Shown: positions 1 to 64,000 of the stretch, one piece after another | Layout: the number at the start of each line of letters is the position of its first letter | Position numbering within the stretch: position 1 is the first letter of the stretch | Assembly (NCBI GenBank): GCA_030622115.1 | Contig: JAUXGN010000009.1 | Span: 1-64,000 of the forward strand | Length of the DNA: 64,000 nt | Source of the DNA: Candidatus Eiseniibacteriota bacterium | GTDB lineage: Bacteria > Joyebacterota > Joyebacteria > Joyebacterales > Joyebacteraceae | Direction of reading: 5' to 3' | The notes under the pieces: model-generated | Databases searched by the model: none | What the model was told of the DNA's origin: nothing | Seen by the model: the letters and a program-made list of their open reading frames with translations, nothing else | Program-made: the position numbers and the translations under genes

Positions 1-340
1 CTCGATCCGCGCGTTCAGGTTATCGACCTTCTGCGTGCAGACCTCGGGCTTCATGGTCTGCGCTTCGAAGGCCTCGAAGTACCGGTCAATGGTGGCCCGT
101 GCTTTGGCCACCTGGGTCTCCACGTTCTCGATCTCGCGTTCCAGGCTCGGCTTCTCCGCACAGAGGCGGCGGTTGGCCTCCTCCCATATGCGGGACATGA
201 ACTGCTCGTCGTGGAACATCCCCTTGATGTCCTGCAGGATCGCGCTCTCGAGGAGATCGGCGCGTACGTAGTCCTGGTCGCAGTCATGATCGTTGAATCG
301 CTTCGAGCAGATGTAGTAAGGGACATGCTCGAGGACGAGG
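1..340 (-). pseudogene. Large serine recombinase, C-terminal zinc-ribbon/coiled-coil remnant (runs off left edge)
   Basis: Reverse-strand frame, not in the ORF track, reads YYICSKRFNDHDCDQDYVRADLLESAILQDIKGMFHDEQFMSRIWEEANRRLCAEKPSLEREIENVETQVAKARATIDRYFEAFEAQTMKPEVCTQKVDNLNARIE. This is typical of the recombinase zinc-ribbon plus coiled-coil C-terminus. Upstream of YYIC the frame loses resemblance and no catalytic domain is present. Confidence 0.68.
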
Positions 341-634
341 AACGGGACCAGAGGATTCTGGCGATGTGGGCGATTTCGGTTGGGACGTGTTCACCGACGC
401 GGGCACGGCGTTCCGCTACGAGCGCGCCGATGTGACCGAGACGGACGAGGAGGAGATACGCTACCTCGGGGACGGCCACCAGGAGGCGGGGCCCAAGCAG
501 GTGACATGGGAGCCCTCGTCGTGTCCGTCCGGGCAGGCATCGATCCGAGGCATCTCCTGGTCGACCGCGTCCCGGAGACAACACAAGCGCGGCGAGGATC
601 AGGGTCCCCGCCGCGCTCTCTTCTGTTCGGTGTT

Positions 635-1738
635 CTACTGCCCGCTGTGAGAGACGAGGACGAAGGCCCCGCACTTCACGAGGCCGCTCTTGACCTGCCC
701 GAAGTCGTCGGGCGCGAGGAGGGCCGGCAGCGTCGCCGCCTGAAGCGGCATGAGCTTCGGTACCTCGTCGCTCAAGTACAGCCTCGTCGCCGCGATTATC
801 TGCTCTGTGTGGGCGGGAGGTAGCTGTTCCAAAGACTCCTTGGTGAGTTGCGCCTGCAGGCAGGCGCACTGGAGAGAGCCGAACGGGCCGCTCACTTCCT
901 CCGTCCCGCACTCCTCGAGCCCGGCGAACGCGAGCCCCTGGGGCATCCCCGGCATCTCCCGCGCCATCACCAGCTCCATGATCTCGGCGACCCTCTCGTC
1001 GTCAAGGGGTGCCGCGGACTCCTTGTCGCCCTGCTCGTCGATCCTGAAACCACCGAGCACCTTCATGGTGCCGAGGTCGATGAGAAGACGCACCTCGGAG
1101 GACTCACTTCCGTCCGTGATTGTCTCCACGATCCAGGTGCCGCCCTTCTCGCTCCCGTCGACTCGGATCTCCGTGGTCTGCGTCGGGTCGCCGGAGAGCA
1201 TCCCGTACTTGACCCAATCGCCTTCCTTGAGGTCCTTCCCGAAGCGGAACGGCGTCATCCACTGGATGACGGCCAGCATCTGCTCCATCTCGTCCTCGGA
1301 TGGTCGCGGTGCCTCTTCGCCGCCCGGCGCCGTGAAGCGCCACACGCCCTGCTCCGACTCCGTCTGGAAGGATCCGTCGCTCTCGAAGGTCAACGCGCAC
1401 TCGAGCACGTATCCTACGGCGTCGGTGTCGCACTCGTTGTGCTCAGTTGTGATGTTGCCCAGGCAGTAGCCGTTGTGCGAGTCGATCTCGTACGTCCCGC
1501 TCCACTCGCATCTCTTGCCGTTCGCATCTGTGTCGTACGCGGTGAACGACCCGTCGGCGCGGAACGTGTAGTACGTCTCGTCATCGGGGCCGCTCACGGC
1601 CCACGTTCCGACGAGACTCGAAGCGTCGCGCTCGGTCGCGTGGGCGCCACCCGCGCCTGCCGCGAGGATCGTCACGACCGCGAGAGCCGCGAGCAGAAGG
1701 CAGCAAGCCGGTGATGTCCTCCGTGTCCTCGGCGCCAT
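635..1738 (-). CDS. Secreted protein with lipocalin-like N-terminal region (hypothetical)
   Basis: ORF 635..1834; likely start at the internal M of MAPRTRRTSPACCLLLAALAVVTILAAGAGGAHA (signal peptide). LVGTWAVSGPDDETYYTFRADGSFTAYD resembles a lipocalin-like strand. Confidence 0.65.
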   Translation of the reverse strand: MAPRTRRTSPACCLLLAALAVVTILAAGAGGAHATERDASSLVGTWAVSGPDDETYYTFRADGSFTAYDTDANGKRCEWSGTYEIDSHNGYCLGNITTEHNECDTDAVGYVLECALTFESDGSFQTESEQGVWRFTAPGGEEAPRPSEDEMEQMLAVIQWMTPFRFGKDLKEGDWVKYGMLSGDPTQTTEIRVDGSEKGGTWIVETITDGSESSEVRLLIDLGTMKVLGGFRIDEQGDKESAAPLDDERVAEIMELVMAREMPGMPQGLAFAGLEECGTEEVSGPFGSLQCACLQAQLTKESLEQLPPAHTEQIIAATRLYLSDEVPKLMPLQAATLPALLAPDDFGQVKSGLVKCGAFVLVSHSGQ

Positions 1739-2062
1739 TCCTCTCCTCCTTGCTGTGTGGGGCAGTGGCCCCGGCCACGAGGGGAACAACACTCGTCGAG
1801 GCCGATCCCCACCATTCCGGGGGGAGTGTAGCATCGTGGGCGGCGCCGGTCAACAGGATGAGGGGCACTGACTGCCGACCACGACTTGTGTTGCCGTGGG
1901 GGTATCGGAACGATAGACGTATAGAGTTAGGCTCGCTCAGTGCTTTCGACGCGCGCGGCGTCCTTTTCCGCCCGCACTCGAGGACCCTCATTGTGGCCGC
2001 GCTCCTCTCTTGAACGCCTCCCTCGGCCCGAAGGCAATCTGGCTCTTCTGTGCCGATTGAGG

Positions 2063-2091
2063 TTGACCTCGGTTGCTCCGGGGGCTATACT
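2063..2091 (+). promoter_or_regulatory. Sigma70-type promoter of cold-shock gene 1 (TTGACC-17-TATACT)
   Basis: TTGACC 2063-2068, 17-nt spacer, TATACT 2086-2091; same arrangement at copy 2. Confidence 0.75.
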
Positions 2092-2097
2092 GTCACT

Positions 2098-2316
2098 CAG
2101 CAGAGGCGACCACGTTGGTATGGTGACATATCCGGAGACTCTAAAGGGGGACCTGGCGCGGATGTCGGGCCCTTTTTGCGTTTCAGGGGCGCCACCTGCA
2201 GGGCCGAATGGGCCCGTGGGAAGAAAGTCGGACGGTCGGACGATCCGGCCCCGACAGGACAATCGTCGGCGTTAGGGGTGATCCCTGCCCGACGAGATCA
2301 AGAGAGGTAGAACACA
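2098..2316 (+). ncRNA. Conserved structured 5' leader of cold-shock gene (copy 1)
   Basis: About 219 nt between promoter and GTG start, closely matching the leader at 10448-10721. Hairpins carry compensatory changes (see findings). Confidence 0.7.
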
Positions 2317-2532
2317 GTGGGTACGACCGGAATCGTGAAGTGGTTCAATGACAGCAAGGGCTTCGGCTTCATCACGCCGGAGGATGGATCCAAGGACGTC
2401 TTCGTTCATCATTCAGGAATCCAGGGCGGCGACGAGTTCAAGACCCTGGCCGAAGGCGAGCGCGTGGAGTACGACGTTGTCCAGGGCGAGAAGGGCCCGG
2501 CAGCGGAGAACGTTGTCAGAAGCCAGGCCTAA
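2317..2532 (+). CDS. csp: Cold-shock domain protein (CspA family)
   Basis: [33 protein letters not shown] contains the RNP1 (KGFGFI) and RNP2 (VFVHH) motifs; GTG start after AGAGAGGTAG. Confidence 0.97.
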
Positions 2533-2565
2533 CCGCGGCACCACCGCGAACTGGTATAGAAGACA

Positions 2566-2598
2566 CAGGGCCGTCCTTCAGTATGAAGGGCGGCCCTG
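2566..2598 (+). terminator. Stem-loop downstream of cold-shock gene 1
   Basis: CAGGGCCGTCCTTC-AGTAT-GAAGGGCGGCCCTG hairpin; no clear T-tract. Confidence 0.5.
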
Positions 2599-2643
2599 CT
2601 GCATTCATGGGCTGGGTCTGCTCGGCCAAGATGCCCGGACTCC

Positions 2644-4893
2644 TCACTTCACGAGCATCATCTTGGACATCCTCGTCTCGCCACCGGCATCGAGGCGTAC
2701 GAAATACATTCCCGCACTCAGTGGCTCCCCGTCGCCAGCCGCACCGTCCCAACTTACCTTGTGCGGGCCCTCTGCCCGGATCCCGTCCTGGATCACGGCC
2801 ACTTCACGACCTGCGACGTTGTAGACGCCGAGCCGGACGTATGACTGCGTCGGTAACGAGTAGCTGATGGTCGTCACAGGACCGAACGGGTTGGGGTAGC
2901 TTCGCTCAAGCAGGAGGCCGGTCTCCGGTAGGTCGTCGCCGGGATCCACACTGTTGGCGCCGGCGAACTCATAGATTGCCACCTCGTGTCCGGCTAGGCT
3001 AAGACCCGTGATCTCGTAGGCCGGGCCGACCGTGATGTCGAGCGTATCGCCCGGATCGAGCAGGCTAGCGAGCGTGTGCTCGCCCAGCTCGAGGCTGACC
3101 GTCGATCCGGTCAGCGTGATGTTGTTTCGAGGGTTGGACGCGGTATTGGCCATGCAGAGGACCGTCTGCTGCTCGTGACCGCGAACGAACGCCATCACCG
3201 ATGACTCGGAACTCGCGAGCGGATCGTGAGTGCCTTGTCTCAAGGCCGGCGACTCGTTTCGCACATGGATCAGCCGCTTGTACCACTCGAGCAGCGAGCC
3301 CGGGTCAACCTCCTCGTCGGCGACATTGTACTCATGGTAGTTCCCGCTGATGTAGTTCCACGGCGAGCCCGTGGTGAACCCCGCGTTCAACCCATCGGTC
3401 CACTGCATCGGTGTGCGGATGTTCAGGTGGTCACCGCTCCCGACCATGCCGATCTCTTCACCGTAGTAGACGAACGGTATGCCCGGCAGGGTCATGTAGA
3501 TGCCCGCGGCGACGCTGGCCTTGCCCTCGTTCTCACCGAGGACGGTGAACGTGCGGTCCTGGTCGTGGTTGGTGAGGAACGTGGCGTACTGAAGATAGGG
3601 GTAGAGATGGTAGACCTGATCGGCCTTGCTGCTCACCCCGCTGGCGTCGCTCCAGTTGACCGCGTCGAGCATGGCGTAGGATAGATCGAACTCGAAGCAG
3701 ATATCCAGGCGGTCCTCCATCACATACTGGAGCACGGTGCTCGTGGAGGTCCATGCCTCACCGACGGAGAGAATGTCAGGCTTCACGCTCTTGACGTGCG
3801 TGTTGTAGTCCTGCCAGAACGAAAGCGTTGACGCTGTGTTCTGGAGCTGATCGCCTTCCTCGATGACGTAGAGCACGGCGTCGAGACGGAAGCCGTCAAC
3901 ACCGATGGTGTCGAGCCAATAGGTGGCCGTGTCGAACATCGAATCCTTCACAGCCTGGGTCTCGTAGTTGAGGTCAGGCATGCCGCTGTAGAAGAGCCCG
4001 TAGTACCAGCCCGAGTCGTCCCAGTGCCAGACGGTCTGTCCCCAAGGGCCGGAATCCCCCGGATCGCTTCCTGACCAGCGGAAGTAGTCGCGATAGGCCG
4101 GGTCGTTGTCGGCGGACGCGACGAACCACGGATGCTGGTTGGAGCAGTGGTTCATGACGTAGTCGATGATGACCTTGATACCGCGGGCGTGGGCCGCGGC
4201 AAGGAACGCCTCGAAATCGGCCATAGTTCCGTAGTCGGGATTGATGGAGCGGTACTCGACGGCGTCGTAGCCATGGTAGCTTGGGCTATCGTTGATGGGC
4301 ATGAGCCAGATGCCCGTGACTCCGAGGTCGTCGTCGGTGGCCGGGTCGCCGTCATTGAGGTAGTCGAGTTTGCTCGTCAGACCCTGGAAATCTCCAATCC
4401 CGTCACCGTCGCTGTCGTAGAAACTACGCACGAAGATCTCGTAGAAGACCGAGTCGTTCCACCATGAGAGTTGGTCGGGGTCGTAGCCGCCCCCAGGCGC
4501 GAGGTCGTTGTACCAGACGAGGATGGTGTCATCGCTCGCTGGCACGGTGTAGAAGCGGTTGTTTCCGACGCCGGGGAACTCCTCGCTGCCGTCCCACTGG
4601 CCGTTCAGACGGAACTTGAATTCGATCTGCTCCGACTGGGTGAAGCCGCCCACGGCGATCTCGTAGATGGTGTCGCCGTCGGCATCGGCCAGCGGTGTCA
4701 AGGGATCGGCGCCCCAGTCGTTGAACGTGCCGGTGACATCGACGAAGTCGCTGGCTGGATTGAAGTTGCCCAGCTCGACCTGGTAGGCCATGCGGACCTG
4801 GAACGTGACCTCCACTGCTCGGGCGTTGGTGGCGGTGAGGAGTGCTGCGGCGAGCACCACGAGCGTGAGTGCTCTCATCATGCTGTTGTTCAT
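2644..4893 (-). CDS. Secreted alpha-amylase (GH13) with N-terminal starch-binding-like domain and FlgD-like C-terminal sorting domain
   Basis: GH13 motifs IIDYVMNH, GFRLDAV, GEAW and FLTNHDQDR; N-terminal FVDVTGTFNDWG; C-terminal GMYFVRLDAGGETRMSKMMLVK. Confidence 0.93.
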   Translation of the reverse strand: MNNSMMRALTLVVLAAALLTATNARAVEVTFQVRMAYQVELGNFNPASDFVDVTGTFNDWGADPLTPLADADGDTIYEIAVGGFTQSEQIEFKFRLNGQWDGSEEFPGVGNNRFYTVPASDDTILVWYNDLAPGGGYDPDQLSWWNDSVFYEIFVRSFYDSDGDGIGDFQGLTSKLDYLNDGDPATDDDLGVTGIWLMPINDSPSYHGYDAVEYRSINPDYGTMADFEAFLAAAHARGIKVIIDYVMNHCSNQHPWFVASADNDPAYRDYFRWSGSDPGDSGPWGQTVWHWDDSGWYYGLFYSGMPDLNYETQAVKDSMFDTATYWLDTIGVDGFRLDAVLYVIEEGDQLQNTASTLSFWQDYNTHVKSVKPDILSVGEAWTSTSTVLQYVMEDRLDICFEFDLSYAMLDAVNWSDASGVSSKADQVYHLYPYLQYATFLTNHDQDRTFTVLGENEGKASVAAGIYMTLPGIPFVYYGEEIGMVGSGDHLNIRTPMQWTDGLNAGFTTGSPWNYISGNYHEYNVADEEVDPGSLLEWYKRLIHVRNESPALRQGTHDPLASSESSVMAFVRGHEQQTVLCMANTASNPRNNITLTGSTVSLELGEHTLASLLDPGDTLDITVGPAYEITGLSLAGHEVAIYEFAGANSVDPGDDLPETGLLLERSYPNPFGPVTTISYSLPTQSYVRLGVYNVAGREVAVIQDGIRAEGPHKVSWDGAAGDGEPLSAGMYFVRLDAGGETRMSKMMLVK

Positions 4894-5199
4894 AGCTGGC
4901 CCTCACCTTTCACAGGAGGATATCGGCACGCGCGGCTCCTCGTCCCAGGTCTTCTCACGCAGCTCCAGTGCCTCATCCCTAGTGCATCTCCTAGGGATGA
5001 TTCGTCGATGGCGCGCATGAACACCGCTCAGTGCCATTGTAGTCTCCTCGCAGGGGGAAGCATAGCGAGTTCTTCCCCGGAGCGGCAAGCGAAGAGGCTG
5101 GTTGAGGGACGCCGGTGGCAGTACAATTGAATGAGACCACATAGTTGCGTGGAATCCCTCATCATCAGCCCGCCAGCTGTCTCTTCGAGAGGGGAATCG

Positions 5200-7413
5200 G
5201 TGCTTCGGACGATAGTCTTCCTCATCGCGATTCTGATCGTGAATCTCCCGGTCTCCTCGCGGGCCGTGACGCTCCGAGAGGTCTACGAGGCCGCGGGACC
5301 AGGTGGAGGCTACGACCGCTACGTCGTGCTTGAGACCGGGCACGTCTACACCGGCGGACTCCTTATTGGGCCGATTCTCTCACCCTTCTCCTGGGAACTC
5401 GAGGGCGGGGTCGGCGAGGACGTCCGGATCGTCGGAAACGGCGCCATCCTCGATCTTCGCGGAGAGCAGATCTGCATCTCCTTCTGTGAGAACCGTCTCG
5501 ACATCGATGATTGCATCATCCTGAATGGGAACATCCGGTTTCGAGGGATCAACACGAGTGACTACGTGGAGATCCCGGAGGGGTCGGTCCGCTACTGCAC
5601 GTTCTACGGGCCCCACGATTACGGCGTGCGTCTTCAGGGATCGGGCGAGAACGTCTCGATCGAACGGAACATCCTCGTCGATACAGCGGACACCGGGTGG
5701 GACTACATCTACACCCACGGCGCCTCACTCGAGTGGCTTCCCACGGGAACCAACATCTCCATGAGCGGGCAGTTCGGGTTCTACGGCGTGCCGGTTGTCC
5801 ATGAGAACTGGACGTGGCACTCGGATCCCGTTCGAAACGCGACTCCGCTCGCTCATTTTTCATTCCTCTGTGAGTATGGGTGATTCGAGCCCATGGACTG
5901 GCCGGAGGCCAGCGCGGCGCCAAACTTCAACGTCGTTGGGACCGATCCTAAGCTCGTCGATCCTGAAAACGGCGACTTCAAACCGAGCCCGGGCTCGCCG
6001 GCGGTCGGGTACGGGTGTCAGACGTTTCCCGCACGTGGGGACTTGCCGTTCGCGCGCGTGGCGTCCGTGGAAAGGCCTCTCGCGGAGGAGGCGTCTGCTG
6101 CCCGAGGCGGCGCGGATCGGTGGCCGAACGCAGGTTCGCATCCATCAGGTGGCGGTCGCTCGAGCATAGACGTCTCAGGAGCGATCGCGTTCGACACAAC
6201 CTGGGACGCCGACACGGTTCGCGTCGTGGGGAATGTCGCCGTCGACAACGGCATCACTCTCACCGTCGCGCCGGGCACGCGTGTCGAGTTCGCCGATTTC
6301 TATCGCCTTGCTGTCCACGGGCGGTTGCTCGCTCTTGGCACAGCCTTAGACCCCATAGTCTTCACGACTGACGAGCCCGAGGCGTTCTCTCCGGATACCA
6401 CGAGAGCCGGTTCCTGGAACGGTATTCGCTTCCCCTGGACGAGTTCGATCAATGAGGAATCGAGGCTCGACCACTGTGTTGTCGAATACTCGAAAGCGCT
6501 CGGTGACGAGCCATGGGGTGGAGCACTCTCAGTGATCGGATTCTCCAAGCTCATCGTGCGGAACAGCATCTTCCGGAACAACGTCGCTGACTATGGTGGC
6601 GCCGTCTTCTGCTCGCAGCAAGCGGCCCCGGTATTCGCAGGGAATCTGATTGAAGGAAACTGCGCCTTCTTGCGGGGCTCTGCGATCTACGTTCTCTACT
6701 CCTATCCGGATCTAACCAACTGCACGATCGTCTCAAACGGGTGTCTGAACGAGGAGCCGTTCGACGGGACCGGCGGGATCCACAATCACATCTCGAAGCC
6801 GCGGACGAAAGGCTCCATCGTGCGGGACAATAGCTCCGCGTACTTCATCCCAACACAGATTCTCGAGGGCAAGGGGTACTACACAACATTCTGCGACGTG
6901 GAGTATGGCCACGCCGGAGAGGGGAACATCGATGAGGACCCGTTCTTCGTCGGGTTCGGCGAGCATCCCTTTGCACTCCTCGATGACTCGCCCTGTGTGA
7001 ACGCCGGGGAACCGGACACGTTCGAACTGTGGCTGTCTCCGGTCGACATCGCGGGGGAGACGCGCATCGATGGAAGCAGGATCGACATCGGCGCGTACGA
7101 AGGATCGGGCGGAACAGGCGTTGACGGTGTGATCGCCGAGACGCCGTTCCTTTCACCGAGCAGGCCTAATCCCTTCCGGCGCGAGACGAGGCTCGCGTTC
7201 TCGTCGCGCGGCGGGCCGGTGACCGCGTGCGTCTATGACGTCGCGGGGAGGAAGGTGCAGACGCTTCTCGATCGGATGGTCGGGCCGGGTGAGCAGGAGA
7301 TCCGGTGGGACGGGACCGATGACCGCGGACGGTGCGTTGCCTCGGGCGTCTACTTCTGCCGCCTCACGGTTGACTGCACAGAAGAGACGCGCAAGATGGT
7401 GCTGTTAAGGTGA
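5200..7413 (+). pseudogene. Secreted right-handed beta-helix (polymorphic-repeat) protein with FlgD-like C-terminus, interrupted by one in-frame TGA at 5881-5883
   Basis: ORFs 5131..5883 and 5893..7413 share one frame (offset 762 nt). Reading continues FLCEYG-TGA-FEPMDWPEASAAPNFNVVGTDPKLVDPENGDFKP. Likely GTG start at 5200 after GAGAGGGGAATCG; ends ASGVYFCRLTVDCTEETRKMVLLR. Confidence 0.75.
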
Positions 7414-7592
7414 TCGAACCCCTGTGACTCGAAGCTCGTGGCGCGGTTACTCTGTCTGAATACCCGGATTCTGTGGTATAATAGAGTGTAGCGGGCTTGC
7501 GAGCCCGCGCGAGAGACCTCGATCGATGTCAGACACGCGTGCGGGGCCAATGGGTATCCGTGCGCCTGAGCAATTCCTGAAAGGGGTAGAAG

Positions 7593-10355
7593 ATGAGGGC
7601 AACTGATGGTCTGAGAAGGTCAACCGCGGTTCTGGTGACCGTCGCTGTCGTGCTTGTGGCGGGCTTCGTGCCCGCTCATGCCCAGACCGCCATCCTCATC
7701 TCCGAGATGTGTGACCCGCACCAGAACTACCTGACTGACCGGTTCATCGAGATCTATAACGCGGGGCCCACGACCGTCGATCTGACCGACTGGACGCTCG
7801 TGGCCGTAGGGAACTCCGGCGATGTTTTCTCGTGGCCCCTCTCCGGGTCGATCGATCCAGGCGAAGCTCTGGTCGCGGGAGACGAGACGACGGTCATTGT
7901 GTTTCAGGTCGACTTCCCGCTGGAAGCATGGTCGAGCAACAACAGCCTTTGGAATGGGAAGGTGGGGGACGGGGCCAAGCTTCTCAACGCCGGTTCAGTT
8001 GTCGTCGACTACGCCGTCGTGACCGGAACGCACTTCGAGAACGAAGACTACGTGCGCAACGAAGGCATCGTGCTCCCGAACACGTCCTACGATCAGTCGG
8101 AGTGGACGGCGACTCCGGCGTCCTACCCGACGGACGGAACGCCCGGCACGCATTTCACCACGACACCACCTCCCGGACCGACGATCGTGAACATCGTAAC
8201 GGACCCCGAGGCGCCGCTTCCCGGCGAGCCGGTTGATGTTGCAGCGGACGTCTCCGACACCGTTGCCATCACATCCGTCTCTCTCTTCTGGGGAACCTCT
8301 CCTCTCTCGCTGACGAACGAGATCGCCATGTCGCTCGACGCGGGCGACACCTACGACACCGACACCTCCATTCCGGCCCAGTCCGCCGGCATCACCGTCT
8401 ACTTCAAGGTCCAGGCAATCAACGATCTGCCGGGAACGAGCGTCTCCGACGTCGAGAGCTACTCGCTTCCGTACACACTCACGATCGCCGAGATCCAGGG
8501 AGGCGGATCCTCATCACCCTACGACGGCTACGCTGCGATCACTTCCGGGGTCGTGACCGGGCGCTACAACTCGTACTTCACACTTCAGGACGGCACAGGC
8601 GCCCGTAGCGGCGTGTGGGCGAGGGGTCTTGCTGCGCCCACAGTCGGTGACACGGTTACCATCAGAGGGACCGTGACGGAGAGCGACGGCTTGAACACCG
8701 GCAACACCTTCATCGTGAGCGCCAACGTGCAGAGCTCCGCACCGGCAGCAGTAGTACCGACCGCAATCGTTGTCACGACGCTCGCGCTCTCGTCGGAGGA
8801 TTACGAGGGTGTGCTTGTGATGGTGGATGATGCCGAGTGCACGAACACGACTCTCGGCTCAGGAGAATGGGAGATAGACGACGGCAGTGGCGCCGGCCTC
8901 GTCGACGATCTTGGATACGCGTTCACGCCGACACTGGGAACGGTCTACGATGTTACCGGTCCGCTCGCGTACCGCGACAGCGGCTTCAAACTCGAGCCGC
9001 GTGATGCGGCCGACATCGTGTGGGCAGGTGACAACGCCGCACCCGAACTCTTCCAGGTCTACGCGACCGACGAGGCAACCGTGCTCGTGACCTTTACGGA
9101 GGATGTCGACGAGACGACCGCCGGAACGGTCACCAACTACACGATCGATGGCCTGACCATCAGCAATGCCGTGCGGGATGCATCGAATCACGACCAGGTC
9201 ATGCTCACCGTGTCTGCCATGTCGCCCATCAACTACACGCTCATTGTTGACGGTGTTGAGGACCTCTACTCGAACGCGATGGACAATGTGAGCTACAACT
9301 TCGACTACGTCGACATCACCATCCCTGCCGGCTACTACGACAGCGCCGAGGGACTGCTTGGTGAATCTCTGCAGGCGGCCCTTCACGCGATCATCGACAA
9401 CCACGCTGTCCAGACCTACCAGTACTCGTGGATAGCCTTCAGGAGCACCGACGACAAGCCCAACGGAAAGGTCTGGGACATGTACTCCGACGTTCCGGGT
9501 GGCGTGCCGCCCTACGAGTACACGTTCGGCATCGATGAGGGCGGAGTCGGTGGTGTGGAGGGCACCGGGTACAATCGCGAGCACTCGTGGCCCAGCAGCT
9601 GGTACGGGGGAGAGGTGTACCCGATGTACTCCGACCTGTTCATGATCTACCCGACCGACAACTTTGTGAACAATCAGCGCGGTTCCGATCCATACGGCGA
9701 GGTGGACTCGCCGAGCTGGACCTCCTTGAACGGGAGCAAGAGGGGTAACTGCTCGTACTCGGGCTACTCCGGTATCGCGTTCGAACCGATCGATGCGTAC
9801 AAGGGAGATTTCGCGCGGACATATCTCTACGTGACCTCACGCTACTATTCGGAGGACGCCGCATGGCCCGGGAGTGCCATGACCGACGGGGCTGATCTTC
9901 TGCCGTGGGCCGCCGACATGCTGCTCGAGTGGCACGTTGATGACCCGGTGAGCCGGAAGGAACTTGAGCGGAACGGAACCATCTATGCGATACAAGGGAA
10001 CCGCAACCCGTTCATCGACAGACCCGATTTCGCAGCTGCCTTGTATGTGACGACAGGCGTGGACGAGTTCGCGGAGCCGACGTTCACCCTTCACCAGAAC
10101 GCGCCGAATCCATTCAACCCGACGACGACCCTGAGCTTCTCGTTGTCCGCAGGTGCGGTCGTGGAGCTTTCCGTCCACGATGTCAGCGGGAGACACGTCA
10201 CAACGCTCGCGTCAGGCGAATTTGTCGCGGGGCGTCACGAAATCGTCTGGGACGGCCGGGACGCTGGTGGAGGCAAGGCCGCATCCGGTATCTACTTGTA
10301 CAGCTTGAAGATAGGGGGATCACACGAGCGCCGGAAGATGGTGCTTCTGAAGTGA
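7593..10355 (+). CDS. Secreted extracellular nuclease: lamin-tail domain, endonuclease I domain, FlgD-like sorting domain
   Basis: LISEMCDPHQNYLTDRFIEIYNAGPTTVDLTDWTL (lamin-tail domain); GYNREHSWPSSWYGG...MYSDLFMIYPTDNFVNNQRGSDPYG (endonuclease I NREHSWP signature); ends GIYLYSLKIGGSHERRKMVLLK. Confidence 0.92.
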   Translation: MRATDGLRRSTAVLVTVAVVLVAGFVPAHAQTAILISEMCDPHQNYLTDRFIEIYNAGPTTVDLTDWTLVAVGNSGDVFSWPLSGSIDPGEALVAGDETTVIVFQVDFPLEAWSSNNSLWNGKVGDGAKLLNAGSVVVDYAVVTGTHFENEDYVRNEGIVLPNTSYDQSEWTATPASYPTDGTPGTHFTTTPPPGPTIVNIVTDPEAPLPGEPVDVAADVSDTVAITSVSLFWGTSPLSLTNEIAMSLDAGDTYDTDTSIPAQSAGITVYFKVQAINDLPGTSVSDVESYSLPYTLTIAEIQGGGSSSPYDGYAAITSGVVTGRYNSYFTLQDGTGARSGVWARGLAAPTVGDTVTIRGTVTESDGLNTGNTFIVSANVQSSAPAAVVPTAIVVTTLALSSEDYEGVLVMVDDAECTNTTLGSGEWEIDDGSGAGLVDDLGYAFTPTLGTVYDVTGPLAYRDSGFKLEPRDAADIVWAGDNAAPELFQVYATDEATVLVTFTEDVDETTAGTVTNYTIDGLTISNAVRDASNHDQVMLTVSAMSPINYTLIVDGVEDLYSNAMDNVSYNFDYVDITIPAGYYDSAEGLLGESLQAALHAIIDNHAVQTYQYSWIAFRSTDDKPNGKVWDMYSDVPGGVPPYEYTFGIDEGGVGGVEGTGYNREHSWPSSWYGGEVYPMYSDLFMIYPTDNFVNNQRGSDPYGEVDSPSWTSLNGSKRGNCSYSGYSGIAFEPIDAYKGDFARTYLYVTSRYYSEDAAWPGSAMTDGADLLPWAADMLLEWHVDDPVSRKELERNGTIYAIQGNRNPFIDRPDFAAALYVTTGVDEFAEPTFTLHQNAPNPFNPTTTLSFSLSAGAVVELSVHDVSGRHVTTLASGEFVAGRHEIVWDGRDAGGGKAASGIYLYSLKIGGSHERRKMVLLK

Positions 10356-10412
10356 TTTCGAGCGGTTTGTCACGATTTCAGGCCCTTGCGGCATGGGGCG
10401 CCAAGATTGAGC

Positions 10413-10441
10413 TTGACGCAGCGGGTCCTTTCAGTTATGCT
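10413..10441 (+). promoter_or_regulatory. Sigma70-type promoter of cold-shock gene 2 (TTGACG-17-TATGCT)
   Basis: TTGACG 10413-10418, 17-nt spacer, TATGCT 10436-10441. Confidence 0.75.
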
Positions 10442-10447
10442 GTTCGT

Positions 10448-10721
10448 TAGCAGAGGCGACCATGTTGGTATGTTGACATACCCTGAGACTCTTAGGAGGG
10501 ACTTGGCGCAGACGCCGGTTCCTTTTTTGTGTTTCAAGGGCGCCATGAGGTGCTCGGGGATGTGGAGCGGTGCTGGCGGTCGGCGATGGTGCCACCTGCA
10601 GGGGCGAATGGACCCCGTAATGAAGAAAGTCGGACGGTCGGATGAAACCCGGTCCCCGGCAAGACGATCGTCGGTGCAAGGGATTATCCCTTCCTGGCGA
10701 GATCAAGAGAGGTAGCAGACA
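10448..10721 (+). ncRNA. Conserved structured 5' leader of cold-shock gene (copy 2, with an extra internal segment of about 46-50 nt)
   Basis: Shares AGCAGAGGCGACCAnGTTGGTATGnTGACATA, GCCACCTGCAGGG, GAAGAAAGTCGGACGGTCGGA and GAGATCAAGAGAGGTAG with copy 1. Confidence 0.7.
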
Positions 10722-10937
10722 GTGAGTACGACAGGAACAGTGAAGTGGTTCAATGACAGCAAGGGCTTTGGCTTCATCTCATTGGAAGATGGGTCGAAGG
10801 ACGTTTTCGTGCATCACTCCGCGATCCAGGGCGGCGACGAGTTCAAGACGCTGAACGAAGGCGACCACGTGCAGTTCGACGTTGTCGCGGGCGAGAAGGG
10901 CCCGGCGGCCGAGAACGTTGTAAAGATCGAAGCCTAG
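10722..10937 (+). CDS. csp: Cold-shock domain protein (CspA family), paralogue
   Basis: [43 protein letters not shown]; near-identical to 2317..2532. Confidence 0.97.
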
Positions 10938-10968
10938 CTGCGGTCTGACCGCAGATCAGCATGAGGCA

Positions 10969-11001
10969 CAGGGCCACCCCGATGGGGTGGCCCTGTTTTT
11001 T
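10969..11001 (+). terminator. Rho-independent terminator of cold-shock gene 2
   Basis: CAGGGCCACCCC-GAT-GGGGTGGCCCTG followed by TTTTTT. Confidence 0.93.
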
Positions 11002-11109
11002 GCGTCCCAGGGTGGTGAAACCCCGCCCGTGCACCATCCTCTTCCAGGGGTCAAGACAGCGTTCCGTTGTCTGCGCGCCCGGCCCAAGTTGGCGGAGCTG
11101 GCCCGGTTC

Positions 11110-11510
11110 AGGTGTCCGACCGCATCCTGTCGCTCGAGTATGCCTTTTTTCAGGGGGGTCAATACAACTACTGGGGGAGTCTCTTCGTTGCTCTGGCCTA
11201 CGTTTCCCTGATCATGCTTCTCACGAAGAGCAATCCGCGAGGTCGTGTCTCAGCGAGACTCGCGGCCGTCGGAAGGACGGCCTTTACGAACTACCTCATG
11301 CAGACTGTCATTTGCACAACGATATTCTATGGGCACGGGTTCGGGTTTCTCGGAACCGTTGAGCGCTCGGTACAGATTCTGATCGTTCCTGCGGTGTGCG
11401 TATTCCAGATCTGGTTCTCCACCTTCTGGCTTGAACGCTTTCGATTCGGTCCTGCCGAGTGGGTCTGGCGTAGCCTGACATACATGAAGCGGCAGCCGAT
11501 GCGGCTGTAG
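11110..11510 (+). pseudogene. DUF418/YeiB-like membrane protein, C-terminal remnant only
   Basis: SLEYAFFQGGQYNYWGSLFVALAYVSLIMLL...LAAVGRTAFTNYLMQTVICTTIFYGHGFGF...WLERFRFGPAEWVWRSLTYMKRQPMRL resembles the DUF418 C-terminal domain. The N-terminal half is absent. Confidence 0.65.
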
Positions 11511-11557
11511 CCAGGTCTGCAGATCCAGGGTTCCGTAGCTGTCCGCTCCGGAACGAG

Positions 11558-11591
11558 GGACGCCCCCCAGGCTTGTGCCTGGGGGGCGTCC
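11558..11591. terminator. Bidirectional terminator stem-loop between convergent genes
   Basis: Perfect 14-bp stem GGACGCCCCCCAGG-CTTGTG-CCTGGGGGGCGTCC. Confidence 0.75.
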
Positions 11592-11673
11592 GATACTCCG
11601 CCGCGATTTCGTGCGGGAGGCGGCAGGATGCTGCTCGTTCCTTCGAACACATGGAACGGCCGGGCCCTGTCCG

Positions 11674-12471
11674 CTACCTGTACAGGGCCTTGACGCTCGT
11701 CCAGCTCGCGCTTTCAACCGGCGTTGTGTGCGCGCCTTCGATGATGAACGGGAGGCCTTGACCGTAGCCGTCGTCGTCTATGTAGGCCCAAGTGACTGTG
11801 TCGTCCACCGATTGCCACGCGTCGCCGGTATTGCCCTGGTTCCAGATCACGATGGGCGGAGCCCACGGGCCGGAGGTCAGAGTGCCGTCGGCCTGCCATA
11901 TGACGTAGTAGGTTCCCGGGCCGAGCGTTACCAGCACATCACATATGTTGGCCATGATCGGGCGATTCGTGCCGCCCGGGGCCGACTCGAGAGTTCGGTA
12001 CACCCCTGACCAGGCGGTTCCACTGAGCACGTCGGTCACCATATCGCCGAAGACAATCGTCGATGTCGGTTCGAACGGCGGACCGTCATAGATCAGAACG
12101 CGGTAGGCGGTGATCGTCGATGCCAGCGTGCTTCCTGTCTGATAGGCGAAGAATGTCATCGTCTCGATGTCCCACGTGTCGCCCACAGGTATTGTGAAAT
12201 CATCGGCCAGCCAGTTCTGGTATTCGAACTGATGTCCGTACCCATACATCCCCATGCCAAGGGTTGTGTTCTGAAGCATCGACTGGTCGGGTGCGAAGTT
12301 CATGATGGGGCCGTTGTCCCACAGGACGTCGCGGGCGCCCACCCAGACCACATCGGGATCATGTTGCTGATAGCCGGGTCCAGGAGAGAACCAGATGTTC
12401 TCATGACTCATCTCTGCCATCACGGGAACGAGGAGCGCGAAAACGAGAACTGCAGCAAGCAGTGCACGCAT
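11674..12471 (-). CDS. Secreted protein with SWxxxK C-terminal tail (hypothetical)
   Basis: Signal peptide MRALLAAVLVFALLVPVMA; ends TTPVESASWTSVKALYR. Confidence 0.8.
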   Translation of the reverse strand: MRALLAAVLVFALLVPVMAEMSHENIWFSPGPGYQQHDPDVVWVGARDVLWDNGPIMNFAPDQSMLQNTTLGMGMYGYGHQFEYQNWLADDFTIPVGDTWDIETMTFFAYQTGSTLASTITAYRVLIYDGPPFEPTSTIVFGDMVTDVLSGTAWSGVYRTLESAPGGTNRPIMANICDVLVTLGPGTYYVIWQADGTLTSGPWAPPIVIWNQGNTGDAWQSVDDTVTWAYIDDDGYGQGLPFIIEGAHTTPVESASWTSVKALYR

Positions 12472-12904
12472 TGTAGTCTCCCTTCGTGCCTGGCGGCACG
12501 ACTTATCCTACGCCTCAGGGGGCACGCGACGCGATGCAGCGAGCGGACCCGTCCGCGCGTGACAGGCTCCCGCACCTTCGCCTGGTCACCTTCGCATCCG
12601 AGTCTGTTGAGTGAATGAGCCCGCTCCGCTACCCCCCACCAATGGTCAGCGAGGGAAGTATCCCACACCACAATGCACGATGCAAACACAGAATGATTGT
12701 CACCCGGTCTGCCGGCCAGATCCTTCTCTGCCGGACGGGATACGCTTGTCTTCTGCTCAGTGGCCCAGTTCGCTGTGGTTGCCGGTGGTTCCTCGACGCC
12801 GGCGTTGGCGGAGCGGCGCCGAATGTGGTAGGACTGTGTCATACTGATTGACAGAGCGGTGCCGCGAGAACGAACGGTCCTGAGACGATAGCTGGAGGCG
12901 TATC

Positions 12905-14182
12905 ATGAGATTGGTGAGACGATCCATTACGGTCGTGGTCCTCGCGGCCGCCGGGATCATCATAGTCACGGGCGCCGCGTGCAACGCGACGCCTTCGACT
13001 GAGGAACAAACGCCGCAGGCAGACGCTATCGATGCTGCGGTTCTTGCCGAGGGCGGCAACGAGTTCGGCCTCGACCTCTATTCGCGCCTCAAGGGTGACG
13101 GCAATCTCTTCTTTTCACCGTACAGCCTCTCGACGGCGCTCACGATGACGTGGACGGGGGCGAGGGAGAACACGGCGGCTGAGATGGCGGCGGTTCTCCA
13201 CCTGCCGGTCGAGGGCGCAGCCATGCACACGCACCCGGCACGCGACGCTGTCGCAGCTGCGTCGGGTGCGCTCGAGCAGTCGCTTCTGGCATCGCCCGAT
13301 GAACGGGGATACGAGCTTCGCGTCGCCAACGCGCTCTGGGGGCAGGAGGGATACCGGTTCCTCAGCGAGTTCACAGAGAGGCTCGATGCGCACTACGGCG
13401 CCGGCATGAACCATGTTGACTTCGTGGGCGATGCGGAGGGCGCACGCATTACTATCAATGACTGGGCGGAGGACCAGACGAACGGTCGCATCGAGGGACT
13501 CATTCCGATCGGTTCGTTGGACGCCGCGACGGTTCTGGTGCTTACCAACGCCATCTACTTCAAGGGGACGTGGGCCGACCAGTTCTCAGAGGATTCGACA
13601 TACGAGGCCACATTCCACGGAACGTCGGGTGACTCGAAGGTCTCGATGATGACCCGGAAGGGCGATGTCGGGTACTTCGAGAACGATGATCTGCAGGCAA
13701 TTGAGATGCCGTACGAGGGCGGAGATCTGTCGATGATCGTGGTGCTGCCAAGAAAGGAGCTCCTTGGCGGGCTCGCGCGCATCGAGGGCGGGCTCACGAC
13801 TGAGCTCCTGAACTCCTGGGTGTTCGGGCTGCGCTCGCGCCAAGTGACCGTGCATGTGCCGAAGTTCGAGATGACGTGGGGGACCGTCGATGTCGCCCGG
13901 GATCTCGAGGCGCTTGGGATGCGGGATGCGTTCGGGGGCGGCGACTTCTCAGGCATGGATGGAACAAGAGATCTCTTCATCAGCAATGTGTTCCACAAGG
14001 CGTTCATTGCCGTGAACGAAGAGGGCAGCGAGGCTGCTGCCGCCACCGCTGTCGTAGTGGCGAGGAGTGCCATGCCCAGTGGGCTTGAGTTCCGCGCGGA
14101 TCGCCCGTTCATGTTTCTCATCAGGGACAACGCGTCGGGTGCGATCCTGTTCATGGGCAGAGTTGTGGAACTGAACGAGTGA
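12905..14182 (+). CDS. Serpin (predicted lipoprotein or secreted serine protease inhibitor)
   Basis: NLFFSPYSLSTALTMTWTGARENTAAEM; NAIYFKGTWADQF; hinge and reactive loop NEEGSEAAAATAVVVARSAMPSGLEFRADRPFMFLIRDNASGAILFMGRV. Confidence 0.96.
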   Translation: MRLVRRSITVVVLAAAGIIIVTGAACNATPSTEEQTPQADAIDAAVLAEGGNEFGLDLYSRLKGDGNLFFSPYSLSTALTMTWTGARENTAAEMAAVLHLPVEGAAMHTHPARDAVAAASGALEQSLLASPDERGYELRVANALWGQEGYRFLSEFTERLDAHYGAGMNHVDFVGDAEGARITINDWAEDQTNGRIEGLIPIGSLDAATVLVLTNAIYFKGTWADQFSEDSTYEATFHGTSGDSKVSMMTRKGDVGYFENDDLQAIEMPYEGGDLSMIVVLPRKELLGGLARIEGGLTTELLNSWVFGLRSRQVTVHVPKFEMTWGTVDVARDLEALGMRDAFGGGDFSGMDGTRDLFISNVFHKAFIAVNEEGSEAAAATAVVVARSAMPSGLEFRADRPFMFLIRDNASGAILFMGRVVELNE

Positions 14183-14301
14183 TGAGCTGTGCGCGCCGTG
14201 TCGTATACTGAGCTCCAGGGTGTTCCCGGCGTCGAGCGCCCTGATTTCGCCTGTGTGCGAGGCAGCGTCTGTTTGCAGGCACGCCAAGGGAGGTTGGCGA
14301 A

Positions 14302-14862
14302 GTGGAACTTGCCCTTACTATCCTAGTCGGCATCGGTTTGGCCGCGGCGTGCGGCTTCCGGGTCTTCGTGCCGTTTCTGGTTATCAGCATCGCGGCGTTG
14401 AGCGGGCACATTGAGCTGGCGTCAGGCTTCGAGTGGATCGGCACCTACTACGCGCTCACCGCGCTCGTGCTTGCCACGGTTCTTGAGATACTGGCGTACT
14501 ACATTCCGTGGCTCGATAACCTGATGGACTCCATTGCCACACCGGCGGCCGTCGTAGCGGGGACGGTTATCACTGCGGCCGTCATAGGTGATATGTCGCC
14601 CTTTCTGCGCTGGTCTCTAGCCGTCATCGCGGGTGTAGGGGTCGCGGGTACCGTTCAGGGGATGATGGTCGCGCTTCGCGGCGCATCGACGGCTACGACT
14701 GGGGGGCTCGCGAACCCTGTTGTCTCGACAGGAGAGCTCGCCGGCGCAGTCGTAGCATCCGTTCTGGCAGTCATTCTTCCGATCGTTTCCGTGGCGCTCC
14801 TTGCGCTGATGTCGTTCGCCGGTGTCCGCCGGGTTCGTGGGGCAAGGGCGGGGGGGCAGTAG
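14302..14862 (+). CDS. DUF4126 family membrane protein
   Basis: LTILVGIGLAAACGFRVFVPFLV...STGELAGAVVASVLAVILPIVSVALLAL; GTG start. Confidence 0.8.
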   Translation: MELALTILVGIGLAAACGFRVFVPFLVISIAALSGHIELASGFEWIGTYYALTALVLATVLEILAYYIPWLDNLMDSIATPAAVVAGTVITAAVIGDMSPFLRWSLAVIAGVGVAGTVQGMMVALRGASTATTGGLANPVVSTGELAGAVVASVLAVILPIVSVALLALMSFAGVRRVRGARAGGQ

Positions 14863-14864
14863 AC

Positions 14865-15719
14865 GTGCTCGTCTTCTTTACCTCCGACATGCACGGGAGG
14901 ATCGAGCAATACCAGCGGCTCTTCCGCTCGATTGCTGAGGAGCGCCCCGATGCGGTCCTACTCGGCGGCGATCTCTTGCCGATGCTGTTCGACTCAGGGG
15001 ATAGCGATATGGATGGGGATTTCGTGCGGGGCTTCCTGGCGGAGGGGTTCAGGCGGTTGCGGGACAGCCTCGGTTCGAGCTACCCGGAGGTTCTGCTCAT
15101 ACTTGGCAACGACGACCCACGGTTCGAGGAATCGGCTGTGATGGACGCCGCGTCGACCGGTGTGTGGCAATACATCCACAACAAACGAGTCGAACTCGGC
15201 GGGTTCTCCTTCTACGGTTACTCGTATGTGCCGCCGACTCCGTTTCTCCTCAAGGACTGGGAACGCTACGACGTGTCACGGTATGTCGATCCGGGCAGTG
15301 TCTCACCGGAAGAGGGCCGCCGCTCAGTTCCCGAAGACGCGCGCGTGACTCGCAACGCTACCATCCTCGATGACCTCAAGAAGCTTGCAGGCGCAGAGGA
15401 TCTCGAGCGATCCGTCTTCCTGTTCCACTCGCCGCCTCACCAGACCACGCTCGATCGGGCCGCGCTCGACGGCCGCATGGTCGACCATGTGCCTCTCGAT
15501 GTTCACATTGGGAGCATTGCGATCCGGCGGTTCATCGAGGACCGCCAGCCACTGATTACTCTGCACGGCCACGTGCACGAATCCGCCCGACTCATGGGTG
15601 AGTGGCACGACCGCATCGGTCGAACACACCTCTACGGTGCGGCCCACGACGGGCCCGAACTCGCGCTCGTGCGATTCGATCCGAATGTTCCGGAGAAGGC
15701 GACCAGGGAACTGTTGTAG
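14865..15719 (+). CDS. Metallophosphoesterase
   Basis: FTSDMHG, LLGGDLLPM, LGNDD and LHGHVHES motifs. Confidence 0.9.
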   Translation: MLVFFTSDMHGRIEQYQRLFRSIAEERPDAVLLGGDLLPMLFDSGDSDMDGDFVRGFLAEGFRRLRDSLGSSYPEVLLILGNDDPRFEESAVMDAASTGVWQYIHNKRVELGGFSFYGYSYVPPTPFLLKDWERYDVSRYVDPGSVSPEEGRRSVPEDARVTRNATILDDLKKLAGAEDLERSVFLFHSPPHQTTLDRAALDGRMVDHVPLDVHIGSIAIRRFIEDRQPLITLHGHVHESARLMGEWHDRIGRTHLYGAAHDGPELALVRFDPNVPEKATRELL

Positions 15720-15795
15720 GTCTTCTCGGGCCCGGGTTCATCCGGCCCGGCGGTCATCGGGGCTCCCTCAGATGACACTCACGGCCCGGCGGCGA

Positions 15796-18700
15796 TCACG
15801 GCTTTCCTAGAGGAAGCTCTCGGGCGGCGTCAGTCACGGCGCCGATCTTCGATGCATAGCTGGTCTGGTTCGCGATGTCCTCGTCAGTTATGACATGGAC
15901 GTCGAGTAGGTTCTCAGTTCTGTAGCCGGTCTGGAGATAGTTCATCTCGCTCAAGCAGCGTCCCCAACCTTCGAGCCAGCTTGCGAGTTCGCGGTCCTGC
16001 GCGTCGGTCCCGCGGGTGTGGATCAGGAGGTCGATGTCGCTCTCCGGTCCGGCCGTGGCGTTCTTTGTGCTTCCGAACACATAGATGGCCACCGTCCCGA
16101 ATCTATCCGGATCGAGTGCGGCGGCGATTCGCTCCGCCATGCGGAGCCGCCACTGCCAGTACTGCATCGGCTTGTGGGAAACCGCCTTCTGCACCGGCTG
16201 TGGCTGTTCGCTGTCTTCGTCGGGATCGACGAATAGGGCCAGTGCCTCGCCGAGGTCTGCGTTGAGAAGCACGCGGAGCAGCCGGCCGTCCGCGTTTGCG
16301 GGCACGTCGATCACCCGGATGACGTCGGCCAGGTGCGCGAAGTCGGGCACCATGCCCGGTAGCAGGTTGTCGGCGCCCAAGAGGAAACGCTCATTGAAGA
16401 TCACGTCCTCTTCGTCGGGGTAGAGCGGCAGATACCTTATGCGGGACTCGACGAGGTCCTGAAAGAAGTGCGTTCCGAAGGAGAGGTCGGGGACGTAGTC
16501 GCCCTTTTTCTTGGCGATCTCGATGAGCATGGCCGTGTTCGAGATGTCTGCGTAGGTCACGCTCACGCCCAGCTTCACGTCGCCGCGACTGCCCCAGCGC
16601 CCCGGGCCGAGCAGGATAAATCGCTTCGTCGGAAGGAGCCTGTTAAGTTTACCGACGGCGCGGGCGACGGAGAGCATCTCCTCGCGACTTCCGAGCCGGC
16701 CGTATCGTTCCGGGTCCACATACACGATGTTCGTGATGTCTGGAATCCAGCCGTTCGAGACGTAGCGGTCTGCGGTGAAGACGATATCGCTCCCGTCAAC
16801 GTCCTTGGGGATCGGAGCGGGGCCGGAGTCATCCGATTGGCTTTGCGGACGGCACTGGAGAAGGTAGAAGTCTGTGCCATCGTGGGCGAACTCGATATCG
16901 ACGGGGCTGCCGAGTCTCTCCTCGAGGATGTTGAGGATGTTGTTGAGATGCTCGATGAACTGCGTCGTCTTCGCAAGTCCGTCAAAGGTCGCCACGAGTT
17001 CGTGCTTCTCCGCATCGAACATCACGCGAGGCGGGGCTTTCCCCAGCATTCCCTCTTCAAGCAAGGAGAAAACCTTGTCGAATCCAGGGAAGCCCGATCC
17101 TACGTCCTTCAGGAGGTCCGTTATGCTCTTCGTCTCGAGCGTACCTGACTCAAGGTTGATGACGTCGATCCACTTGGGTGAGTATCGGGCGATCTCGTCG
17201 ACGGCGACGTTGACTCTGAGGTTCGGTTTGCCGGGAACGAGCAGCACCGGGTAGTCATCCGCAACGCGATCTACCGCTCTCGTTCCGATACCCGGCACGA
17301 GCCTCGCGAGGCCGTCCTCTCTCTGGATGCGAGGCGACCAGCGAAACTCGCTGTTGCTGAAAGCGACGCCGGCGAACGCCGGGAAGAAGTATTTCCCGAC
17401 CTTCATGCCGACGACCTCCTGGATCATGATCCCCATCTCCTCGTTGAACTCGAGAAGACCGCGCTCACGCCTGTACTCGATCGGGTCCGGTCCGAATGTT
17501 GAAGCGTAGACCTCCGCGATGGCGTCTGCGAGCGCTTCAAGGCGCTCGGCCTTGGTCCCTTGGTTGGCGACGAACAGGCTCTTGTACTTTCCTGAGAACG
17601 CCGTACCAAGGCGGTCTTCGAGGAGACTCGAGCTCCTCACGATCAGCGGCGAATCGGCGAAGTCGTCGAGCGCTACCGAGAGACCGTTGAGAATGCGCGG
17701 GGGGAATGTCGAGTTCTTGAAGAGACGGATGATGTCCGGATACTCCTGTCTGACTTCGTACGTCTCCTTGAACTTCTGTTCTATGACCTCCTGCAGGTCG
17801 TTGTGCCCGATGAAATCGAGAATGCCGTCGGATGGCAGGTACCATGTTTTTGGGAGCTTGATGTCTCCTACTATCTGTTCCGCGTCCACCGTGCGCCCGA
17901 GAATGCGGTGGGCGAGGAGCATGCCGGCGCTCTTCCCGCCCAATCGGCCATGGCTGCCTGCGGGAATGACCATCCGTCCAGTCAGCTCGTAGAAATCCTC
18001 GATCTCCATGTTCTCCTTCGCGATGCGCACGAAGTCGATCTGCTCGGTCAGGAGACGCTGTGCCAGTGAGACCCGCAGCGTTTTCAGTGTGGAGGATCGG
18101 AGAATATGCTTGTTGGGGATGCCGTGTTGGAAGCGACGCATCGCGTCGACGATCTCGGGCAGTGGTGAGCGCGGGTTATTGAGGATGCGCAGGAACCCCA
18201 AGGCCTTGTCTTCCTGCATCCAGCTCTGCACGCGCCCCAGGATCTCGGTCTGGCTAAGATGTTTGCTCGCCAGCTCGAACGGGGCATCGCTCATGAGGTA
18301 GTCCGGATCTTGGGCGAACCGGCACGCCGGCACATTGATCTCGCCTATGACCTCTTCCTCTGAGTCGAGCGAATCGGTTTCGCCTGTAAGCATTTGCTGC
18401 GCGCCGCTGACGCCGATCCGGCAGAGGTAGTTGAGCATCTTGTGAGCGATGCGCAGGTAGAGGCCGCGGTCGGACTCCCGGAGAAGATGGAGCGGACTGC
18501 GCCAGATCTCGGACGCGCTGACACCGCCCTGACTCTGGAGCGTCTCCCAGTCCTTCTGGATGCTCTGTAGCCGCTGGCGCAGAATGTGGTGACCGATGAG
18601 CCCGGCGATCGTGTTGATGAGTCTCACCTCATCCCTGAGGAACGGACCCTCGTTCTCGCGCGGACGCTTCTCGGTGTAGAAGACTTCCAGCGTTCCGACC

Positions 18701-18981
18701 GCAGTGTCCTGGACCATGATATCGGCGCGGAGCACCCACTCGGATGGCTCAAAGCCGGGCGAGGAGAGCGTCTTGCCCTCGATCGTCAGTCTGGCTACAC
18801 AGATATCGGAGTATTGCCAGCCCGGCGGAAGCGCCTCAAGAACCTCCCGGTAGACTTCGTTCGGGGCTGTCTCGCGCTTCCGGAGCGCTCCCTCAACGTG
18901 GTAGAGGCAGTTGAGCTCCTTGGCTCGCTCCCGCAGAGAGGCCATCAGCCCCTCGGGTGTGGTGCGCAGCTCATCAGGCAT
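15796..18981 (-). CDS. PEP/pyruvate-binding (PPDK N-terminal-like) protein fused to C-terminal nucleotidyltransferase domain
   Basis: GGKSAGMLLAHRIL...LIVRSSSLLEDRLGTAFSGKYKS (PPDK N-like); C-terminal FGTVAIYVFGSTKNATAGPESDIDLLIHTRG (GS-x(n)-SDIDLL nucleotidyltransferase motif). Confidence 0.88.
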   Translation of the reverse strand: MPDELRTTPEGLMASLRERAKELNCLYHVEGALRKRETAPNEVYREVLEALPPGWQYSDICVARLTIEGKTLSSPGFEPSEWVLRADIMVQDTAVGTLEVFYTEKRPRENEGPFLRDEVRLINTIAGLIGHHILRQRLQSIQKDWETLQSQGGVSASEIWRSPLHLLRESDRGLYLRIAHKMLNYLCRIGVSGAQQMLTGETDSLDSEEEVIGEINVPACRFAQDPDYLMSDAPFELASKHLSQTEILGRVQSWMQEDKALGFLRILNNPRSPLPEIVDAMRRFQHGIPNKHILRSSTLKTLRVSLAQRLLTEQIDFVRIAKENMEIEDFYELTGRMVIPAGSHGRLGGKSAGMLLAHRILGRTVDAEQIVGDIKLPKTWYLPSDGILDFIGHNDLQEVIEQKFKETYEVRQEYPDIIRLFKNSTFPPRILNGLSVALDDFADSPLIVRSSSLLEDRLGTAFSGKYKSLFVANQGTKAERLEALADAIAEVYASTFGPDPIEYRRERGLLEFNEEMGIMIQEVVGMKVGKYFFPAFAGVAFSNSEFRWSPRIQREDGLARLVPGIGTRAVDRVADDYPVLLVPGKPNLRVNVAVDEIARYSPKWIDVINLESGTLETKSITDLLKDVGSGFPGFDKVFSLLEEGMLGKAPPRVMFDAEKHELVATFDGLAKTTQFIEHLNNILNILEERLGSPVDIEFAHDGTDFYLLQCRPQSQSDDSGPAPIPKDVDGSDIVFTADRYVSNGWIPDITNIVYVDPERYGRLGSREEMLSVARAVGKLNRLLPTKRFILLGPGRWGSRGDVKLGVSVTYADISNTAMLIEIAKKKGDYVPDLSFGTHFFQDLVESRIRYLPLYPDEEDVIFNERFLLGADNLLPGMVPDFAHLADVIRVIDVPANADGRLLRVLLNADLGEALALFVDPDEDSEQPQPVQKAVSHKPMQYWQWRLRMAERIAAALDPDRFGTVAIYVFGSTKNATAGPESDIDLLIHTRGTDAQDRELASWLEGWGRCLSEMNYLQTGYRTENLLDVHVITDEDIANQTSYASKIGAVTDAARELPLGKP

Positions 18982-20713
18982 GTGTGATCACTCCTCTTCC
19001 GCTCCGTCCGTCGACTTTCACTGCGACGGGGTGCTCCAATCTGACGTGGCGAACGAGTTCGGACTCTGAAATGGGAGGCTGAGCATCGAGCCACTTCCAG
19101 TGGATGCCCGGCTCGGCCGTGTGGCTGACTGAGAGATAGAGAACCTCGAAGCTAATCAAGTTGTGGAAGAAATGCGATCCTTGGCTGAGATCGGGTGTCA
19201 TCTGCGGAAGTGTTGCTTCGACGATCACACTTGCACCGCCGATCTGTCCCCAATCGACCGGCACGCCAAGCCACGGGTCCGAGCTGCCCCACCGCCCAAA
19301 GCCGATGAGAAGATACGGCCGTCCCATGTGAACGAGCTCTCTGTTGATGATGTCGAGCTCGCCGGCAATTGTGGGAGTATGGCGCGCCTCGAAAGCCTCC
19401 GGTCGAAGGTAGACGATATCGAGAATGTCGTCACGGGTTCCATTGCCGAGCGAGTGCTCCGATGAGACGATCACTTGCGGGGATGCGAGCTCATCCTCAG
19501 TGACCGTGACGGGCGCACGCGCGACCATCATAGGACGGGCCTGAAGAAACCCGAATCGTGGTGTCGTCCGGCCGAGCGGGTCAAGTGCGACGGCGAACTC
19601 GATCTCGACCGCTTTGGCCAGGGCCTCCTCCGAGAGGTTCAGAAGTCGCATGATGAGATCGTTGATCGGAAGCGTGTCAAACGTCAGAAGCGGCGAAAAA
19701 TCAAGCACGCGGGCGCCCTTGCCCTGGAGACCCGGGCGCAGCCGCTCCGACCGGGGGTCGTACGTTGACACGAGGTGTTCAAGCGCGCCATCGTACTCTG
19801 CGGCGGCGAGTTCTGCCCGGACAAGGTACTCCGTCTCCCGTGCCGGATCGGGTGGTGGGGGCGCTCCCATGTTGACCGCCCAGAAGCCCGTTTGCGTGTT
19901 CTTGATCAGGTCGCCAAGGCCGTTGTAAGGCGGCGGAGCGGTCGGATACTTGGGACAATACGTCCACGACATGCCGCCGTCAACGATCTCCTTCCCGAGG
20001 CCGAGGGCGAGGTTGATGACACCGTCCTCCGGTTCCGCGCGGGCTGTCGGGTAGTAGCTGTACGATCTCCCCACGCCGGAGACGGCCGGATAGAAGCGCT
20101 CACCCATCCGGTGCCCGACGACCTCCTGAATGATGACGGCCATCTTCTCATCCCGGAGTGACTGCCCAACCGATCCGATGTAGTTCTTCGGTCCGCTGAA
20201 GAACGTCGACGCGTACACGAACTTGATGCCTTCGACGAGTCGGTGAAAGCGTGTGTCCGTATCGGGCTGGTTGTTGGGGATCATCTTCGTGCCGTAGACG
20301 CCCGCGAACGGGTGTTCGAGTGCATCCTCAAGGAGACTCGATGATCGAATTGCCAGAGGTGTGTGCAGTCCTGCCGCGATCGACCTGAGATCGCCCACGA
20401 ACTCGGCCGGGAGTTCGCCCCGCTGGAAGGCGAGTGCGATCCTCTCATCGGTCTCGTCGCTCATGGCGATGTCGTAGAGGTCGTTGTGCGCCATGAAGTC
20501 GTCAAAAAGCTCGGTCGTGAGGACCGTGAGTGTCGGGATGTTGACATCGAAGGCTGGGAATTCGTCAGGGTTAAGGCCGGAGAGAACCTTCTCGCGGACC
20601 AGGTTCAGACCGGCGGCCTTGCCGCCGATCTCTCCTGTTCCGAGCCGGGTGAAGGTCTGCTCCGCGCCGAGGAAGGCGCGGTTGAACCGCGGAAGCTGCG
20701 ATGCGGATGACAT
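18974..20713 (-). CDS. PEP/pyruvate-binding domain protein (PPDK-like paralogue)
   Basis: GEIGGKAAGLNLVREKVL...LAIRSSSLLEDALEHPFAGVYGTKM; overlaps the next gene by 8 nt (ATGCCTGA). Confidence 0.87.
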   Translation of the reverse strand: MSSASQLPRFNRAFLGAEQTFTRLGTGEIGGKAAGLNLVREKVLSGLNPDEFPAFDVNIPTLTVLTTELFDDFMAHNDLYDIAMSDETDERIALAFQRGELPAEFVGDLRSIAAGLHTPLAIRSSSLLEDALEHPFAGVYGTKMIPNNQPDTDTRFHRLVEGIKFVYASTFFSGPKNYIGSVGQSLRDEKMAVIIQEVVGHRMGERFYPAVSGVGRSYSYYPTARAEPEDGVINLALGLGKEIVDGGMSWTYCPKYPTAPPPYNGLGDLIKNTQTGFWAVNMGAPPPPDPARETEYLVRAELAAAEYDGALEHLVSTYDPRSERLRPGLQGKGARVLDFSPLLTFDTLPINDLIMRLLNLSEEALAKAVEIEFAVALDPLGRTTPRFGFLQARPMMVARAPVTVTEDELASPQVIVSSEHSLGNGTRDDILDIVYLRPEAFEARHTPTIAGELDIINRELVHMGRPYLLIGFGRWGSSDPWLGVPVDWGQIGGASVIVEATLPQMTPDLSQGSHFFHNLISFEVLYLSVSHTAEPGIHWKWLDAQPPISESELVRHVRLEHPVAVKVDGRSGRGVITHA

Positions 20714-20746
20714 CGTGCAAGTCTCCCGTGGGTTCAGGCCAGCAGG

Positions 20747-20772
20747 CGGGGCGCCCGGTTCAGGGCGCCCCG
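20747..20772 (-). terminator. Stem-loop downstream of glutamate dehydrogenase gene
   Basis: CGGGGCGCCC-ggttca-GGGCGCCCCG perfect inverted repeat. Confidence 0.6.
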
Positions 20773-20785
20773 TCCCGGTGAAACG

Positions 20786-22075
20786 CTAGATCCAACCGCG
20801 CGCGCGACAAGCCTCTGCGACGCGGTTGATCGATACGACGTAAGCGGCGTCTCGCATGTAGATGCTCTGCTTGCCGGCGAGTTCGCTCACGGCGACATAT
20901 GCTGCGGTCATCTTCACATCGAGCTTACCCAGAACCTCGTCCATTTCCCAGAAATAGTTCATGTTGCTCTGGACCTGCTCAAAGTAGCTGCAAGTGACAC
21001 CGCCCGCATTCGCGAGGAAATCCGGGATCATGTGGATGCCCCGCGCGTGGATTGCCTTGTCCGCCTCAGGTGTAGTCGGACCGTTGGCGCCCTCGGCGAT
21101 GATCTTGACTCGCTTGCTCATCTTCTCGACGTTTTCTGCCGTAATCGAGTTCTCAAGAGCAGACGGAATCAGAATGTCGACATCCTGGTCGATCCAGGCG
21201 TCACCGGGCAGTACCTCGTAGCCGAGGTCGCGCGCCTTTGCCTGGTCGATGCCCCCGAAACGGTCCGTGATGCCCCGAAGCTCCGCCAGATCGATGCCGT
21301 CCTTTTTGCGAAAGACGTTCGCGCACTGCTCCTTCTGGTCCCAGCACGAGACGCTGATGGTGGTGCCGCCGATCTGATGGTAGAGCTCGATCGCGTACTG
21401 CGCGACATTGCCGAATCCCTGGACGCTCGCGATCGTGTCGGATGGACGAATGCTCAACTCCTTGAGCGCCTCTCTGAGTGTGTAGATAACACCGTATCCG
21501 GTTGCCTGCGTGCGACCCAGCGAGCCACCCATGCCGACCGGCTTCCCGGTAATGGCACCTGGGAAGTGGCCGCCGTGAATTTTCTCGTACTCATCCATCA
21601 TCCAGAGCATGTGCTGTGGGCTCGTCATGACGTCAGGTGCGGGGACGTCTGCCACTGGGCCGATGTTTCGCGCCAGCTGGCGGATGAAGCCGCGGCAGAT
21701 CGCTTCCTGCTCGCGCATGCTCAGGTTGTGGGGGTCGCAGATCACGCCGCCCTTGCCGCCGCCGAGCGGGATGTCGACGACCGCACACTTCCACGTCATC
21801 CACATCGAGAGGGCACGAACTGTGTCGATCGTCTCCTGCGGATGGAACCGAATGCCACCCTTGCACGGACCGCGCGCATCATTGTGCTGCACGCGGAATC
21901 CCGCAAACACCTGCACCGTACCGTCGTCCATGCGTACCGGGATCGTGAAGTGATACTCGCGCATCGGCGTGCGGAGAAACGCTCGCGCTCCCTCATCGAG
22001 ATCGATGACATCGGCGATGCTGTCGAACTGGGCACGCGCCATGTCGTAGGCGTTGTACGTGCCGTTGCTGGCCAT
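20786..22075 (-). CDS. gdhA: Glu/Leu/Phe/Val dehydrogenase (glutamate dehydrogenase)
   Basis: DARGPCKGGIRFHP, MTWKCAVVDIPLGGGKGG, VQGFGNVAQYA and IAEGANGPTTPEAD. Confidence 0.96.
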   Translation of the reverse strand: MASNGTYNAYDMARAQFDSIADVIDLDEGARAFLRTPMREYHFTIPVRMDDGTVQVFAGFRVQHNDARGPCKGGIRFHPQETIDTVRALSMWMTWKCAVVDIPLGGGKGGVICDPHNLSMREQEAICRGFIRQLARNIGPVADVPAPDVMTSPQHMLWMMDEYEKIHGGHFPGAITGKPVGMGGSLGRTQATGYGVIYTLREALKELSIRPSDTIASVQGFGNVAQYAIELYHQIGGTTISVSCWDQKEQCANVFRKKDGIDLAELRGITDRFGGIDQAKARDLGYEVLPGDAWIDQDVDILIPSALENSITAENVEKMSKRVKIIAEGANGPTTPEADKAIHARGIHMIPDFLANAGGVTCSYFEQVQSNMNYFWEMDEVLGKLDVKMTAAYVAVSELAGKQSIYMRDAAYVVSINRVAEACRARGWI

Positions 22076-22306
22076 GCAGTTCCTCCTTCTTTAGGACTCC
22101 AGTTGGGGCCGCCGGCACCTTTGCCGGACGAGTCCATCGAGTCCAAGTCAATGTCGCACATCTATCCAAGTGGCGAACGACTCACCACCAATCAAGCAAG
22201 TCAACCACCAAGTCTAGCTCTGTCTGGTCAAGAGTGCAATGCATAGTCGCGCCGCGCTCTCGGGCGCCGTTTTGGAGGCAGCGTGGCGTTTCTGGGGGAG
22301 GAGGGG

Positions 22307-22460
22307 CTATCTGTACATGGCCTTGATGGCTCCCCAGCTTCGTTCCTCGACAGCGTCGATCTCGACGCCGACTAAGAGCGGAATTTCCTGTGTGTGGCCT
22401 TCCGCAGAGCATCCACTCAAGGGCTGCGGGCCGGGCGGTCCCCATCCGCTCAACGCGGGT
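22307..22460 (-). pseudogene. Orphan C-terminal remnant of a SWGxIK-tail secreted protein
   Basis: Reverse frame ends HTQEIPLLVGVEIDAVEERSWGAIKAMYR followed by TAG. The N-terminal part lies antisense to the neighbouring gene and does not resemble a secreted protein. Confidence 0.5.
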
Positions 22461-22486
22461 AGGACGAGTTGTGTCGAGGGCGCCCT

Positions 22487-22497
22487 TGTGGTATAAT
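22487..22497 (+). promoter_or_regulatory. Extended -10 promoter element TGTGGTATAAT
   Basis: TGGTATAAT immediately upstream of the secreted-protein gene; same 11-mer at 7472-7482. Confidence 0.55.
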
Positions 22498-22556
22498 TCG
22501 CTTGAAGGTGTTCAATGGACATGGAACTCCGCGCATGACTCCCCAGGAGGCCGCCA

Positions 22557-23932
22557 TGACACACACACGCCGCTCTCTCTTGACCGCTCTTCTGGCAGCC
22601 CTTGTCGCAGCCTTGTTCACAGCCTTGGGCCTCGCGGCGATTCAGCCGGAACGAGTTACGCCTACTACAATCCCAATCGATCCAATCCGCAACAACATCA
22701 TGCTCTGGTATGACCCAATCGATGAGAATTCGGAGGGCTGGACGCACGGAGACTACACGGCTGACATGGCAATCGAGTTCCATGTGGACGTGTACCACGC
22801 CCACAGCTCAGGTGAGTTCTCCTATTGGTGTGGCCGGATGGACCCCGCCTTCTCCGGCGGCGATGGGTACGGCAACTCGTGGGATCAGCGTCTGCTTCTT
22901 CCCTCGATCGAGCTTGGCAACACTGTAGTCGAACACCGCTCGTGGGGGAGCATCAAGGCGTCGTACAGGGTGGGTGCTGCGGGCGGCGAGGATGCTGAGC
23001 GCGACTCCGCCTCAGGGCGCGAAGATAGCCGTGGAACCGTGCCCGTGCTCACGTTCTCATACCGGCACGACTGCGAAGCGGGCTACGATTTCATCTGGCT
23101 TCAGGCGCTCGTGGATGGCAGTTGGGTGAATCTGCTCGATGGCTTCACCGGCGTGAGCGGCGGTTGGCAGGAATCCGGTGAGGTGCCGGTCGGGGACTTC
23201 GGTGATCCTCTGCATCTGAGATTCAGGTTCGTCTCGGATGGCACGTCGTCTGATGAAGATGGGGTCTACGATTCGGACGGTGGCGCGTTTCACGTCGACA
23301 ACATTCGCGTTTATGACTATGTCACCGGGGACGAGTTCTTTTCGGACGATGCCGAGGGTGGAACCGCTCAGTGTACGCCCTCGATCCCCGAGCCGGCCGG
23401 TGACTGGTGGCACATCCATGAGGACTACTGCTCGTCTGGGGCGTACGACTACGGACTGGACCCCTTCTGCTGGTGGTGCGGCGACGAGAGCGATTCCTCG
23501 CTAATTCCCCCGGGTCTCAGGAACTGGCTCCAGACCCCGTACATCGATCTCTACACCGTGTATGGCTACGCGCGCCAGTGCACATTCAGGTTTGCGCTTC
23601 ATCCGGAGGTGCCGGTTGGGCAAGGCGACCACTGGACCGAGGAGATCACCTGGGACAGCGGCGCGACATGGTATCTAGTGGGCACGTGGTGGGACGATTT
23701 CGGCGCGTGCAACGGTTTCGCCGCACATGGACTGTATTCAGGATTAGCATTCTACAACAACGGCACCGGACTCGCAGCGGCTCGATGGACCTTCTACACG
23801 GACGACGATGGATGCGGGCCGGGAGCGGCAGGTGCGGCCGGTATCTCGCTCGACCACACGTGGCTTGAGGCTGACCCGTATGGTCGCCGACGCTCATCCT
23901 CGTGGCAGCTCATCAAGGAGATCGCTCGGTAG
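22557..23932 (+). CDS. Large secreted protein with internal and C-terminal SWGxIK-like motifs
   Basis: Start MTHTRRSLLTALLAALVAALFTALGLA; internal NTVVEHRSWGSIKASYR; ends RRRSSSWQLIKEIAR. Confidence 0.8.
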
Positions 23933-23957
23933 ATCTCTGGTGACCGAGCTTGTCCCT

Positions 23958-23997
23958 GCTGTGCGACCGAAGAGCCTCCGGAAGGAATCCCGGGGGC
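23958..23997 (+). terminator. Terminator-like stem-loop
   Basis: GACCGAAGAGCCTCCGG...CCGGGGGCTTCTTGGTC, about 17-bp imperfect stem. Confidence 0.5.
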
Positions 23998-24277
23998 TTC
24001 TTGGTCGCGAGGGCACGATCGCTCGCTGCGTCAGCGTCATGACCTCCGACGCGACGGCGAACATCCTCTATTCGAGAAAGAGCGCGAGAAGGCCATCGGT
24101 GTGCTGGAGGACGCGGGAGTGACTCCTGGACCGGGGTGGAGTAGGTAGGTGAGGGAGACTAGGCGCCAGACAGGCGGTTCCATCTGGCGAGACGCACTTC
24201 CGTGTGGTATTTTGACATACAGTTCTTCCTCTCCCAAATCTACGCAGCCACAGACGTGTTCTCACGGAGGTGATTCC

Positions 24278-27034
24278 ATGTCCAGCCGTGCGCCCGTCCT
24301 TGTCACTGCAGCCTTGATTCTCCTGGCCGCGTCCTCGCTTCAAGCTGATCTACTCTTCGACGCCCGCCGCGACTTCTACGCGGGGGACTATCCGCGTGAT
24401 GTCGCGATCGGTGATTTCAATGGTGATGACCATCAGGACCTGGCGATTGTACTGAAAGATGACTGGAAGGTCGGGATCCTGCTCGGGAACGGTGACGGTA
24501 CGTTCCAGGAGATCGTGACCTACCAGACAGCGGCGGACTCGTCCGACGGCGAGTATCCATACAGCGTGGCCATCGGCGAACTCAACGGGGACGACTACGA
24601 GGACCTGGTCGTGGCCAACTGGGGCGACCACAACATTGGGTTCCTCATGGGCGACGGTGACGGCACCTTCGCGACCGCGGACACGACGATCGCAGGAGGT
24701 GGTCCGAACTGCGTCATCCTCGCGGATTTCAATGAGGACACCATCCTCGACGTGGTGACCGCCAACTGGTACCAGCACAACATCAGCATTCTGCTGGGTG
24801 ACGGAACGGGCGATTTCACTCGGCCGGCCGTGTGGCAGTACGCGGTCGGCAACAGCCCGTACACGGTCGCGGCGGGTGATTTCGATGAGGACGACGACCT
24901 TGATGTCGCGATTGCGAACTTCGACTCGGACAACGTTTCCATTCTGACAGGCAACGGAGATGGGACCTTCGCGGCGGCGGACTCCTTCGCCGCAGGCGAG
25001 GCGCCGCACGATATCGCTATCGCCGACTTCGATCACGACAACCACCAGGATCTGGTCGTGCCCAACCGCGACAGCGACGATGTGACGGTGCTCTTCGGAA
25101 ACGGGGACGGCACGTTCCCGACTAGTGCCACACTGATGACCGGTGACGCTCCCTACTCGGTCGTGACCGGCGACTTCGATGGGGACGACAACCCTGACTT
25201 CGCCGTATGCTGCCGATACGATCATGCTGTGTATGTCTATCTTGGTAACGGAGCGGGCGGCTTCGACTTTGGGACACCATACGGTGTCAGCGAAGAGCCG
25301 TACTCGATGGCCGTCGGCGACTTCGACGAGGACGACAACGAGGATATCGCTGTCGCGTGCCGCGGAGGAGAGGTTATCTCGATCCTCTATGGCAGGGGGG
25401 ACGGGACCTTCGTCGAGACACCGCGGTACGATTCGGGCATAGGTCCCGGGGACCTCGTCGTTGCGGATTTCGACGGCGACAACAACTTGGATATCGCCGT
25501 GGCGAACGGCGGTACGGAGGACGTCGGTATCCTGCTCGGGACCGGTAACGGGACTTTCGTCTACGATTCCGGGTTTGGCGCCGGCGACTATCCCGGCGCT
25601 ATCGTGGCCGGGCTTTTTGACGACGACGAGCATGTCGACATTGCGACGGCGGCAGGCAACGATCGGCGCGTGTCCGTTCACCTGGGCGACGGCGACGGCA
25701 CGTTCACGCCGGGGACCGGGTTCGATATCTCGTACCCCTATGGTCTCGTCTGCGCCGAGCTTGACGGGCGGGACGGGCCGGACCTGATCGTGCCGGGCGG
25801 GACGGCCCGCAAGATGTTCATCTACACGGGCAATGGCGACGGGACGTTCACGTCGGCGGGGTCGTGTACGACGGGAGGGGAGACGTGGTGGACCGCCCGC
25901 AATCCAGCCATCGGGGATTTCAACGAGGACGGGACTCCCGACATGGCGGTTCCGATCGGGGAGTACAACGTCAGCCAGCTCTCGATACTGCTTGGAAACG
26001 GGGATGGGACATTCGAGTTCGATGCGACGTACGCTAGTGAGGGCAGGGGTGGAGGGCTCGCCGACGCCGGGTACTTCGATGCGGATGACCACCTAGACGT
26101 CGTGATGACGAACGAGCACTCCAACAACGTCTCGATCTTTCTCGGCAACGGTGATGGGACTCTCGAAGCGGCCAGCGTGGAGACCGTCGGCATCGAGCCT
26201 TGGGACGTCGCCGCAAAGGACTTCGATGGAGACGGTCTGATCGACATCGCCGTGGCATGCAGCGAGGGGTGGAGCGGGATGGCGCTGCTTCTGGGCAATG
26301 GAGACGGCACGTTCAAGGATCCGGACCCGTACGGAACGGAGCAAGGATCCTTCTATCTCGACGTGGGTGACCTCAATGCCGACAGCCGGATGGACGTGAT
26401 CGTGAGCAACAACTGGTCGGACAGGGTTTCGGTCCTCATCAACATTGGCCCAAACACACCCGTCGAGCACGCGTTCTACGCGACGGCCCTGGAAGATGGT
26501 TCCGTCATGGTTCGGTGGGGGCTCGCCTCGTTCACCGATGCGCAGGCAATCCGGTTGTACCGGTCCGTGGCGGCGGACGGTCCCTTTGGCCTGCTCGTGG
26601 AAGAGGCGCTTCCGGCAGCAGCATTTGGGGGATTCAGGGACACCACCGTCTGGCCCGGCGGGACCTTCTGGTACGATCTCAGAGCAGTGCTTTGGGACGG
26701 TCAGGAGGAATCGATCGTTCACTTCCTGCCAAGTGCGACCGTAGGTGGGTCGCTGAGTCTCGCGATGCACCAGCCGATGGCAAACCCCTTCACCACACAG
26801 TGCGCGTTCACAATCGACGTCCCGAACCACACGGGGAATGTCCATCTGGCGGTCTACAATGCGCGAGGTCAGCTCGTAAGCACGCTCATCGATGAGCCGC
26901 TCCCGCGCGGCAGGCACCCAGTCGTCTGGGACGGTAGCGATTGGTCAGGGCACCAGTCGGCATCCGGTGTCTACTTCGTACGACTCGAGGTTGGCGGGGC
27001 GCACGCTGTGGGGAAGGCGCTGCTGCTGCGCTAG
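24278..27034 (+). CDS. Secreted FG-GAP/VCBS-repeat protein with FlgD-like C-terminal sorting domain
   Basis: Many tandem copies of VAVGDFDxDxxxDIAVxxxxxxxVSILLGNGDGTF; ends ASGVYFVRLEVGGAHAVGKALLLR. Confidence 0.93.
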   Translation: MSSRAPVLVTAALILLAASSLQADLLFDARRDFYAGDYPRDVAIGDFNGDDHQDLAIVLKDDWKVGILLGNGDGTFQEIVTYQTAADSSDGEYPYSVAIGELNGDDYEDLVVANWGDHNIGFLMGDGDGTFATADTTIAGGGPNCVILADFNEDTILDVVTANWYQHNISILLGDGTGDFTRPAVWQYAVGNSPYTVAAGDFDEDDDLDVAIANFDSDNVSILTGNGDGTFAAADSFAAGEAPHDIAIADFDHDNHQDLVVPNRDSDDVTVLFGNGDGTFPTSATLMTGDAPYSVVTGDFDGDDNPDFAVCCRYDHAVYVYLGNGAGGFDFGTPYGVSEEPYSMAVGDFDEDDNEDIAVACRGGEVISILYGRGDGTFVETPRYDSGIGPGDLVVADFDGDNNLDIAVANGGTEDVGILLGTGNGTFVYDSGFGAGDYPGAIVAGLFDDDEHVDIATAAGNDRRVSVHLGDGDGTFTPGTGFDISYPYGLVCAELDGRDGPDLIVPGGTARKMFIYTGNGDGTFTSAGSCTTGGETWWTARNPAIGDFNEDGTPDMAVPIGEYNVSQLSILLGNGDGTFEFDATYASEGRGGGLADAGYFDADDHLDVVMTNEHSNNVSIFLGNGDGTLEAASVETVGIEPWDVAAKDFDGDGLIDIAVACSEGWSGMALLLGNGDGTFKDPDPYGTEQGSFYLDVGDLNADSRMDVIVSNNWSDRVSVLINIGPNTPVEHAFYATALEDGSVMVRWGLASFTDAQAIRLYRSVAADGPFGLLVEEALPAAAFGGFRDTTVWPGGTFWYDLRAVLWDGQEESIVHFLPSATVGGSLSLAMHQPMANPFTTQCAFTIDVPNHTGNVHLAVYNARGQLVSTLIDEPLPRGRHPVVWDGSDWSGHQSASGVYFVRLEVGGAHAVGKALLLR

Positions 27035-27161
27035 GCGGGGGTATCCGAGGGCCGCGAGTCTTCTGTTCGACTTCGGCTTCGTTTCTTCGAACGGGACTTT
27101 TGTGAGACATGGGCGCAGTTGGAAGTGGGACTACGCATTCTGTTTGGAGGAGGTGACAACA

Positions 27162-28004
27162 ATGTACTTGCGCAAGTTACCGTGCACTCATGCGGCCGCG
27201 TTTGCCATCGCGGTCGTGCTCGCTGTCGCGCCGGCGTCCCTGGCGGGTGCGACGACCATCCCGCCGAGCCCCGCGGAAGCACAGACGCCCACCATCTGTG
27301 ACTGGCAGGCGAGCCCGGCAGCCGACGGCCCCCGCAACATCACGATCATCGAGAGTCAGAGCGGCGTGGGTGGTCACAGCACGGACGTCAAGTGGCAGAC
27401 AGTTGCTGTCAGCATGGGCCATGCTGCGACCATCGTAGATCAGAGTGCTCTCGACAGCATTGCCAACCTCAGTGGCACCGACATCCTCATCGTATCGTCC
27501 TCAGTCATCGAACTTCCCGCCGGCCACGTGCAGACCATCCTCCAGTTCGTGGAGAGCCACGGTCCGGCCTATCTGCAGGGCGAGTACCTCTCCACCCTCC
27601 CCGGGAATCAGGCCTTTGTTGAGATCGTCAACGGTCTTGGGGGTTCGTTCACTGTCTCGGGTACGATCTCCGGCGATCTAGAGCCCATGAATGTGCTCGG
27701 CTCCTTCGCCACTGATCCCAACGCGGTGCCGTCACTGCCGTTCTTCTGGTACGGGTGTGCAGGCACTGGCGACGCCACGATCGAGAACTTCCTGGAACAC
27801 GATGGCAACTACTTCGGTTGGGTCTTCACGCCGCCCGGCAGCCCCCGCGTGCTGATTCACACGACCGACCAGGATTGGGTCCAGAACATATACGGCAATC
27901 CCGAATCTGTAGCCCTGATGGAGAATATCCTGACCTACCTCGACGATGCGTACTCGCCAACTGAGAGGTCCACTTGGGGCGCCATCAAGTGGCGCTTTCG
28001 CTAG
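27162..28004 (+). CDS. Secreted hypothetical protein with SWGxIK-type tail
   Basis: Signal peptide MYLRKLPCTHAAAFAIAVVLAVAPASLAGA; ends YSPTERSTWGAIKWRFR. Confidence 0.82.
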   Translation: MYLRKLPCTHAAAFAIAVVLAVAPASLAGATTIPPSPAEAQTPTICDWQASPAADGPRNITIIESQSGVGGHSTDVKWQTVAVSMGHAATIVDQSALDSIANLSGTDILIVSSSVIELPAGHVQTILQFVESHGPAYLQGEYLSTLPGNQAFVEIVNGLGGSFTVSGTISGDLEPMNVLGSFATDPNAVPSLPFFWYGCAGTGDATIENFLEHDGNYFGWVFTPPGSPRVLIHTTDQDWVQNIYGNPESVALMENILTYLDDAYSPTERSTWGAIKWRFR

Positions 28005-28027
28005 GATTTCGCATACCGCAGACGCGC

Positions 28028-28052
28028 GAGGCCGCTCCTGGGGGGCGGCCTC
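28028..28052 (+). terminator. Terminator-like stem-loop
   Basis: GAGGCCGCTCC-TGGG-GGGCGGCCTC. Confidence 0.6.
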
Positions 28053-28556
28053 GTTGCTGGAGGATGGTTCCGTGCTATCGGAACTTCGCTTTGAGCGAGC
28101 CTCACGACAGCGTCTGAACAGGCGGGAGGCAGTCCGCACAGCCAACGTCATAGGCTTCCACAAGACCCCGCACCAGTGGCTGCCATGGTAAGGTAGAGAG
28201 CAGTTGCCAGGAGCAGGCGGAACATGGTTCCCTCCTTTTCCACATCTATCATGCGGCGCCGGTATCAAGGACGATGACACGGTCAGTCTCAAGCTCCCCG
28301 TCCGGGAATACACTTGTCTCGTGCGTGCTGTCGAACGGAAAGGAGAGTTCCCAGGTTGCATCTTCGTGCCCTCGCGTGACCTGGAATTCCAGCTTCCTCC
28401 CTTGAGCAGTGCTCGGTTTCGCTGTAGACTTGATTTCCACACAGGATCTCCGCACGGATTGTATTCCGGCGGGGTTGGTTGCATCACAATGTGCTGTCAT
28501 GGTCGTTCCGTCTTCTGCAGCCAGTCTGGTGCAGGTGGATATCAAGGAGGGAAACA

Positions 28557-29030
28557 ATGCGGAGAAGTTTTGCCAGTGCCGGCCTGCTGCTCGCGGTCGC
28601 TCTTGTGCTGTCCCTGTCCGTGTCTGCATGGGCTGACATACCAGAGGATGTCGAGGATTTCGTGAACCACCTCGGCTTCCTTGGATACAACTCGGAAGAG
28701 AAGGACACCTACATCAGCATAACGCATGACGAGAGGACCAGTTTCACGCTTCAGGGATACGAAGGCGGGATCCTGCTCCGCGGATTCTACGGGGGCAGCG
28801 AGTACTCGAAGAGCCACAAGGAACAGTTCCTCGTCATCACCAACGAGCTCAATGTCTCAGCGACGGTGATGCGTGCGTTTGTTGACAGCGACGGAGATCT
28901 TGGCCTCGAAGCCTGGTTCCCATCCAACTACGACAAGGCCCGCTTCGCGATCTTCATGGAGGCGTGGCAGAGCGACACCGGGAACCTCCTCCTGTCGAGA
29001 TACGACGACCTGGCAGATTTCCTGGAGTAG
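28557..29030 (+). CDS. Secreted YbjN-like protein
   Basis: Signal peptide MRRSFASAGLLLAVALVLSLSVSAWA; DVEDFVNHLGFLGYNSEEKDTYISIT...WFPSNYDKARFAIFMEAWQ resembles the YbjN family. Confidence 0.6.
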   Translation: MRRSFASAGLLLAVALVLSLSVSAWADIPEDVEDFVNHLGFLGYNSEEKDTYISITHDERTSFTLQGYEGGILLRGFYGGSEYSKSHKEQFLVITNELNVSATVMRAFVDSDGDLGLEAWFPSNYDKARFAIFMEAWQSDTGNLLLSRYDDLADFLE

Positions 29031-29042
29031 CTTGAGGACACC

Positions 29043-30563
29043 GTGGCAAGACCCAAGGGCGGCTACAACATAGGCATCGCTGGGAAGCCCTCGTTGCGCA
29101 CCGTCGACCTTCCGGTTCCGAGCAGGCTCGTTCTGTCGCTTGTGAGCCGGTGCTTCCGCTTCAGTGATATCCGCGTCGAAGAGGGCGCACGCGTTTCCGC
29201 CGGCACGGTTCTCGCGATCGATCCCGTGCGCTTCTCGGCCCAACTTATCGCGGCGTACGGCGGAACTGTGCGGCTCGGCAGAGTTGCGGACCACATAGTC
29301 ATCGAGTTGATTGATGGGGCGTCGCCCGGAAGGCCGTCGGGCTCAGACGGGGCCGCTCAGGCAGGCGCACGCGGCGGCTCCATGGGTGCGGGTGTGGCGG
29401 ACGGCTCGCCGGCGGATGTCCGCAACCGACTTGTGGCTCTCGGAGCATGGCAGTTCATTACTGATGCCCGAACGGGCTTGCCGATGGATCCTGCCGGCAC
29501 TGCGAACGACATCATCGTCTCTACGATCCATCTTGAGCCTTTCGTCGCGAGCGCTGAGGCGCTTCTGGACGGGAGGCTCGATTCGTTTGTTCGCGGACTC
29601 GAGCAGCTTCACGAGTTGACCGAAGGCGGGACCATTCACGTTGCTGTAGCCGATGGCGCGGGATTCGCGAAAGAACTCGCGGCCCTCGTTGCGCAGCACT
29701 CCTGGTGCCGGCTCCACACCGTGACCGCGCGCTACCCGCTTGGTCACCCGCTGCTGGTTCTCCGGGCTCTTGGACTTGGCCGTGGTCCGGAGCGTCCGGT
29801 GTGGGCGATCGGAACTGCGGGCGTCTTGGCGATTGAGGGTGCGCTTTCGTCCGGCGCACCATGTGTGGAACGCATCATCGCACTGGGCGGTCCGGCCGTC
29901 AGCGAACCCATCCATCTCAGGGCCGTCGTTGGCTATCCCATCGACGAGATCCTGCGAAACCGTCTCTGCAGCGACGATGTGCGCGTGGTCAACGGAGGCA
30001 TCCTCACAGGCAGCGACGTGTCTCCTGAGCGGTCCGGACTCGATGTTGAGTGCGAAGGACTCACGGTCCTCGGTGAACTCAGGAAGCGCCACATGCTGGC
30101 CTTTGCCATGCCGGGGCTTTCGCGGAGTTCCTACGGCAGGACTTTTGTGAGCGGCCTGTGTCCAGGTGGCCCGCCGGAGAGCTTGAACACGACTCTAGCG
30201 GGGGAACTTAGAGCGTGCGTCTCGTGTGGACAGTGCATCGATGTCTGTCCGGTCGGGATACTGCCCAGCGTCATCCACAAGTTCCTCCACGCCGACGAGA
30301 TCGATGAGGTGGAGCGCATGCGTGTGGATCTCTGCATTGAGTGCGGTCTCTGTTCCTACGTTTGTCCTTCGAAGATAGAGCTTCTCTCAGACATGCGCGA
30401 TGCGAGGCGACTGATACGCGAGGAGCACGAAGCTCAGAAGAAGATGGAGCTTAAGGCAAAGCTTGAGGAGGAGAAGAGAGTAGCGGCCAAAGAGGCGCTG
30501 GCAGCAGAGGATGGATTGGCAGCCAGAGAGGCGCTCGCGGCGGAAGAGGAGGCAGGAGCGTGA
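29043..30563 (+). CDS. RnfC/NqrA-family subunit with C-terminal 2x[4Fe-4S] ferredoxin module
   Basis: N-terminal GIAGKPSLRTVDLPVPSRLVLSL...VEEGARVSAGTVLAIDP...GTVRLGRVADHIVIEL; C-terminal CVSCGQCIDVCPVGIL and CIECGLCSYVCPSKIE. No obvious GxGGAGFPT flavin/NADH motif. Confidence 0.85.
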   Translation: MARPKGGYNIGIAGKPSLRTVDLPVPSRLVLSLVSRCFRFSDIRVEEGARVSAGTVLAIDPVRFSAQLIAAYGGTVRLGRVADHIVIELIDGASPGRPSGSDGAAQAGARGGSMGAGVADGSPADVRNRLVALGAWQFITDARTGLPMDPAGTANDIIVSTIHLEPFVASAEALLDGRLDSFVRGLEQLHELTEGGTIHVAVADGAGFAKELAALVAQHSWCRLHTVTARYPLGHPLLVLRALGLGRGPERPVWAIGTAGVLAIEGALSSGAPCVERIIALGGPAVSEPIHLRAVVGYPIDEILRNRLCSDDVRVVNGGILTGSDVSPERSGLDVECEGLTVLGELRKRHMLAFAMPGLSRSSYGRTFVSGLCPGGPPESLNTTLAGELRACVSCGQCIDVCPVGILPSVIHKFLHADEIDEVERMRVDLCIECGLCSYVCPSKIELLSDMRDARRLIREEHEAQKKMELKAKLEEEKRVAAKEALAAEDGLAAREALAAEEEAGA

Positions 30564-31627
30564 AGCTGATTCTGACTCTTCTCGACAAGACGCGCCCCCT
30601 CTTTCAGAAGGGAGGGCGTTTCACCGCGCTCAAGCCGATCTACGATGCCGCAGACGTCTTCCTCTTCTCGCCGCTCGCGCGAACATCGCGAGCTCCGCAC
30701 GTTCGGGACCCCCTCGACACCAAGCGCTACATGTCTACGGTCATCATTGCTGTTGCTCCCTGTCTCCTGGCCGCAGTCCACTTCTTCGGCCTGCGCGTGC
30801 TTGCTATGGTGCTCGTCTCATACGCCGCTGGTGGAGCAGTCGAGGTCCTCCTTGCCGTGTTCAAGAAGGACGAGATCAGCGAAGGGTTTCTCGTTACCGG
30901 GATACTCTTCCCGTTGATCCTGCCTCCCGGGCTACCACTCTGGATGGTCGCCTTGGGCTCGGCGTTCGGCGTGCTTGTCGGGAAGGAACTCTTCGGCGGC
31001 ACCGGGAGAAACCTGTTCAACCCTGCGCTCATCGGACGCGTATTCCTGGCGCTCAGCTATCCGAAGGCCATGTCGTCCGGGTGGATCGAGCCCGGACAGG
31101 GACTGGTCGGCCGCCTGCTCGAGTACGCGACCGACGCCGTGACGATGGCGACGCCCTTGGCAGCCGCGAAGAGCGGCACGTGGGCGGCGCTCCCCGATCT
31201 CTTCTTCGGCAACGTCACAGGCAGCGTCGGGGAGACGTCGGCGCTCGCGGTTCTCATGGGGGGAGCGTTCCTCCTCATCATAGGGATCGCCAACTGGCGG
31301 ACCGTCGCGGCTATGCTCGGTACATTCGTCATCGTGACCGCGGGGATCTACGGTGGAGACCCACATGCGATCATCTGGCATCTCCTGTCCGGTGGGCTGC
31401 TCTTCGGGGCATTCTTCATGGCGACGGATCCCGTCTCCAGCCCGATCATGAACTCGGCGAAATGGGTTTACGGCGCGATCATCGGGATCGCGACGGCCCT
31501 CATCAGGAACTTCACCGGCTATGTCGAGGGCGTGATGTTCGCGATACTCCTCGGCAACATCTTCGCGCCGGTCCTCGACGAGCTGTTTGTTACGGCTCAT
31601 GTTCGGAGGCTTCGTGAAGAAGGGTAG
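30560..31627 (+). CDS. rnfD: RnfD/NqrB-family membrane subunit
   Basis: GTGRNLFNPALIGRVFLALSYP; FMN-threonine motif DAVTMATPLA; ATDPVSSP. Confidence 0.92.
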   Translation: MKLILTLLDKTRPLFQKGGRFTALKPIYDAADVFLFSPLARTSRAPHVRDPLDTKRYMSTVIIAVAPCLLAAVHFFGLRVLAMVLVSYAAGGAVEVLLAVFKKDEISEGFLVTGILFPLILPPGLPLWMVALGSAFGVLVGKELFGGTGRNLFNPALIGRVFLALSYPKAMSSGWIEPGQGLVGRLLEYATDAVTMATPLAAAKSGTWAALPDLFFGNVTGSVGETSALAVLMGGAFLLIIGIANWRTVAAMLGTFVIVTAGIYGGDPHAIIWHLLSGGLLFGAFFMATDPVSSPIMNSAKWVYGAIIGIATALIRNFTGYVEGVMFAILLGNIFAPVLDELFVTAHVRRLREEG

Positions 31628-32234
31628 CCTGTATACGATTCTGTACGCGGCGGTCCTCGGGATCACCTGCGCGGTTGCCCTGACCGCGGTCGATCGCTTC
31701 ACGGAGACGAGGAAGGTCGCAAATGTGCAGGCGGAGGAGGTTCAGGACATCCTCACCGTGCTCGGCGTGCCGTTCGACGCACAAGCGAGTTCGTCGGACC
31801 TTCTGACCGTGTATGAATCAATGGTGGATGAAGAGGAGATCAATGGGCTCACGTTCTTCGTGAGCCGGCATCCGGAAGCAGGCAAGCTCCTGGCGACGCG
31901 TTTCTCCGGGCCGGGACTGTTGGCTCCGATCGAGGGACTCATTTGTCTCGAGGAGGACATGCGCACGATCTACGCCATCTCATTCTACAAACAGGAAGAG
32001 ACTCCCGGGCTGGGCGGCCAGATATCGTCCGCGGATTTCCAGGACCAGTTCCGTGGGAAGATGATCGTGGGACCATTGGGATATCCGGGCATCCATCTCG
32101 TCAACGACGGCGCCGATCAGGTGAACGAGATCGATGCCATCACCGGAGCGACGATGACCAGCGACAAGGTCGAGGACATGCTGAGCGAGATCATCGAGAG
32201 GATCATTGCGAGGAGCGGAGCCGATGGCGCATAG
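31599..32234 (+). CDS. rnfG: RnfG/NqrC-family FMN-binding subunit
   Basis: N-terminal TM helix; FMN site EIDAITGATMTSDKV. Confidence 0.92.
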   Translation: MFGGFVKKGSLYTILYAAVLGITCAVALTAVDRFTETRKVANVQAEEVQDILTVLGVPFDAQASSSDLLTVYESMVDEEEINGLTFFVSRHPEAGKLLATRFSGPGLLAPIEGLICLEEDMRTIYAISFYKQEETPGLGGQISSADFQDQFRGKMIVGPLGYPGIHLVNDGADQVNEIDAITGATMTSDKVEDMLSEIIERIIARSGADGA

Positions 32235-32895
32235 CGGACCAGTAGTCTGCGCTGTCTGCGGAGGATCCGGTCCCTGTGATGGGAAGGGCAAGGAGACGCT
32301 CCGAGCTGGTGTCTGGGTGACCAATCCGGTCTCCGTCCAGGTGCTCGGTATCTGTTCCGCTCTGGCCGTGACTAACAAGCTCGAGAACGCGCTCGTCATG
32401 GGCGCTGCCCTTACGTTCGTCTGTGTGGGCACGAATCTGTTCGTGTCGCTTCTCAGGAACGTGACACCGAGGCGCATCCGGATGATAGCGGAGGTGGCCA
32501 TCATCGCCACATTCGTGATCATCTTCGATCAGGTACTCAGGGCGTACTACTTGGAGATGTCGAAGCAGCTCGGTCCGTACGTCGGTCTCATCATCACCAA
32601 CTGCATCATCATGGGACGCGCCGAGGCGTTCGCGCTGTCGAACCGCCCGGTTGTGTCGATGCTCGATGGCCTCGCCAACGGTCTCGGGTACGCGGTCGTC
32701 CTCGGGATCATCGGGTTCGTCCGAGAGCTCATGGGAACAGGAGCGCTCTTCGGCCACCAGATTCTCGGGGCCGAGTGGTACACGCCGAACCAGCTGATGA
32801 TCCTGGCGCCCGGGGCGTTCATTGCACTCGGCTTCTTGATCGCTCTCCATAACGCGATCACCGGTGTCAACAAGCCCGAAGGGAAGGGGAACTAA
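32224..32895 (+). CDS. rnfE: RnfE/NqrD-family subunit with extra N-terminal Cys motif
   Basis: NPVSVQVLGICSALAVTNKLENALVMG...NCIIMGRAEAFA; N-terminal extension MAHSGPVVCAVCGGSGPCDGKGK. Confidence 0.92.
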   Translation: MAHSGPVVCAVCGGSGPCDGKGKETLRAGVWVTNPVSVQVLGICSALAVTNKLENALVMGAALTFVCVGTNLFVSLLRNVTPRRIRMIAEVAIIATFVIIFDQVLRAYYLEMSKQLGPYVGLIITNCIIMGRAEAFALSNRPVVSMLDGLANGLGYAVVLGIIGFVRELMGTGALFGHQILGAEWYTPNQLMILAPGAFIALGFLIALHNAITGVNKPEGKGN

Positions 32896-32897
32896 CG

Positions 32898-33488
32898 ATG
32901 GGTGAAGTATCACCCCTTGTCATCCTCGTAGCGGCGGTCTTCACCAACAATATTCTGTTGGCGAACTTCCTGGGGATGTGTTCATTCCTCGCGGTGTCGA
33001 AGCGTATCGACACCGCTGCCGGGCTCGGCGCTGCCGTAATCTTCGTCACGACGTTCACGACAGCGATCAACTACGGCATCTACCACCACGTGCTCGTTCC
33101 AATGGGGCTCACGTTCCTTTCGTACATCATCTTCATCACTGTGATAGCGGCCTTCGTACAGTTCGTGGAGATGTTCGTCGAACGCTTCAGCCCTGTGCTC
33201 TATCACGCGCTCGGGATCTTTCTGCCGCTTATCACCGTTAACTGCGCGATCCTGGGCGTGTCGCTCTTCATGATCATCAGGAACTACACGTTCATGCAGT
33301 CGATCGCGTTCGGCTTCGGCGGGGGCGTCGGGTGGACGCTGGCGATCATCCTGATCGCAGGTTTGAGGCAGAAGATGAGATACAGCATCGTTCCCGTTCC
33401 ATTCAAGGGCGTCGCCATAGCCATGGTGATCACTGGCGTGATGGCTATGGCGTTCATGGGATTCGCCGGCATGGTCACGATACAATAG
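32898..33488 (+). CDS. rnfA: RnfA/NqrE-family subunit
   Basis: FTNNILLANFLGMCSFLAVSKR; ITVNCAILGVSLF. Confidence 0.94.
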   Translation: MGEVSPLVILVAAVFTNNILLANFLGMCSFLAVSKRIDTAAGLGAAVIFVTTFTTAINYGIYHHVLVPMGLTFLSYIIFITVIAAFVQFVEMFVERFSPVLYHALGIFLPLITVNCAILGVSLFMIIRNYTFMQSIAFGFGGGVGWTLAIILIAGLRQKMRYSIVPVPFKGVAIAMVITGVMAMAFMGFAGMVTIQ

Positions 33489-33492
33489 GCGA

Positions 33493-34590
33493 GTGATGAT
33501 CTTCTTTCTTCCCATACTGGTCTTCGCGGGAATCCTCGTCGCTCTTGCGGTCGCGCTCACGGTCGCCGAGCGATTGCTCGTCAACTACGGCATCTGCAAA
33601 ATAGATATCAATGCGGGGGACCGCGTTCTCGAGGTTGAGGGCGGGCAGACGCTTCTCTCGGCCCTCATCGAGTCGAAGATCTTCATTCCATCCGGCTGCG
33701 GTGGTCGCGGTTCGTGTGGGTACTGCACGATCAACGTGGTCTCGGGTGGCGGGGCTGTCCTGCCGACAGAGATGCCGTTTCTGACGCGATCGCAGGTGCG
33801 TTCCGGCGTTCGTCTGGCCTGCCAGGTCAAGGTGCGCGAGGATCTGGAGGTCAGAATCCCCGAGGAGCTCCTCAACGTTCAGCTCTTCACGGCCACGGTC
33901 GAAAGCGTGCGCACGCTGACGCACGACATGGTCGAGACGCGTTTCACACTCGGGGAGCCCGCGGAGATCGAGCAGCGTCCCGGGCAGTACGTGCAGCTGC
34001 AGGCGCCCTCGCCGGAGGGTCCGGTTTTCCGTGCTTACTCCATCAGCTCGCCCGCGTACGAGACAGGCATCGTCGAGCTGGTCGTTCGGCTGGTGCCCAG
34101 GGGGATCGGTTCCACCTACGCGCATGGCCTGAAGGAAGGGGATCCGATAGTCTTGACGGGTCCGTACGGCGAGTTCCGGTTGAGCGAGGATCCGGACGCC
34201 GAGATCGTCTGTATCGGCGGCGGCTCCGGAATGGCGCCCTTGAAGAACATCCTCTTCAGTGTGTGCGAGCGTTGGCCGAATCGGAAGTGCTGGCTCTTCT
34301 TCGGCTGTCGCTCCACAAGGGATGTGTTCTACCTCGACGAGTTCCGTGAGCTGGCGAAGAAGAATCCGAATTTCCGCGTCATCTACGCACTGTCCGATCA
34401 TGATTCTCGGGACGGGGAGTGGGACGGCGAGACAGGTTTTATCCACGTCTCGGTTGACAAGCACCTTGAGGCAGGCGACGTGAAACGGCAGGCGTTCCTC
34501 TGCGGTCCGCCGCCGATGATCGAGGCCGTCATGAAGGTCCTGGAAGAGAAGGGATTTGAAGAGGGCGACATCTTCTACGACAAGTTCTAG
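33493..34590 (+). CDS. nqrF: NqrF-type NADH:FAD/[2Fe-2S] oxidoreductase subunit
   Basis: CGGRGSCGYCTINV...LACQVKV (2Fe-2S); FRAYSISSPAYE (FAD); CIGGGSGMAPLKNILF and FLCGPPPMIEAV (NADH). Confidence 0.95.
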   Translation: MMIFFLPILVFAGILVALAVALTVAERLLVNYGICKIDINAGDRVLEVEGGQTLLSALIESKIFIPSGCGGRGSCGYCTINVVSGGGAVLPTEMPFLTRSQVRSGVRLACQVKVREDLEVRIPEELLNVQLFTATVESVRTLTHDMVETRFTLGEPAEIEQRPGQYVQLQAPSPEGPVFRAYSISSPAYETGIVELVVRLVPRGIGSTYAHGLKEGDPIVLTGPYGEFRLSEDPDAEIVCIGGGSGMAPLKNILFSVCERWPNRKCWLFFGCRSTRDVFYLDEFRELAKKNPNFRVIYALSDHDSRDGEWDGETGFIHVSVDKHLEAGDVKRQAFLCGPPPMIEAVMKVLEEKGFEEGDIFYDKF

Positions 34591-34603
34591 AAGGAGAGAA
34601 ACC

Positions 34604-35056
34604 ATGGCCTTCGTCACGGTGGCCGACGTGCTGAAAATGGCCGAGGATTTCGAAGCGAAGCTCGTCGATTACTACAAGAGAATAGCCGAACAAACGACAT
34701 TGGATGGCGTCAAGCTTCTCGCGGACTACATGGGAAGGCACCGTCGCCACCTGTCGAAAGCTCTCGAACGGCTAGGCAGCGCCGAGCGAGAGGAAGTGAG
34801 TTCGTTTCCAATCAGGTACGAACCTCTCGCCCCGGACCGCGAGTGTTTCAAGGGCCGCGAGCTTCCCCCGGACGCCACGGCAGCGGATGTGCTCGACATC
34901 GCGATCGAGATCGATGCGTGTCTGATCGACCTGTACCGTCAGGTTCTGGCACAGGACGTCGACCAGGAGGTCAAGGATCTCTTCGAGAGCTTGGTTCAGG
35001 CTGAAGAGCGAGACACAATCGAGCTCAAGAAGATCAAGGCGATGGACTACTTCTAG
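34604..35056 (+). CDS. Ferritin-like/rubrerythrin-like helical protein
   Basis: DVLKMAEDFEAKLVDYYKRIAEQ...MGRHRRHLSKALERL...EIDACLIDLYRQVL...AEERDTIELKKIKAMDYF; spaced Glu/His pattern. Confidence 0.65.
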   Translation: MAFVTVADVLKMAEDFEAKLVDYYKRIAEQTTLDGVKLLADYMGRHRRHLSKALERLGSAEREEVSSFPIRYEPLAPDRECFKGRELPPDATAADVLDIAIEIDACLIDLYRQVLAQDVDQEVKDLFESLVQAEERDTIELKKIKAMDYF

Positions 35057-35175
35057 GCCGCACGCGGGTCTTGGTCGGAATCAGCTTGACTGGTCCGGCC
35101 GGACATCCGAATCTCGTGGTGGTGCAAGCACTATCAGGAAAGCGTCCCGTGCGACATCTGGAGAGAGGTGACAGA

Positions 35176-35661
35176 ATGCGCATCATGTTTCTTGTTCTTC
35201 TCGCGCTCGTCGTCGGTCTCGTGCCGGTCTTGGCGGTCGCGGCCGATACTGAGGAAAAACCTGCGGAGCCTACGGGCAAGACGGTCTTCGTAGAGAGCAA
35301 GTGCGCCTTGTGCCACACGGTGTATGCTGAGGGCATAGGTGAAGCACCGAAGGAAGGTGATGAGACAGCAGAAGGCGAAGAAGAAGCGACGGAAGGCGAA
35401 GAGGGTGGAAGCGACGGGCTGTCTGATCTGTCGACCTTCGATGCTTCGCACAAGGAGCTCGACTGGCTCCACCGCTTTCTTGTTGAGGAAGAAGAGATCA
35501 ACGGTGTGAAGCACGTGATGGGTTTCAAGGGCACCGAGGAAGAATGGGCTGCGCTGTCCGGCTGGCTGCTGAGCCTCGGGGCGCCCGCGGATACGACCGA
35601 AGGTGAGACAGAGATCCCGGCCGAGAGCGCCATTGAAACGGGCACACAGACAAGCGACTGA
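35176..35661 (+). CDS. Monohaem c-type cytochrome, secreted
   Basis: Signal peptide MRIMFLVLLALVVGLVPVLAVAA; CALCH haem motif; HVMGFKGTEEEWAALSGWLLSL supplies a candidate axial Met. Confidence 0.8.
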   Translation: MRIMFLVLLALVVGLVPVLAVAADTEEKPAEPTGKTVFVESKCALCHTVYAEGIGEAPKEGDETAEGEEEATEGEEGGSDGLSDLSTFDASHKELDWLHRFLVEEEEINGVKHVMGFKGTEEEWAALSGWLLSLGAPADTTEGETEIPAESAIETGTQTSD

Positions 35662-35667
35662 TCAACC

Positions 35668-35850
35668 GTGATCTACTGGGTACTGGCAGTGGGCGCCGGA
35701 ACGCCGGCGCAGGTCCTTGGAATCGTCCTTATGTCGGTCATGCTGTTCACGAAGACCCCGCTTGTCACGGTGATCTGCCTTCCGGCGGGCGCGGCTCTCA
35801 TTCCGCTCGGATGTCTGATCTGGGCGTGGGCCGTGTTTTGGATGTCGTAG
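35668..35850 (+). CDS. Small two-helix membrane protein (hypothetical)
   Basis: 60 aa with two hydrophobic segments, starting 6 nt after the cytochrome stop. Confidence 0.45.
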   Translation: MIYWVLAVGAGTPAQVLGIVLMSVMLFTKTPLVTVICLPAGAALIPLGCLIWAWAVFWMS

Positions 35851-35917
35851 GGTAGAACCGGCAGGGCCGCATGGCGCGGCTGTCGACCGCTTGAGCACGC
35901 ATGAATGACAATGGCAG

Positions 35918-35976
35918 CAGGATTCGCTGTCTCGAAGGAGCCCCGGTGCTACGCCGGGGCTTCGTCTTGTTTGTGC
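35918..35976. repeat. 59-bp direct repeat, copy 1, containing a terminator stem-loop
   Basis: CAGGATTCGCTGTCTCGAAGGAGCCCCGGTGCTACGCCGGGGCTTCGTCTTGTTTGTGC; one mismatch to 37128-37186. Confidence 0.95.
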
Positions 35977-36096
35977 GGCGTATGGCGCGTGGCGCCTGGG
36001 ACGGCGGTGCCGACCGAGAGAGGACTGGGGTGTTGGTGGCAGGAGGTGGAGGGGATTCCCGGAGACCCTGGTGGTAGAGAGGCATCCTGATTGTGC

Positions 36097-36126
36097 TTGA
36101 TTGTAGTGGGGGAAACTAGCTATACT
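36097..36126 (+). promoter_or_regulatory. Promoter TTGATT-18-TATACT
   Basis: TTGATT 36097-36102; TATACT 36121-36126; upstream of the gene at 36185. Confidence 0.65.
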
Positions 36127-36184
36127 GGACGTAGTCGAAATCGGGGCGCTCTTGTCCCGACCCTTCAGAGTGGAAGGGGATGAT

Positions 36185-37120
36185 ATGAAGGCGATAGTGA
36201 ATGTGTTGATGCTGGCCGGTCTGATTCTCTTGATCTCATCTGCAGCTTCAGCCGGCACTGTCTACTGGACGCCTGCGCATGAATGGGCTCCGCAGGGGCA
36301 TGCCTGTGCCATGGCGGCCGGAGACATAGACGGGGATGGGGATGTGGATCTGACATTCTTCTGTGGGCAACCCATGATGCAGTGCTGGAATATCGGTTCT
36401 CCCACAGAGCCTGTTTGGGAATTCGGTTCCTCGCCGTACGGGGGTGTTCCATTCTGCATTCACCAGAACGGTGGACTTGGAGATCTCGATGCTGACGGAG
36501 ATCTCGATCTCGTAATCACGTGTTGGTACGATGACTTCGTGCGCTTCTACTGGAATGTTGGGACGCCGCAGAACCCAGCATGGGAGGCAGACCTGTCGGT
36601 TTTCGAGGGTGTGCCGATATCGGGGGGCTATGGTAGTCCCAGGCTCGGGGACATGGATGGCGATGGAGACCTGGACGCCATGCTGGGCAGCTGGTCCGGC
36701 AGGATACGCTATGCCCGGAATGTGGGCACAGCGACCTCGCCTTCCTACGAATATGTTGGGTGGGTGGACGGCATTCCACAGGCTGACGGCTCCAGCCCAC
36801 AGATAGCTCTGGGCGACATCGATCTCGACGGCGATCTGGACATAGTCCAGGCAGCCGTGGACGCAGGGGTCTGGTGCTTCGAGAACGTTGGGACACCACA
36901 GTTGTTTGAGTTTGTAGCGAACCCGGACATGATCACGGGAGTGAGCATTCCACCCCCCGGTCACGGTTGGGGTGTTAGCCTCGTGGATATCGATGCGGAT
37001 GGAGATCCGGATATGATCTTGGCAGTCAACTGGGGGGGGGAGAACCTCCTCTTCCTGAACGGCGGCGCGACCCCGGTCGAGCGCACAAGCTGGGGTGTGA
37101 TCAAGGCCATGTATCGCTAG
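36185..37120 (+). CDS. Secreted FG-GAP/VCBS-like protein with SWGxIK tail
   Basis: Signal peptide MKAIVNVLMLAGLILLISSAASA; repeated DIDGDGDVDLTF, DLDADGDLDLVI and DMDGDGDLDAML; ends TPVERTSWGVIKAMYR. Confidence 0.9.
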   Translation: MKAIVNVLMLAGLILLISSAASAGTVYWTPAHEWAPQGHACAMAAGDIDGDGDVDLTFFCGQPMMQCWNIGSPTEPVWEFGSSPYGGVPFCIHQNGGLGDLDADGDLDLVITCWYDDFVRFYWNVGTPQNPAWEADLSVFEGVPISGGYGSPRLGDMDGDGDLDAMLGSWSGRIRYARNVGTATSPSYEYVGWVDGIPQADGSSPQIALGDIDLDGDLDIVQAAVDAGVWCFENVGTPQLFEFVANPDMITGVSIPPPGHGWGVSLVDIDADGDPDMILAVNWGGENLLFLNGGATPVERTSWGVIKAMYR

Positions 37121-37127
37121 CACAGAA

Positions 37128-37186
37128 CAGGATTCGCTGTCTCGAAGGAGCCCCGGTGCTAGGCCGGGGCTTCGTCTTGTTTGTGC
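37128..37186. repeat. 59-bp direct repeat, copy 2; contains the last codons of the MATE gene and a bidirectional terminator
   Basis: CAGGATTCGCTGTCTCGAAGGAGCCCCGGTGCTAGGCCGGGGCTTCGTCTTGTTTGTGC. Confidence 0.95.
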
Positions 37187-38568
37187 CCGCTCAGGAACCG
37201 CATCTCTTGGGCGAGGAGCACCAGAGCCAAGCTGGTTGCCCCTATGGACGCCGTAGGGAATGACACGAAGATCCCGGTGAGTCCGAAGAAGCGCGGCAGG
37301 ATGAGGACGAGGGGGATGAGCAGAATGACCTGTCGGGCGAGAGAGAGAGCAACTGCGGAAAGCGCGCGACCGTGAGCCTGCAGGAGCGCTGCACCCATGA
37401 ACTGGAACCCGACGAGCGGGAAAGCAGCGACGATGATCCTGAGCGCGGGGGTGCTCATTTCGATGAGCACCGCATCCCGCGAGAAGATCCCGAGGATCGG
37501 TCTCGCGAAAATCAGGATCAGCGAGACGGACACCGTGCCGAGGATTGTCGCACGGACGACGGAGAGCTTGAATGCCTCCTTCGCCTTGGCGAATCTGCTG
37601 GCTCCGTAGTTGAAGCCTGCGACAGGCTGAAGAGCTTGCGCGAACCCCATCATCGGCATGAACATGAAATGCACGATCCGGTTGATGATACCGTAGGCGG
37701 CAATCGCCATGTCTCCGCCGTAGAAGCCGAGACTGCGGTTCAAGATGACCATCACAACGCTTGCCGATACCATGCGACTGAATGACGCGAAGCCTACCGC
37801 AATCGTTTCGCGTACGATGGCGAAGTTGGGTCGCAGAGAGCCGAATCTGAGCGAAAGGCCACTGAAGCCGGCGGTGAAGTAGATCAGAATGAAGGCCGAT
37901 GCGCACCCTGTAGCTATCACGGTTGCGATTGCGGCGCCCCTGACACCCATTCCGAGTCCGAAGATGAAAACGGCATCGAGGACGATGTTGATTCCAGCAC
38001 TCAGAATCATCGTGGTCATTGCGACCTTGGCTCTGCCCTCGGAACGAACGATGTTGTTGCTTCCCATCGCGAACGCCCTGAGTGGTATTCCCCAGAGCAT
38101 TATGAGCAGGTAGTCCCTGGCGTAGGGAAGGAGTTTCTCGCTGGCTCCCAAGAGGAGAAGAAGTTCGTCGGCGAACATGAAGCCCGCGGCCATGAGTGCT
38201 GCGGAGATGAGGACGATCAACGAGACGACATTGCCGAGCGTCCTCTCTGCCTTTGCTGCATTACCCGCACCGAGCGCCCTGGAGATGATGGATGCGCCGC
38301 CCATCCCTATCATGTGGCCGATCGCCATGACCAGCATCTGGATGGGGAAGACGAGGGCGATCCCGCCGATACCGAGCGGACCGACGGCGTGCCCGATGAA
38401 AATGGTGTCCACGAGCCCGTAGGTTGCCATGACGGCCATGCCTACGGTAGCTGGTATGGTCAGCCTCCAGAGGAGTGCCCCTATGTTCTCGTCACCGAGG
38501 ATGTGGTTATTCTGCCCGTTCGGCATGGATCTCCTGTTGTGTGCGCCGCGCCTCCCGCGCTGGGGCAC
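37159..38568 (-). CDS. MATE family efflux transporter
   Basis: NIGALLWRLTIPATVGMAVMATYGLVDTIFIGHAVGPLGIGGIALVFPI; twelve hydrophobic segments. Confidence 0.95.
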   Translation of the reverse strand: MPQRGRRGAHNRRSMPNGQNNHILGDENIGALLWRLTIPATVGMAVMATYGLVDTIFIGHAVGPLGIGGIALVFPIQMLVMAIGHMIGMGGASIISRALGAGNAAKAERTLGNVVSLIVLISAALMAAGFMFADELLLLLGASEKLLPYARDYLLIMLWGIPLRAFAMGSNNIVRSEGRAKVAMTTMILSAGINIVLDAVFIFGLGMGVRGAAIATVIATGCASAFILIYFTAGFSGLSLRFGSLRPNFAIVRETIAVGFASFSRMVSASVVMVILNRSLGFYGGDMAIAAYGIINRIVHFMFMPMMGFAQALQPVAGFNYGASRFAKAKEAFKLSVVRATILGTVSVSLILIFARPILGIFSRDAVLIEMSTPALRIIVAAFPLVGFQFMGAALLQAHGRALSAVALSLARQVILLIPLVLILPRFFGLTGIFVSFPTASIGATSLALVLLAQEMRFLSGHKQDEAPA

Positions 38569-38716
38569 CCGGGGTGGAAGGCGTCGGAAGCCGAATGCAC
38601 GAACCTACACGAGAGATGTCACATGTGCAACTTCTCTCGGCGCGCCACAACGCGATTCCACGTGGAATGTGTTGATGGTTGCGCTCCGGGCGCATGGCCT
38701 CAGCCACCGAAAGAAT

Positions 38717-38742
38717 CGCCCGGAAGACTGAGCTTCCGGGCG
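38717..38742 (-). terminator. Terminator of PEP-CTERM protein gene
   Basis: Reverse strand CGCCCGGAAG-CTCAGT-CTTCCGGGCG followed by ATTCTTTC. Confidence 0.75.
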
Positions 38743-38782
38743 GTCTGTCGTCGTGATACTCGATCTAATGTCCTGGCCTGCG

Positions 38783-39478
38783 CTACTTGCGGCGCCTTCT
38801 CACTGCGATGAGGCCTGCCAGCCCTGTGCTCATGAGCAGGAGTGTCGCCGGTTCGGGCACTGGCGGTACGTTCTGGCTGTCGGGCACGAGGATGTGGAAG
38901 TCTATAGAACCATCCTGTGCCGCCGCGATCGGATCGTAGTCGGCCGTGGTGAATCCGGAGTTCCAAGCGGTGTTCAGGCCGTGCCCGCCGGCGTTTCCGT
39001 CCTTGGCATAGAAATCGCCCCAGACCGGAACGCGGAAGCTGTTAAACTCGAAACTACTTGTGAGCCCCCAGGACTCATTGAACTTGATGCCGTAGATGCT
39101 CTCGGGCATGTTGGGGTTCCCTGATGTGACAGCGTGCGTTCCGATCTCGATCTCCGAGAAGTCGCCGTACTCTCCGAAGATGTCGTTCGCGGTGAACGTG
39201 TCGGAGACCTCAAGGATAAAATGGCTGGTCTCTCCAATCGGGTGACCGAAGTTGTAGGAGTAGTGCCAGGAGCTGTCCGTGTTCTGTGTGACGCTCCACT
39301 CGATCCAGGTCGCGTCGCGATTGTGGAACCAGTTGCCGGTTCCGGCAAGGCCGCCATCGTAGCTATTCAGCATGCCGACATATGCCGACGCCGCTGCGGG
39401 GACGAGCATCGCTGCCAGAAGTGCTGTTACTACCAGTGCACTCCGGGCGGCTGCGAAACGCCGTTGCTGTCTCATCAT
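38783..39478 (-). CDS. PEP-CTERM sorting domain protein
   Basis: C-terminal VPPVPEPATLLLMSTGLAGLIAVRRRRK; N-terminal signal peptide. Confidence 0.92.
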   Translation of the reverse strand: MMRQQRRFAAARSALVVTALLAAMLVPAAASAYVGMLNSYDGGLAGTGNWFHNRDATWIEWSVTQNTDSSWHYSYNFGHPIGETSHFILEVSDTFTANDIFGEYGDFSEIEIGTHAVTSGNPNMPESIYGIKFNESWGLTSSFEFNSFRVPVWGDFYAKDGNAGGHGLNTAWNSGFTTADYDPIAAAQDGSIDFHILVPDSQNVPPVPEPATLLLMSTGLAGLIAVRRRRK

Positions 39479-39590
39479 GGTGAGTCTCCTAGGGCTCGAA
39501 TCTCTATCTATGTCTGGTGCGCATATGTGCTTCTACTATCCATTCTACCAAATGTATGCAATTTAGCAAGAGTTTTCTAGCGCTCGCTAT

Positions 39591-41531
39591 TTACCGCAGC
39601 AGCACTGTCTTACGCGATTGCCGCCACTCGCCGGCGTCCGCGCGTATGAGGTAGATGCCCGATGCCACGAGCTCGTCGTGGTCATCTCTACCGTCCCACG
39701 GCACAGCATGGTCGCCCGCGCTCAGAACCTCTGAGACAAGAGTTCTCACGAGCCTGCCGGAGACATCGAACACAAGCACTCTGGTCGCGGTCGGCGTCGG
39801 CAGCGACAGCTGGAGCACTGTGGCGTCGGTGAACGGGTTGGGCATGCCAGGAGCAAGCGCGAAGCACATCGGACCGGACGGCACCGATGTGCCGCTCAGG
39901 GGACATGCACTCATGTGGATGGTGAGATCATCTTGCACCGTTCCACCGGTTATGCCTGGAAGGTCGCGCGTGTTGAATGTGAGGACCGCTTCGTAGACAA
40001 TGCCCGTAGGCGCCGAGGTGTCGTCGAATACCACATCGTAGTCCGCGGGTGTAGATCCGACCTCTTGGGCGGAGAATCCGCCGACAATCGAGAAGAATCC
40101 TCCTCCGCCCACGATCTCGGCATCGTAGATTTCAAGCAGCGCCTGAAGGCTGTCGAACTCGAAGTTGTGGATGTTGATTTCCGCCTGGTCGAAATCGCCG
40201 ACGTCGTGTGTACCGAAATCGAGAGTGTTGACAAGGAGGATCTCTGCTGCCGCGAGTGACGGCGCGGCGTGGTTGAGTACCGTTCCAGAGAGGGCCACGC
40301 TCGCCGACGGCTGGTCGACGTCATTCGACGACACCAGTAGATAGCCTGCTTGCACGCCGGCTGAGGAAGTATCCATCGAAATCGTGTGCCCACTGCTTTC
40401 TCCGGAGGGCTCAGAGAAACTACCGGCGGGAGCTGTGAAACCGGAAGGCGCACTGAACGAGTAATCCAGGTCGTCCGCGGGTGAGATGGCGGAGTTGCCG
40501 ACAGAGAGGATCTCCTCAGCGGTCGCACCGACGATCACCTCGCCGAATGCCAGCGACGATGCGCAGTCTAGCTTCGCCGGCACCTGGAGGTCGAAGTAGA
40601 CTGGGATATGATCGGCGGCTTCGTGAAGCGCGTCGGCGATGACGGCCCCGACTGCGTAGTTCGTGCCGTAGTTGATGGCTTGGTTCAGGTGACCACCGTC
40701 GTTGCCGTAGGCAACGTGGCTTCCGGAGACGTACGAGAGGCCGTCGCCGTCGTCGAGTGCGTACGAGATGAGGAGTTGGTCGAAGCGGTCGTCCATTCCG
40801 CCCGTTGCGCCTCCACCGAACTGCGTTGTACGTGGAGACTGCGTGTGGATATCTCTGAACGAGTAGCTGTCGTGCCAAGACCCGGGTCTGTTGATGGGGT
40901 CCTTCACTCGACCGTTGTTGTTCGCTTCACTTCCCACGAACTTCTGGTACGCGCTCTCGGAACTCGCCCTGATGTTGAAATCACCGGCGATGATGAAGTG
41001 AGTATCGGGATCGTGGTTGTTCGTGTGGTTTCGGAGTATGGTCGCCTCGGTCAGGCGCTTCGTCTTGTCCGTCGAACTGGACCCGGCCTTCAAGTGGAGA
41101 GAGTAGATTGTGAGCTCTGCATCAGACGAACTGTAGCCGACAGGACGGAGGACATACTCGGAAATGTTCCTGAGGGCCGTTGATATCTCCTGGTGTGAGA
41201 TGTAGTCCACGGTGGCCGTGCGGTAGAAGAGAGCGTTGTCGGTATCGTAGCCGTTCACGAACGGGCCTGCGGCATATGTTCCCGGTACCGTGTAGTTCAG
41301 GATGTCGTCCAGGAACTGGTTCGTGCCTGTCTGGCTAAGCATCTCCTGCACGACGATTATGTCCGCATCGAGTTCGTCCATGACCGTTACGAAGTCGTCT
41401 TCACGGGCCGAGCCCGTCGAGCCGGGGAAGTTCAGCACGTTGTAGGTAACTACCCTCAGGCCGAGCGCCGTCTGGGGAAGAAGGGTGACGAGCAGGAGCG
41501 CCACCAGTGTCAGGGCTTTGCCGTATCGCAT
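39591..41531 (-). CDS. Secreted endonuclease/exonuclease/phosphatase-family protein with FlgD-like sorting domain
   Basis: LRVVTYNVLNFPG, DIIVVQEM, IIAGDFNIRA; ends ASGIYLIRADAGEWRQSRKTVLLR. Confidence 0.88.
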   Translation of the reverse strand: MRYGKALTLVALLLVTLLPQTALGLRVVTYNVLNFPGSTGSAREDDFVTVMDELDADIIVVQEMLSQTGTNQFLDDILNYTVPGTYAAGPFVNGYDTDNALFYRTATVDYISHQEISTALRNISEYVLRPVGYSSSDAELTIYSLHLKAGSSSTDKTKRLTEATILRNHTNNHDPDTHFIIAGDFNIRASSESAYQKFVGSEANNNGRVKDPINRPGSWHDSYSFRDIHTQSPRTTQFGGGATGGMDDRFDQLLISYALDDGDGLSYVSGSHVAYGNDGGHLNQAINYGTNYAVGAVIADALHEAADHIPVYFDLQVPAKLDCASSLAFGEVIVGATAEEILSVGNSAISPADDLDYSFSAPSGFTAPAGSFSEPSGESSGHTISMDTSSAGVQAGYLLVSSNDVDQPSASVALSGTVLNHAAPSLAAAEILLVNTLDFGTHDVGDFDQAEINIHNFEFDSLQALLEIYDAEIVGGGGFFSIVGGFSAQEVGSTPADYDVVFDDTSAPTGIVYEAVLTFNTRDLPGITGGTVQDDLTIHMSACPLSGTSVPSGPMCFALAPGMPNPFTDATVLQLSLPTPTATRVLVFDVSGRLVRTLVSEVLSAGDHAVPWDGRDDHDELVASGIYLIRADAGEWRQSRKTVLLR

Positions 41532-41598
41532 GTGCTGTCTCTCCTCGTGTATCGTCCTCTGTCCTGGGGGCGTGGATGCAATGTGACTCTATCCTCAT

Positions 41599-41627
41599 AA
41601 TATACCATAAATCTAGCATTCTGGCAA
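41599..41627 (-). promoter_or_regulatory. Promoter TTGCCA-17-TATATT for the nuclease-family gene
   Basis: On the minus strand, TTGCCA (41627-41622), 17-nt spacer, TATATT (41604-41599), with TGG immediately before the -10. Confidence 0.65.
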
Positions 41628-41788
41628 GCACTGGCTTCGGAGCAGAGCCCTCCCAATCCCAGTACGGGACGCAGGGTTCTGAAGGGCCAGCTCGATAGAG
41701 CATATCAGGCTGCTTGCCACGTCGCAAGAACGGTGAGTCATGCCCGCTTCTTGTCCTGCCCGTCGCGATAGCGTAGGATTGCCGGAAC

Positions 41789-44023
41789 GTGAGGCACGAT
41801 GATGCAGTGCGAAGACACTCGGAGGAGGGGCCTTTGATTCGATCCAGAGAATCGAGGTCGGCGCAGAAGGGAACCTCGTCGACCGACCTCGCTGTGACGG
41901 TTTTGCTGGTAGCGCTTCTGGCGCTGCCGCTTGTGTCTGGGGGGACCTCGTCCGAGGATGGGGGATCGGCCGATTGCTCACTTCCGCCCGGGGACAGCCC
42001 GCCCCCCACGGCCTTTACCCGCTTGGCGGACGCAGGAGATGTCGACGATCACCCGGGGGCCGACTACATTATCGTCTACGATCTTGCCGAGAATCGCGTG
42101 AAACCTTCGGGGGTCACATACGTCGACGGCTATGTACTCTACAAGATGCTGACGCCGGCCGGCTGTCGTGATCGTTCAGTGCTCAGGTGGGGCTACGAGC
42201 CATGGAGCAGCTTCATCGAGATCAGAGAGGTCAACATCGTTCGCGGGGAGGAGATGATCCCCGTCGATGTATCGAAGGTCCACGATCTACCGGCTCCGCA
42301 GTGGGGCATCTACTGGAACTCGCGCATCAAGACCCTGCAACTTCCCCGCCTGGAAGTCGACGATGGCATTGAGGTGCACGTTTTCCGGAAGGGCTACAGC
42401 TACGCGCTCCTTGATGGCGACGGTGCTGCGCCCGGCACAGGGGGCCTGCCTGCCGGCACACTCGTAGCTGATGGCTCGCAGTCACCGGGCGCCGGGCACG
42501 GGCTTCCGGTTGGGCATGGGCTCCTCGCCGAACCGGACGACGACAAGTACATACCGCCGATGCCGGGTGAGTACTTCGACATCGTGCTTTTCCAGTCATC
42601 GGTTCCCATTGTTGAGAAGCGCTACGAGTTGACGCTTCCGGCCGACAAGAGACTTCACTCTCAGACCTACAACGGTCCGCTCTACGCGAGTACTACCTAC
42701 TCTCAGGACACGACCACCTACACATGGTGGATCGAGGACGTGCCGGCCGTGGTGAGGGAGCCGCGGTCACCGGACATGAGCGATCGTGTTCCCAAGGTCG
42801 TCGTGGCGACGGTGGAGAGCTGGGAGGCCAAGAGCCGTTGGTTCTTCGATGTGAACAGGGACCAGTTCGACGTGACTCCCGAGATCCAGGCGAAGGTCGA
42901 CGAGGTTCTCGGGGATGCCGGCGTTGCCCGCGGCAGCGAGGAAGAGAAAGCAGAGGTGCTCGTCCATTGGGTGGCGCAGAACATCCGGTACAGTGGGCAG
43001 ACGATGGGAGAGGGCGAGGGGTTCACTCTCCATTCGGGCGCCATGATCTTCGAGCAGCGAAGCGGCGTCTGCAAGGATATTGCAGGGATGCTCGTCACGA
43101 TGATGCGCGCCGCGGGCATGGATTCCTATGCCGCGATGACAATGGCCGGAAGCCGCATCGAGGAGGTCCCGGCGGACCAGTTCAACCACTGTGTCTGTGC
43201 CGTCAGGAAGGATGATGGCAGCTTCGAGATGTACGACCCGACCTGGGTTCCGTACTACAACGACATATGGTCGAAATCTGAGATGGAACAGCAGTACCTC
43301 ACAGGCACGCCCGCCGGAGAGCCGCTCGCTTCGATTCCGTACAGTCCCCCGGAGGGATCGCCTCTTACTGTTCGGCACGAGGCGGAGTTATCGGAGGACG
43401 GGACGCTGCGCGGTACCTTCAAGTTGTCCGGGGCGGGTGTCATGGATTCAAGACTGAGAGGGATGGTGAGCATGAGCAGGCTCACGGACATAGAGGACGA
43501 CATCGCGTACTACTTCTCGGAGCTGGGCGAAGGTATCGAGATCGTGAAGTTTGACTACCGTGCGGTGGACGACTTCAGTGGGAATGCGTGGATCGATGTG
43601 GAGTATGTGATCCCTGAGTACGCTTTTCCCATCGAGGATGGACTCGAATTCCTTAGCCCGATGGCGGTTCTCACGACGGAGAACGGCTGGCTCTGCAGAT
43701 CCTGCGTCTACGATTGGGGGGAGGAGCGTGAGAACGACATCTTTCTCTGGTTCACGCAGCTAATCGAAGGAGAAGAGACGATTCGACTTCCGAGAGGGTA
43801 TTCGATAGATGATCCACCGTCGTCCGAGGAGATCGACGAGACCTTCGCCTACTTCAAGGCTGAAGGTGAGGCGGACGGCCGGAAGCTGACCGTGACGGAA
43901 CGCTTTGAGGCGCGGCGGCGGTTGATACCATCAGAGGGGTTCGACGGATTCAAGGCTGCGGTTGATGAGGCGCTGGACTGGGCCGGAAAGACGTACCGCG
44001 CCGAGAAGGGAGGTGGTTCCTGA
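41789..44023 (+). CDS. DUF3857/transglutaminase-like protein (predicted active triad)
   Basis: GVCKDIAGMLVTMMRAAGMDSYAAM, FNHCVCAV and MYDPTWV give Cys/His/Asp. The true start may be the TTG at 41834. Confidence 0.85.
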   Translation: MRHDDAVRRHSEEGPLIRSRESRSAQKGTSSTDLAVTVLLVALLALPLVSGGTSSEDGGSADCSLPPGDSPPPTAFTRLADAGDVDDHPGADYIIVYDLAENRVKPSGVTYVDGYVLYKMLTPAGCRDRSVLRWGYEPWSSFIEIREVNIVRGEEMIPVDVSKVHDLPAPQWGIYWNSRIKTLQLPRLEVDDGIEVHVFRKGYSYALLDGDGAAPGTGGLPAGTLVADGSQSPGAGHGLPVGHGLLAEPDDDKYIPPMPGEYFDIVLFQSSVPIVEKRYELTLPADKRLHSQTYNGPLYASTTYSQDTTTYTWWIEDVPAVVREPRSPDMSDRVPKVVVATVESWEAKSRWFFDVNRDQFDVTPEIQAKVDEVLGDAGVARGSEEEKAEVLVHWVAQNIRYSGQTMGEGEGFTLHSGAMIFEQRSGVCKDIAGMLVTMMRAAGMDSYAAMTMAGSRIEEVPADQFNHCVCAVRKDDGSFEMYDPTWVPYYNDIWSKSEMEQQYLTGTPAGEPLASIPYSPPEGSPLTVRHEAELSEDGTLRGTFKLSGAGVMDSRLRGMVSMSRLTDIEDDIAYYFSELGEGIEIVKFDYRAVDDFSGNAWIDVEYVIPEYAFPIEDGLEFLSPMAVLTTENGWLCRSCVYDWGEERENDIFLWFTQLIEGEETIRLPRGYSIDDPPSSEEIDETFAYFKAEGEADGRKLTVTERFEARRRLIPSEGFDGFKAAVDEALDWAGKTYRAEKGGGS

Positions 44024-45990
44024 TGAGAGCCAACTACGCCGGGGAGCACCGCCGTTCTCACACTCCTGTTCCAGCACGTTGCCTCATGGTCTGCGTGGTC
44101 ATTCTGGTGCTTGCCCTGAGCAGCTTCTCACCGTGTGGAGCTGAACCGCTTTCGTTCTTGGGCCGCGTCGACATCGGTGCGCTCATGTCTCACGCTCGGT
44201 CCTCACTCGACCTCTCGGAGCTGGACGCCGTGCTGCTCTACGACGGGCGCGAGATAGAGATTCACGTGGATGGGCGCCTGCGAACAACATTCCATCAGAT
44301 AGCATGGATCTCCACTGAACTCGGGATCGATGAGTACACCGATCTCAGGGTGCCGCACAACACGGAGACCACGTCACTCGAAGTGCACGCCCTCAGAACG
44401 TGGCGCGACGGCAGATGGTGGCCGCACGAGTCCGCGATCAGTCCCACTGCCGTGGTCGAGACTACCCCGAGCGCCCTCGGGCACGCAGACGATTACCTGA
44501 CGATTCGTGAGACGGCGCTTCTGCACGACGGTGTCGAGATTCCGTGCATTGTGGAGACCGTCTACACAACCACGGAGTCCCGTCCGGATGGCATCGGAGC
44601 TGATGCTCTCTGGGTGTTTGAGCGTGACGATCCGGCGATGGTGGTTCGCTACTCGGTCAGCGTTCCGACCGGCGAGCGCCTTCTGCACGCGACCGAGAAC
44701 GGCGCTCCGGAGCCGGTGTACAGCGCAGAGGGGGGGCGGGACACGTTCACGTGGGAGATGAACGATGTGGACCGGCTTCCGCGGCCGCGTGTCACCGATG
44801 CCGCCATCGTTGCCCCCTATGTGGTCTGGTCCACGTGGAAGGACTGGGATGATCTTGGAGACGCGATCCTGGGGAGACTCGACGCTGCCGTGGAACTCTC
44901 GGATGCTATCCTGGATACGGTGTCGGCGCTCGTGAAACACGAGTCGTACCTTCCGGAAAAGGCGCAGGCCGTAGCCGACTTCGTGGATGAGACAACTCGA
45001 GCGATACGATACGATGAACGCTTCTGGGGGTTCGCGCCACGCTCGGCATCGAGAACGTGGGAGACGGCGTACGGTCACAGGCTCGACCGTGCGGTGCTTG
45101 CCCTCGCTCTTTTCGATCAGGTGGGGTGTGACGTGAGTCCGGTCTACAGGAGCCGCGGGTTCGGTCACGTTGACGCCGATGTGCCGTCGCTATCGCGGTT
45201 CGATGGTCTCGCGCTTCACGTCACCGGCGATGGTCTGGACGCGTACTACGATCCGACGAGCGGCCACCTGACAAACGGTAGGTCGCAACTCACGGGGCGT
45301 GCGGTGTGGGCGCCCGGCGGACTGAAAGAGCCCGCGTTGGGAATCGGCGATCTCGGCGACGGCAACCAGCTTGAGCTGGTCATCTCTATTGAGTTCGGCG
45401 AGGATGGTGAATGGGCAGGTGAGGGGTTCTTCCGCGCATCGGGTCTGCTCTGTCCACACGATCGCATCATCGGGTTGGGTGAAGAGGCAGGGGCTTTCTT
45501 CGGCGACGTCGCGCGTGGCGTCCTGCCCGGATCGGAGGTAGCTGAGCACAACGTGGCCGTCCTCACGAAGGAGGAGGTCGTGGCAGGTTTCTCCTTCACG
45601 ATGACGCCTCCCGAGTCCGACGATGATGAGCGAACCTGGCTTGAGATGGGCGAGCCGGCAGGTGGCGTGATCGATCTCCTTCCCAGAGATCTGCACGTCT
45701 ACTCACTCGGGCGAGAGTCGCCCGTGCTTCTTCCATCAGTGATGTCCCAGAGCGTGACGCTCAGGATCAAGCTGGGAGAACTCGAGAGCGTCCGGATCCC
45801 TGAAGCCACTGCCGTCAGCCACGATTGCGGCGGATTCCTCTTGCGTGTGGAGGAAGATGGGGAGTGGATCACGGTGACACGCGAGCTGTCGCTGACTCAG
45901 GCGGAGATCACGTCCGGGGCGTGGAGGGAGCTACGCGAGGTTCTCCTCGCGAATGGCTCCGATCGCGGGCGGACGTTGGTCTTCCGCTAG
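44023..45990 (+). CDS. DUF3857/transglutaminase-like paralogue lacking the catalytic Cys
   Basis: Overlapping stop/start with the previous gene; DFVDETTRAIRYDERFWGFAPRSASRTWETAYGHRLDRAVLALALFDQVGCDVSPVYRSRG...YYDPTSGH. Confidence 0.75.
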   Translation: MRANYAGEHRRSHTPVPARCLMVCVVILVLALSSFSPCGAEPLSFLGRVDIGALMSHARSSLDLSELDAVLLYDGREIEIHVDGRLRTTFHQIAWISTELGIDEYTDLRVPHNTETTSLEVHALRTWRDGRWWPHESAISPTAVVETTPSALGHADDYLTIRETALLHDGVEIPCIVETVYTTTESRPDGIGADALWVFERDDPAMVVRYSVSVPTGERLLHATENGAPEPVYSAEGGRDTFTWEMNDVDRLPRPRVTDAAIVAPYVVWSTWKDWDDLGDAILGRLDAAVELSDAILDTVSALVKHESYLPEKAQAVADFVDETTRAIRYDERFWGFAPRSASRTWETAYGHRLDRAVLALALFDQVGCDVSPVYRSRGFGHVDADVPSLSRFDGLALHVTGDGLDAYYDPTSGHLTNGRSQLTGRAVWAPGGLKEPALGIGDLGDGNQLELVISIEFGEDGEWAGEGFFRASGLLCPHDRIIGLGEEAGAFFGDVARGVLPGSEVAEHNVAVLTKEEVVAGFSFTMTPPESDDDERTWLEMGEPAGGVIDLLPRDLHVYSLGRESPVLLPSVMSQSVTLRIKLGELESVRIPEATAVSHDCGGFLLRVEEDGEWITVTRELSLTQAEITSGAWRELREVLLANGSDRGRTLVFR

Positions 45991-46080
45991 CGTGGGAGTG
46001 TTGGCGCGGAAGCCGCGTGGGTGCTAGAATGGCGGCAAACCAGGAAGGGCGTTGCCGGTCAAGGGTTGGGAGAGCCACCT

Positions 46081-47385
46081 ATGAAGAAGTGGATCGCGAT
46101 TATCCTGATAGCCGTTGTGGTTGTCATTGTCGTTGTGTTCGCGCTACGGCGTGGAGGCGGCGGGGCGGATGCTGAACGCTACGAGTTCGTCAGTGTTGAA
46201 CGGGGCGACCTCGAGAACATCATCACCAGTACAGGTACACTCTCGGCGGTCGGGACCGTGGAAGTGGGAACGCAGGTGTCGGGCAGTGTCTCTCATGTGC
46301 TTGTCGACTACAACCAGGGCGTGACTGCCGGGCAGGTCCTGGCGGTTCTGGACACGACCATGCTATCGGCATCGGTTCGCGACGCTCGCGCTACGGTGAT
46401 GAGGGCGGACGCGCTACGCGAGCAGGCCGGCAGGGATCTTGCCCGCGCGGACGATCTTCTCGACAGCGAGCTCATCAGTGACGCGGAGTTCGAAGACGCC
46501 GGGACGAGTTCGAAATCCGCCGAAGCGTCGCTGCTTTCGGCGGTTGCCTCACTCGATCGAGCGTTGGCGAACCTCTCGTATGCCGTCATCCGATCTCCGA
46601 TCGACGGGACCGTAATCATGAGGAGCGTCGAGCCGGGTCAGACGGTTGCTGCAAGCTTCTCTACACCCACTCTCTTCATTATTGCGGAGGATCTTTCTGA
46701 GATGGAGATCCGTGCGCTTGTTGACGAGAGTGACATCGGTCAGATCAAGGAAGGACAGAACGTTCACTTCACCGTGGAAGCCTATATCGATGAGGAGTTC
46801 GAGGGGACAGTCCGTCAAGTGTGGCTTCAACCGCAGACCGTGCAGAATGTCGTGAACTACACAGTGGTTATAGACGCCGCCAACAAGAGCGGCCTGCTCT
46901 ATCCAGGAATGACGGCGACGGTCGACTTCATGATAGACGAGGTTCGCGATGTGCTGCTTGTTTCGAACGCGGCCCTCCGTTTCCAGCCGAGCGAATCGAT
47001 GATAGAAGAGTTCCGGTCGGCGATGCAGGAGCGCATGAAGGATATGTCGGACTCAGAGCGGCAGGAGATGAGTGCTGAACGCGGAGGAGCACCGGGTGCA
47101 GTGGGGACCGGCGGGCGCGGTTCGCCGGGAGGTGGTCCTGGGATGGGCAGTGGTTCCGGCACGGGAGACGGCAACGCGTTCGGTGACGCGGCTCGGCTGT
47201 GGTACCTCGATGAAGAGGGCAGGCCAAGCGTGGCAAGGGTTCGCACCGGGGCGACCGATGGGCGGGTGACGGAGATCATGGATGGGCGCGGTATCACCGA
47301 AGGTACGAACGCTATCACAAAGGTAAATGAGGACGATTCTTCGGGGAGCTCGAATCCCCTCAGTTCAGCCATAAGGCGCCGCTAG
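46081..47385 (+). CDS. HlyD/MacA-type periplasmic adaptor subunit
   Basis: [63 protein letters not shown]. Confidence 0.93.
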
Positions 47386-47438
47386 CTCTGCACAGGCAGG
47401 GAAGCAACGACGGGTATCCAAGTCGACAGCGAGGCACG

Positions 47439-48143
47439 ATGAGTGCGGTAATCGAAGCATCCGGGATCTCGAAGATCTATCAGATGGGAGAGGTGGAGGT
47501 CCACGCCCTGAGAGGGGTTGATCTGACCGTCGAAGACGGTGAGTTCATTTCTATCATGGGTGCATCGGGCTCCGGGAAATCAACGCTCATGAATGTGCTC
47601 GGTTGTCTGGACCACCCGACCTCGGGTGAGTATCTTCTGAATGGGAGGGATGTCAGCGAACTTAACCCAAACGAGTTTGCTGAAGTACGAAACACCAGAA
47701 TAGGATTCGTTTTCCAGGTGTTCAACCTTCTTCCCAGAACGACGGCTCTCGACAATGTTGAGCTCCCGCTCCTGTACGATCGCACCCGTCGCATAAAGGA
47801 CCCGCGGGCGGAAGCCGTGGCTGCGCTCGAGCGCGTAGGCTTGGCAGATCGGATCACTCACGAGCCTAATCAGCTCTCCGGAGGCGAGCGGCAGCGCGTG
47901 GCGATAGCACGGGCACTCGTAAACAGACCATCGATCATTCTGGCCGATGAGCCGACGGGCAATCTCGACAGCGTCATGTCTCTCGAGATAATGGAACTCT
48001 TCGGCGAACTCAACGCGCAGGGTATCACCATCATAATCGTCACGCATGAGCACGACATTGCTGAAGTCACCAGGCGGATAATCGAGATGAAGGACGGCGC
48101 TATCATCCGGGATGCCGTGAATGTCGGGGGGCAGGCGAAATGA
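47439..48143 (+). CDS. ABC transporter ATP-binding protein (MacB/LolD-type)
   Basis: [56 protein letters not shown]. Confidence 0.97.
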
Positions 48144-49357
48144 GACTGCGCAACCTGCTGAAGATCGCCCTCAAGAGTCTCACCAGGAACAGGATGCGCA
48201 GTCTCCTGACTTCGCTCGGCGTCATTATCGGCGTCGGTGCGGTCATAGTGATGGTCGCCATCGGTCAGGGTGCGCAGGCAGACATCGAAGCGCAGATAAC
48301 ATCACTGGGTGCGAACATGGTGATGATATTTCCAGGCTCATCGTGGTCACGCGGGGTGAGCCATGGAGCGGGCTCGCAGAACCGCCTCACACTCGACGAT
48401 GCGGATGCCATCCGGGAGAGGGCGACCCTCGTCACCGCCGTGTCCACCGAGGTGCGCGTGAACGCGCAGATAATCGGTGGTGACAGCAACTGGAACACCT
48501 CTATTCAGGGGGTCGACCCGGAGTATCAGGAGATTCGGGACTGGTACACCGTGTCGGGCGAGTTTTTCACTGAGAGAGATGTGCGAGCCAAGGCGAAGGT
48601 GGCCGTGCTCGGAAAGACGGTTGCCGACAATCTGTTCCCGGGTTCCGATCCTGTCGGTGAGAGGATAAGGATCAGGAACACACCCTTCAAGGTGGTTGGG
48701 GTTCTCGAGGCAAAGGGACAGTCGGCCTACGGGTCTGACAGGGACGATGTCGTCATGATGCCGTCCACGACGGCACTCTATCGTCTGGCCGGCGGTCGCT
48801 ATATCAGCAGGATCTTTGCTAGCGCCGTGTCGATTGAAGCGTCAGAAGCGGCAGAGGAAGAGCTGACCGCAATTCTGAGAGAAGAGCACAATCTGGAACC
48901 CGGCGAGGAAGACGACTTCCGTGTGCGAAGCCAGGCTGAGTTTCTGGAAACCGCGACCGAGACGTCCCGCGTGATGACACTGTTGCTCGGGGCTGTTGCC
49001 GCCGTCTCGCTCGTGGTGGGAGGCATCGGGAACATGAACATCATGCTCGTGTCTGTGACCGAACGGACGCGGGAGATCGGCATACGTCTCGCCGTCGGCG
49101 CGCGTGGCAGCGACGTTCTGGTTCAGTTCCTGACGGAGGCCGTTGTTCTCGCTCTCGTCGGCGGGACCGTTGGAATCTTGCTGGCCGTCGGAGTTTCTGT
49201 TTTCCTGGATCGTGTCGTCGGCATGACGTCGATCATCTCTCCGGCAATCGTGGCTCTGGCCTTTTGCTTCTCCGGCGCCGTCGGCGTCTTTTTCGGCTAC
49301 TACCCCGCCCGCAAAGCCGCACGGCTCAATCCGATAGACGCGTTGAGGTACGAGTAG
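48140..49357 (+). CDS. ABC transporter permease (MacB-type)
   Basis: N-terminal MacB-like periplasmic region; [52 protein letters not shown]. Confidence 0.96.
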
Positions 49358-49495
49358 GGCGGCGGAGGCGGGGCTTCCACACTCGCTTCAGCCTGGGTGT
49401 ACCCTCGATAACAACCTGTGTGCGTGCGTTTGCCTCAGATTATCGACAAAGCTCTTGACAGGGTTCTAGGGCAATGCTAATGATTCGCATTGGGC

Positions 49496-49513
49496 TTGTG
49501 AATGTGAACACAA
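49496..49513 (+). promoter_or_regulatory. Predicted Rex operator TTGTGAATGTGAACACAA
   Basis: TTGTG-N8-CACAA 18-bp inverted repeat located 25 bp before rex. Confidence 0.75.
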
Positions 49514-49537
49514 TCACTAACTCTGGATGCAAACGCG

Positions 49538-50200
49538 ATGATTGTTGGTTCAGGACACATTCCCAGCGAGACAACTGACCGCCTGTTTTCCTATTTGAGA
49601 CCCCTCATGTGTCTGCTCAATCGAGGGAGCGACACTGTGTCGTCCCGGGAGCTGGCTAGACTTTGCAAGGTGAACCCGTCGGTCATCCGCAGGGACTTCT
49701 CGTACGTCGGGAACTTGGGAACGCGGGGCGTCGGATACGGCGTCGTCGAACTCATGGAGAACATCCGCAGAGCACTGAAGTTCGATGATGACATGAAAAT
49801 AGCGCTGGTCGGCGTGGGGAACATCGGACGGGCGCTGCTCGAGCACGTGAGGTTCGGGATGGAGGGTTTCAAAATAGTCGCGGCGTTCGACAACAATCCA
49901 GAGAAGATCGGGCGGACGGTAGGGCGATTGGTAGTCGAGGACGCGATAGCTCTGGAAGAGAGAATCCAGTCCGAAGCGATTCAGCTGGTCATAGTCGCAG
50001 TACCCGAGATATGTGCCCCTGATGTGGCGAGACGAGTTGGCGACGCCGGTGTGAATTCCGTGCTCTCGTTTTCCCCGTGTGGGCTCGCGATGCCCGACAA
50101 TGTCAGGGTGACGTGCGTTGATTTGAGCTTGGAGATGGCGAGACTCGTGTATCACTCGAGCTCCCGGGATGGGGCGCGGGGCAAGGATGGAGCGGCATGA
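49538..50200 (+). CDS. rex: Redox-sensing transcriptional repressor Rex
   Basis: LARLCKVNPSVIRRDFSYVGNLGTRGVGYGV; Rossmann fold KIALVGVGNIGRALL. Confidence 0.96.
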   Translation: MIVGSGHIPSETTDRLFSYLRPLMCLLNRGSDTVSSRELARLCKVNPSVIRRDFSYVGNLGTRGVGYGVVELMENIRRALKFDDDMKIALVGVGNIGRALLEHVRFGMEGFKIVAAFDNNPEKIGRTVGRLVVEDAIALEERIQSEAIQLVIVAVPEICAPDVARRVGDAGVNSVLSFSPCGLAMPDNVRVTCVDLSLEMARLVYHSSSRDGARGKDGAA

Positions 50201-50718
50201 GCGACACGGCGAACGAACGGACCGGTAGGGCGAGGGACTACTGCTACCTGTTCGTGATGCTCTTCGCGATATGGATGGTTCTGACATCGAGTCTGCAGTG
50301 GCAGGAAGTTATCACCGGCGTTCTCGTCTCCGTTGTTCTGGCTGTCTACCTCGGCAGGACGTACGCCACTCTCGGGATGCCGCCGCTCTCGGTCAAGCGA
50401 ATCGGGTACTTCATCGTCTATCTCGCAGTCTTGTCCATGGAGATCGTGCGCGCCAATTTCGAGGTTGCCTACATTGTGCTGCATCCGAAGCTTCCCATCA
50501 AGCCGGGTGTCGTTGCGGTGAAGACCTGTCTCAAGCAGGACATCGCGAAGACGATACTGGCCAACTCCATCACGCTGACACCCGGGACGTTCACGCTGGA
50601 CATCATTGACGACACACTGCTTGTTCACTGGATCGTTGTGCGGTCGGAGGACAACGAGGAAACCGCGCGACTGATCAGCGGACGGTTTGAGAAATATCTG
50701 AAGGCGGTCTTCGCATGA
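50197..50718 (+). CDS. mrpE: MrpE/MnhE-type cation antiporter subunit
   Basis: SVKRIGYFIVYLAVLSMEIVRANFEVAYIVLHPKLPIKPGVV; ANSITLTPGTFTLDI. Confidence 0.93.
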   Translation: MSDTANERTGRARDYCYLFVMLFAIWMVLTSSLQWQEVITGVLVSVVLAVYLGRTYATLGMPPLSVKRIGYFIVYLAVLSMEIVRANFEVAYIVLHPKLPIKPGVVAVKTCLKQDIAKTILANSITLTPGTFTLDIIDDTLLVHWIVVRSEDNEETARLISGRFEKYLKAVFA

Positions 50719-50975
50719 GCGAGACAGTGATCCTCATCTTCTTGGGCATGATCGGTCTGGGCATAGTGTTGTGTCTGCTGCGTTTTCTGAAGGGGCCGAC
50801 CGCGTCAGATCGGGCGGTTGCCGTGGACACCGCGTGCACGGTGACGACGGCGCTCCTTGTTTTGATGGCACTCTGGTTCCAGCGGCGCATCTATCTGGAT
50901 GTTGCACTGGTGTATGCCGTGTTGATGTTCATAGGGCTCGTGTCGGTTGCCAGATACCTGGAGAGGGGCATATAG
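50715..50975 (+). CDS. mrpF: MrpF-type subunit
   Basis: RFLKGPTASDRAVAVDTACTVTTALLVLMAL; small 3-TM protein. Confidence 0.9.
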   Translation: MSETVILIFLGMIGLGIVLCLLRFLKGPTASDRAVAVDTACTVTTALLVLMALWFQRRIYLDVALVYAVLMFIGLVSVARYLERGI

Positions 50976-51314
50976 ATGGTGCGCGTTGTCGCGGGGACCA
51001 TCGTCAGTGGAATCGGTGTTCTGTTCCTGCTCGTCGGAAGTCTCGGCGTGTTCAGGATGCCCGATGTCTACAACCGACTCCAGGCGGGCACGAAGTGCAC
51101 GACGCTCGGTGCTTGCCTGGCCGCAGTGGGCGTCGGGATCATTGAGCCGCAGTGGTTCTGGAAGACGTTCGTGATCGCACTCTTTATCCTCGTGACGAAT
51201 CCGATATCCAATCATGCTATCGGAAGGGCTTCAAAGAAGAGCGGCGTACCGCTTTGTGACAGAAGTGTTGTGGACGTTACGGAGAACCTCAAGGAGTACG
51301 AAGGCAGATCATGA
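50976..51314 (+). CDS. mrpG: MrpG-type subunit
   Basis: LLVGSLGVFRMPDVYNRLQAGTKCTTLGACLAAVG; TNPISNHAIGRAS. Confidence 0.93.
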   Translation: MVRVVAGTIVSGIGVLFLLVGSLGVFRMPDVYNRLQAGTKCTTLGACLAAVGVGIIEPQWFWKTFVIALFILVTNPISNHAIGRASKKSGVPLCDRSVVDVTENLKEYEGRS

Positions 51315-51550
51315 TTATCTTCGTTTCGCTGCTTGTGCTCATAATGCTCGTCGCCGCAATTGCGGCCCTGATCTTCAGGGACCTCTTGAGCGCGGTGATT
51401 GCATCGTGTCTGGTCAGTCTGCTTGCATCGATCCTGTTCCTGTTCCTGCAGGCGCCGGACGTGGCCATGGCCGAGGCATCGATCGGGGCGGCGCTCATAA
51501 CGGCGGTCTTCGTCATCGCAATCAGGCGAACCGACAGGTACGAAGAATGA
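51311..51550 (+). CDS. DUF4040/MbhD-like subunit (MrpA C-terminal-like)
   Basis: AALIFRDLLSAVIASCLVSLLASILFLFLQAPDVAMAEASIGAALITAVFVIAIRRTDRYEE. Confidence 0.9.
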   Translation: MIIFVSLLVLIMLVAAIAALIFRDLLSAVIASCLVSLLASILFLFLQAPDVAMAEASIGAALITAVFVIAIRRTDRYEE

Positions 51551-52236
51551 GAAGCATCGCAATCATAATTTTGCTCGCTATCGTTGCCGTCGGCATCGGC
51601 GTGGCCCTCATGGCCATTCCGTTCGGCGTGGCCAAGACGCAGGTCGGCGACCACTACACCGAGAGCGGTATCGGTGACACGGGAGCGTCCAACATTGTGA
51701 CGTCCGTCGTCGTCGGCTACAGAGCATTTGACACGCTGGGAGAGATAACAATCCTCTTCGTCGCGGCAATGGGGTTGGGAGCCGTGCTGGCTGGCGGAAG
51801 GAAGCTCGGACAGCGAAGGGACGTCGAGCCGGCGAGCCTCATTCTGCGCACCGGCTGCAGGTTCCTGTTCCCGCTCCTGCTTCTCTTCGGAGCGTACATC
51901 TTCATCCACGGGCATCTCACTCCAGGCGGCGGGTTCCAGGGCGGCGCGGTCATTGCATCCGCGTTCCTGCTCGTCTACCTGAGTTGTCCGGGACGACGGG
52001 TCAGCAAGGTCTGGAGCCAGACAACGGAATCGCTCGGAGCGCTCACCTTCGTGGTGCTGGGACTCGTTGGGCTGACCGTGGGTGGCCACTACTATCTGAG
52101 TAGCTTCATGCCGCACGGTGTCGTGAACGAGCTTTTCAGCGCCGGGATAATCCCTGTGATCTATGTGGCGATCGGGCTCAAGGTCGGATCGGATCTCACG
52201 GGGATCATAGACGGCATGATGGAGGAGACTATATGA
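51547..52236 (+). CDS. mrpB: MbhE/MrpB-like fused subunit
   Basis: GASNIVTSVVVGYRAFDTLGEITILFVAAMGLGAVL followed by LILRTGCRFLFPLLLLFGAYIFIHGHLTPGGGFQGGAVIASAF. Confidence 0.9.
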   Translation: MRSIAIIILLAIVAVGIGVALMAIPFGVAKTQVGDHYTESGIGDTGASNIVTSVVVGYRAFDTLGEITILFVAAMGLGAVLAGGRKLGQRRDVEPASLILRTGCRFLFPLLLLFGAYIFIHGHLTPGGGFQGGAVIASAFLLVYLSCPGRRVSKVWSQTTESLGALTFVVLGLVGLTVGGHYYLSSFMPHGVVNELFSAGIIPVIYVAIGLKVGSDLTGIIDGMMEETI

Positions 52237-52592
52237 GCTTCCTCCAGGACTACGTCTATTACATCGGAGCGTTCGGTCTCGTGCTGATCGGCCTCTTCAT
52301 CATTCTGTCGAGGCGCAACCTGATCAAAGTCATCATCGGACTCAGCATCCTCGATACCGGCATCAACCTGTTCCTGATATCCGTGGGGTACATCAGCAAG
52401 GGGACCGCCCCGATCTTCTCCAAGCCGGGGCTCGTAGCGGAGGACATGGTCGACCCCGTGCCGCAGGCGCTTGTCCTCACATCGATCGTCATCGGCGTCG
52501 CTGTGCTGGCGCTCGCGCTGGCCCTTGCCATGCGACTGCACAAGCTCCACGGCACGCTCGATCTTCGTAAGATAGGGGAGCTGAAATGGTAA
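52233..52592 (+). CDS. mrpC: MrpC/NuoK-like subunit
   Basis: SRRNLIKVIIGLSILDTGINLFLISVGY...DPVPQALVLTSIVIGVAVLALALALA. Confidence 0.94.
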   Translation: MSFLQDYVYYIGAFGLVLIGLFIILSRRNLIKVIIGLSILDTGINLFLISVGYISKGTAPIFSKPGLVAEDMVDPVPQALVLTSIVIGVAVLALALALAMRLHKLHGTLDLRKIGELKW

Positions 52593-54055
52593 GCCCTGTC
52601 CTGCTGATTGTTATTCCTCTGGGGCTCGCCTTCTGTGTGCCTCTGATCGGCATGGTGTCCAAGCGGTTTGCCAGGTTCGTACCGGTTGTCGCGTGTCTCT
52701 TCAATCTCGTGGTCTCGGTGCAGCTGCTTCCTGCAGTATTGAGCAAGCCCATCGTTGTCGATCTTGGAGGGTTTGGCGCGCCGTTTTCCATCAATCTGTT
52801 CGTCGGGCCGGTCGGCATCCTGTTTTCGCTGCTTATCGCGCTCGCCGGGTTTGTGGTGTCGCTCTATGCTCTTGCGTACATTGACAAGGGCCCCACGACC
52901 AGATACCACACGCTCTACCTGCTGCTTCTCGTGGGCGCGACGGGTGTTGTTCTGACCGGCGACGTGTTCAATCTCTTTGTGTTCTTCGAGATACTCTGCA
53001 TATCATCCTACGTCCTCGTCGCGTACCGAGGGGACAAGGACGGCGTCGAATCCGCCGTGAAGTACCTTATCCAGGGGGCGCTCGGGTCCGCGCTTCTGCT
53101 GACGGGGATCGGTCTTCTGTACGGCCTCTTCGGCACGCTCAATATGGCGCACATCGCGGTGCAAGCAGGCTCCGCCGACCCCATTCCACTGTTCGTCGCC
53201 ATGGCACTCATCGTTGTCGGACTTGGTGTAGAAGCGGCCATATTCCCTCTCAACGCCTGGCTTCCCGACGCGCACTCCTCGGCTCCCTCTTCCATCAGTG
53301 CGATTCTCTCGGGCATAGCCATAGAGGTGGGTCTCTATGCCGTTGTCAGAATGGTGTTCACGGTGTTTGGGGCGTCGAGCATGCTGTCCTTCCTCATGTT
53401 CCTCGGCGTGCTGACGCTGCTCGTTGGTGAGCTGTGCGCGTTCGCCCAGAGCAACATCAAGAGGATGCTCGCCTACTCGAGCATTGGACAGATCGGCCTC
53501 ATCATTTTCGCCATCGCGATCGCAACGTCCGGCTCCATCACGGGCGGCTTCTTCCAGCTCGTGAGCCACACGCTCTCGAAAGCGCTGCTCTTTTTGGCCG
53601 CCGGCTACATGATCTACCGCAGTGGATCAATGGACATCTCCTCGCTTGAAGGAATGGGGAAGAGAATGCCGCTGACCGCGTTCGCCTTCGCTGTTGGGGC
53701 GTTCTCGCTCGTGGGACTGCCGCCGTTCGCGGGGTTTCCGAGCAAGCTCCTCATCATACGCGGTGCGCTGGCCGATGGAGGGGCGCTGCTGGCGTTGCTC
53801 GTCGGACTCGTCCTGCTGGGCACGGTCATCGAGGGGGCCTACTTCTTCAGAGTGATCCAGACGGTCTTCTTCAAGAAGGGTGACGGAGAGACTGCTAGAT
53901 GTGAGGCTCCGGCCATCGCCCTTGTGTCCATGTTTGTGCTTGTCGCGCTTATCATCGTGATCGGCGTTTATCCATCGCTCATCATCGGTGTCCTGAATTC
54001 CGCAGCGTCTGAACTCCTGGTGAGGGCAGACTACATCGGGAGGGTGTTAGGATGA
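52586..54055 (+). CDS. mrpD: MrpD/NuoN-like antiporter subunit
   Basis: DVFNLFVFFEILCISSYVLVAY; AIFPLNAWLPDAHSSAPSSISAILSG; KRMLAYSSIGQIG. Confidence 0.95.
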   Translation: MVSPVLLIVIPLGLAFCVPLIGMVSKRFARFVPVVACLFNLVVSVQLLPAVLSKPIVVDLGGFGAPFSINLFVGPVGILFSLLIALAGFVVSLYALAYIDKGPTTRYHTLYLLLLVGATGVVLTGDVFNLFVFFEILCISSYVLVAYRGDKDGVESAVKYLIQGALGSALLLTGIGLLYGLFGTLNMAHIAVQAGSADPIPLFVAMALIVVGLGVEAAIFPLNAWLPDAHSSAPSSISAILSGIAIEVGLYAVVRMVFTVFGASSMLSFLMFLGVLTLLVGELCAFAQSNIKRMLAYSSIGQIGLIIFAIAIATSGSITGGFFQLVSHTLSKALLFLAAGYMIYRSGSMDISSLEGMGKRMPLTAFAFAVGAFSLVGLPPFAGFPSKLLIIRGALADGGALLALLVGLVLLGTVIEGAYFFRVIQTVFFKKGDGETARCEAPAIALVSMFVLVALIIVIGVYPSLIIGVLNSAASELLVRADYIGRVLG

Positions 54056-55908
54056 GCCTCGAACTCCTGATGGTCGTTGCGCTTGGCGGTTCGTTGCTCA
54101 CGTACGTTCTGGGCAGGGTCTCATCAAGGCTCAGGAACGGCTTCGCGGTGCTCGTGTCGCTGGCGCTTGTGGCGATGGTTGCCTCGCTCTACGGCAAAGC
54201 CCTGCACGTTTCTTACTACGAGGACTTCCTCGGTATGTCGCTGGTGCTGAGGGTCAGCGGGCTGTCGTGGCTCTTCGCGATGACCGCATCGACACTCGGG
54301 TGTCTCTCGGTGGTGTTCTCTCTAAGCTACATGAAGGGGAAGGAGCGCACGAGCTTCTACTACTCGATGCTGCTTCTAGTGAATGCGGCGATGCTGGGCG
54401 TAGTGCTTTCCGGCGATCTGCTCTCGCTCTTCATTTTCTGGGAGATCATGAGCTGGTCAACGTTCCTTCTGATCAGCTACAACGGGGGGCCGGCACTCGC
54501 AGCGGGAATGAAGTACTTCGTGATGTCGTTCGTGGGGTCTTTGGCGATGCTGGCTGGCCTGCTGACGGTGTACGGAAGTTTCGGAACGCTCGAGTTCGGG
54601 GGCGTCGCGGCCGGAATGTTATCGGCGTCGCCGGGATACATCCTTGCGATATTCGTCCTGTTCGGCGTGGCCTTCGGCACGAAGAACGCGATCTGGCCGT
54701 TTCACGCATGGCTGCCGCCCGCACATTCAGAGGCGCCCTCACCGTTCAGCGCGATTCTCTCGGGCATACTCATCAAGATGGGGGTCTACGGGTTCCTGCT
54801 CATCATCTTCGTGCTCGTGGGGCTCAGGAACTTCATGGCGCTTGGTGCGGACGGGCTCCCGCTTCATACGGTTCTCTCGATAGTCGGCGCTATCACGATC
54901 CTGTTCCCGACGTTCATGGCGATCATGCAGAACGACGCCAAGAAGCTGCTTGCTTGGTCGACCGTGGCCCAGGCAGGCTACATCATTCTGGGCATCTCGT
55001 TCGGTACGAGTCTGAGCGTCGCCGGCGGTGTGTTCCACTTCGTGAACCACGCTGTGTTCAAGGCGCTTCTCTTCATGGTGGTGGGCACCGTCGAGTACAG
55101 GACCAAGGGCGTGCGTGATCTCGATTCCCTGGGTGGCCTCATCAAGAAGATGCCCTTGACGTTTGCCGTGGCACTCATCGGTGTGTGCGGTCTGATCGGC
55201 GTGCCGCTCACCAACGGGTTCGTTTCGAAGTGGCTTATCTATAAGACACTCATACTGGAGCGGTCTCCGTTCCTGGCTCTCGTCGCGCTCTTCGGCACGT
55301 GGGGGACAATCCTTTACAGCTACAAGTTCCTCCACAACATATTCCTGGGGCAGCTACCCGAGAAGTACAAGGACCTTGAGAGAGCACCCATGACGATGCG
55401 CCTTCCGATGACGGTACTCTCGATCGTGGTCGTGCTGTTCGGGGTTCTGCCGGGCATTCCGCTTAGCGTCATCAACTCGATCGATACCTCGTTCGGGTTG
55501 AAGCCGCTCAACGTGACGTTGTGGGGGCTCGCGTCCGACACGGGCGCTTTGAACACAATCAATATCCTCGCCGCGGTGTTTGCGGGACTGCTCATTGTGT
55601 GGCTGGTTCTCAAGTCCGGAGGCAGGAAGGTGTCTGTCGACCAAGCTGACAACTATGCGGCCGGTGCTGCGATACCGAAAGACAAATACCAGTACTCGGT
55701 CGGCTTCTACGCGCCGCTCACGCGAATGGTCGCTCCGTATCTCAAGGACTTTATGGATTCGTTCTATATGAGGCTCGCCGGGTGGGTCGGCGGTCTCGGG
55801 AGTGGCATCAGACGCATCTACACCGGGTACGTCGGCGATTACGCAATGTACATTGTATTGTTCCTGGCGGCCCTCATATTCGTCCAACTGACGTGGAGTC
55901 CATGGTAA
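54052..55908 (+). CDS. Second MrpD/MrpA/NuoL-like antiporter subunit
   Basis: GDLLSLFIFWEIMSWSTFLLISYNGG; AIWPFHAWLPPAHSEAPSPFSAILSGILIKMGVYG; KKLLAWSTVAQAGYIILG. Confidence 0.94.
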   Translation: MSLELLMVVALGGSLLTYVLGRVSSRLRNGFAVLVSLALVAMVASLYGKALHVSYYEDFLGMSLVLRVSGLSWLFAMTASTLGCLSVVFSLSYMKGKERTSFYYSMLLLVNAAMLGVVLSGDLLSLFIFWEIMSWSTFLLISYNGGPALAAGMKYFVMSFVGSLAMLAGLLTVYGSFGTLEFGGVAAGMLSASPGYILAIFVLFGVAFGTKNAIWPFHAWLPPAHSEAPSPFSAILSGILIKMGVYGFLLIIFVLVGLRNFMALGADGLPLHTVLSIVGAITILFPTFMAIMQNDAKKLLAWSTVAQAGYIILGISFGTSLSVAGGVFHFVNHAVFKALLFMVVGTVEYRTKGVRDLDSLGGLIKKMPLTFAVALIGVCGLIGVPLTNGFVSKWLIYKTLILERSPFLALVALFGTWGTILYSYKFLHNIFLGQLPEKYKDLERAPMTMRLPMTVLSIVVVLFGVLPGIPLSVINSIDTSFGLKPLNVTLWGLASDTGALNTINILAAVFAGLLIVWLVLKSGGRKVSVDQADNYAAGAAIPKDKYQYSVGFYAPLTRMVAPYLKDFMDSFYMRLAGWVGGLGSGIRRIYTGYVGDYAMYIVLFLAALIFVQLTWSPW

Positions 55909-56798
55909 TGCGAATTCTGTGGCTCGTGCTTTCACCGCTCATTGCGCTTGCGGTCGGCCTGTTCTTCCTCGGTCTGTCGAGGAGGGTCATGGCGAGGATC
56001 CACTGGCGTTACGGTCCGCCGCTGTACCAGCCGCTAATCGAGATCTTCCGCTACTTTACCCAGAAGGGTTCGAGCCATGGTGTGCTGTTCGGTTTGGGGA
56101 TCGTCCTGTCGCTGGCGGGTTCGATCGTAGTAATTCTTTTCCTGCCGTTCGGCGGTATCTGTTCGATGAGCGGCTCGGGAGGAATGCTGGTCGTGCTCTA
56201 CATGATGCTCCTGGCGCCGCTCGGGATCGCGCTCAGCGGCGGTGAGGCGGCCAATCCGAATGCCAGCATAGGGATTTCGCGGAAGCTCATGCTCGCACTG
56301 GGGTACGAGCTGCCGTTCTTGCTCATCGTTCTGGCGATCATGACGCACTACGACACGATCTCTCTCGTTGATATCGTGTCGGCCCAGCGTGAGACGGCTT
56401 CAGCCTTCGCTTCATTCCCTCTCGTGCTGTCGGGGATTGCCTATCTGCTCATTCTGCCTGCAATGCTCGGAATGAGGCCATTTGAAGTCGTTCATGCGCC
56501 TCAAGAGATATCATCCGGGCCGATCGCGGAGTACAGCGGGCCGTACCTGGGACTCGTCACAATCCAGCACGCCCTGACCACGTTCATCGGGATATCGCTC
56601 TTCGTGAACCTCGTGTGGGGTGGCGCGGGGAATCCGTTCGTCTTCTTCCTGAAAATGCTGGTCGTGTTAGCATTCGGCCTTTTTGTCAACGCGGCATTCC
56701 CGCGCCTGCGAGTGGAGCAGGCTGTTCGCTACCTCTGGAGATGGCCGACTCTGATCGCTTTCGTCGGGCTGATTCTCGTGGTTACACTGGGGAGATAA
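55902..56798 (+). CDS. NuoH/MbhM-like membrane subunit
   Basis: RRVMARIHWRYGPPLYQPLIEIFRYFTQKG; MRPFEVVHAPQEISSGPIAEYSGPYLGL. Confidence 0.92.
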   Translation: MVMRILWLVLSPLIALAVGLFFLGLSRRVMARIHWRYGPPLYQPLIEIFRYFTQKGSSHGVLFGLGIVLSLAGSIVVILFLPFGGICSMSGSGGMLVVLYMMLLAPLGIALSGGEAANPNASIGISRKLMLALGYELPFLLIVLAIMTHYDTISLVDIVSAQRETASAFASFPLVLSGIAYLLILPAMLGMRPFEVVHAPQEISSGPIAEYSGPYLGLVTIQHALTTFIGISLFVNLVWGGAGNPFVFFLKMLVVLAFGLFVNAAFPRLRVEQAVRYLWRWPTLIAFVGLILVVTLGR

Positions 56799-56801
56799 GG
56801 G

Positions 56802-57359
56802 ATGGATCGGAACCAGCTCACCAAATGGTTCAAGGCGCCCACGAAGATGGCGCACAAGTACTCGCTGCACGCGGTCTACTTCTGCACCGGGTGCGGGGTC
56901 ATCGAGATACCGCCGACGATCACAGCGCGGTGGGACGCCGAGCGGTTCGGAGTGATCCCCGCAGCGACCCCGAGACACGCGAACCTCTTCCTGATCACCG
57001 GGTACGTCTCGGTCAAGACGTTGAGGGCCGTCATCAGGACGTACGAGCAGATGCCGGAACCGAAGTTCACAGTAGGTTTCGGATCGTGTCCGATCAACGG
57101 CGGCATGTACTGGGACTCGTACAACACGATCAATCAGCTGGACAAATATATTCCCATTGATGGCTGGATAGCGGGATGCATGCCTAGACCGGAAGCGATC
57201 TTCGTGGCTGTGACGCACCTGTGGACGCTCATAGACAAAGACATGGCAGACGGCTACAAACGCTACAGGAAGCACTACGCACAGTACCGGGCAAACCAGG
57301 AGCAGGTTCTTGGTGAACTCGAGTGGCCGCCGCTCTTCCAGTCAGAGAGAGAAGGATGA
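56802..57359 (+). CDS. NuoB/MbhJ-like [4Fe-4S] small subunit
   Basis: VYFCTGCGVIEIPPTI...FGSCPINGGMYWDSYN...IAGCMPRPEAI; CxxC spacing as in hydrogenase-type subunits. Confidence 0.93.
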   Translation: MDRNQLTKWFKAPTKMAHKYSLHAVYFCTGCGVIEIPPTITARWDAERFGVIPAATPRHANLFLITGYVSVKTLRAVIRTYEQMPEPKFTVGFGSCPINGGMYWDSYNTINQLDKYIPIDGWIAGCMPRPEAIFVAVTHLWTLIDKDMADGYKRYRKHYAQYRANQEQVLGELEWPPLFQSEREG

Positions 57360-57916
57360 ACGATTCTCCGATGAACGGACAGCTCAAGAAGAAACTCGAT
57401 TCGGTCTTTCGGGACATAGAGACCGACGTGTCGGATGACGGTCGGCTTACGATACACGCCACGAAGGAATCGGTCCTGACCGTGCTGAGTCTGCTCAAGG
57501 ATGAGGGGTGGAGCTTCCTTCAGCTGGTTTCGTGCGTGGACTGGATCAAGCAGGACGAGATCGAGATCGTCTATGTCCTGTCGTCCTACGTTGGAGTGGA
57601 GGACGGCCCGGACGCGAAGGGTGAGCCGTACGCGAAGGGTGAGCCGGACGCGAAGAGGGAGAGCATCCTGCTGAAGACGCGCCTCCCGCGTTCGGAACCG
57701 AGTGTCCTCACGGCGATTCACGTTTTCGCGAACGCGGAGCCGTACGAGAGGGAGATCCACGAGCTGTTCGGGGTCCATTTTGAAGGCCACCCCAGACTGA
57801 CTCCACTCTTCCTCGATAGAGAGTACAAGATCCCGCCGTTCAGGAAGGACTTCGACACCGAGCAGTACGTCAAGGATGTCTTCGACAGCGTTCCGCCAAT
57901 TGATGAGGAAAGCTAG
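57356..57916 (+). CDS. NuoC/MbhK-like 30 kDa subunit
   Basis: GWSFLQLVSCVDWIKQDEIEIVYVLSS...ANAEPYEREIHELFGVHFEGHPRLTPLFLDRE. Confidence 0.92.
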   Translation: MNDSPMNGQLKKKLDSVFRDIETDVSDDGRLTIHATKESVLTVLSLLKDEGWSFLQLVSCVDWIKQDEIEIVYVLSSYVGVEDGPDAKGEPYAKGEPDAKRESILLKTRLPRSEPSVLTAIHVFANAEPYEREIHELFGVHFEGHPRLTPLFLDREYKIPPFRKDFDTEQYVKDVFDSVPPIDEES

Positions 57917-57922
57917 GAATCC

Positions 57923-59020
57923 ATGAGAGAACTCGAACTCTATTTCGGTCCTCAGCATCTGGGTATGGTCGGCAATCTGAGCATCACGTTGACGGTCGAA
58001 GGCGACCGCGTCGTGAACGCCGCGATGAACCCGGGGTATCTGCACAGGGGCTTCGAGAAGCTCATGGAACAGCGCAGCTGGATCAAGAACTTCCCGATGG
58101 TGTGCAGGATGAACATCCTCGACCCTGATTCCATGGAGATGATCTACGCCATGGCGGTGGAGAAGCTGGCAGGGATCGAGGTTCCGGAGAGAGCGCATTA
58201 CATACGCAGCATCTATCTGGAACTCGCTCGCGCCGGGTCGCACCTCTTCGGTCTGTGGGCGTATTCGAACATGCTGGGTTTCGACACCGTCGCACAGTGG
58301 GCGATGTATCATCGCGACCTCATTCTCGATCGGTTCGAGGAACTCACCGGCGGCAGGGTGTATCACATCTACATCTGGCCGGGCGGCGTGCGGAGGGATT
58401 TCCCGGAGGGGTTTGAGGACAGGCTGGTGTCCACGCTTCATTCCATCGGAGGCTGTGTTCCGGACTACGATGCTACGTTTTTTAACAACCGGCTCTTCGC
58501 GGACAGGGCGCGGGGCATAGGCGTCGTCACGAGAGAAGATGCTCTGGCGATGGGTGCGGTGGGGCAGGTTCTGAGGGCGACGGGCGTGGACGACGATGTT
58601 AGAAAGATCGATCCGTACGCGGCGTATGACAAGGTGCCCTGGGACGTTCACACCAGTGAGGACGGCGATGCGTACTCGAGGGTTTGGATCGTCCGGAATG
58701 AGATGATCGAGAGCGTTCATATGATCTTCAAGCTCTTGGACGCGATGCCCAAGGGTGAGGTATACAACAGGATCCCGAACCCGTTCAAGTGGCGCATTCC
58801 AGAAGGCGAGACGTACGTGCGCTGCGAATCATCGCGTGGGGAACTCGGGCTGTATCTCGTGAGCGACGGTGGGGACAAGCCGTACCGGGCGCATTTCAGG
58901 ACACCTTCCTATACGCATGGACTCACGATCCTCGAGAAGGCGCTCAAGGGAGCGAGTATCTCCGACGTGGGCAATATCATGATGAGCCTCTACGTCGTGG
59001 CCCCGGAGATAGACAGGTAG
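57923..59020 (+). CDS. NuoD/MbhL-like large subunit without NiFe cysteine motifs
   Basis: FGPQHLGMVGNLSITLTVEGDRVVNAAMNPGYLHRGFEKLMEQRSWIKNFPMVCRMNILDPDS...SSRGELGLYLVSDGGDKPYRAHFRTPSYTHG...LYVVAPEIDR. Confidence 0.94.
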   Translation: MRELELYFGPQHLGMVGNLSITLTVEGDRVVNAAMNPGYLHRGFEKLMEQRSWIKNFPMVCRMNILDPDSMEMIYAMAVEKLAGIEVPERAHYIRSIYLELARAGSHLFGLWAYSNMLGFDTVAQWAMYHRDLILDRFEELTGGRVYHIYIWPGGVRRDFPEGFEDRLVSTLHSIGGCVPDYDATFFNNRLFADRARGIGVVTREDALAMGAVGQVLRATGVDDDVRKIDPYAAYDKVPWDVHTSEDGDAYSRVWIVRNEMIESVHMIFKLLDAMPKGEVYNRIPNPFKWRIPEGETYVRCESSRGELGLYLVSDGGDKPYRAHFRTPSYTHGLTILEKALKGASISDVGNIMMSLYVVAPEIDR

Positions 59021-59048
59021 CCGTTCAGCCAGGGAGAGAACGAGAACA

Positions 59049-60902
59049 ATGGCCAAAGGCAGTCTGCTCAGTTCGCTCAAGGTAGCCAGGTTTCTCTTTA
59101 GGAAGCCCAAGACTCTCAGGTATCCGTTCGAGAAAAAGGAGCCCGCTCTGAGGTACAGGGGCTTCCACCTGAACGACTGGGACACGTGCACCGGATGCGG
59201 GAACTGCGCGGACATCTGCCCGAACACGGCGATAGAGATGGTCGAAGTGCTCGATCTCGAGGTCGGGCCGGGTGAAAAGAACGAACGGCCCAAGCTCGAC
59301 TACGGCAGGTGCTGCTTCTGCGGTCTGTGCATCGATATCTGCCCACCGGGTTCACTCAGGCTCTCCAGGGACTACTTCCATACCCACTTCAATACGGACA
59401 CCTTCGTCTTCGTGCCGAAGGATGAGAAGAGCGACGAGGAGACGTTTCTCCCGGCCGAGAACTACTCGATTCTGAAGGCGAGCCTCACGCACCGGAAACG
59501 GGACTACGAAGGCTTCTCGTCCGACCTCTCGTACGCGCTCTTCGAGCCCGAGCGCGTTCCCATGCCTGAGGTTCCGCCCGCGGAGAGGACGCTTTCCTTC
59601 GTCGAACAGGTCATCGGCTACGACAGGGAACAGGCGGTGCGCGAGGCCGAGCGGTGTCTGGAGTGCCGGCTCTGCGAGGAGGCCTGCCCGGCTCACATGA
59701 AGATCTCGGACTACATTGGGGCCATCTATAACGGCGAGCCGGAGGAGTCACTCCGGAAGATATACGAGGACAACCCCATTCCGTCGATCTGCGGACGCGT
59801 CTGCATGAAGCACTGCGAGGACGCGTGCTCGCTCAGATTGAGGGGTGAGCCGCTGGCGATCAGATGGCTCAAGAGGTATGTGGCCGATACGATCCAGGAC
59901 TTCAAGTCGACTCTCGAGCAGCAACCGGGCGAGCCGACCGGGAAGAAGGTGGCGGTCATCGGAGCGGGCCCCGGAGGGCTATCGGTGGCGTATTTCTTGA
60001 GGCTCATGGGCGACGACGTCGTTGTGTTCGACGAGCTTTCTGGTGGCGGTGGTGTGATACGCATTGGGCCGCCCAGGTACAGGCTGCCCCTGGCGAGCAT
60101 CGAGAAGGATGCGGATCATGTTGCATCACTCGGTGTGGAGTTCCGGTACAACACGAAGGTGGGAACGGACGTGCGTTTCCAGGAGCTGCTCGATGAGTAT
60201 GACGCGGTCTATCTCGGCATCGGTCTGACCGTGAGCCGCTCCACGAGAGTTGAGAATGCGGACAAGTGCCGGCTTGCGCTTGACTTCCTCAGGAAGAACA
60301 AGACGGAGTCCATGAGCAAGGTCACGGAAGAGGTCATCGTGATCGGTGGCGGCAACGTGGCGATGGATGTCGCGAGGGAGGCCCTCAGACTTCAGCACAT
60401 GCAATACCCGGGGGAGAAGGTCGTAACGCGCATGGTCTCGCTCGAGGACTGGGACGAGATGCCCGCGACCGAGGAGGAGATAGAAGAGACACGGGAAGAG
60501 GCCGTCGAGTTCAATCCCGCATGGGGTCCGAAGAAGGTCCTGCTCGACGACGACGGCAACGTGAGCGGACTCCTGTGCATGAAGGTGAAGTCCGTGTTTG
60601 ATGATGAGGGGAAATTCGCACCCACGTTCTTCGAGGACCAGGAGATGGTGCTCAAGGGAACGACCATCATCGAGGCCATCGGACAGGGATCGGATTTCTC
60701 ATTCATCCCCGAAGATATGCTCACGAAACTCCGATTCAATGAGATGCGAAAGGTCAGCGTTGACGAGAACGGCATGACCTCGCTCCCGGGGATCTTCGCC
60801 GGAGGAGACATCGTCAACACGAACCTGGATGCAGTCACCGCGATTGCCGATGCCAAGATAGCCTCGGAAGGCATCCACAAGTGGATGACCCGCTCCCGGT
60901 AG
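59049..60902 (+). CDS. NuoI-like 2x[4Fe-4S] ferredoxin fused to GltD/NfnB-like NAD(P)H-flavoprotein
   Basis: CTGCGNCADICPNTAIE and CCFCGLCIDICPPGSL; CLECRLCEEACPAHMKISDYI, CGRVCMKHCEDAC; VAVIGAGPGGLSVAYFLRLMGDDVVVF; VIVIGGGNVAMDVAREA; GIFAGGDI. Confidence 0.95.
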   Translation: MAKGSLLSSLKVARFLFRKPKTLRYPFEKKEPALRYRGFHLNDWDTCTGCGNCADICPNTAIEMVEVLDLEVGPGEKNERPKLDYGRCCFCGLCIDICPPGSLRLSRDYFHTHFNTDTFVFVPKDEKSDEETFLPAENYSILKASLTHRKRDYEGFSSDLSYALFEPERVPMPEVPPAERTLSFVEQVIGYDREQAVREAERCLECRLCEEACPAHMKISDYIGAIYNGEPEESLRKIYEDNPIPSICGRVCMKHCEDACSLRLRGEPLAIRWLKRYVADTIQDFKSTLEQQPGEPTGKKVAVIGAGPGGLSVAYFLRLMGDDVVVFDELSGGGGVIRIGPPRYRLPLASIEKDADHVASLGVEFRYNTKVGTDVRFQELLDEYDAVYLGIGLTVSRSTRVENADKCRLALDFLRKNKTESMSKVTEEVIVIGGGNVAMDVAREALRLQHMQYPGEKVVTRMVSLEDWDEMPATEEEIEETREEAVEFNPAWGPKKVLLDDDGNVSGLLCMKVKSVFDDEGKFAPTFFEDQEMVLKGTTIIEAIGQGSDFSFIPEDMLTKLRFNEMRKVSVDENGMTSLPGIFAGGDIVNTNLDAVTAIADAKIASEGIHKWMTRSR

Positions 60903-61411
60903 TGGTGCCGCTTCCAGAGGTAGGGTGCAGTTCCTGAGACCAGGATTGCGGCCTCTGAAGCCTTGTGATCGGCAAAACCCTACAGATCGGCTCGACCCCG
61001 TAGATACCTCGGTGCGTGTTAATGAACCACACCATCACTTCGGTCGGCGGTCGAACTCCGCCTGCCGGACCCACTTCCGATGAATACCTGTTTGGCTTTC
61101 CCTTGACTCCATCCTCTCACGATTGGGAGCCTTCGGGAAACACGGTACGGTTCAGTTCGGTTGAAGCAGAATCGCAGCTGACGCGCACTGGCGACTGAGG
61201 CGAGTTGGATCACAGTCGTGGTTCGGAGCTACAGCTGCAGTCAGTAGAGGCGGACAGGATTGACCCCGTGTGGGGATCGGTTCTGTCCGCCTTGTCCTGT
61301 GTGGGAGCGATGGGCGTAGTGGCGGGTTCAGCGCCGGTGTGGTATCGTCAGCAAGCTACGGTCAACCTGAGAAGGTCGCATCATCACCGGCTCTCGAGTA
61401 AGGAGGGATCC

Positions 61412-62641
61412 ATGAGGATTGCCAATCGTGTGAACGTGTGCGTCATTGCTGCCGCGTTCGTTGCTGTGGTCGCCGTTCCGGTTGGGGCCGTCATCTACAC
61501 AGTCAGTGCCGATGGTCTCGGGGATTTTTCGACCATCCAGGCGGCGCTCGATATCGTAGTCGGCGGTGACATCATCGAGCTGACCGACGAGACATTCACC
61601 GGAGACGGCAATCGGGACATCGTCGTGCCCTCGGTAAGTGTGACGATACGCTCGCAGGGAGGAGATCCGGCCGCCTGCATCATCGACTGCGAGGGAAGCG
61701 CGCGCGCGGAGCACCGCGGGTTTCACTTCACCACGACCGGAAGCGAGACAGCCCGGCTCCAGGACATTGGGATCATCAATGGGTATGTGACGACGGATGG
61801 CGGTGGAGGTATCTGGGTCCAGGGCGCCGATCCGGATCTGGTCAACTGCATCGTGGCCCAGTGCACGGCGGTGGGCGGCGTCAGATATGGCGGAGGTCTC
61901 TATGTAAGTAACATGGGCAGCCCTTGGGTTCAGGACTGCACCTTCACAGGCAATACCGGGGACTACGGTGGGGGCGTTGCCGTGTCTGGTGGGGGCGGCT
62001 TCTACGAGAGGTGCACGATCATCGACAACGAGGCCACGGGCATAGCGGGCGGCCTCTACACATCCTCCGTCGGCACAATGGAGTTCAGCGATTGCGCGAT
62101 CGTCAGCAACGTTGCACTCAGAGCGGGAGGTGTCCGGCTGTCGGGCTACCAGCCGCTTCTGACCGATTGCGACATCAGCCGGAACGAGGCGACCACGAAC
62201 TACGCAGGCGGACTCTGGCTCCAAGCGGGTTCCGCTGTCGGCTGCACCATCGTCGACAACGCCACCGCTCAGGATGGCGGGAACGTCTACTGTAGTGCGG
62301 GCACTGGCACCCTCACAAACTGCATCATCGCCTTCAGCGAGAGCGGCGAGGGTGTCTACGCGACCGAGGGCTATCTTCCGACGATGTCGTGCTGCGACGT
62401 ATACGGCAATGCGGGGGGGGGCTACGGCGGCAGTCTTACTGACCAGACGGGCCTCGACGGCAACATTGCCGAGAATCCGCAGCTCTGCGGGTTGGACATA
62501 GCCGACTACCGGCTGTTCGACACGTCTCCGTGCCTTCCCGGAGGCAACGACTGCAGCGTGCAGCTGGGCGCCTACGGGCAGGGCTGCGACTCGCCCGTGG
62601 AGAAGATGAGTTGGGGACGCGTGAAGTCGATGTGGCGGTAG
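61412..62641 (+). CDS. Secreted right-handed beta-helix protein with SWGxVK tail
   Basis: Signal peptide MRIANRVNVCVIAAAFVAVVAVPVGA; YTVSADGLGDFSTIQAALDIVVGGDIIEL; ends DSPVEKMSWGRVKSMWR. Confidence 0.9.
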   Translation: MRIANRVNVCVIAAAFVAVVAVPVGAVIYTVSADGLGDFSTIQAALDIVVGGDIIELTDETFTGDGNRDIVVPSVSVTIRSQGGDPAACIIDCEGSARAEHRGFHFTTTGSETARLQDIGIINGYVTTDGGGGIWVQGADPDLVNCIVAQCTAVGGVRYGGGLYVSNMGSPWVQDCTFTGNTGDYGGGVAVSGGGGFYERCTIIDNEATGIAGGLYTSSVGTMEFSDCAIVSNVALRAGGVRLSGYQPLLTDCDISRNEATTNYAGGLWLQAGSAVGCTIVDNATAQDGGNVYCSAGTGTLTNCIIAFSESGEGVYATEGYLPTMSCCDVYGNAGGGYGGSLTDQTGLDGNIAENPQLCGLDIADYRLFDTSPCLPGGNDCSVQLGAYGQGCDSPVEKMSWGRVKSMWR

Positions 62642-62680
62642 GCGCATCCCCTGAGTGGAGTCAGTCCTTGTGAGGAGATC

Positions 62681-63448
62681 ATGAACGAACTTCCCGAGCA
62701 CGTTCGACGCAATCGCGAGGCCTGGAGCGAGATGGCAGCGGACTTCGTCGCATCCGGAGAAAGGCATTGGGCCGAGCAGGAGCCGTCCTGGGGGGTCTGG
62801 TGTGTGCCGGAAGCGGAGCTGGGTCTCTTGCCTGATGATCTCAATGGGAAAGACGCCATCGAACTCGGATGTGGAACGGCCTACGTGTCCGCGTGGCTCA
62901 TGCGTCGCGGCGCGCGCGTCGTCGGCATCGACAATTGTGAGGAACAGCTCGTGACGGCACGCCGTCTTCAGGGGGAGCACGGTCTCGAGTTTCCTCTGAT
63001 TCACGGTAACGCGGAGACCGTACCGCTACCTGACGAGAGTTTCGACTTTGTCATCTCCGAGTACGGCGTCTGCATCTGGGCCGATCCCGCACGCTGGGTC
63101 CCGGAGGCGGCACGGTTGCTCCGCCCGGGTGGACGGCTCGTCTTCCTTGGGAACTCACACCTCCTCGATCTCTGCATGCCCGATGAGGATAATGTCGCAG
63201 CGGGAGAGCGGCTCCTGAGGCCGGCGTTCGGCATGTATCGCATGGAGTGGCCCGACGACCCCGGCGTGGAGTTCCATCAGACACACGGTGAGTGGATAAG
63301 GCTGCTCCGCCGTTCCGGCTTCGAGATCAAAGACCTGGTCGAAGTGCGTCCCTCCGAGGGCGCGACCACGAGCTATCCATACGTCACATATGAGTGGGCG
63401 CGCCGGTGGCCGTGCGAGGAAGTCTGGAAGGTCCGAAAGCGCGGGTGA
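62681..63448 (+). CDS. Class I SAM-dependent methyltransferase
   Basis: AIELGCGTAYVSAWLMRRGARVVGIDNCEEQL; LPDESFDFVISEYG; AARLLRPGGRLVFLGNS. Confidence 0.94.
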   Translation: MNELPEHVRRNREAWSEMAADFVASGERHWAEQEPSWGVWCVPEAELGLLPDDLNGKDAIELGCGTAYVSAWLMRRGARVVGIDNCEEQLVTARRLQGEHGLEFPLIHGNAETVPLPDESFDFVISEYGVCIWADPARWVPEAARLLRPGGRLVFLGNSHLLDLCMPDEDNVAAGERLLRPAFGMYRMEWPDDPGVEFHQTHGEWIRLLRRSGFEIKDLVEVRPSEGATTSYPYVTYEWARRWPCEEVWKVRKRG

Positions 63449-63696
63449 GCGCTCGTCCGCGCAGACGGTCTTGCTGGAGCCTTGAGGCAGTATCCCTACT
63501 GTCAATGAGGTTGATATTTCTTGCCTAGACACGCATGATTATGCGAAGTGTCCCCGCCAATCCGTGGTGTGAACCACAAGCCCGCAGGCGAGTTAGCCGC
63601 GGGCTCCTCTGTTGTGACCATTTCGTGGCACACGTGATGCACGATTCAACCGTGTAGAGCGGTCATGGAGCTGAGTGCGGCCGCAAGGGGAGGATC

Positions 63697-64000
63697 GTGA
63701 AACCGTTCGTGGTAGTGACAATGCTGCTTCTTGTTCTCCTGGCGCTGGGCGCTTGGGCCGGAGGGGGAGACGGCATCAGCGGGGAGATCGCCCCCGGCGT
63801 CACGGCCGCGTTCAAACACAAGATCGTTGTAGAGCAAGAGACGTGGCCGTCGGCCCTCGAAGAAACAAGAGCAGGACGTCAAATGATCCGCCTCGAACAT
63901 CGGGGCGGATTTTGTCTTCATGTAAGGGTTCGGGAGAACCCCGGAGACTACGTCATCTGCATCGTCTACGTGGAGGATGACGGAGAACTGATCCTGAATG
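63697..64000 (+). CDS. Secreted hypothetical protein, 5' part only (runs off right edge)
   Basis: GTG after AGGGGAGGATC; VKPFVVVTMLLLVLLALGAWAGGGDGISGEIAPGVTAAFKHKIVVEQETWPSALEETRAGRQMIRLEHRGGFCLHVRVRENPGDYVICIVYVEDDGELILN, open to the window end. Confidence 0.55.
   Translation, partial: MKPFVVVTMLLLVLLALGAWAGGGDGISGEIAPGVTAAFKHKIVVEQETWPSALEETRAGRQMIRLEHRGGFCLHVRVRENPGDYVICIVYVEDDGELILN

Follow-up and report, generated by a model that had tools for sequence, protein, structure and literature searches.

A Rex-headed bacterial operon of the MBX/MBS type whose last gene encodes a NuoI-GltD fusion with a putative NADH site

MBS is treated as the step that links hydrogenases to complex I in evolution, and the enzyme that has been studied is archaeal and ferredoxin-driven. 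In this enzyme, the proximal cluster is ligated by three MbsJ cysteines (C28, C93 and C123), because MbsJ has a shorter loop than hydrogenases, and the cluster was proposed as the catalytic site, reducing polysulfide directly (PMC7684303). MbsL lacks the quinone-site His and Tyr and has C85 and C385 as its remaining cysteines; in published mutagenesis, these two and MbsJ C25 were dispensable for polysulfide reduction (PMC7684303). The MBX of Thermotoga maritima, a 13-gene unit, is an MBS homologue, and mbx was induced 4.36-fold by S0 (PMC9431562). A complex of the same named type, 'Mrp-Mbx', has been given a putative function in the sulfur-oxidising gammaproteobacterium Endoriftia (PMC11636981). 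The operon described here is of this already known kind.

In the window, i.e. the whole stretch of 64,000 nucleotides that was analysed, ORF calling and family searches identified rex and 13 further closely packed genes, all in one direction (49538-60902), with 14/14 ORFs present and most junctions consisting of 4-bp overlaps or gaps of a few bases. The original prediction had listed rex followed by 13 packed, often overlapping genes of named types, and each ORF and domain was recovered. The features, including two sites upstream of rex, are as follows:

49455..49484, + strand: sigma-70-like promoter-like site TTGACA-N18-AATGAT (10/12 consensus matches)
49496..49513, + strand: Rex operator TTGTGAATGTGAACACAA (exact TTGTG-N8-CACAA)
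49538..50200, + strand: rex, redox-sensing (NADH/NAD+) repressor (Rex models 209-212 bits; PF06971)
50197..50718, + strand: MrpE-like subunit, MbsA position, MNHE domain (PF01899, 1.6e-41)
50715..50975, + strand: MrpF-like subunit, MbsB position (PF04066)
50976..51314, + strand: MrpG-like subunit, MbsC position (PF03334)
51311..51550, + strand: MbhD/MbsD-like subunit (PF13244)
51547..52236, + strand: MbhE-MrpB fusion (MbsE), MbhE and MnhB domains (PF20501 and PF04039; top PDB match 6u8y_E, 195 bits)
52233..52592, + strand: MrpC/NuoK-like subunit (MbsG), Oxidored_q2 (PF00420)
52586..54055, + strand: antiporter-like MrpD/MbsH of the PRK08377 type, Proton_antipo_M (PF00361; PRK08377, 467 bits)
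54052..55908, + strand: second antiporter-like subunit, MbsH' of the PRK08668 type, Proton_antipo_M (6u8y_X, 279 bits, full length; PRK08668, 514 bits)
55902..56798, + strand: NuoH/MbsM-like membrane anchor, NADHdh (PF00146; 6u8y_M 198 bits vs MbhM 67)
56802..57359, + strand: NuoB/MbsJ-like subunit with MBS-type three-Cys proximal [4Fe-4S] motif, Oxidored_q6 (6u8y_J, 219 bits; motif table)
57356..57916, + strand: NuoC/MbsK-like subunit, Complex1_30kDa (PF00329, 1.6e-27)
57923..59020, + strand: NuoD/MbsL-like large subunit, Complex1_49kDa (6u8y_L, 323 bits)
59049..60902, + strand: NuoI-GltD fusion (PRK13984 the best family, 669 bits; AlphaFold2 model)

This single operon thus holds the full Mrp set together with H', M, J, K, L and N, the gene content of MBX/MBS. 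The MrpD/MbsH-like subunit has a Glu in place of the TM7 Lys. Syntenic operons, which the original prediction proposed to look for, were found in other genomes, the order E-F-G-D-E/B-C-D-H'-M-J-K-L-N being kept in related loci across phyla. Comparison of the window with G013 revealed purifying selection on J, L, N, M and H' (dN/dS about 0.07-0.15).

All five core subunits compared with PDB are nearer to MBS of Pyrococcus furiosus (6u8y) than to complex I or hydrogenase: (i) L scored 323 bits with 6u8y_L, 247 with Nqo4 and 154 with MbhL, (ii) J 219 bits with 6u8y_J and 119 with the best complex I-type chain, (iii) M 198 bits with 6u8y_M and 67 with MbhM, (iv) H' 279 bits with MBS against 210, and (v) E 195 bits with MBS against 73. 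For the last protein, the first third matched MbsN (103 bits) and the remainder NfnL/GltD. In a tree of L to which Nqo4 of complex I and the NiFe hydrogenase of the host were added as outgroups, the window falls inside the MBX/MBS group (support 96/94); MbsL is nested among the bacterial rows, yet on a long branch. The proposal of an Mbx-type, Mrp-plus-Nuo complex is hence borne out by gene content and by MBS as the top PDB match.

The window operon shares with P. furiosus MBS (6u8y; PMC7684303) the subunit set, the Mrp module, the three-Cys J motif and the absence of the quinone His/Tyr; it differs in being headed by a Rex gene, in encoding a NuoI-GltD fusion where MBS has the ferredoxin-type MbsN, and in having N and V in place of MbsL C85 and C385. 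A control search found that T. maritima, too, encodes a PRK13984 fusion protein; for its MBX, ferredoxin was proposed as the donor (PMC9431562). The relatives L063-L109 come from sulfur-oxidising gammaproteobacteria, the group to which Endoriftia belongs (PMC11636981), but the gammaproteobacterial sequences form a separate clade that keeps C85 and C385. In complex I (Nqo4/Nqo6), the J, L, H and antiporter subunits are related to these and the coupling is presumably the same; in contrast to it, the window operon lacks NuoE/F/G as well as the quinone-site residues (His38/Tyr87 in L), and the J cysteines are not an adjacent pair.

The J subunit of the window carries FCTGCG-GSC-GC, the three-Cys proximal-cluster type specific to MBS, with C31, C96 and C126 as ligands and C28 as the equivalent of MbsJ C25. 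Wherever the residues equivalent to MbsJ C28, C93 and C123 could be read in about 80 loci, they do not vary; the equivalent of C25 is a Gly in 33 of these loci. The J loop of the window and its relatives is of the short MBS type, the host hydrogenase carrying a longer one, so that J combines the short loop and the three invariant cysteines of MBX/MBS. The invariance of the three ligands indicates, at the level of sequence, that the MBS catalytic motif is retained, and that the reaction is defined by residues other than those in L that had made it look undefined. The original prediction, according to which known motifs do not define the redox reaction, did not hold on this point. It had also considered placement in an MBS/MBX clade with matching active-site residues; this is the case for J, while L lies inside the group but has altered residues, and its branch is long and distinct.

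The NuoI-GltD subunit, which the original prediction left unweighed, tells most about the donor side. It contains four [4Fe-4S] motifs, two of NuoI and two of the GltD/NfnL type, together with FAD and an NADH-type nucleotide site (SLE, E466), and all of its [4Fe-4S] cysteines (16/16) are invariant. The fusion is present in nearly all of 80 related loci, counting loci where that operon end exists, and its AlphaFold2 model (pLDDT 84.6) has NfnL 5jca_L as best fold match. Two classes of nucleotide site were distinguished, with YRRR in 28 loci and (S/A)LE plus an insertion in 39 rows, a split that requires three changes on the tree; YRR occurs in all 5 top PDB homologues, and (S/A)LE replaces it in the window class. 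NADH preference is classically marked by an acidic residue at the second Rossmann strand's tip, a position that E466 has in the window, shortly after model strand 459-464. YRRR is thus predicted to be an NADPH-like and (S/A)LE an NADH-like form, the latter including the window, for whose fusion an NADH preference is suggested by the sequence and a ligand-free model. No description of the two cofactor types was found in openly accessible papers, and the two forms of the site across the family look new; the split offers a simple mutational test of cofactor use.

The GltD-type modules of StnABC and NfnL (PMC10482914; 5jca, 8oh5) are likewise fused or docked to Fe-S chains and feed in NAD(P)H electrons, but they bind NADPH with YRR, whereas the window has SLE and its operon no NfnS or StnAB partner. 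The hallmarks of Nfn-type bifurcation (NfnL with an NfnS partner, and a Glu-ligated FAD-proximal cluster) were not found here. Because no NfnS-like partner gene occurs in the operon and an extra, invariant cysteine, Cys248, occupies the position of a Thr in NfnL, electrons are more likely to be transferred linearly than to be bifurcated. A structural precedent is StnC, whose GltD domain hands on NADPH electrons linearly, with no bifurcation (PMC10482914).

On this basis, we infer the substrate, NADH preference, direction and coupling of the complex as those of an MBX/MBS-type, Mrp-linked NADH:sulfane-sulfur (polysulfide) oxidoreductase that pumps H+/Na+ and may also accept ferredoxin, a reading to which we give an about even chance. 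NADH would be oxidised at the FAD in the GltD half of the last subunit, from where single electrons would travel along four [4Fe-4S] clusters, two of the GltD type and then two of the NuoI type, until they reach J, whose three-cysteine proximal cluster would reduce polysulfide inside the J/L/M chamber. As in P. furiosus MBS, this redox step would power the two antiporter-like subunits and the Mrp module, which would translocate H+ and Na+. The NuoI half, a homologue of MbsN, could be an additional entry point, for ferredoxin. According to established potentials, the span between NADH and polysulfide is small, which limits pumping and counts against this reading.

A ferredoxin-dependent sulfane reductase like the archaeal MBS, with NAD(P)H merely a side donor or regulator, would have the greater driving force, and the full MBS gene set and the 103-bit similarity of the NuoI half to MbsN are in line with it; since nearly all bacterial loci examined nevertheless keep a GltD half equipped with FAD and nucleotide sites, we regard this reading as unlikely. 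It is rather improbable that the complex is an ion-pumping ferredoxin:NAD(P)+ oxidoreductase, in which ferredoxin docks at the NuoI half, electrons leave via the GltD FAD to NAD(P)+, and J/L is a structural relic. Mbx was formerly described as a ferredoxin:NADP+ oxidoreductase (quoted in PMC6349859), and here the NuoI half is MbsN-like and the GltD domain Nfn-like. However, J and L would be bypassed, yet the J ligands are invariant and J has the lowest dN (0.065) of the six genes compared between the window and G013; furthermore, the host already has an Rnf-type RnfC, and coupling in the superfamily has been proposed through the J-cluster chamber (PMC7684303).

The large subunit is where the window departs most from MBS. 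Its motifs GPQHLGMVG, FPMVCRMN and the C-terminal VVAPEIDR were all correctly quoted in the original prediction, as was the absence of the complex I quinone-site His and Tyr. The expectation that there is no NiFe site was equally confirmed: the two CxxC motifs of L in group 4 [NiFe] hydrogenases (Mbh/Ech) are lacking, and a site elsewhere in L was ruled out, no CxxC being present anywhere in the window L or in those of its 12 close relatives. These 13 sequences form a subclade with 100/100 support and a stem of 0.98 changes per site, in which 14 substitutions are clade-specific. All 13 have N at the position of MbsL C85 (N64 in the window) and V or T at that of C385 (V359 in the window). Outside the subclade, C85 is kept in 69/73 and C385 in 67/73 sequences, and a small separate group also lacks one or both. 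The two cysteines are typical of MBX/MBS, but they are not catalytically needed and were not treated as defining. The MAG labels of the subclade (Sumerlaeota, WOR-3, Stahlbacteria, Bipolaricaulota, Neomarinimicrobiota, Bacteroidales and Thermoplasmata) are scattered over many phyla, which suggests lateral spread or some misbinning. As no description of it was found in openly accessible papers, this subclade devoid of both remaining MbsL cysteines also looks new.

The long L stem with its 14 clade-specific changes speaks against the NADH:polysulfide reading to the extent that the substrate may have shifted. The same architecture might then serve, in the window subclade, an acceptor other than polysulfide in a remodelled L chamber, for which the well-supported stem and the loss of both cysteines (N64, V/T359) would also argue; but the J catalytic motif is unaltered, MBS can do without the two cysteines (PMC7684303), and the small separate group has lost one or both as well, so that we hold such a change to be quite doubtful.

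The Rex operator lies just downstream of the promoter-like site, its first base, 49496, being the start of the region originally delimited. Promoter-like sites of such quality number 5 in the region vs 4.0 expected by shuffling, which makes this site weak evidence alone. The exact TTGTG-N8-CACAA occurs at only 2 sites in the whole 2.63 Mb genome, the window's included, and among 113 loci it was otherwise found only in L027 and L041, in both cases adjoining rex-led operon copies. The second site in the genome, which has a CRP-like form and lies upstream of an ORF for a surface-protein-like product, was not accepted as a Rex target. The window's rex is the single match in the genome to the Rex DNA-binding domain (PF06971). 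Rex would repress the operon at a low NADH/NAD+ ratio and release it when reductant builds up, and the NADH-like nucleotide site of the fusion protein agrees with this control.

Targeted searches of the host genome for both menaquinone routes (MqnA/D and MenD) found neither, and the host has no complex I, its only other 49-kDa-type gene being that of a NiFe hydrogenase (RICGIC and DPCYSC; contig C32) beside formate-dehydrogenase-like genes. This argues against a quinone, which was rejected as acceptor, the site residues and both tested routes being absent. In favour of the polysulfide reading, an NSR/CoA-disulfide-reductase-like gene is present in the host in two pieces, at two contig ends; against it, no sulfur gene adjoins the operon in the window, and no sulfur marker was seen among the neighbouring genes of the loci. 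Overall, the host fits a quinone-free anaerobe disposing of reductant as H2 or sulfide. Reverse operation, in which sulfide or persulfide is oxidised and NAD(P)H made at the cost of the ion gradient, is very improbable, since Rex control and the host's Mbh-type hydrogenase and Rnf point to reductant disposal, even though homologues are frequent in sulfur-oxidising gammaproteobacteria (e.g. Thiodiazotropha and Sedimenticola).

With somewhat less than even confidence, the NADH:polysulfide reading can be extended to a quinone-free functional counterpart of complex I, in which NADH enters via a GltD/NfnL-type module replacing NuoEFG and the terminal sulfur chemistry takes place on a three-cysteine [4Fe-4S] cluster; the family would be split into NADH and NADPH users by the strand-tip motif, and the window subclade would be a variant that lacks the last MbsL cysteines and has spread horizontally. 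If true, a widespread bacterial NAD(P)H-fed form would supply the quinone-free, NADH-coupled version that has been missing, under a regulator that is itself linked to NADH. On this reading, the sulfur-reducing branch would also have lost all four NiFe cysteines independently, a loss thought to mark complex I.

Among the neighbouring genes of the loci, named by eye, a ferritin-like gene, rex and a dihydroorotate-dehydrogenase-like gene were recurrent.

In the tree of the large subunit (rows MbsL_6u8y, from the Pyrococcus furiosus MBS, and L051), the archaeal MbsL was found on a long branch nested among the bacterial MBX rows. This nesting hints that archaeal MBS may derive from a form carrying the GltD module, a placement that the long branch makes uncertain. 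One or both of the MbsL-type cysteines, C85 and C385, which are missing from the 13 large subunits of the window's subclade, are also gone in a second, small MBX large-subunit group (L099, L106, L110, L111 and L113). One subclade member, L035, lies in a MAG labelled Thermoplasmata archaeon, reflecting either lateral transfer or misbinning. Within the host's own family, genome G008 (locus L029) carries the other MBX type instead, with C85/C385 and the YRRR nucleotide-site class in the NuoI-GltD fusion protein (SLE in the window); its fusion-protein match is interrupted by a stop codon.

The first antiporter-like subunit of the window (52586-54055) displays a Glu at the position of the usual TM7 Lys, and the TM8 Lys position is occupied by Glu or Gln in most subclade members. 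The second antiporter-like subunit retains its Lys residues in the window.

Just 5' of the operon, the window harbors a MacAB-like efflux set, read by eye:

46021-49357, membrane fusion protein, ABC ATPase and FtsX-like permease

Among the compared loci, genes named by eye adjoin the operon: a ferritin/rubrerythrin-like gene directly 3' in 15 loci (L061, L063-L109), and a dihydroorotate-dehydrogenase-like gene in 10, mostly upstream in Bacteroidales.

Elsewhere in the host genome, contig C32 (L025; 1-13755) encodes a separate Mrp-Mbh-type group 4 NiFe hydrogenase with the motifs RICGIC and DPCYSC, in line with molybdopterin formate-dehydrogenase-like, FNR-like and ferredoxin-like proteins. An NSR/CoA-disulfide-reductase-like gene, split into two pieces at contig ends (C6:24-1052 and C3:14-658), is a possible sulfur-reduction partner. 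A CRP-like palindrome, TTGTGATGGGGATCACAA (C5:107135-107152), lies upstream of a surface-protein-like ORF.

Follow-up and report, generated by a model that had tools for sequence, protein, structure and literature searches.

The open reading frame (ORF) described here is the last gene of a rex-mrpEFGBBCD(A)-nuoHBCD-like operon, whose genes overlap or almost touch, in the window, i.e. the whole stretch of 64,000 nucleotides that was analysed. The sequence 3' of the ORF is unrelated to the operon, and the genes 5' of it are Mrp- and Nuo-like, in agreement with the pump context implied by the original prediction. The features are as follows (coordinates in the window, strand, identity):

49496-49513, no strand assigned: Rex-operator-like palindrome TTGTGAATGTGAACACAA, 24 bp 5' of rex
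49538-50200, +: rex, redox (NADH/NAD+) sensing repressor (PF06971 and PF02629); 4 bp overlap with mrpE
50197-50718, +: MrpE-like (conserved position and order)
50715-50975, +: MrpF-like (conserved order)
50976-51314, +: MrpG-like (conserved order)
51311-51550, +: MrpB N-part-like, DUF4040-type (conserved order)
51547-52236, +: MrpB C-part-like (conserved order)
52233-52592, +: MrpC-like (NCBIfam PRK08388 and Mrp subunit C models)
52586-54055, +: antiporter-like subunit, MbsH/MrpD type (PF00361; PRK08377, 466 bits)
54052-55908, +: second antiporter-like subunit, MbsH' type (PF00361; PRK08668, 514 bits)
55902-56798, +: NuoH/MbsM-like membrane subunit (PF00146, 4.5e-52)
56802-57359, +: NuoB/MbsJ-like subunit of the proximal [4Fe-4S] cluster (best PDB match MbsJ 6u8y_J, 4.3e-64; CTGCG loop ungapped)
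57356-57916, +: NuoC/MbsK-like (PF00329)
57923-59020, +: NuoD/MbsL-like, without NiFe ligands (PF00346; best PDB match MbsL 6u8y_L, 1.6e-95)
59049-60902, +: NuoI/MbsN-like dicluster ferredoxin domain fused to a GltD-type FAD/NAD(P) module, 617 aa (single ORF, Pfam, NCBIfam, alignment, predicted structure)
59187-59342, +: two predicted [4Fe-4S] motifs of the NuoI domain, C47-C57 and C88-C98 (invariant in 72/72)
59655-59828, +: two predicted [4Fe-4S] motifs of the GltD module, C203-C213 and C248-C260, the latter C-x3-C-x3-C-x3-C (invariant in 72/72)
59961-59978, +: FAD motif GAGPGG, residues 305-310 (conserved alignment columns)
60345-60368, +: pyridine nucleotide motif GGGNVAMD, residues 433-440 (orthologue alignment)
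60438-60446, +: SLE closing Rossmann beta-2, predicted NADH-type (NfnB and a minority of the orthologues have YRR here)

The last ORF starts with ATG and runs for 617 codons with 0 internal stops and both halves in one frame, as had been claimed. According to Pfam, it comprises Fer4_7 (residues 46-101), Fer4_20 (183-283) and Pyr_redox_2 (299-599), which bears out the proposed order of an N-terminal two-cluster NuoI-like segment and a C-terminal GltD-type segment; the additional Cys clusters, the FAD motif and the nucleotide motif ascribed to the latter were likewise located. Sixteen Cys residues of the protein form four motifs (47/50/53/57, 88/91/94/98, 203/206/209/213 and 248/252/256/260), predicted to correspond to four [4Fe-4S] sites, and all 16 are invariant in the 72 distinct full-length orthologues. 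Among solved structures, the N-terminal domain is nearest to MbsN (1.2e-29) and more weakly related to MbhN (1.9e-10), and for the C-terminal part the nearest are NfnL/NfnB and, in NfnABC and StnABC, the GltD domains. The predicted structure has a mean pLDDT of 82, with low values before residue 40 and around residues 110-165. From residue 163 onwards the model adopts the NfnL fold according to VIA-align (Z 44.3, rmsd 2.2 Å, 435 residues), in rows that cover mainly residues 176-617, the confidence of the N-terminal domain model being low (block means 32-84). The linker, singled out earlier as the place where a join could hide, is conserved across the 72 full-length orthologues and free of stops and frameshifts. 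An assembly or frameshift artefact can be ruled out, because the two halves share one frame, the linker is conserved and these orthologues, most of which come from separate assemblies, can be aligned over their whole length. In a genome of the same genus, the fusion gene (L147; G002 contig C78) is split between frames, as a result of either an error or a broken gene; thus errors or breaks do occur in relatives, though not in the copy from the window.

Further NuoI-GltD fusions adjoining Mrp genes, the existence of which had been left to be checked, are found widely and with the mrp-nuo order kept. A genome scan yielded 49 loci, and in 40 of the 42 with upstream sequence nuoD lies directly 5' of the fusion; L038 (Omnitrophota) and L043 (Thiomargarita) do not follow this pattern. 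The fusion is present in 69 of 103 Thermotogota genomes (65 full-length and 4 truncated copies), where the order mrp-nuoH-B-C-D-fusion also holds in the loci examined; within the window's own family it has a patchy distribution, with 7 of 20 genomes carrying it. Pairwise distances between orthologues correlate strongly both for the fusion versus NuoD (r = 0.96) and for the NuoI half versus the GltD half (r = 0.93), in each case among related sequences and with no formal test, suggesting that a single complex has been inherited together. Most of the Pseudomonadota hosts found belong to lineages of sulfur oxidisers (Lamprocystis, Parasulfuritortus, Thiomargarita).

A few loci depart from this arrangement. 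Full-length fusions without Nuo or Mrp neighbours occur in Omnitrophota (L124:9368-11185, next to a formate-tetrahydrofolate ligase-like gene) and in Thiomargarita (L043:3668-5473). In Nitrospirae (L051:9917-11782) the domains are reversed, GltD-type followed by Fer4, beside Rieske-like and cytochrome b-like genes, and two Leptospirillum loci (L050 and L055) are similar.

The fusion is not new, contrary to what the original prediction suggested: it is standard in operons of the Thermotoga maritima mbx type, and the NCBIfam model NF010590/PRK13984 describes the same architecture (residues 2-615 aligned to positions 7-608 of 611, 4e-201). The architecture is therefore already catalogued, under the curated name "putative oxidoreductase". 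With 669 bits against a cut-off of 946 (1215 bits for the T. maritima copy), the window protein is a homologue outside the strict PRK13984 equivalog. An explicit description of the NuoI-GltD fusion was not found in our literature search, which was incomplete and does not establish its absence. The fusion is thus a conserved, known but poorly explained type of enzyme.

The bacterial Mbx gene set (mrpEFGBBCD, a second antiporter subunit, nuoHBCD and the fusion) is complete in the window. The T. maritima locus (L113, from a genome we take to be that of strain MSB8) shares the gene order and a full-length fusion of 618 aa (L113:14925-16781; about 45% identity), encoded by the last gene of the mbx operon, presumably TM1217, and this protein too matches PRK13984 over its full length. 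The published passage on this region places mal1 genes before the mbx operon (PMC2246101), as seen at L113. Two differences stand out: the window NuoD has RMNI..V in place of RICV..C, with the loss of two MBS-type Cys residues, and rex starts the operon of the window, whereas none was detected at L113. The Pyrococcus furiosus MBS (6u8y) has the same set of subunits and the same three-Cys type of cluster loop, and the NuoB, NuoD and NuoI homologues of the window are nearest to MbsJ, MbsL and MbsN among solved structures. However, MbsN (208 aa) carries no flavoprotein, and MbsL has C85 and C385, which are absent from the window NuoD. Indeed, as stated in the original prediction, the N subunit of archaeal MBH and MBS is a small ferredoxin-like protein (139 aa in 6cfw_N, 208 aa in 6u8y_N). 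Complex I shares NuoH, NuoB, NuoC, NuoD and NuoI homologues as well as antiporter-type subunits, but the operon lacks NuoEFG, and its NuoB has a different Cys motif.

The catalytic subunits are MBS-like. NuoB aligns with MbsJ without gaps, including the proximal-cluster loop; in MbsJ, shortening of this loop leaves C25 unable to bind the proximal cluster, which is site-differentiated and held by three Cys residues, the first one (C25) not being a ligand (PMC7684303). In three orthologues (L032, L024 and L128) the C25 position of NuoB is occupied by Ala, Ala or Gly, while the next Cys is constant, and this natural variation agrees with a three-Cys cluster. NuoD lacks all four Ni-ligand Cys residues and any CxxC pair, which rules out a hydrogenase of the MBH/group 4 [NiFe] type. 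At the positions of His38 and Tyr87 of complex I (Nqo4, 2fug_4), which we take to be quinone-site residues, the window NuoD has V16 and I65, respectively; His38 is kept in many orthologues, but the Tyr87 position is V, L or I, and never Tyr, in 89 aligned orthologue rows. The MbsL remnants C85 and C385 correspond to N64 and V359 in the window and are kept in Thermotogota and Pseudomonadota orthologues, so that the pair is lost together in the window's clade and kept together in the others. The window's clade has a Cys three residues earlier instead (C61). In MBS, mutants show that the remnant pair is non-catalytic (PMC7684303).

The cofactor preference of the fused module can be approached from the strand following the GGGN(T)AMD motif. 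In NfnB/NfnL this strand ends in YRR, which usually contacts the 2'-phosphate of NADPH. The fusion orthologues have LE in 69, LQ in 1 and YRR in 2 (L118 and L063) of 72 cases. An acidic residue here is a classic sign of NADH, hence the window protein is probably NADH-specific, a preference moderately supported by the sequence and weakened by its reliance on a short motif beside an insertion. Three more YRR cases were found in Thermotogota (L143, L144 and L145), giving four together with L118. All four have a GltD homologue within about 0.9 kb 3' of the fusion, and L143 has nfnA-nfnB, as if the operon had taken up a transhydrogenase. A GltD homologue at such close range is absent from all nine other Thermotogota loci examined. 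The link between YRR and Nfn is not universal, since the fifth case, from the window's own family (L063/L128), has a tRNA synthetase-like gene 3' of the fusion instead.

The operon is headed by rex, and the ligand of Rex is NADH. Rex adjoins the 5' end of the operon in L011, L012, L018, L021, L027 and L029, and its 3' end in L022 and L054; it is found beside the operon in Eisenbacteria, Fermentibacteria and Planctomycetes, and at the opposite end in Aerophobetes. The palindrome TTGTGAATGTGAACACAA (49496-49513) matches TTGTGAANNNNTTCACAA with at most 2 mismatches, as no other site in the window does; such a match also appeared, anywhere in the sequence, in 5 of 100 shuffled windows (about 5%), but the placement of the candidate operator just 5' of rex is apt.

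The source genome also contains Rnf and NuoE/NuoF-like genes. A second Mrp-linked complex (L138, on G000 contig C32) has a true [NiFe] large subunit (CGIC, DPCYSC), accompanied by a molybdopterin oxidoreductase as well as an Fe-S protein that looks AsrA-like, and resembles the unassigned cluster described for Saganbacteria (PMC6349859). The genome has a completeness rating of 100%, and a search of it for the MenD and MqnA/D families of the menaquinone routes gave no hits; UbiA-family prenyltransferases are present, so that a quinone may still occur.

We propose, with a probability of roughly 0.55, that the ORF encodes the NuoI/MbsN-type N subunit of a bacterial Mbx, an NADH-linked, MBS-type, Mrp-coupled pump, with a GltD-type flavoprotein on its C-terminus, that the acceptor is probably sulfane sulfur, and that the complex is possibly reversible. 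This proposal draws on the conserved operon order and co-inheritance, the MbsJ-like NuoB loop, a NuoD without Ni ligands or Tyr87, the absence of MenD and MqnA/D, the prevalence of the LE-type motif (69/72), the linkage to rex in several phyla, the sulfur response of T. maritima mbxA and the sulfur-oxidising Pseudomonadota hosts. The sequence itself shows the fusion with its clusters, the operon, the MBS-like nature of the catalytic subunits, the NADH-type motif and the linkage to rex; cofactor, direction, acceptor and stoichiometry are inferred. The direct wiring of a pyridine nucleotide into a Mrp-coupled, complex-I-like pump, the central idea of the original prediction, is well supported by the sequence. 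Electrons would enter from NADH via FAD, the C248/252/256/260 cluster and the C203/206/209/213 cluster (or these two in reverse order), and would proceed through the two NuoI-type clusters to the proximal cluster in NuoB. The terminal acceptor would be a small molecule in the NuoB/NuoD chamber, most likely sulfane sulfur or polysulfide as in archaeal MBS, an analogy based on homology only, and redox chemistry in the chamber would drive ion movement via NuoH and the Mrp-type subunits. The reverse path, in which the ion gradient drives reduction of NAD+, may be possible, and the NuoI domain may in addition serve as a docking site for ferredoxin. It counts against this proposal that the step from NADH to polysulfide yields little free energy for two pump modules. 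In one study, T. maritima mbxA expression rises 4.4-fold with sulfur, but neither NAD(P)H nor reduced ferredoxin supported sulfur reductase activity in membranes (PMC9431562). The negative membrane assays are the main counter-evidence; conditions, donor or direction may lie behind them.

Less probably, though still deserving some weight, the complex could be an Rnf analogue, with ferredoxin docking at the NuoI domain, NAD(P)+ reduced at the FAD and ions exported. Mbx has long been described in this way in the published passages (PMC3608648, PMC4596419, PMC6349859), MbsN and MbhN take electrons from ferredoxin (PMC7684303), and the redox span from ferredoxin to NAD+ pays for pumping. However, in MBH, MBS and complex I it is the chemistry of the NuoB/NuoD chamber that powers pumping, and a route via the N subunit alone would bypass this chamber, yet the MBS-like proximal motif is conserved; moreover, the genome already has Rnf, and these passages on Mbx do not mention the fused domain. 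Nfn-like bifurcation or confurcation at the fused FAD, splitting electrons from NAD(P)H between ferredoxin and the pump, had been raised in the original prediction and now seems improbable. The C-terminal module has the NfnL fold (Z 44.3), and like NfnL/NfnB and the GltD domains of NfnABC/StnABC it carries the FAD and nucleotide motifs and two clusters; two branches, the NuoI clusters and a docked ferredoxin, can also be imagined. On the other hand, NfnB draws its Glu ligand from a CPQExQC segment, of which only CMKHC is left in the fusion (CGRVCMKHCEDAC in the window); the PQE part is missing from the GltD domains of NfnABC/StnABC as well. Moreover, SLE replaces YRR. In addition, neither the operon nor the rest of the genome yielded an NfnA partner, and NfnAB was not found (PF10418 clearly matches a PyrK-like protein in the pyrimidine operon and, more weakly, the hydrogenase cluster on C32), and where NfnAB is part of the operon it is encoded separately downstream. 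Least probable of all is a reduced, NADH-oxidising and quinone-reducing complex I with the GltD module in place of NuoEFG, for although the overall architecture, the Ni-less NuoD and the His38 position kept in many orthologues recall complex I, Tyr87 is never present, the window lacks His38 too, NuoB has the CTGC loop of MBS rather than the adjacent Cys pair of complex I, and the menaquinone families are missing.

Returning to the NADH-linked, MBS-type pump, it is tempting, if only tentatively, to extend it to a widespread, Rex-controlled, stripped-down complex I operating between NADH and sulfane sulfur, with NADH (SLE) and NADPH (YRR) forms, the latter with Nfn genes in the Thermotogota operon, and running backwards in sulfur oxidisers. 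Two assignments have been given to bacterial Mbx, ferredoxin:NADP+ oxidoreductase and ferredoxin-fed sulfur reductase, in published passages that leave the fused flavoprotein domain unmentioned. This domain, the switch between NADH and NADPH motifs and the links to Rex and Nfn lead to testable predictions for T. maritima. The complex would stand midway between MBS and complex I, having gained its entry for pyridine nucleotide via gene fusion rather than via NuoEFG, and, if the extended scenario is true, sulfur oxidisers would make NADH from sulfur by running it in reverse.
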